From an uncultured Ruminococcus sp. (GTDB lineage: Bacteria > Bacillota > Clostridia > Oscillospirales > Acutalibacteraceae), in NCBI GenBank assembly GCA_902766305.1, contig CACXDE010000246.1:1-13751 (forward strand): a DNA stretch of 13,751 nt. Reading direction: 5' to 3'. Position 1 is the stretch's first letter. Every line of letters starts with the position of its first letter. The position numbers and the translations under genes were made by a program. Of the stretch, positions 1-13,751 are shown piece by piece. A model generated the notes under the pieces. That model had not been told where the DNA came from. It saw only the letters and a list, made by a program, of their open reading frames with translations, and searched no databases.

Positions 1-22
1 AGATTATATAGTTCATTGACTT

Positions 23-1273
23 TTAATCTCTCCTAAACAAATCCCTTGTATAAAACTTCTCCTGAACATCATCCAGACAGCTGTCATATCTGTTGGCGAT
101 AATCGCCTGAGACAATTCCTTGAACCTAGCAAGGTCATTGACAACTTTGCTTCCAAAGAATGTACTGCCGTCTTTCAGCGTCGGTTCGTAAATAATAACC
201 TCTGCACCCTTAGCTTTTATGCGTTTCATAACGCCCTGAATGGAGCTGTGACGAAAGTTGTCACTGTTGCTTTTCATTGTCAGCCGATATACACCAATCA
301 CACACTTTTTTTCATTATCCGCGTTATAATCACCGCGGTTGTAATAATCATAATAACCGGCAATATTCAAGACTCGATCGGCAATGAAGTCCTTTCTTGT
401 CCTGTTGCTCTCAACTATTGCTTCGATCAGATTCTGGGGAACGTCCTGATAATTAGCAAGAAGCTGTTTCGTATCCTTAGGCAGACAATAACCGCCGTAA
501 CCAAACGAAGGGTTGTTGTAATGCGCTCCGATTCTCGGATCAAGACAAACACCGTTAATTATCTGTTTTGTGTCAAGACCCTTCATCTCTGCATAGGTGT
601 CAAGTTCGTTAAAATAGCTGACACGCAGCGCAAGATATGTATTAGCAAAAAGCTTAACAGCCTCTGCCTCTGTGAATCCCATGAACAGGGTATCTATATC
701 CTCCTTTACAGCACCCTCCTGCAAAATCTTTGCAAAGGTATGCGCAGCCTCAACAAGCCTTTCATCCTCCATATCCGTACCAACAATAATGCGGCTGGGA
801 TAGAGGTTGTCATAAAGCGCCTTGGATTCCCTCAAAAACTCAGGGCTGAATATGATATTCCTGCTGCCCGTCTTTTCCCTGACCGATCTTGTGTATCCGA
901 CCGGGACAGTTGACTTGATAACCATAATTGCATCCGGGTTATACTGCATAACAAGTCTGATAACTGTTTCAACCGCACTCGTATCGAAATGCTGTGTTTT
1001 GCTGTCATAGTTCGTAGGCACCGCAATAACAACAAAGTCGGCAGCCTTGTATGCTGTTTCAGCATCCAATGCTGCTGTCAGATCAAGTTCCTTTTCAGCA
1101 AGGTACTTCTCTATGTACTCGTCGTGAATAGGAGATTTTCTCTTGTTTATAAGTTCAACCTTTTCCGGTATAATATCGACCGCATACACCTTATGATTCT
1201 GCGATAGTAAGGCTGCAATTGATAATCCCACATAGCCCGTTCCGGCTACTGCTATCGTGTATTTTTTATCCAT
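23..1273 (-). CDS. ugd: UDP-glucose 6-dehydrogenase (nucleotide-sugar dehydrogenase)
   Basis: It is predicted to oxidise UDP-glucose to UDP-glucuronate with two NAD+ in the cytoplasm, feeding capsule or other surface polysaccharide synthesis. The 416-residue length is usual for the family. An N-terminal Rossmann fold carries the GTGYVGLS nucleotide-binding loop at residues 11-18. The SPEFLRE segment is at 143-149, the central-domain motif with Lys207 and Asn211 is at 204-220, and the active-site motif [10 protein letters not shown] is at 258-267 with the catalytic cysteine at 263. A Tyr/Asn/Asp-rich insert (about 307-320) precedes the C-terminal UDP-binding domain. The start is the first ATG, preceded by AAGGAG at 1286-1291 with a rather long 12-nt spacer. 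A UDP-mannose/ManNAc-type dehydrogenase is possible, but the sequence looks most like the short UgdA type. The gene stands alone, divergent from the kinase operon; what follows its 3' end lies outside the window. Confidence 0.93.
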
Positions 1274-1391
1274 ATCAACACAAATCTCCTTGTACTCTAT
1301 ATATCAGTAAAAAAAGAACTATCAAAAAATTCACAAAAGTCCAATAACATTCCCTATATTACAGCAATACACGTCACATTGCTACGGTGCT

Positions 1392-1420
1392 ATTATATCA
1401 TATCCCCAAAAGAAAAACAA
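1392..1420 (-). promoter_or_regulatory. Probable sigma-A promoter of ugd
   Basis: Read on the minus strand there is TTGTTT (1420-1415), a 17-nt spacer and a perfect TATAAT (1397-1392). Transcription would start near 1385, giving a leader of about 110 nt before the ugd ATG. I see no known riboswitch in that leader. Confidence 0.5.
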
Positions 1421-1470
1421 TAGGCTTTCCAAACACAAATTAATTAAAATTTATAGCTGTCATAAGGAAT

Positions 1471-1492
1471 TAATAGCTTGATAAAGCTATTA
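1471..1492. promoter_or_regulatory. Perfect palindrome over the kinase -35 box (candidate operator)
   Basis: The arms TAATAGCTT (1471-1479) and AAGCTATTA (1484-1492) are exact reverse complements around the 4-nt centre GATA. The element overlaps the -35 hexamer TTGATA (1478-1483) and lies upstream of the likely transcription start. A dyad in DNA bound by a dimeric regulator is therefore more likely than an RNA hairpin. A smaller dyad, TACC-GTAT-GGTA (1491-1502), follows directly and overlaps the -10 box. The cognate regulator is not identified. Confidence 0.45.
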
Positions 1493-1506
1493 CCGTATGG
1501 TAAAAT
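1478..1506 (+). promoter_or_regulatory. Sigma-A promoter of the phosphorelay operon
   Basis: TTGATA (1478-1483), a 17-nt spacer and TAAAAT (1501-1506). The predicted start near 1513 leaves only about 10 nt before the upstream ATG at 1523 and about 30 nt before the ATG at 1544. This supports the latter as the translation start. Confidence 0.65.
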
Positions 1507-1543
1507 AGTTTAAACTGTATTTATGGAAAGCAGAGCTGGTTTT

Positions 1544-4500
1544 ATGAAAAAGAGATCAAGATCAATAATACTTATTGCTGTGGTTGTTATACTGCTGATC
1601 GCCGCAAATATTGCTGAGATTGCAGTAGTGTTCAATGTCACAACAATGAATACTACAAAATATGGTGAAGACAGGCTCGAAGCTATCAGCAGAGAGCTTG
1701 AAAAAACTATTGATGATACAAAAATTTCTACTCTGCGTTTTGCAAATGAGGTTCAGCCTCTTATCAGTGACCGTAAAGCTTGTGAAGCCTTTGTACGAAA
1801 TAAAAAGAAGGAAATGATAGAGGCTACCAAAGCTGTATGCTTTAATGTATATCTTGCGACAGATGGCTGGTACTATATTCCTGATTTTAATTCGCCTGAT
1901 GATTATGTTATAGAAAAGCGTTCATGGTACACCGGAGCAGTGAAACAACAGGGAAAGCCTTATGTTACCGATCCGTATGTTGACGCTATGACAGGAAATA
2001 TCTGCTTTTCTGTTTCTGTGCTGCTTGCTGACGGAAAGTCTATTGCCTGTATGGATTATACTATGGAAAATGTACAGATGCACATACGTCAGATGAATTA
2101 TGACAGCGATCAGAAGGCTGTTATCTTGACTGATGAGGGCATTATCGCCGGATGTACTGAAGAATCTCTTGTAGGCAAGAAGCTGATGCAGGAGCTGCCG
2201 GATTATGCCGGAGTTTTCTCGCTTGTTAAAAGCAGTGACCACACTGTTACTATAAATCAGCGCGGAAACAGCATATTTGCCGCTTCATCGGGTTTCGGCT
2301 GGTATCTTATTGTCAGCGAAAATCACTGGAATCTCTACAGAACATCATACATTTCAATGCTTTTGATGATCGTATTATCGCTGTCTATTTTCGGTGTAAT
2401 ACTTACGCTTTACATACTTGCAGTAAAAAGCGAAAAACGGGCACAGCAGGAGCTTATATCTGCTAAAAATTACTTTTCGGATATTTCGCTCGAACTGCAT
2501 GAACCTTTGGATAAGATCATAAACGGTTCAAGCGTTGAGAATATCAAAAACTCCCCGGATTATGAACAGGAATTTGTAAGTATAAGAGAGTCGGGCGAAA
2601 AGCTTTCGGAAATAATAGGAAAATTGCAGTCATATACGGAGCTTATCGTAAAATCAGAAACTAAAAAAGATAGTAAGAAGAAAAAACTTCATGATGTTAC
2701 TGTAAGCAAAAGATTCAGGGCAATTATTCTTTCTATACTGATACTTGTAACGGTTATATGCGTTTATCTGAACTATATGACAATGGTGTATTACGGTGAA
2801 GGAGAGATGCAGAAATCCGCTGCAAATTATGATTATAAGCTTTCAGAATGGATTAATACCCAGAAAAGTATCCTTGATATGTTTTGCAGCAATATATCTA
2901 CTGACCCTGATATACTAAATGATTATGACAAAGCCGTGGAATATCTTGACAAGATAACAAAACAGTATCCTGAGATATCAGTAAGCTATATGACAAACCC
3001 TGATATGGAGCATACTGTAATTATGAACAACGGTTGGGAGCCTGATGATAACTGGAAGGTTGAAGAACGTGACTGGTACAAGGATCTTATGGCCTCTGAG
3101 GGAAGCTGGCTGATCTCTTCCCCCTACTATGATGAACAAACGGGGCTTTACTGTGTGACGTTCGCTAAAAAAGTATACAATTACAAAACCGGAGAATTTC
3201 TGGGTAATTTCGGTATTGATTTTTATATGGATAAGCTTGTGGACATTTTAGGCAGCAGCTATGGGGATAGTCAGTATGCCTTTCTGGTGGACGCAAAGGG
3301 AGAAATAATAAACCATCCCTTCGGCAAATATCAGATGTCAGAAAACGAATCTACAAATATTGTAAGTCTGCCGTATAATTTATCTGTAACGAACGGTAAG
3401 GATATTGAGATTATAAAGGATTACGATGACAGGTACAAGCTTATCATTTCTACAAGAAATGAAGTGTCCGGATTTTCAACATATGTGGTAAACGATATTT
3501 TCTCTGTTTACAGCAACATATTTATAACAGGAACTATCTGTCTTCTGTCGATGATAATCTGTGTTATACTGGTTTATACTCTTATAACAAATCTTATCAA
3601 TCTCCAGAATAAAGCAAATATCAATCTGCGTGAATCTGCTGACGCTGCTATAGCGGCTGATAAGGCAAAAAGCGATTTCCTTGCCCAGATGTCACATGAG
3701 ATACGAACGCCTATCAATGCCGTTCTGGGAATGAATGAGATGATACTCCACGAAAGCAGTGACCCGCGGATAAGGGAGTATTCCGCAAATATACAAAGCT
3801 CTGGAAAAACCCTGCTGTCTCTGATTAACAGCATACTTGATTTTTCAAAGATCGAAAATAATAAAATGGAGATAATCCCTGTCGAATATGAAACAGCCGT
3901 TATGATAAATGATCTTGTAACATCTGTCAAACAGCGTGCCGCAGATAAGGGACTGGAATTTACGGTTGAAGCTGATAAGGAGCTTCCGAGTATGCTCAGA
4001 GGCGATGATGTAAGAATAAAGCAGGTAATAGTTAATCTTCTTACAAATGCAGTAAAATATACTGAAAAGGGTTCTGTCAGACTTACTGTCAGACAGGAAG
4101 CAAGAACTGATAAAACAGTTCAGATATATGTTAATGTAAAGGATACAGGCATAGGTATACGTGAGGAAGATATAGAGGGCTTGTTCACTTCCTTCAAGAG
4201 ACTTGATGAAAAGCGCAACCGCGATATAGAAGGAACTGGTCTTGGTATGTCTATTGCTACAAAGCTTCTTGAAATGATGGGGAGCAAGCTTGAGGTAAAA
4301 AGCGTATATGGTAAAGGCTCGGAATTTTTCTTCATTCTTGACCAGGGTATAGCAGATGAAAAACCGATGGGAGAATATAACAAGCATAATGAATCCGAAC
4401 AGAACAGCAGAAATGCAGATCAGATACTTTATGCGCCGGACGTAAAAATACTGGTTGTTGATGATAATGCTATGAATCTCAAGGTAGCGGAAAACTTCCT

Positions 4501-5254
4501 GAGTATTTACGGTATAAATGCGGATAAGGCTTCCTCCGGTGCTGAATGTCTTGATATTATCCGGAAAAATAAATATGATATAATACTGCTCGATCATATG
4601 ATGCCGAAGATGGACGGTATTGAAGTACTGAAAGAGATTAAGAGCAGGAAGCTTGTTCCGGATAATACTAAAATAATCGTTCTTACTGCAAATGCGATAA
4701 TCGGTTCAAGAGAAGCGTACATCAGTGAAGGCTTTGACGGCTACCTGACAAAGCCGGTCGAAAGAAAAGAGCTTGAAAAGATACTCAGACAGTATCTTCC
4801 GGACGACAAAATATCATTCAGACCGGCAGAGAAACCGGCGGCAAAGACAGAGGAAGCTGCCGCAGATGACGACAGCTTTACGATGAAGGATATTATGGAT
4901 ATCAGGGATATCTGTCCGGAGCTTAATATGCCGGCAGGTCTTGCAAACTGTATGGATTCAAAAGAGTTCTGGCTGGATACTGCGTCCGGCTTTGTTGAAT
5001 CAGAGAGAACCGGGGAGCTTTGCTCAGCCCTTGAAAACAAGGACTGGAAGCTGTACAGAATTGTTGTACACAGCATGAAAAGCGCCTCAAAAACAATAGG
5101 CGCTGAAATGATCTCAGAACGTGCAAAACGGCTGGAGCTTTCAGCGGCAAACGGTGAAACAGAGGTTATCCTTCGTGATAATGATGATTTTGTTTCGGAT
5201 TTCAGGAAACTCATAGAAAACATAAGAAAGGTGCTGGAAATATGTTCAAAGTAA
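1544..5254 (+). CDS. Large hybrid sensor histidine kinase with two sensor halves (Cache-pseudoDHp-Cache-DHp-CA-REC-HPt)
   Basis: This is a membrane sensor kinase of 1236 residues. I chose ATG 1544: it starts with MKKRSRS before a membrane helix, has GAG at 1533-1535, and the ATG at 1523 has no ribosome site. In order there are TM 7-30; an extracytoplasmic dCache-like domain (about 35-265); TM 269-294; a degenerate DHp-like helical pair (306-372) with Leu316 in the histidine position; TM 393-414; a second dCache-like domain (418-650); and TM 658-683. Then come a normal DHp with SHEIRTP and His718; an ATPase domain with N-box Asn831/Asn835, DTGIGI 867-872 and GTGLGM 897-902; a receiver with Asp973/Asp974, Asp1017, Thr1048 and Lys1070; an Ala/acid linker; and an HPt with His1176. 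The likely relay is His718 to Asp1017 to His1176. The stop overlaps the next gene by 13 nt. The ligand is unknown. Confidence 0.9.
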   Translation: MKKRSRSIILIAVVVILLIAANIAEIAVVFNVTTMNTTKYGEDRLEAISRELEKTIDDTKISTLRFANEVQPLISDRKACEAFVRNKKKEMIEATKAVCFNVYLATDGWYYIPDFNSPDDYVIEKRSWYTGAVKQQGKPYVTDPYVDAMTGNICFSVSVLLADGKSIACMDYTMENVQMHIRQMNYDSDQKAVILTDEGIIAGCTEESLVGKKLMQELPDYAGVFSLVKSSDHTVTINQRGNSIFAASSGFGWYLIVSENHWNLYRTSYISMLLMIVLSLSIFGVILTLYILAVKSEKRAQQELISAKNYFSDISLELHEPLDKIINGSSVENIKNSPDYEQEFVSIRESGEKLSEIIGKLQSYTELIVKSETKKDSKKKKLHDVTVSKRFRAIILSILILVTVICVYLNYMTMVYYGEGEMQKSAANYDYKLSEWINTQKSILDMFCSNISTDPDILNDYDKAVEYLDKITKQYPEISVSYMTNPDMEHTVIMNNGWEPDDNWKVEERDWYKDLMASEGSWLISSPYYDEQTGLYCVTFAKKVYNYKTGEFLGNFGIDFYMDKLVDILGSSYGDSQYAFLVDAKGEIINHPFGKYQMSENESTNIVSLPYNLSVTNGKDIEIIKDYDDRYKLIISTRNEVSGFSTYVVNDIFSVYSNIFITGTICLLSMIICVILVYTLITNLINLQNKANINLRESADAAIAADKAKSDFLAQMSHEIRTPINAVLGMNEMILHESSDPRIREYSANIQSSGKTLLSLINSILDFSKIENNKMEIIPVEYETAVMINDLVTSVKQRAADKGLEFTVEADKELPSMLRGDDVRIKQVIVNLLTNAVKYTEKGSVRLTVRQEARTDKTVQIYVNVKDTGIGIREEDIEGLFTSFKRLDEKRNRDIEGTGLGMSIATKLLEMMGSKLEVKSVYGKGSEFFFILDQGIADEKPMGEYNKHNESEQNSRNADQILYAPDVKILVVDDNAMNLKVAENFLSIYGINADKASSGAECLDIIRKNKYDIILLDHMMPKMDGIEVLKEIKSRKLVPDNTKIIVLTANAIIGSREAYISEGFDGYLTKPVERKELEKILRQYLPDDKISFRPAEKPAAKTEEAAADDDSFTMKDIMDIRDICPELNMPAGLANCMDSKEFWLDTASGFVESERTGELCSALENKDWKLYRIVVHSMKSASKTIGAEMISERAKRLELSAANGETEVILRDNDDFVSDFRKLIENIRKVLEICSK

Positions 5255-5598
5255 TGTTCATTGATGATGATCCTATGGTGCTGCGGATGGCCGGATTCAT
5301 GATGAAAAAAATCGGTCATACAGCGTTAACAGTCTCTTCAGCAAATGAGGTAATGGCTACGGCAAAAGACAGCCGTCCTGACATAATATTTGTGGACGCT
5401 GAAATGCCGGATATGAATGGTCTTGACGTTATAAAAATGATAAAGTCAGATACTGATACAGCAGATATTCCTGTTTATATGATGTCAGGAACTGTATCGC
5501 AGGAGCTTAAAGTAAAAGCGATAAGCCTCGGAGCTGCCGGCGTTGTCGAAAAGCCTCTGAAAGCTCCTGAGATAGTAAAAATAGTATCAACTATATAA
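5242..5598 (+). CDS. Stand-alone response-regulator receiver domain
   Basis: This 118-residue protein is a single CheY-like receiver with no output domain. The acidic pocket DDD is at residues 8-10, the phosphoacceptor is Asp52 (in VDAEMPDMNG), Ser82 replaces the usual Thr, and the conserved Lys is Lys104 followed by Pro. The start codon lies inside the end of the kinase gene (13-nt overlap), with AAAGGTG at 5227-5233 as ribosome site. Translation is therefore probably coupled to the kinase. It probably takes phosphate from the kinase HPt (His1176) or from the HPt of the next protein, acting as a shuttle or phosphate sink. Single-domain receivers can also bind a target protein; the partner cannot be told from sequence. 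Confidence 0.9.
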   Translation: MFKVMFIDDDPMVLRMAGFMMKKIGHTALTVSSANEVMATAKDSRPDIIFVDAEMPDMNGLDVIKMIKSDTDTADIPVYMMSGTVSQELKVKAISLGAAGVVEKPLKAPEIVKIVSTI

Positions 5599-5613
5599 AT
5601 GGAGGATATTGTT

Positions 5614-7062
5614 ATGCAATACTGGACAGCTGTTGTAGATGATGATCCGTCAAATTTAAAAGCAGCGGAAAGAATACTCACTGCACACGGATTTAAAGTA
5701 AGCTGCTTTGCCTGCGCTGAGGAACTGCTGAATTTTTTAGACATTGATACACCTGATATAATTCTGCTTGATTTTCATATGCCGGGAATGAACGGCTTTG
5801 AAGCTCTCAGTCATATCAAATCAGGCTGTGACAGGATCAGCAGCATTCCTGTAATATTCCTGACAGCGGATGATGACAGCGAAACGGAAACAAGAGCTCT
5901 TGCGGCAGGAGCAATGGATTTTGTCAAAAAGCCTTTCAGTCCGTCTGTTCTTATTATGAGAGTTCAGAACACTATAAATCTTATCAGACTACAGACTGAT
6001 CTGAAAAAAGAAGTCAGCCGGATGACAAAGGAAATTATAAAGGAACACCAAAAGAATGAAAGGCTTTCACTTCAGATAGTTCAGACGCTTACAGGCACGA
6101 TAGACGCTAAAGACAGCTATACAAGAGGTCATTCCGGAAGGGTAGCTGATTATTCCCGTGAGATCGCAAAAAGAGCAGGCTACTCTAAAAGAGCGCAGGA
6201 AGAAATATATATGATGGGGCTTCTGCATGACGTCGGAAAGATCGGTATTCCGGACGGAGTTATCAACAAAACTTCAAGGCTCAATGATGAAGAATATGCT
6301 CTGATAAAGACGCACCCTAAGGTCGGCTTTGAAATACTGAAAAGCATTACGGAAATGCCGAAGCTTTCCATAGGCGCAAGGTGGCATCATGAAAGATATG
6401 ACGGCAGAGGCTATCCTGATAATCTTAGCGCAGAGGATATACCGGAAGAAGCAAGAATAATTGCAGTAGCTGACGCATATGACGCTATGTCTTCGCGAAG
6501 AAGCTATCATGAGGTATTTACTCAGGAATATATTTGCAGCGAGCTGGAAAAGGGCAGGGGCAGTCAGTTCGATCCGCGTTTTGCCGATATCATGCTTTCC
6601 ATAATCAAAGAGGATAAGGATTATCTTCTGAGAGAATTTCACGATAGAGAATCAGCGCCGGCAAAACAGAACATAAAGCAGGAGCCGGACATAAAAGCAA
6701 ATGTCCTGATAGAAATACTGAAAGGCGCAGGAATGAATCCGCTTATGGGTATGAAATACTGCATGAATGATATTGATTTCTATATGGAAATGCTGAGTGA
6801 ATTTGTAGATAATTCAGGCGGACGCATAGATGATATCAAAAGAAGCTATGAAGCAGCGGAAATTGATAAATACAGGATCACTGTACATGCTCTGAAAAGC
6901 ACTGCAAAGACTATAGGCGCAGATACGTTATCGGAATTAGCAGCCTCCCTTGAAGCGGCTGCAAAGAATAATGACATAGAATTGATCAATACGAATCATA
7001 ACAAATTAATAAACATGATAAATGACACAAAAAATATTATATGTGCGGCGCTTAAAGAATAA
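5614..7062 (+). CDS. Response regulator with HD-GYP cyclic-di-GMP phosphodiesterase and C-terminal HPt domain
   Basis: The protein has 482 residues. GGAGGAT at 5601-5607 fixes the start at ATG 5614; an in-frame ATG at 5599 would place this site inside the coding region. A receiver (1-120) has Asp9-11, phosphoacceptor Asp53, Thr84 and Lys106. A helical linker (120-155) leads to an HD-GYP domain with His173, the HD pair His205/Asp206, His234, the HHERYDGRGYP motif at 258-268 and Asp287. These residues predict a metal-dependent enzyme that hydrolyses cyclic-di-GMP. The C-terminus (about 375-482) is an HPt domain with His425 in VHALKSTAKTIGA, about half identical over 30 residues to the HPt of the upstream kinase. 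An HPt after HD-GYP is unusual. It is the last gene of the operon, 15 nt after the receiver gene. Activity probably depends on phosphorylation by the kinase. Confidence 0.92.
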   Translation: MQYWTAVVDDDPSNLKAAERILTAHGFKVSCFACAEELLNFLDIDTPDIILLDFHMPGMNGFEALSHIKSGCDRISSIPVIFLTADDDSETETRALAAGAMDFVKKPFSPSVLIMRVQNTINLIRLQTDLKKEVSRMTKEIIKEHQKNERLSLQIVQTLTGTIDAKDSYTRGHSGRVADYSREIAKRAGYSKRAQEEIYMMGLLHDVGKIGIPDGVINKTSRLNDEEYALIKTHPKVGFEILKSITEMPKLSIGARWHHERYDGRGYPDNLSAEDIPEEARIIAVADAYDAMSSRRSYHEVFTQEYICSELEKGRGSQFDPRFADIMLSIIKEDKDYLLREFHDRESAPAKQNIKQEPDIKANVLIEILKGAGMNPLMGMKYCMNDIDFYMEMLSEFVDNSGGRIDDIKRSYEAAEIDKYRITVHALKSTAKTIGADTLSELAASLEAAAKNNDIELINTNHNKLINMINDTKNIICAALKE

Positions 7063-7082
7063 CGGCGAAAATCTTTATTAGC

Positions 7083-7187
7083 AGTCGTCAGTTGGAAGTC
7101 GTCAGTTTTCAGTTGACAGACAGATGAAAAAGTCTGGAGTGCCGCTCTTTGAACTTTGAGCTTTATCAAACCCACACTCCACACTCA
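7083..7187. repeat. Degenerate heptanucleotide tandem tract
   Basis: The intergenic stretch falls into 15 consecutive 7-nt blocks in one register from 7083. The first six all begin with AG (AGTCGTC, AGTTGGA, AGTCGTC, then AGTTTTC, AGTTGAC, AGACAGA). Later blocks include the near copies TCTTTGA/ACTTTGA (7146-7159) and ACACTCC/ACACTCA (7174-7187). Inverted pairs occur inside it: TGGAGTG 7135-7141 with CACTCCA 7175-7181, and GCTTTAT 7160-7166 with ATAAAGC 7187-7193. It lies between two convergent genes (7063-7200). No classical terminator was found, so its hairpins may do part of that job. The word CTTTGAGCTT (7154-7163) recurs inverted at 13373-13382. Confidence 0.6.
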
Positions 7188-7200
7188 TAAAGCTTCCGAC

Positions 7201-7752
7201 TTAATTCAGTGAATGGAAAGCAAACTCTATCTGCTGTCCTATCTTATCTGAATCAAACATTTCGGGATGATATGCGCAGACGCAGGCATATCCGTGTATA
7301 AGCATAAACATCTGTTTAAGTATACAGCAGGCCTTTTCTCTGCTGATATCAGCTCTGAAACGTAATAGCGGAACAAATTCTGAAAAATCCTCAGTACTGG
7401 CTGCATTCAGAAAACAGTTGTCTTTCGCATATTCTGAAATAAACAGGAATCTGAACAGATTTTTTTCCTCAACGGCGAACTGTATGTATCGGAGCGCAGT
7501 ATCTCTGAGTGCATCTTTTCTTCGGCTGCTTTCAGTTTTTGTTATATACTCTGTATGGTATTCATCTGCTGCACAGAATATCTCTTTTTTAAGAAGCTCT
7601 ATGCTGCTGAAATAATACAGTATCGGCTGTGTTGAACATCCAAGCTTTGCAGCAACATTGCGTGCATTCAGATTTTCTGCGCCGTTTTCTCTTACAATTT
7701 CGACAGCCGCATTTAATATAGAACTGCGGCTGTATTTTTTCTTTGGTGCCAT
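7201..7752 (-). CDS. TetR-family transcriptional regulator
   Basis: A 183-residue DNA-binding regulator. Residues about 8-55 form the TetR helix-turn-helix: SRSSILNAAVEIVRENG is the first helix, then the recognition part AAKLGCSTQPILYYFSS with the typical YYFxS ending. The C-terminal helical domain, which would bind a small effector, is short and contains an HGYA segment like those of WHG/TetR_C type domains; the effector cannot be guessed. GAGGTGAT (7756-7763, minus strand) is a strong ribosome site 3 nt before the ATG. It is transcribed divergently from the PrsA-like lipoprotein and probably regulates itself, that gene, or both. It is convergent with the phosphorelay operon and not part of it. 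Confidence 0.88.
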   Translation of the reverse strand: MAPKKKYSRSSILNAAVEIVRENGAENLNARNVAAKLGCSTQPILYYFSSIELLKKEIFCAADEYHTEYITKTESSRRKDALRDTALRYIQFAVEEKNLFRFLFISEYAKDNCFLNAASTEDFSEFVPLLRFRADISREKACCILKQMFMLIHGYACVCAYHPEMFDSDKIGQQIEFAFHSLN

Positions 7753-7809
7753 GCTATCACCTCAAATATTTGTTTCATTTTACACTGAAAAAGCTTTATC
7801 TATAAAATA

Positions 7810-7839
7810 ATATTATCATTTTGTATAAGTATCTGTCAA
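7810..7839 (-). promoter_or_regulatory. Probable promoter of the tetR-type gene
   Basis: Read on the minus strand: TTGACA (7839-7834), an 18-nt spacer and TAATAT (7815-7810). The -35 is perfect and the -10 acceptable; the leader would be about 50 nt. Confidence 0.5.
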
Positions 7840-7876
7840 TAGTGTAATAATTGAATCAAAAAATTTTAAAAAGTTA

Positions 7877-7905
7877 TGGACTTTACCGGATATTTAGTAT
7901 ATAAT
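7877..7905 (+). promoter_or_regulatory. Promoter of the PrsA-like lipoprotein gene
   Basis: TGGACT (7877-7882), a 17-nt spacer and a perfect TATAAT (7900-7905). Transcription would start near 7912, about 44 nt before the ATG at 7956. This argues against the in-frame upstream ATG at 7914, which would leave almost no leader. Confidence 0.55.
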
Positions 7906-7919
7906 AGGTTTGTATGTAT

Positions 7920-7938
7920 TTTGAATACTTCATTCAAA
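7920..7938. promoter_or_regulatory. Inverted repeat between promoter and ribosome site (candidate operator or leader hairpin)
   Basis: The arms TTTGAAT (7920-7926) and ATTCAAA (7932-7938) are exact reverse complements around ACTTC. An overlapping dyad, GTATT-TTG-AATAC (7916-7928), lies at the predicted transcription start. The size suits a TetR-type operator, and a TetR-type gene is divergent next door. It could also be an RNA hairpin just before the AAAGGAAG ribosome site. Confidence 0.35.
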
Positions 7939-7955
7939 TGAAAGGAAGAAAAGAA

Positions 7956-9086
7956 ATGAAAATAAATAAGATTTTAAAACCCCTTGCTGCTGTCTCAGCG
8001 GCAGCTGTGATGTTTTCAATGGCAGGCTGCGCCGATACTTCATGGAGTCTCAGGACAAGCAACAAGGAGCTTTCCAACGGTATGTGGATATACAAGACAT
8101 ATTCAGAAATGAATCAGGCACTTCAGAAGTATCAGGAAGAAACCGGAAACTCTTTACAGCCGGGCGATGAGGGCTTTGCCGATAAAAAGGTAGAAAAGAA
8201 GAATATATATGAATGGATCGCTCAGAAGGCTAAGGACGACTGTGTTGAGGTATTGACTATAGAAAAGCTTGTCAAGGATAACAAGGTCAAGGTGGATAAG
8301 GAAAGCATAGAGTCAAACGAAAAGATGTATGAAACATATATGACACAGTACGGCATGGACAAAATGTATGAGCATCTGGGTGTATCGCTCAAATCTGCTG
8401 CTTATATGGACAGCACTGTCAGCACATACAAGGAGGATCTGTTCAAGAAGCTGTATGACAAGGAAGGTACTAAGGCTGTATCTGATGAAGATGTAAAGAA
8501 GTATTATACAGACAATTATACGGATTATTACTATATCCATTATTCCTTCAAGACCACAGATGATGACGGCAATTCACAGGATATAGACGATGATACCAAG
8601 GATAAGGTAACAAAGAACTTTGCAAAGTATGCAAAGGAACTAAGTGACGGCAGCAAGACTAAAACCGAGATAGACGAAGAATATAAGACAGATTTTGAGC
8701 TTGGCGATAACGGTACAGTACCAAGTGTTTCAGCCGCTGAAAAGCTTGACGATACAGATATCAAGGATGAAGTCAAGAACGAGATAAAGGCTCTCGGTGA
8801 TAAGAAGGCTACTGTCAAGCTTATTGATGATACATACTACCTGTTATATAAGGGCTCTATAAGCGAAAAGGCAGCCAAAATCACTGATGATACAAGTGTT
8901 GAGGACGCTGTATCAAGAATAAATATTGTTCATGAGATGAAGGACGATGAGTTTGACAAGTATATAGCGGCTGAAAAGAAGAAGCTGAAATATGACACCA
9001 ATGAGGATTGTTTGTCAAAGTACAGTGTTGAGAGAATGGTAAAACTCTATAATGAATTTGTAAATTCTCAGAGCGGAAACTCATAA
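7956..9086 (+). CDS. Extracytoplasmic lipoprotein resembling PrsA/SurA-type foldases
   Basis: A 376-residue lipoprotein. The start at 7956 is set by AAAGGAAG (7941-7948) and by the signal peptide that follows: MKINKILKPL, a hydrophobic segment, then the lipobox MAGC with lipidated Cys25. The mature part is Lys/Asp/Glu-rich and mostly helical, with segments such as AVSDEDVKKYYTDNYTDYYY that resemble the N-terminal and linker regions of PrsA/SurA chaperones. The following segment, IHYSFKTTDDDGN, looks like the start of a parvulin domain, but I cannot find a complete parvulin active site. It may be a chaperone without isomerase activity, a diverged parvulin, or a Clostridia-specific lipoprotein. 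It is monocistronic or followed by partial readthrough, since a hairpin lies directly downstream. Lipoprotein status is clear; foldase assignment is tentative. Confidence 0.75.
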   Translation: MKINKILKPLAAVSAAAVMFSMAGCADTSWSLRTSNKELSNGMWIYKTYSEMNQALQKYQEETGNSLQPGDEGFADKKVEKKNIYEWIAQKAKDDCVEVLTIEKLVKDNKVKVDKESIESNEKMYETYMTQYGMDKMYEHLGVSLKSAAYMDSTVSTYKEDLFKKLYDKEGTKAVSDEDVKKYYTDNYTDYYYIHYSFKTTDDDGNSQDIDDDTKDKVTKNFAKYAKELSDGSKTKTEIDEEYKTDFELGDNGTVPSVSAAEKLDDTDIKDEVKNEIKALGDKKATVKLIDDTYYLLYKGSISEKAAKITDDTSVEDAVSRINIVHEMKDDEFDKYIAAEKKKLKYDTNEDCLSKYSVERMVKLYNEFVNSQSGNS

Positions 9087-9105
9087 CTATTGTTATATAT
9101 ACCGT

Positions 9106-9139
9106 GTCCGGGGCAGCCGAGGCTGTTCCGGACAATTTT
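9106..9139 (+). terminator. Hairpin after the lipoprotein gene, probable terminator
   Basis: The arms 9106-9118 and 9121-9133 pair over up to 13 bp, including two G-U pairs, with the central pairs opening to form the loop (stem GTCCGGGGCAGC). It is followed by a short AATTTTA tract. The T-run is weak, so some readthrough into the agmatine deiminase gene is possible. Confidence 0.6.
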
Positions 9140-9159
9140 ACTTAGTGAGGAGGAGTATA

Positions 9160-10269
9160 GTGAATATTCTGAAAAGTTTTCCGACAGATGATGGATTTTA
9201 TATGCCGGCGGAATTTTCAAAACACAGCGGCTGTATACTTATCTGGCCGCACAGAAGGGATTCATGGCAAAGCGGCGCATATGCCGCAAGACGAGCCTTT
9301 ACAGAACTTATAAAAATAATATCATTGTCGGAAAATGTAACGGTATGCGCAAGATATGAAGATTATGACGAGGCAAGACGTATGCTGCCGCCGTATGTTC
9401 GTGTTGTTGAAATGAACAGCGATGACAGCTGGGCAAGGGACGTTGCGCCGACCTTTGTGACTGACGGAAAGTCAATAAGAGGAATAGACTGGGGATTCAA
9501 TGCTTGGGGCGGTCTTGAAGACGGACTGTATTTTCCGTGGGATAAGGACAACAAGATGGCGAGAAAGCTTTGCGACCTGCTTGACAAAGACTGCTATGAT
9601 ATGAGGAATTTCATACTTGAGGGCGGTTCTGTACATACAGACGGAGATGGTACTCTTATTACAACCGAAGAATGTCTGCTGAGTAAAGGACGAAATCCAT
9701 CTATGAGTAAAACCGAAATTGAAGAAAAGCTTTGCAGAACTCTTGGAGTAAAAAAAGTTATATGGCTCAGAAGCGGAATATATAACGATGAAACAAACGG
9801 GCATGTTGATAATATTTGCGCCTTTACCTCTCCCGGAAATGTCGTTTTAGCGTGGACTGACGACAAAAACGACCCACAGTATGAAAGATCCGCCGGATGC
9901 CTTGAAACGCTTGAAAATACCACTGACGCAAAAGGCAGAACTATAAAAGTACACAAGCTGCCTCTCCCCTCTCCTGTATATATAACCTCTGAGGAATGCG
10001 AAGGTCTTGACAATATGGACGGCGAACCTACACGCACTCCCGGTGAAAGGCTTGCGGCATCATATGTCAATTTCTATATATCAAACGGTCATGTTATCGT
10101 TCCGCAGTTTGATGATGAAAATGACGAAAAAGCGCTTGATATTCTGCGTCCGCTTTTCCCTGACAGAGAGGTTATTGGAATAAGGGCGAGGGATATACTC
10201 ATCGGCGGAGGAAATATTCATTGTATCACACAACAGATACCTCAGGATATGACAGCTTTTAGTAAATAA
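9160..10269 (+). CDS. aguA: Agmatine deiminase
   Basis: It hydrolyses agmatine to N-carbamoylputrescine and ammonia, the first step of the route from arginine-derived agmatine to putrescine. I chose GTG 9160 because GAGGAGGAG (9147-9155) is a strong ribosome site just before it. The in-frame GTG at 9145 overlaps that site. The resulting 369 residues match the usual length. Family marks: MPAEFSKHSGCILIWPHR at residues 15-32, SWARDVAP with its catalytic aspartate, ILEGGSVHTDGDGT, NGHVDN with the catalytic His/Asp, and the C-terminal GGGNIHCITQQIP with nucleophile Cys355. The downstream N-carbamoylputrescine amidase makes this assignment much better than a peptidyl-arginine deiminase. No promoter of its own is obvious; it may depend on readthrough of the hairpin upstream. 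Confidence 0.93.
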   Translation: MNILKSFPTDDGFYMPAEFSKHSGCILIWPHRRDSWQSGAYAARRAFTELIKIISLSENVTVCARYEDYDEARRMLPPYVRVVEMNSDDSWARDVAPTFVTDGKSIRGIDWGFNAWGGLEDGLYFPWDKDNKMARKLCDLLDKDCYDMRNFILEGGSVHTDGDGTLITTEECLLSKGRNPSMSKTEIEEKLCRTLGVKKVIWLRSGIYNDETNGHVDNICAFTSPGNVVLAWTDDKNDPQYERSAGCLETLENTTDAKGRTIKVHKLPLPSPVYITSEECEGLDNMDGEPTRTPGERLAASYVNFYISNGHVIVPQFDDENDEKALDILRPLFPDREVIGIRARDILIGGGNIHCITQQIPQDMTAFSK

Positions 10270-10288
10270 CACATTAAAATTCAACAGA

Positions 10289-10321
10289 GTTTTCAACATT
10301 TGCGGTTAAAATGTTGAAAAC
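10289..10321 (+). promoter_or_regulatory. Perfect 13-bp stem-loop between aguA and aguB
   Basis: The arms GTTTTCAACATTT (10289-10301) and AAATGTTGAAAAC (10309-10321) are exact complements around a 7-nt loop GCGGTTA. It starts about 20 nt after the aguA stop and ends 3 nt before the GGAGGT ribosome site of aguB. No T-run follows, so it is not a standard terminator. A role in mRNA processing, in control of aguB translation, or as a DNA operator are all possible. Confidence 0.6.
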
Positions 10322-10334
10322 ATTGGAGGTAATT

Positions 10335-11210
10335 ATGAAAAATGTTAAGATAGGTGCTGTACAGATGTCTATGACAGAAAACGCTCAGGAGAATATTCAG
10401 AAAGCCGATACTCTTGTAAGAGCAGCGGCGGCGGACGGATGCAATATAATACTTTTGCCGGAGCTTTTTGAAAATCTCTATTTCTGTCAGGAAAGAAATT
10501 ATGATAACTATAAGCTTGCCCTTGAAACGGAAAACAACCCGGCAGTAAAGCATTTTATGCAGACAGCAAAGGAGCTCGGCGTTATAATACCAGTAAGCTT
10601 TTACGAAAAGGACATTAATTCTATATACAATTCGGTTGCTATGATAGATGCTGACGGAACACTTATGGGCATATACCGCAAATCTCATATCCCTGACGAT
10701 CATTTTTATCAGGAGAAGTTTTACTTTACTCCGGGAAATACGGGATTCAAGGTATGGGATACAAAATTCGGCAGGATAGGAGTAGGAATATGCTGGGATC
10801 AGTGGTTTCCGGAAGCTGCAAGATGTATGGCGCTGATGGGTGCACAGCTTTTGTTATATCCTACGGCGATAGGCAGTGAGCCTATACTTGAGGTCGACAG
10901 TATGCCGCACTGGAGACGCTGTATGCAGGGTCATGCGGCGGCAAATATAGTTCCGGTCATTGCCGCCAACAGAGTCGGTACAGAAGCAGTAACACCAGAT
11001 GAAGCAAATAACGGACAAAGCTCTGCCCTGACGTTTTACGGATCGTCATTTATTACTGACGAAACAGGAGAAATAATAGAATCCGCAGACCGGGAAACTG
11101 AATGCGTTATCACGGCTGAATTTGATCTTGACAAAACAGATGAAATGCGTTTCAGCTGGGGTCTGTTCCGTGACAGACGGCCGGAGCTTTACAAAATAAT
11201 AACAGAGTGA
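10335..11210 (+). CDS. aguB: N-carbamoylputrescine amidase (nitrilase superfamily)
   Basis: It hydrolyses N-carbamoylputrescine to putrescine, CO2 and ammonia, completing the pathway begun by the upstream agmatine deiminase. The start is ATG 10335, with GGAGGT at 10325-10330; an in-frame ATG at 10311 lies inside the stem-loop and has no ribosome site. The 291-residue protein has the nitrilase catalytic triad: Glu43 in LPELFEN, Lys116 in YRKSHIPDD and Cys153 in GICWDQWFPE. The segments RKSHIPDDHFYQEKFYF and WGLFRDRRPELY are typical of AguB rather than of other nitrilases. It shares a transcript with aguA and ends just before a strong terminator. Confidence 0.94.
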   Translation: MKNVKIGAVQMSMTENAQENIQKADTLVRAAAADGCNIILLPELFENLYFCQERNYDNYKLALETENNPAVKHFMQTAKELGVIIPVSFYEKDINSIYNSVAMIDADGTLMGIYRKSHIPDDHFYQEKFYFTPGNTGFKVWDTKFGRIGVGICWDQWFPEAARCMALMGAQLLLYPTAIGSEPILEVDSMPHWRRCMQGHAAANIVPVIAANRVGTEAVTPDEANNGQSSALTFYGSSFITDETGEIIESADRETECVITAEFDLDKTDEMRFSWGLFRDRRPELYKIITE

Positions 11211-11215
11211 AAAAA

Positions 11216-11250
11216 CCGCTGTACGAACTGATCCGTACAGCGGTAATTAT
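11216..11250 (+). terminator. Intrinsic terminator of the aguAB unit
   Basis: A perfect 10-bp stem CCGCTGTACG (11216-11225) / CGTACAGCGG (11234-11243) with an 8-nt loop, followed by TAATTATTTTG. It begins 5 nt after the aguB stop. Confidence 0.85.
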
Positions 11251-11351
11251 TTTGTTTATCAAGAATTATCAGTCTTTATAATCCTCGTCATATGTCTGAA
11301 CATTCAGAGTTGGATATATAGAAATGATCACACTTAATTGCGGCATAAAAG

Positions 11352-11391
11352 CGCACCGCCAAGTATAGAAAATACAAGGCGGTGCGTTTTT
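11352..11391. terminator. Bidirectional terminator
   Basis: A perfect 9-bp stem CGCACCGCC (11352-11360) / GGCGGTGCG (11378-11386), with an inner GTAT/ATAC pairing in the loop. TTTTT follows on the plus strand. On the minus strand the stem is followed by C and TTTT (11350-11347), so it can end the minus-strand lipoprotein transcript as well. The gap 11251-11346 between the two terminators holds nothing I can support. Confidence 0.8.
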
Positions 11392-11411
11392 AACCTTCAA
11401 AACTATTAACT

Positions 11412-12089
11412 TTAAGAATTTTTCAGTTCATCAATGTCATAAACTTTGCCTTCTTCATATTCAAGACCCTTACCTGATGGATACTGTTTCTTACCGTCAT
11501 TAAAGATAATAAGCGGATTTTCAATATCTTCTGAGATACTGTATGAGTATGTTCCGTCATCTTCTTTTGTCATCGGTTCACCAGGCCATGGAGCATTTTC
11601 AGTCTTTACACCATCTACTTCATTGTAGATATAAACATTTATATCATCGCCCCATTTTTCACCTTTCTTCATCTTAATTACATTCTTATCGCCTGTTTCA
11701 TCAGACTTGCTTTCCTCTTCTTCCTTGGAGTCCTCAGTCTCAGATGATTCTTCTTCCTCAGAAGACTCTTCAGCTTCAGATGATTCCTCAGCCTCAGATG
11801 ACTCTTCCTCTGCTTCAGAAGATTCCTCAGCCTCAGATGACTCTTCCTCTGCTTCAGAAGATTCATCAGTCTCTTCAGCCTCTGACGATTCTCCATCACC
11901 TTCGTCAGTTGTAGTAGTTGTTGTATCAAGACCATCACCAGTTGAATCACCGGCAGAATCACTTGCACCCGCACCGCCGACAGCACCGCCGTGGATAGCC
12001 ACGCTTGCAGCACAGCCTGACATGAGAGCAGCCGAAGAAGCCGCTATTGCCAGCGTAAGCAGTATAGTCAAAAGTTTTTTCTTGTTCAT
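11412..12089 (-). CDS. Lipoprotein with Ser/Glu-repeat linker and CBM26-like starch-binding domain
   Basis: A 225-residue surface lipoprotein. Residues 1-26 are a lipoprotein signal peptide with box LMSGC (Cys26). Residues 27-66 are Gly/Ala/Ser/Thr-rich. Residues 67-135 are a strongly acidic low-complexity linker of ESSEAEE-type repeats. The C-terminal part (about 136-225) resembles family 26 carbohydrate-binding modules: KKGEKWGDDINVYIYN, then APWPGEPMTKEDDGTYSYSI and LIIFNDGKKQYPSG. The aromatic residues Trp146, Tyr153 and Trp168 are candidate sugar contacts. The likely role is anchoring to starch or related glucans at the cell surface. No catalytic domain is present. Ribosome site GGAGGT at 12098-12103. 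A cell-wall spacer protein without sugar binding cannot be excluded. Confidence 0.8.
   Translation of the reverse strand: MNKKKLLTILLTLAIAASSAALMSGCAASVAIHGGAVGGAGASDSAGDSTGDGLDTTTTTTDEGDGESSEAEETDESSEAEEESSEAEESSEAEEESSEAEESSEAEESSEEEESSETEDSKEEEESKSDETGDKNVIKMKKGEKWGDDINVYIYNEVDGVKTENAPWPGEPMTKEDDGTYSYSISEDIENPLIIFNDGKKQYPSGKGLEYEEGKVYDIDELKNS
11782..11859. repeat. Perfect 39-bp tandem duplication inside the lipoprotein linker
   Basis: Positions 11782-11820 and 11821-11859 are identical, and a partial third copy (GATTC, then divergence) follows. The unit encodes 13 residues, so changes in copy number keep the reading frame. Perfect identity at synonymous sites points to a recent slippage or recombination event rather than selection on protein alone. 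Confidence 0.85.
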
Positions 12090-12245
12090 AATAATAAACC
12101 TCCGTAAAAGAATTTAATACCAGATCGCACAGACTGTAATGAACGGAAAAACTTGATTTAATGGTGACAATATCCGGCTCTGAACAGTCAGTATAGCATC
12201 ATACATACAATCCACGATCATCAGTTAAAATAAACCTATAATCAT

Positions 12246-12273
12246 ATTATACACTTTACAAGGAATTTTTCAA
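12246..12273 (-). promoter_or_regulatory. Promoter of the CBM26-like lipoprotein gene
   Basis: Read on the minus strand: TTGAAA (12273-12268), a 16-nt spacer and a perfect TATAAT (12251-12246). The leader of about 150 nt (12090-12239) is long, but I recognise no riboswitch in it. Confidence 0.6.
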
Positions 12274-12353
12274 TATCTTTTTTAAAATTAATTTAGTTTT
12301 GACAAAAAAGTTTTTTTCAGGTTACGGATATGACATTAATTGAGGCATTTATA

Positions 12354-12382
12354 TTGACATTTTTTTAACAAAGAGTTAGAAT
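12354..12382 (+). promoter_or_regulatory. Strong promoter of the HAD phosphatase gene
   Basis: Perfect TTGACA (12354-12359), a 17-nt spacer and TAGAAT (12377-12382). Transcription would start near 12389, giving a leader of about 110 nt that contains a stable hairpin. With the divergent promoter at 12246-12273 it accounts for most of the gap 12090-12498. Confidence 0.7.
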
Positions 12383-12442
12383 ATAGCCGAAAAAAGGATA
12401 CAGCATTTATCAAATGTATTTTTGAGGGAAAGAAAAGAAAGA

Positions 12443-12475
12443 TTCCGGATCGCAGAGGGGTTCTGTGATCCGGAA
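12443..12475 (+). promoter_or_regulatory. Leader stem-loop upstream of the HAD phosphatase
   Basis: The arms TTCCGGATCGCAGA (12443-12456) and TCTGTGATCCGGAA (12462-12475) pair over 14 bp with one G-U, around the loop GGGGT. AACAACGC follows instead of a T-run, so this is not a terminator. It ends 8 nt before the AAAAGGA ribosome site and could influence translation or mRNA stability. Confidence 0.6.
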
Positions 12476-12498
12476 ACAACGCTAAAAGGATGGTCTGT

Positions 12499-13374
12499 AT
12501 GAACTATAGAATAATCGCATCAGATATTGACGGTACTCTTACAAACTCCCAAAAAAACATAACAGATGCAACAGCAGAAAAGCTTATTGAGTTCCAGCAA
12601 AACGGCGGAAAAGTAATTCTTGCCTCCGGCAGACCCACAATGGGTATACTTCCTCATGCTGAAAGGCTCGGGCTTGATAAGTTCGGCGGATATATACTTG
12701 CCTTCAACGGCGGCTGTGTTATAGACTGCAAAACTCAGCAGATAATGTTTCAGCAGAAGCTGCCTCTTTATGTGATTCCGGAGATCATGGATATAATAAA
12801 GGATTATCCGGTAGGAATAAATACTTATGAGGGAAGCAATATACTTGTCGGAAACGAAATAAATGAATATACAGAGCTTGAGGCAAGGATAAACGGTATG
12901 GGAATAAAGTTTACAGAAGATTTTGCTTCCTATGTAAATTTTGATGTAAACAAGTGTCTTCTACAGGGAGAGCCGTCCGTGATTATGGAATTGGAGAAAA
13001 TTCTTTCTGAAAAATACAAGGGTGTTTTAGGTGTTTTCAGATCAGAAGCATTTTTCCTGGAAATAGTCCCTGAAGGTGTAGACAAGGCTAAATCCATTGA
13101 CCGCCTGCTGAAAATGATAGGTATACCGACTGAACAGTGTATAGCCTGCGGTGACGGTTTCAATGATATCTCTATGATAAAGTATGCCGGTCTGGGTGTC
13201 GCAATGTCGAACGCAAAACAGCCTGTAAAGGATGCGGCTGATTTTATAACCCTCTCAAACGATCAGGACGGCATTGTACATCTTTTGAACAAGCTCAAAC
13301 CCCAAAGATCTAAGCTCAGAACATCGAAGCTAAGAGCTAAGAGAGCAGAGCTTAGAGCAAGTTGTAAGTTGTAA
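12499..13374 (+). CDS. HAD-superfamily Cof-type sugar/nucleotide phosphatase with unusual basic tail
   Basis: A cytoplasmic Mg-dependent phosphatase of the Cof/YidA group (HAD class IIB), probably acting on sugar phosphates or other small phosphomonoesters; the substrate is not predictable. The start is ATG 12499, spaced 8 nt from AAAAGGA (12484-12490); the ATG at 12490 overlaps that site. Motif I is DIDGTL with Asp9 and Asp11, motif II is Ser43 in LASGRP, motif III is Lys196, and motif IV is GDGFNDISM with Asp219 and Asp223. The cap domain lies between motifs II and III. The family normally ends near GIVHLLNKL (residues 258-266). Here residues 267-291 are a Lys/Arg/Ser/Leu tail encoded by the heptad-repeat tract, probably from readthrough after repeat insertion or loss of the old stop. 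A terminator follows. Confidence 0.92.
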   Translation: MNYRIIASDIDGTLTNSQKNITDATAEKLIEFQQNGGKVILASGRPTMGILPHAERLGLDKFGGYILAFNGGCVIDCKTQQIMFQQKLPLYVIPEIMDIIKDYPVGINTYEGSNILVGNEINEYTELEARINGMGIKFTEDFASYVNFDVNKCLLQGEPSVIMELEKILSEKYKGVLGVFRSEAFFLEIVPEGVDKAKSIDRLLKMIGIPTEQCIACGDGFNDISMIKYAGLGVAMSNAKQPVKDAADFITLSNDQDGIVHLLNKLKPQRSKLRTSKLRAKRAELRASCKL

Positions 13375-13384
13375 GCTCAAAGCA
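13294..13384. repeat. Second degenerate heptanucleotide tandem tract, partly coding
   Basis: From 13294 the sequence falls into 13 successive 7-nt blocks. They include an exact pair GCTAAGA/GCTAAGA (13329-13342), the variant GCTTAGA (13350-13356), an exact pair AAGTTGT/AAGTTGT (13359-13372), and CTCAAAC/CCCAAAG at the left end. The first part is translated as the tail of the HAD phosphatase; the stop codon is inside the tract. AAGCTCAAAG (13373-13382) matches the inverse of 7154-7163 in the other heptad tract. Confidence 0.6.
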
Positions 13385-13399
13385 CAAATATTGATACTT

Positions 13400-13437
13400 G
13401 CATCACTCTTACTAACAGGAGTGGTGCTTTATTTTTT
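13400..13437 (+). terminator. Intrinsic terminator of the HAD phosphatase gene
   Basis: A 9-bp stem GCATCACTC (13400-13408) / GAGTGGTGC (13419-13427) with one G-U pair, followed by TTTATTTTTT. Confidence 0.88.
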
Positions 13438-13453
13438 GAATAATATATACTTT

Positions 13454-13462
13454 TGGTATAAT
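13454..13462 (+). promoter_or_regulatory. Extended -10 promoter for the downstream noncoding region
   Basis: TGGTATAAT is a perfect extended -10 element (TGnTATAAT). The -35 is weak: TTGAAT at 13436-13441 with a 15-nt spacer, overlapping the end of the preceding T-run. Transcription would start near 13469. A second possible -35, TTGACT (13535-13540), precedes TATTTA (13556-13561) and could start a shorter RNA. Confidence 0.5.
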
Positions 13463-13485
13463 TTAATAATATAAAACGATTACTG

Positions 13486-13557
13486 TACAAGTCTATAGTC
13501 TTTGCACAAATTCATTGTAATAATTATATCAGTATTGACTATAAGTGTAGACTTGTA
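13486..13557. repeat. Long-range inverted repeat upstream of the ncRNA candidate
   Basis: TACAAGTCTA (13486-13495) and TAGACTTGTA (13548-13557) are exact reverse complements. Inside them TAGTC (13496-13500) can pair with GACTA (13537-13541), leaving a 6-nt bulge. This folds 72 nt into one hairpin if transcribed from the promoter near 13460. It may be an RNA 5' domain or a regulatory dyad. Confidence 0.6.
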
Positions 13558-13751
13558 TTTATGGTGGTGCCACAATACAGGGCATGGGGGTTAGTTAGTT
13601 GGCAACAATAAATATTATCTTTGGTGAAACAAAAACGGAATGGCACTGCCCGGCTCAGAGCCTGAGCACCCAAATCAGTCTTGCACTACTTCATTGTAAA
13701 ACGTAACATTTGTGAATCGTTCCCTGCGCCAGTGAATTTACGGAATAGCAC
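13558..13751 (+). ncRNA. Candidate structured noncoding RNA (raiA-motif-like?), cut by the window end
   Basis: The stretch has no plausible reading frame: the first ATG frame stops after 16 codons. It shows paired elements. GGTGGTGCC (13563-13571) pairs with GGCACTGCC (13642-13650) through nine pairs, two of them G-U on the plus strand only, which supports plus-strand transcription. GCTCAG/CTGAGC (13653-13658/13662-13667) forms a local hairpin. Unpaired purine-rich stretches such as GGTGAAACAAAAACGGAATG look like conserved RNA cores. A motif GTGAA...ACGGAATRGCAC occurs twice (13624-13646 and 13732-13751). Length, location and style suggest the raiA-motif RNA known from Clostridia, but this is from memory and unverified. 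It lacks the hallmarks of tmRNA, SRP RNA, RNase P, T-box and cobalamin riboswitch. Confidence 0.5.

Follow-up and report, generated by a model that had tools for sequence, protein, structure and literature searches.

The window analysed here, a 13,751-nucleotide stretch of DNA from an uncultured Ruminococcus sp., encodes a hybrid sensor histidine kinase followed by two genes for further signalling proteins (Table 1). Pfam recognizes in the kinase two stretches of dCache_1, HATPase_c, Response_reg and a weak Hpt match (above the cut-off in the relative L063), while its HisKA line gives two stretches for the whole protein, only one of which (715-779) is clear. The motifs SHEIRTP, NLLTNAVKYT, DTGIGI and GTGLGM can be read in the sequence and, together with the REC domain and the sub-cut-off Hpt domain, mark the protein as a hybrid histidine kinase. 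Residues are numbered along the 1243-amino-acid protein; a preliminary description of this DNA counted from the second ATG (position 1544), so that its residue n is residue n+7 here, and numbers in that count are marked p.

Table 1. Features of the kinase gene and its signalling partners in the window
Feature	Position	Strand	Basis
Two-half hybrid sensor histidine kinase, 1243 aa	1523-5254	+	ORF list, Pfam
Cache1, first extracellular dCache_1, residues 40-270	1640-2332	+	Pfam, structure model, alignment
Cache1 motif residues Y128, R133, W135, Y136, Y152, D178 (p: Y121, R126, W128, Y129, Y145, D171)			
Pseudo-DHp hairpin, residues 303-380 (p296-373), in the TM2-TM3 interval	2429-2662	+	Profiles, AlphaFold
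Codon CTC, Leu323 (pLeu316), phosphoacceptor position of the pseudo-DHp	2489-2491	+	
Lys-rich flexible tether from pseudo-DHp to TM3, length variable in the family	2636-2716	+	pLDDT, spacing counts
Cache2, second extracellular dCache_1, residues 420-660	2780-3502	+	Pfam, structure model, alignment
Cache2 motif residues W511, R516, W518, Y519, Y535, D566			
True HisKA/DHp, residues 715-779	3665-3859	+	Pfam, alignment
Codon CAT, conserved phosphoacceptor His725 of the true DHp	3695-3697	+	
ATPase (CA) domain, residues 827-941	4001-4345	+	Pfam
Receiver (REC) domain, residues 976-1088	4448-4786	+	Pfam
Hpt domain, residues about 1150-1225	4970-5197	+	Pfam, 22.4 bits, below the 24.6 cut-off
Single-domain receiver protein, start overlapping the end of the kinase gene	5242-5598	+	ORF list, Pfam
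REC-HD-GYP-Hpt protein, presumed c-di-GMP phosphodiesterase partner	5599-7062	+	ORF list, Pfam

Sensors, partner genes and distribution

In the HD-GYP partner, Pfam detects HD_5 (PF13487, E 2e-31), and HDVGK and GYP motifs are present. Farther along the window lie a 390-residue lipoprotein-like ORF lacking a Pfam match at E<=0.001 (7914-9086), a gene of the PAD_porph (agmatine-deiminase) type followed by a carbon-nitrogen hydrolase gene (9145-11210), a pair that we presume to lead from agmatine to putrescine, and, on the minus strand (11412-12089), an ORF that resembles a lipoprotein and combines a CBM26 starch-binding module with a repeat rich in Ser and Glu (periods 18, 21 and 39). A gene for an HD-GYP and/or GGDEF protein (Pfam-confirmed where Pfam was run) lies at most 350 bases from the kinase gene in 18 of 24 full-length loci; in the other six (L035, L038, L039, L045, L048 and L059) no HD-GYP or GGDEF neighbour was seen, L045 having REC only. 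In L150 (741-5639), a single chain of 1633 residues unites the whole two-half kinase with the REC-HD-GYP protein, which are separate genes in the window.

Relatives were taken from the best 120 of 412 and the best 120 of 300 listed proteins, and all site counts below refer to 176 non-identical kinases. The amino-acid motif of PctA comprises Y121, R126, W128, Y129 and Y144, plus an Asp given as D173 of PctD (PMC10104139). Cache1 has the corresponding R, W, Y and Y in 175/176 kinases (one row is gapped) and D in 176/176, its first aromatic being Y in 112 and F in 62 (L 1, gap 1); in Cache2, R, W, the second pocket Tyr and D are present in 176/176 and the structural Tyr in 174/176. Cache1 agrees at every motif position, and Cache2 at every one but the first, with dCache_1AA receptors of the PctA type (PMC10104139, PMC11237719), from which the present proteins differ in having two such domains in series per chain and, in 163/176 kinases, Trp instead of Tyr as the first aromatic of Cache2. 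At the head of the Foldseek matches stand two chemoreceptor models, followed by the amino-acid chemoreceptor domains Mlp24, Mlp37, PctA and CtaA. Since AI-2 is also described as a possible dCache ligand (PMC7584622), amino acids are only the predicted ligands of both Caches. The gene context gives good support to a putative amino-acid-to-c-di-GMP route; in the open-access literature, we found no description of such a pathway in rumen or gut bacteria.

A genome scan returned 47 loci, 36 of them members of the family (L029-L064) and 11 distant single-Cache proteins, nearly all from metagenome assemblies (many of rumen or gut), in which binning errors are possible; record names include Ruminococcus, Lachnospiraceae, Butyrivibrio, Selenomonadaceae, Coriobacteriaceae and Treponema. 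Matches occur in 11/64 genomes of the window's genus, its own included (eight are strong, E <1e-40, and the three examined are broken), in 3/391 genomes class-wide, again with its own, and in 25/397 genomes of the family to which the genome of L034 belongs, six of these through Cache2 only. The sibling-genome copies L016, L017 and L019 (in G011, G004 and G037) are interrupted by frameshifts and deletions, by decay or assembly error: one is missing most of Cache2 and is fused into the HD-GYP gene, and another enters an unrelated reading frame. The split forms in G004 and G037 are not a two-gene version of the kinase, as their ORFs show these frameshifts and deletions.

A DHp domain that has lost its histidine

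The preliminary description had read p306-372 as a degenerate DHp domain placed between two dCache sensors, and sequence profiles, solved kinases and a predicted hairpin all bear this out. Taken singly, the window's sequence leaves the claim suggestive: its best Pfam family is HisKA at 13.6-13.8 bits (E 0.061-0.072), and the gathering score of 26.9 is not reached by this segment alone. Once relatives are added, the likeness lies beyond chance. HisKA is matched at E<=1 by 25/29 family segments (best E 1.4e-7), and a family profile of the segment gave the HisKA match proposed as a check and also matches solved kinases of the PDB, including CpxA and DivL (E 1e-4). In profile-profile comparison the pseudo-DHp aligns with the true DHp of the same chain (Prob 95.8, P 8e-9), and when the protein was scanned in 58 sliding windows, only true-DHp windows matched among the best 16 of 58 apart from self-overlaps (Prob 52-96), the top score elsewhere in the protein being Prob 2.2. 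The slide, the PDB profile matches and the HisKA matches of the relatives rule out a chance likeness of two helical segments.

AlphaFold2 folded the segment (pLDDT 78) into helices 2-46, 48-53 and 57-96 that form a DHp-like hairpin, the type of fold expected, and the 16 best Foldseek rows obtained with this model are all kinases, at weak E-values (0.049-0.79); DivL is among the top matches by both profile and fold. Because the VIA Z of the model ties with that of unrelated helical bundles, fold alone could not have decided the identity of the domain; the sequence profiles do, and they exclude a non-DHp coiled coil despite the ties of generic helical pairs. Behind the pseudo-DHp, Pfam and the structure model place a Lys-rich linker, TM3 and Cache2 and no CA/ATPase domain, in agreement with the layout first proposed.

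At the phosphoacceptor position the sequence has pLeu316 (CTC) in place of His, with pGlu317 and pPro321 retained, as had been claimed. The survey of homologues recovered the same two-half layout with no His at this site in 174/176 kinases: the column holds G in 86, A in 35, S in 20, N in 8, T and D in 5 each, K and L in 4 each, R in 3, H and E in 2 each, and V and I in 1 each. By comparison, the true-site sequence SHEIRTPIN is invariant in an alignment of 120 proteins. The Pro five residues past the dead site (Pro328) is kept in 171/176, and position His+4 of the pseudo-DHp is mostly Glu (113/176); the residue four after the His is used by phosphatase-active kinases. That the Leu codon lies a single base away from a His codon is correct as stated in the preliminary description but incidental, since 141/176 kinases have G, A or S there, which makes the loss old, or repeated; a recent one-base loss in the window's own genome is ruled out by a column without His in 174/176. 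Nor is the His that follows three positions later in the window's protein (ELHEP) a candidate phosphoacceptor, its column being R in 54, Q in 39, K in 23 and H in 16 of the 176 (the four commonest residues).

Among 15 divergent kinases inspected, 13 have no His at the site; L138 has one a single residue away, and L143 has no segment at all. The pseudo-DHp His is retained in L129, which is the same gene as L151 (MSHELKRPL), and in L144 (LSHDLKDPL), and with P0007 and P0119 there are four such proteins, whose scatter over the tree would be expected if an ancestral His had been lost repeatedly or had in some cases been regained. One genome titled Selenomonadaceae (G083) has two copies of the two-half kinase, L144 with the His and L063 without it.

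Constraint, natural losses and origin of the two halves

The dead DHp is held by purifying selection. Pairwise dN/dS in the segment was 0.02, 0.04, 0.06, 0.07, 0.13 and 0.23 in the six usable of eight pairs, two of which share L030, and in five of the six it differs little from that of the Cache domains; in the window's own pair, the segment value of 0.23 is the highest of its domains (others 0.04-0.11). The pairs set aside were L044/L062, which is saturated, and L037/L046, in which the segment has no synonymous difference and the later domains come from another gene. Conserved packing positions are Ile332 (174/176), Ile354 (172/176), Leu361 (176/176) and Tyr371 (170/176), and polar positions near the dead site are conserved as well (Glu/Asp 324 in 134/176, Glu/Asp 327 in 135/176, Arg/Lys 331 in 141/176). 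Residue 355 in helix 2 (window 2585-2587) is His in 118/176 kinases and Arg in 47; the window has Arg.

The distance from TM2 to Pro328 is exactly 32 residues in 175/176 kinases, just as that from TM4 to Pro730 of the true DHp is exactly 41 in 176/176. The stretch from the pseudo-DHp to TM3 spans 25-32 residues in the same 176 kinases and 21 to 51 in an overlapping set of 54 that includes divergent members and L143, and it is predicted to be disordered (pLDDT <50 at p369-387). The coupling of Cache1 to the dead DHp so resembles sensor-to-kinase coupling, and the onward coupling from the dead DHp is not rigid.

The segment is found in nearly all the kinases and is missing from a set of GGDEF proteins (L058, L060, L061 and P0132-P0151) that share the Cache1-Cache2 sensor and the linker flanks and differ in their GGDEF output. 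Counting near-copies, both Caches occur in 216 proteins or ORFs, which divide into 187 with kinase output, 23 with GGDEF and six truncated. The segment scores >25 bits in 186/187 kinases, a count that is partly circular because 74 of these kinases went into the profile, near-identical entries also being counted, and that leaves P0017 at 13 bits, nearly unrecognizable; it is present in 6/6 truncated proteins and in 0/23 GGDEF proteins. Divergent members found later stood outside the training set. Cyclase linkers (21 different) and kinase linkers (157) align end to end (P 6e-25) with one 64-residue gap, which corresponds to the segment. The 20 cyclases placed in trees form one clade with full support, nested among segment-bearing kinases both in the tree rooted on L063 and in a midpoint tree with divergent members, and in the Cache1/Cache2 paralogue trees, too, cyclase representatives fall inside the kinases on the Cache1 side as well as on the Cache2 side. 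This nesting suggests that the segment was lost about when the kinase was swapped for a cyclase, in one event. A second loss is seen in L143 (G284:C47), a two-Cache kinase of 1299 residues that keeps its REC and Hpt domains along with the SHEIRTP, N, G1 and G2 motifs, has a linker like that of its cyclase relatives with the dead DHp cleanly missing, and branches within a group of kinases that have the segment (SH-aLRT 100 and 98). Judged from these alignments and trees, the dead DHp is cleanly lost twice, in the cyclase clade (23/23) and in L143. A requirement of the dead DHp for kinase output is weakened, the cyclases being one event and L143 a kinase without the segment; the segment is kept by most members and not indispensable to all. 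Its retention in most of the protein family suggests that it probably has a job of its own.

The two halves are collinear (32-376 against 417-779, Prob 99.0, P 5.4e-18), and the preliminary description had left their origin as internal duplication or fusion. Fusion is the alternative that gained ground. In a first round of three origin tests (all p >0.5), which used other outgroups and did not contain six chemoreceptor-type single Caches, a clade of Cache1 and Cache2 was not rejected (AU p 0.578). In a second, better-sampled tree that clade was rejected (AU p 0.021, lnL difference 35), Cache1 grouping with the single-Cache kinases L065 and P0131 (SH-aLRT 92) and Cache2 with three of the six single Caches (SH-aLRT 88). 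These six come from the family of the genome of L034 (the two run through Pfam, L132 and L134, come out as chemoreceptors), and the Cache2 profile scores them at 132-253 bits, against 20-58 bits for 22 family Cache1s. Tandem duplication of one half, which would explain the collinear alignment and was left standing by the first round, is quite improbable in the face of the second tree and of this profile preference. With the clade rejected in one test but not in the other, the protein is likely, not proven, to be a fusion of two different receptors. The nearest relatives of Cache1 in these data sit on kinases, as would be expected if the first half descends from a kinase; a length-limited search for a standalone first-half protein returned 11 proteins and found none among the eight examined, which were seven truncated- or broken-looking relatives and one single-Cache protein with HisKA (P0131).

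How the dead DHp may act

The reading that we favour, at a probability of about 0.6, is a two-receptor fusion with amino-acid inputs in which the dead DHp serves as the output of Cache1, acts sideways and, through the partner proteins, contributes to setting c-di-GMP. The computation supports the homology, the dead site, conservation and selection, the TM2 spacing, the Cache motifs and the partner genes, and gives the fusion weaker support; amino-acid binding by both Caches, the output role, the sideways action and the control of c-di-GMP are what we infer beyond it. The first receptor (Cache1-TM2-DHp) would go back to a sensor kinase with one Cache, from which the ATPase domain disappeared and, in almost every descendant, the phosphoacceptor His too; the second would be a Cache like those of a chemoreceptor lineage (Cache2-TM4) driving a normal hybrid kinase, DHp-CA-REC-Hpt. 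Both Caches would take amino acids as ligands, and the dead DHp would be the dimeric output of Cache1. The main argument for a sideways action is the fixed spacing behind TM2 combined with the loose tether to TM3: rather than pulling TM3, the dead DHp may work on the kinase core, either by a putative docking contact with CA or REC or by bundle packing. The kinase would then set c-di-GMP through the REC and REC-HD-GYP-Hpt partners. That two inputs feed one kinase core, as first suggested in the preliminary description, remains our inference; the amino-acid motif of Cache1 and Cache2 and the fixed length from TM2 to the pseudo-DHp strengthen it, and L143, a kinase without any segment, weakens it. 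A narrower and tentative proposal, itself rather unlikely, is that the dead DHp is an in-cis docking platform through which Cache1, via the phased TM2, captures or releases CA or REC, so that two amino-acid signals are computed in one chain.

Doubtful, in our estimation, is a purely structural role, in which the helical pair holds the dimer and places TM2 and TM3 with no part in signalling. The top conserved positions between residues 310 and 383 are indeed mostly hydrophobic or helix-packing, and clean loss with intact flanks is possible; against this, the fixed length behind TM2 parallels the true kinase half, and polar positions beside the dead site (324, 327 and 331) are also conserved.

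DHp-like or kinase-like folds without autokinase activity are found in Spo0B, ChpT and RcsD; Spo0B and ChpT use a phosphorylated His and RcsD uses Hpt, whereas here the site is dead in nearly all members. Closer to the present case is DivL, which has a DHp fold without the phosphoacceptor His, is a separate protein with a CA domain, and binds DivK~P at the receiver-docking face (PMC4211667). Here, by contrast, no CA follows the dead DHp, which shares its chain with an intact kinase and lies between two extracellular sensors. By analogy, the dead DHp might dock a receiver domain, either that of the same protein or the single REC encoded next to it, which would bring Cache1 and relay state together as feedback. 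We consider this unlikely. It would accord with the absence of the segment from the cyclase clade, in which receivers are missing too, with the report that DivL of divergent alphaproteobacteria without DivK frequently lacks DHp-CA (PMC4211667), and with the rank of DivL among the matches of the segment; yet that rank may mirror mere common DHp ancestry, and L143 has lost the segment though REC and Hpt stay. A decaying relic without function, for which the two clean losses and the nearly unrecognizable copy could be cited, is hardly credible given dN/dS of 0.02-0.23, the conservation of Ile332, Pro328 and Leu361, and the presence of the segment in deeply split lineages.

RocA of group A Streptococcus, a pseudokinase that interacts with CovS, is likewise a non-catalytic membrane homologue of sensor kinases that modulates a true kinase, and differs in being a separate protein with a dispensable predicted His and a CA domain without several catalytic residues (PMC7028121). 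A search of the open-access literature, with subscription journals mostly outside it, turned up the DivL, RocA and ChrS pseudokinases and, in titles and abstract openings, no mention of a live kinase that carries a dead DHp flanked by two sensors. The known dead histidine-kinase halves, DivL and RocA, are separate proteins; here, one is built into the chain of a live kinase. If the docking-platform proposal is true, the family would be an in-chain counterpart of DivL-CckA, a kinase-derived receptor fused to a second receptor, and a whole phosphorelay would be tradable for a direct diguanylate cyclase. The GGDEF clade would reach c-di-GMP without any relay. With the segment-free kinase, the cyclase clade and the four His-keepers as natural controls, the family would offer a tractable system for pseudokinase regulation and two-input integration.
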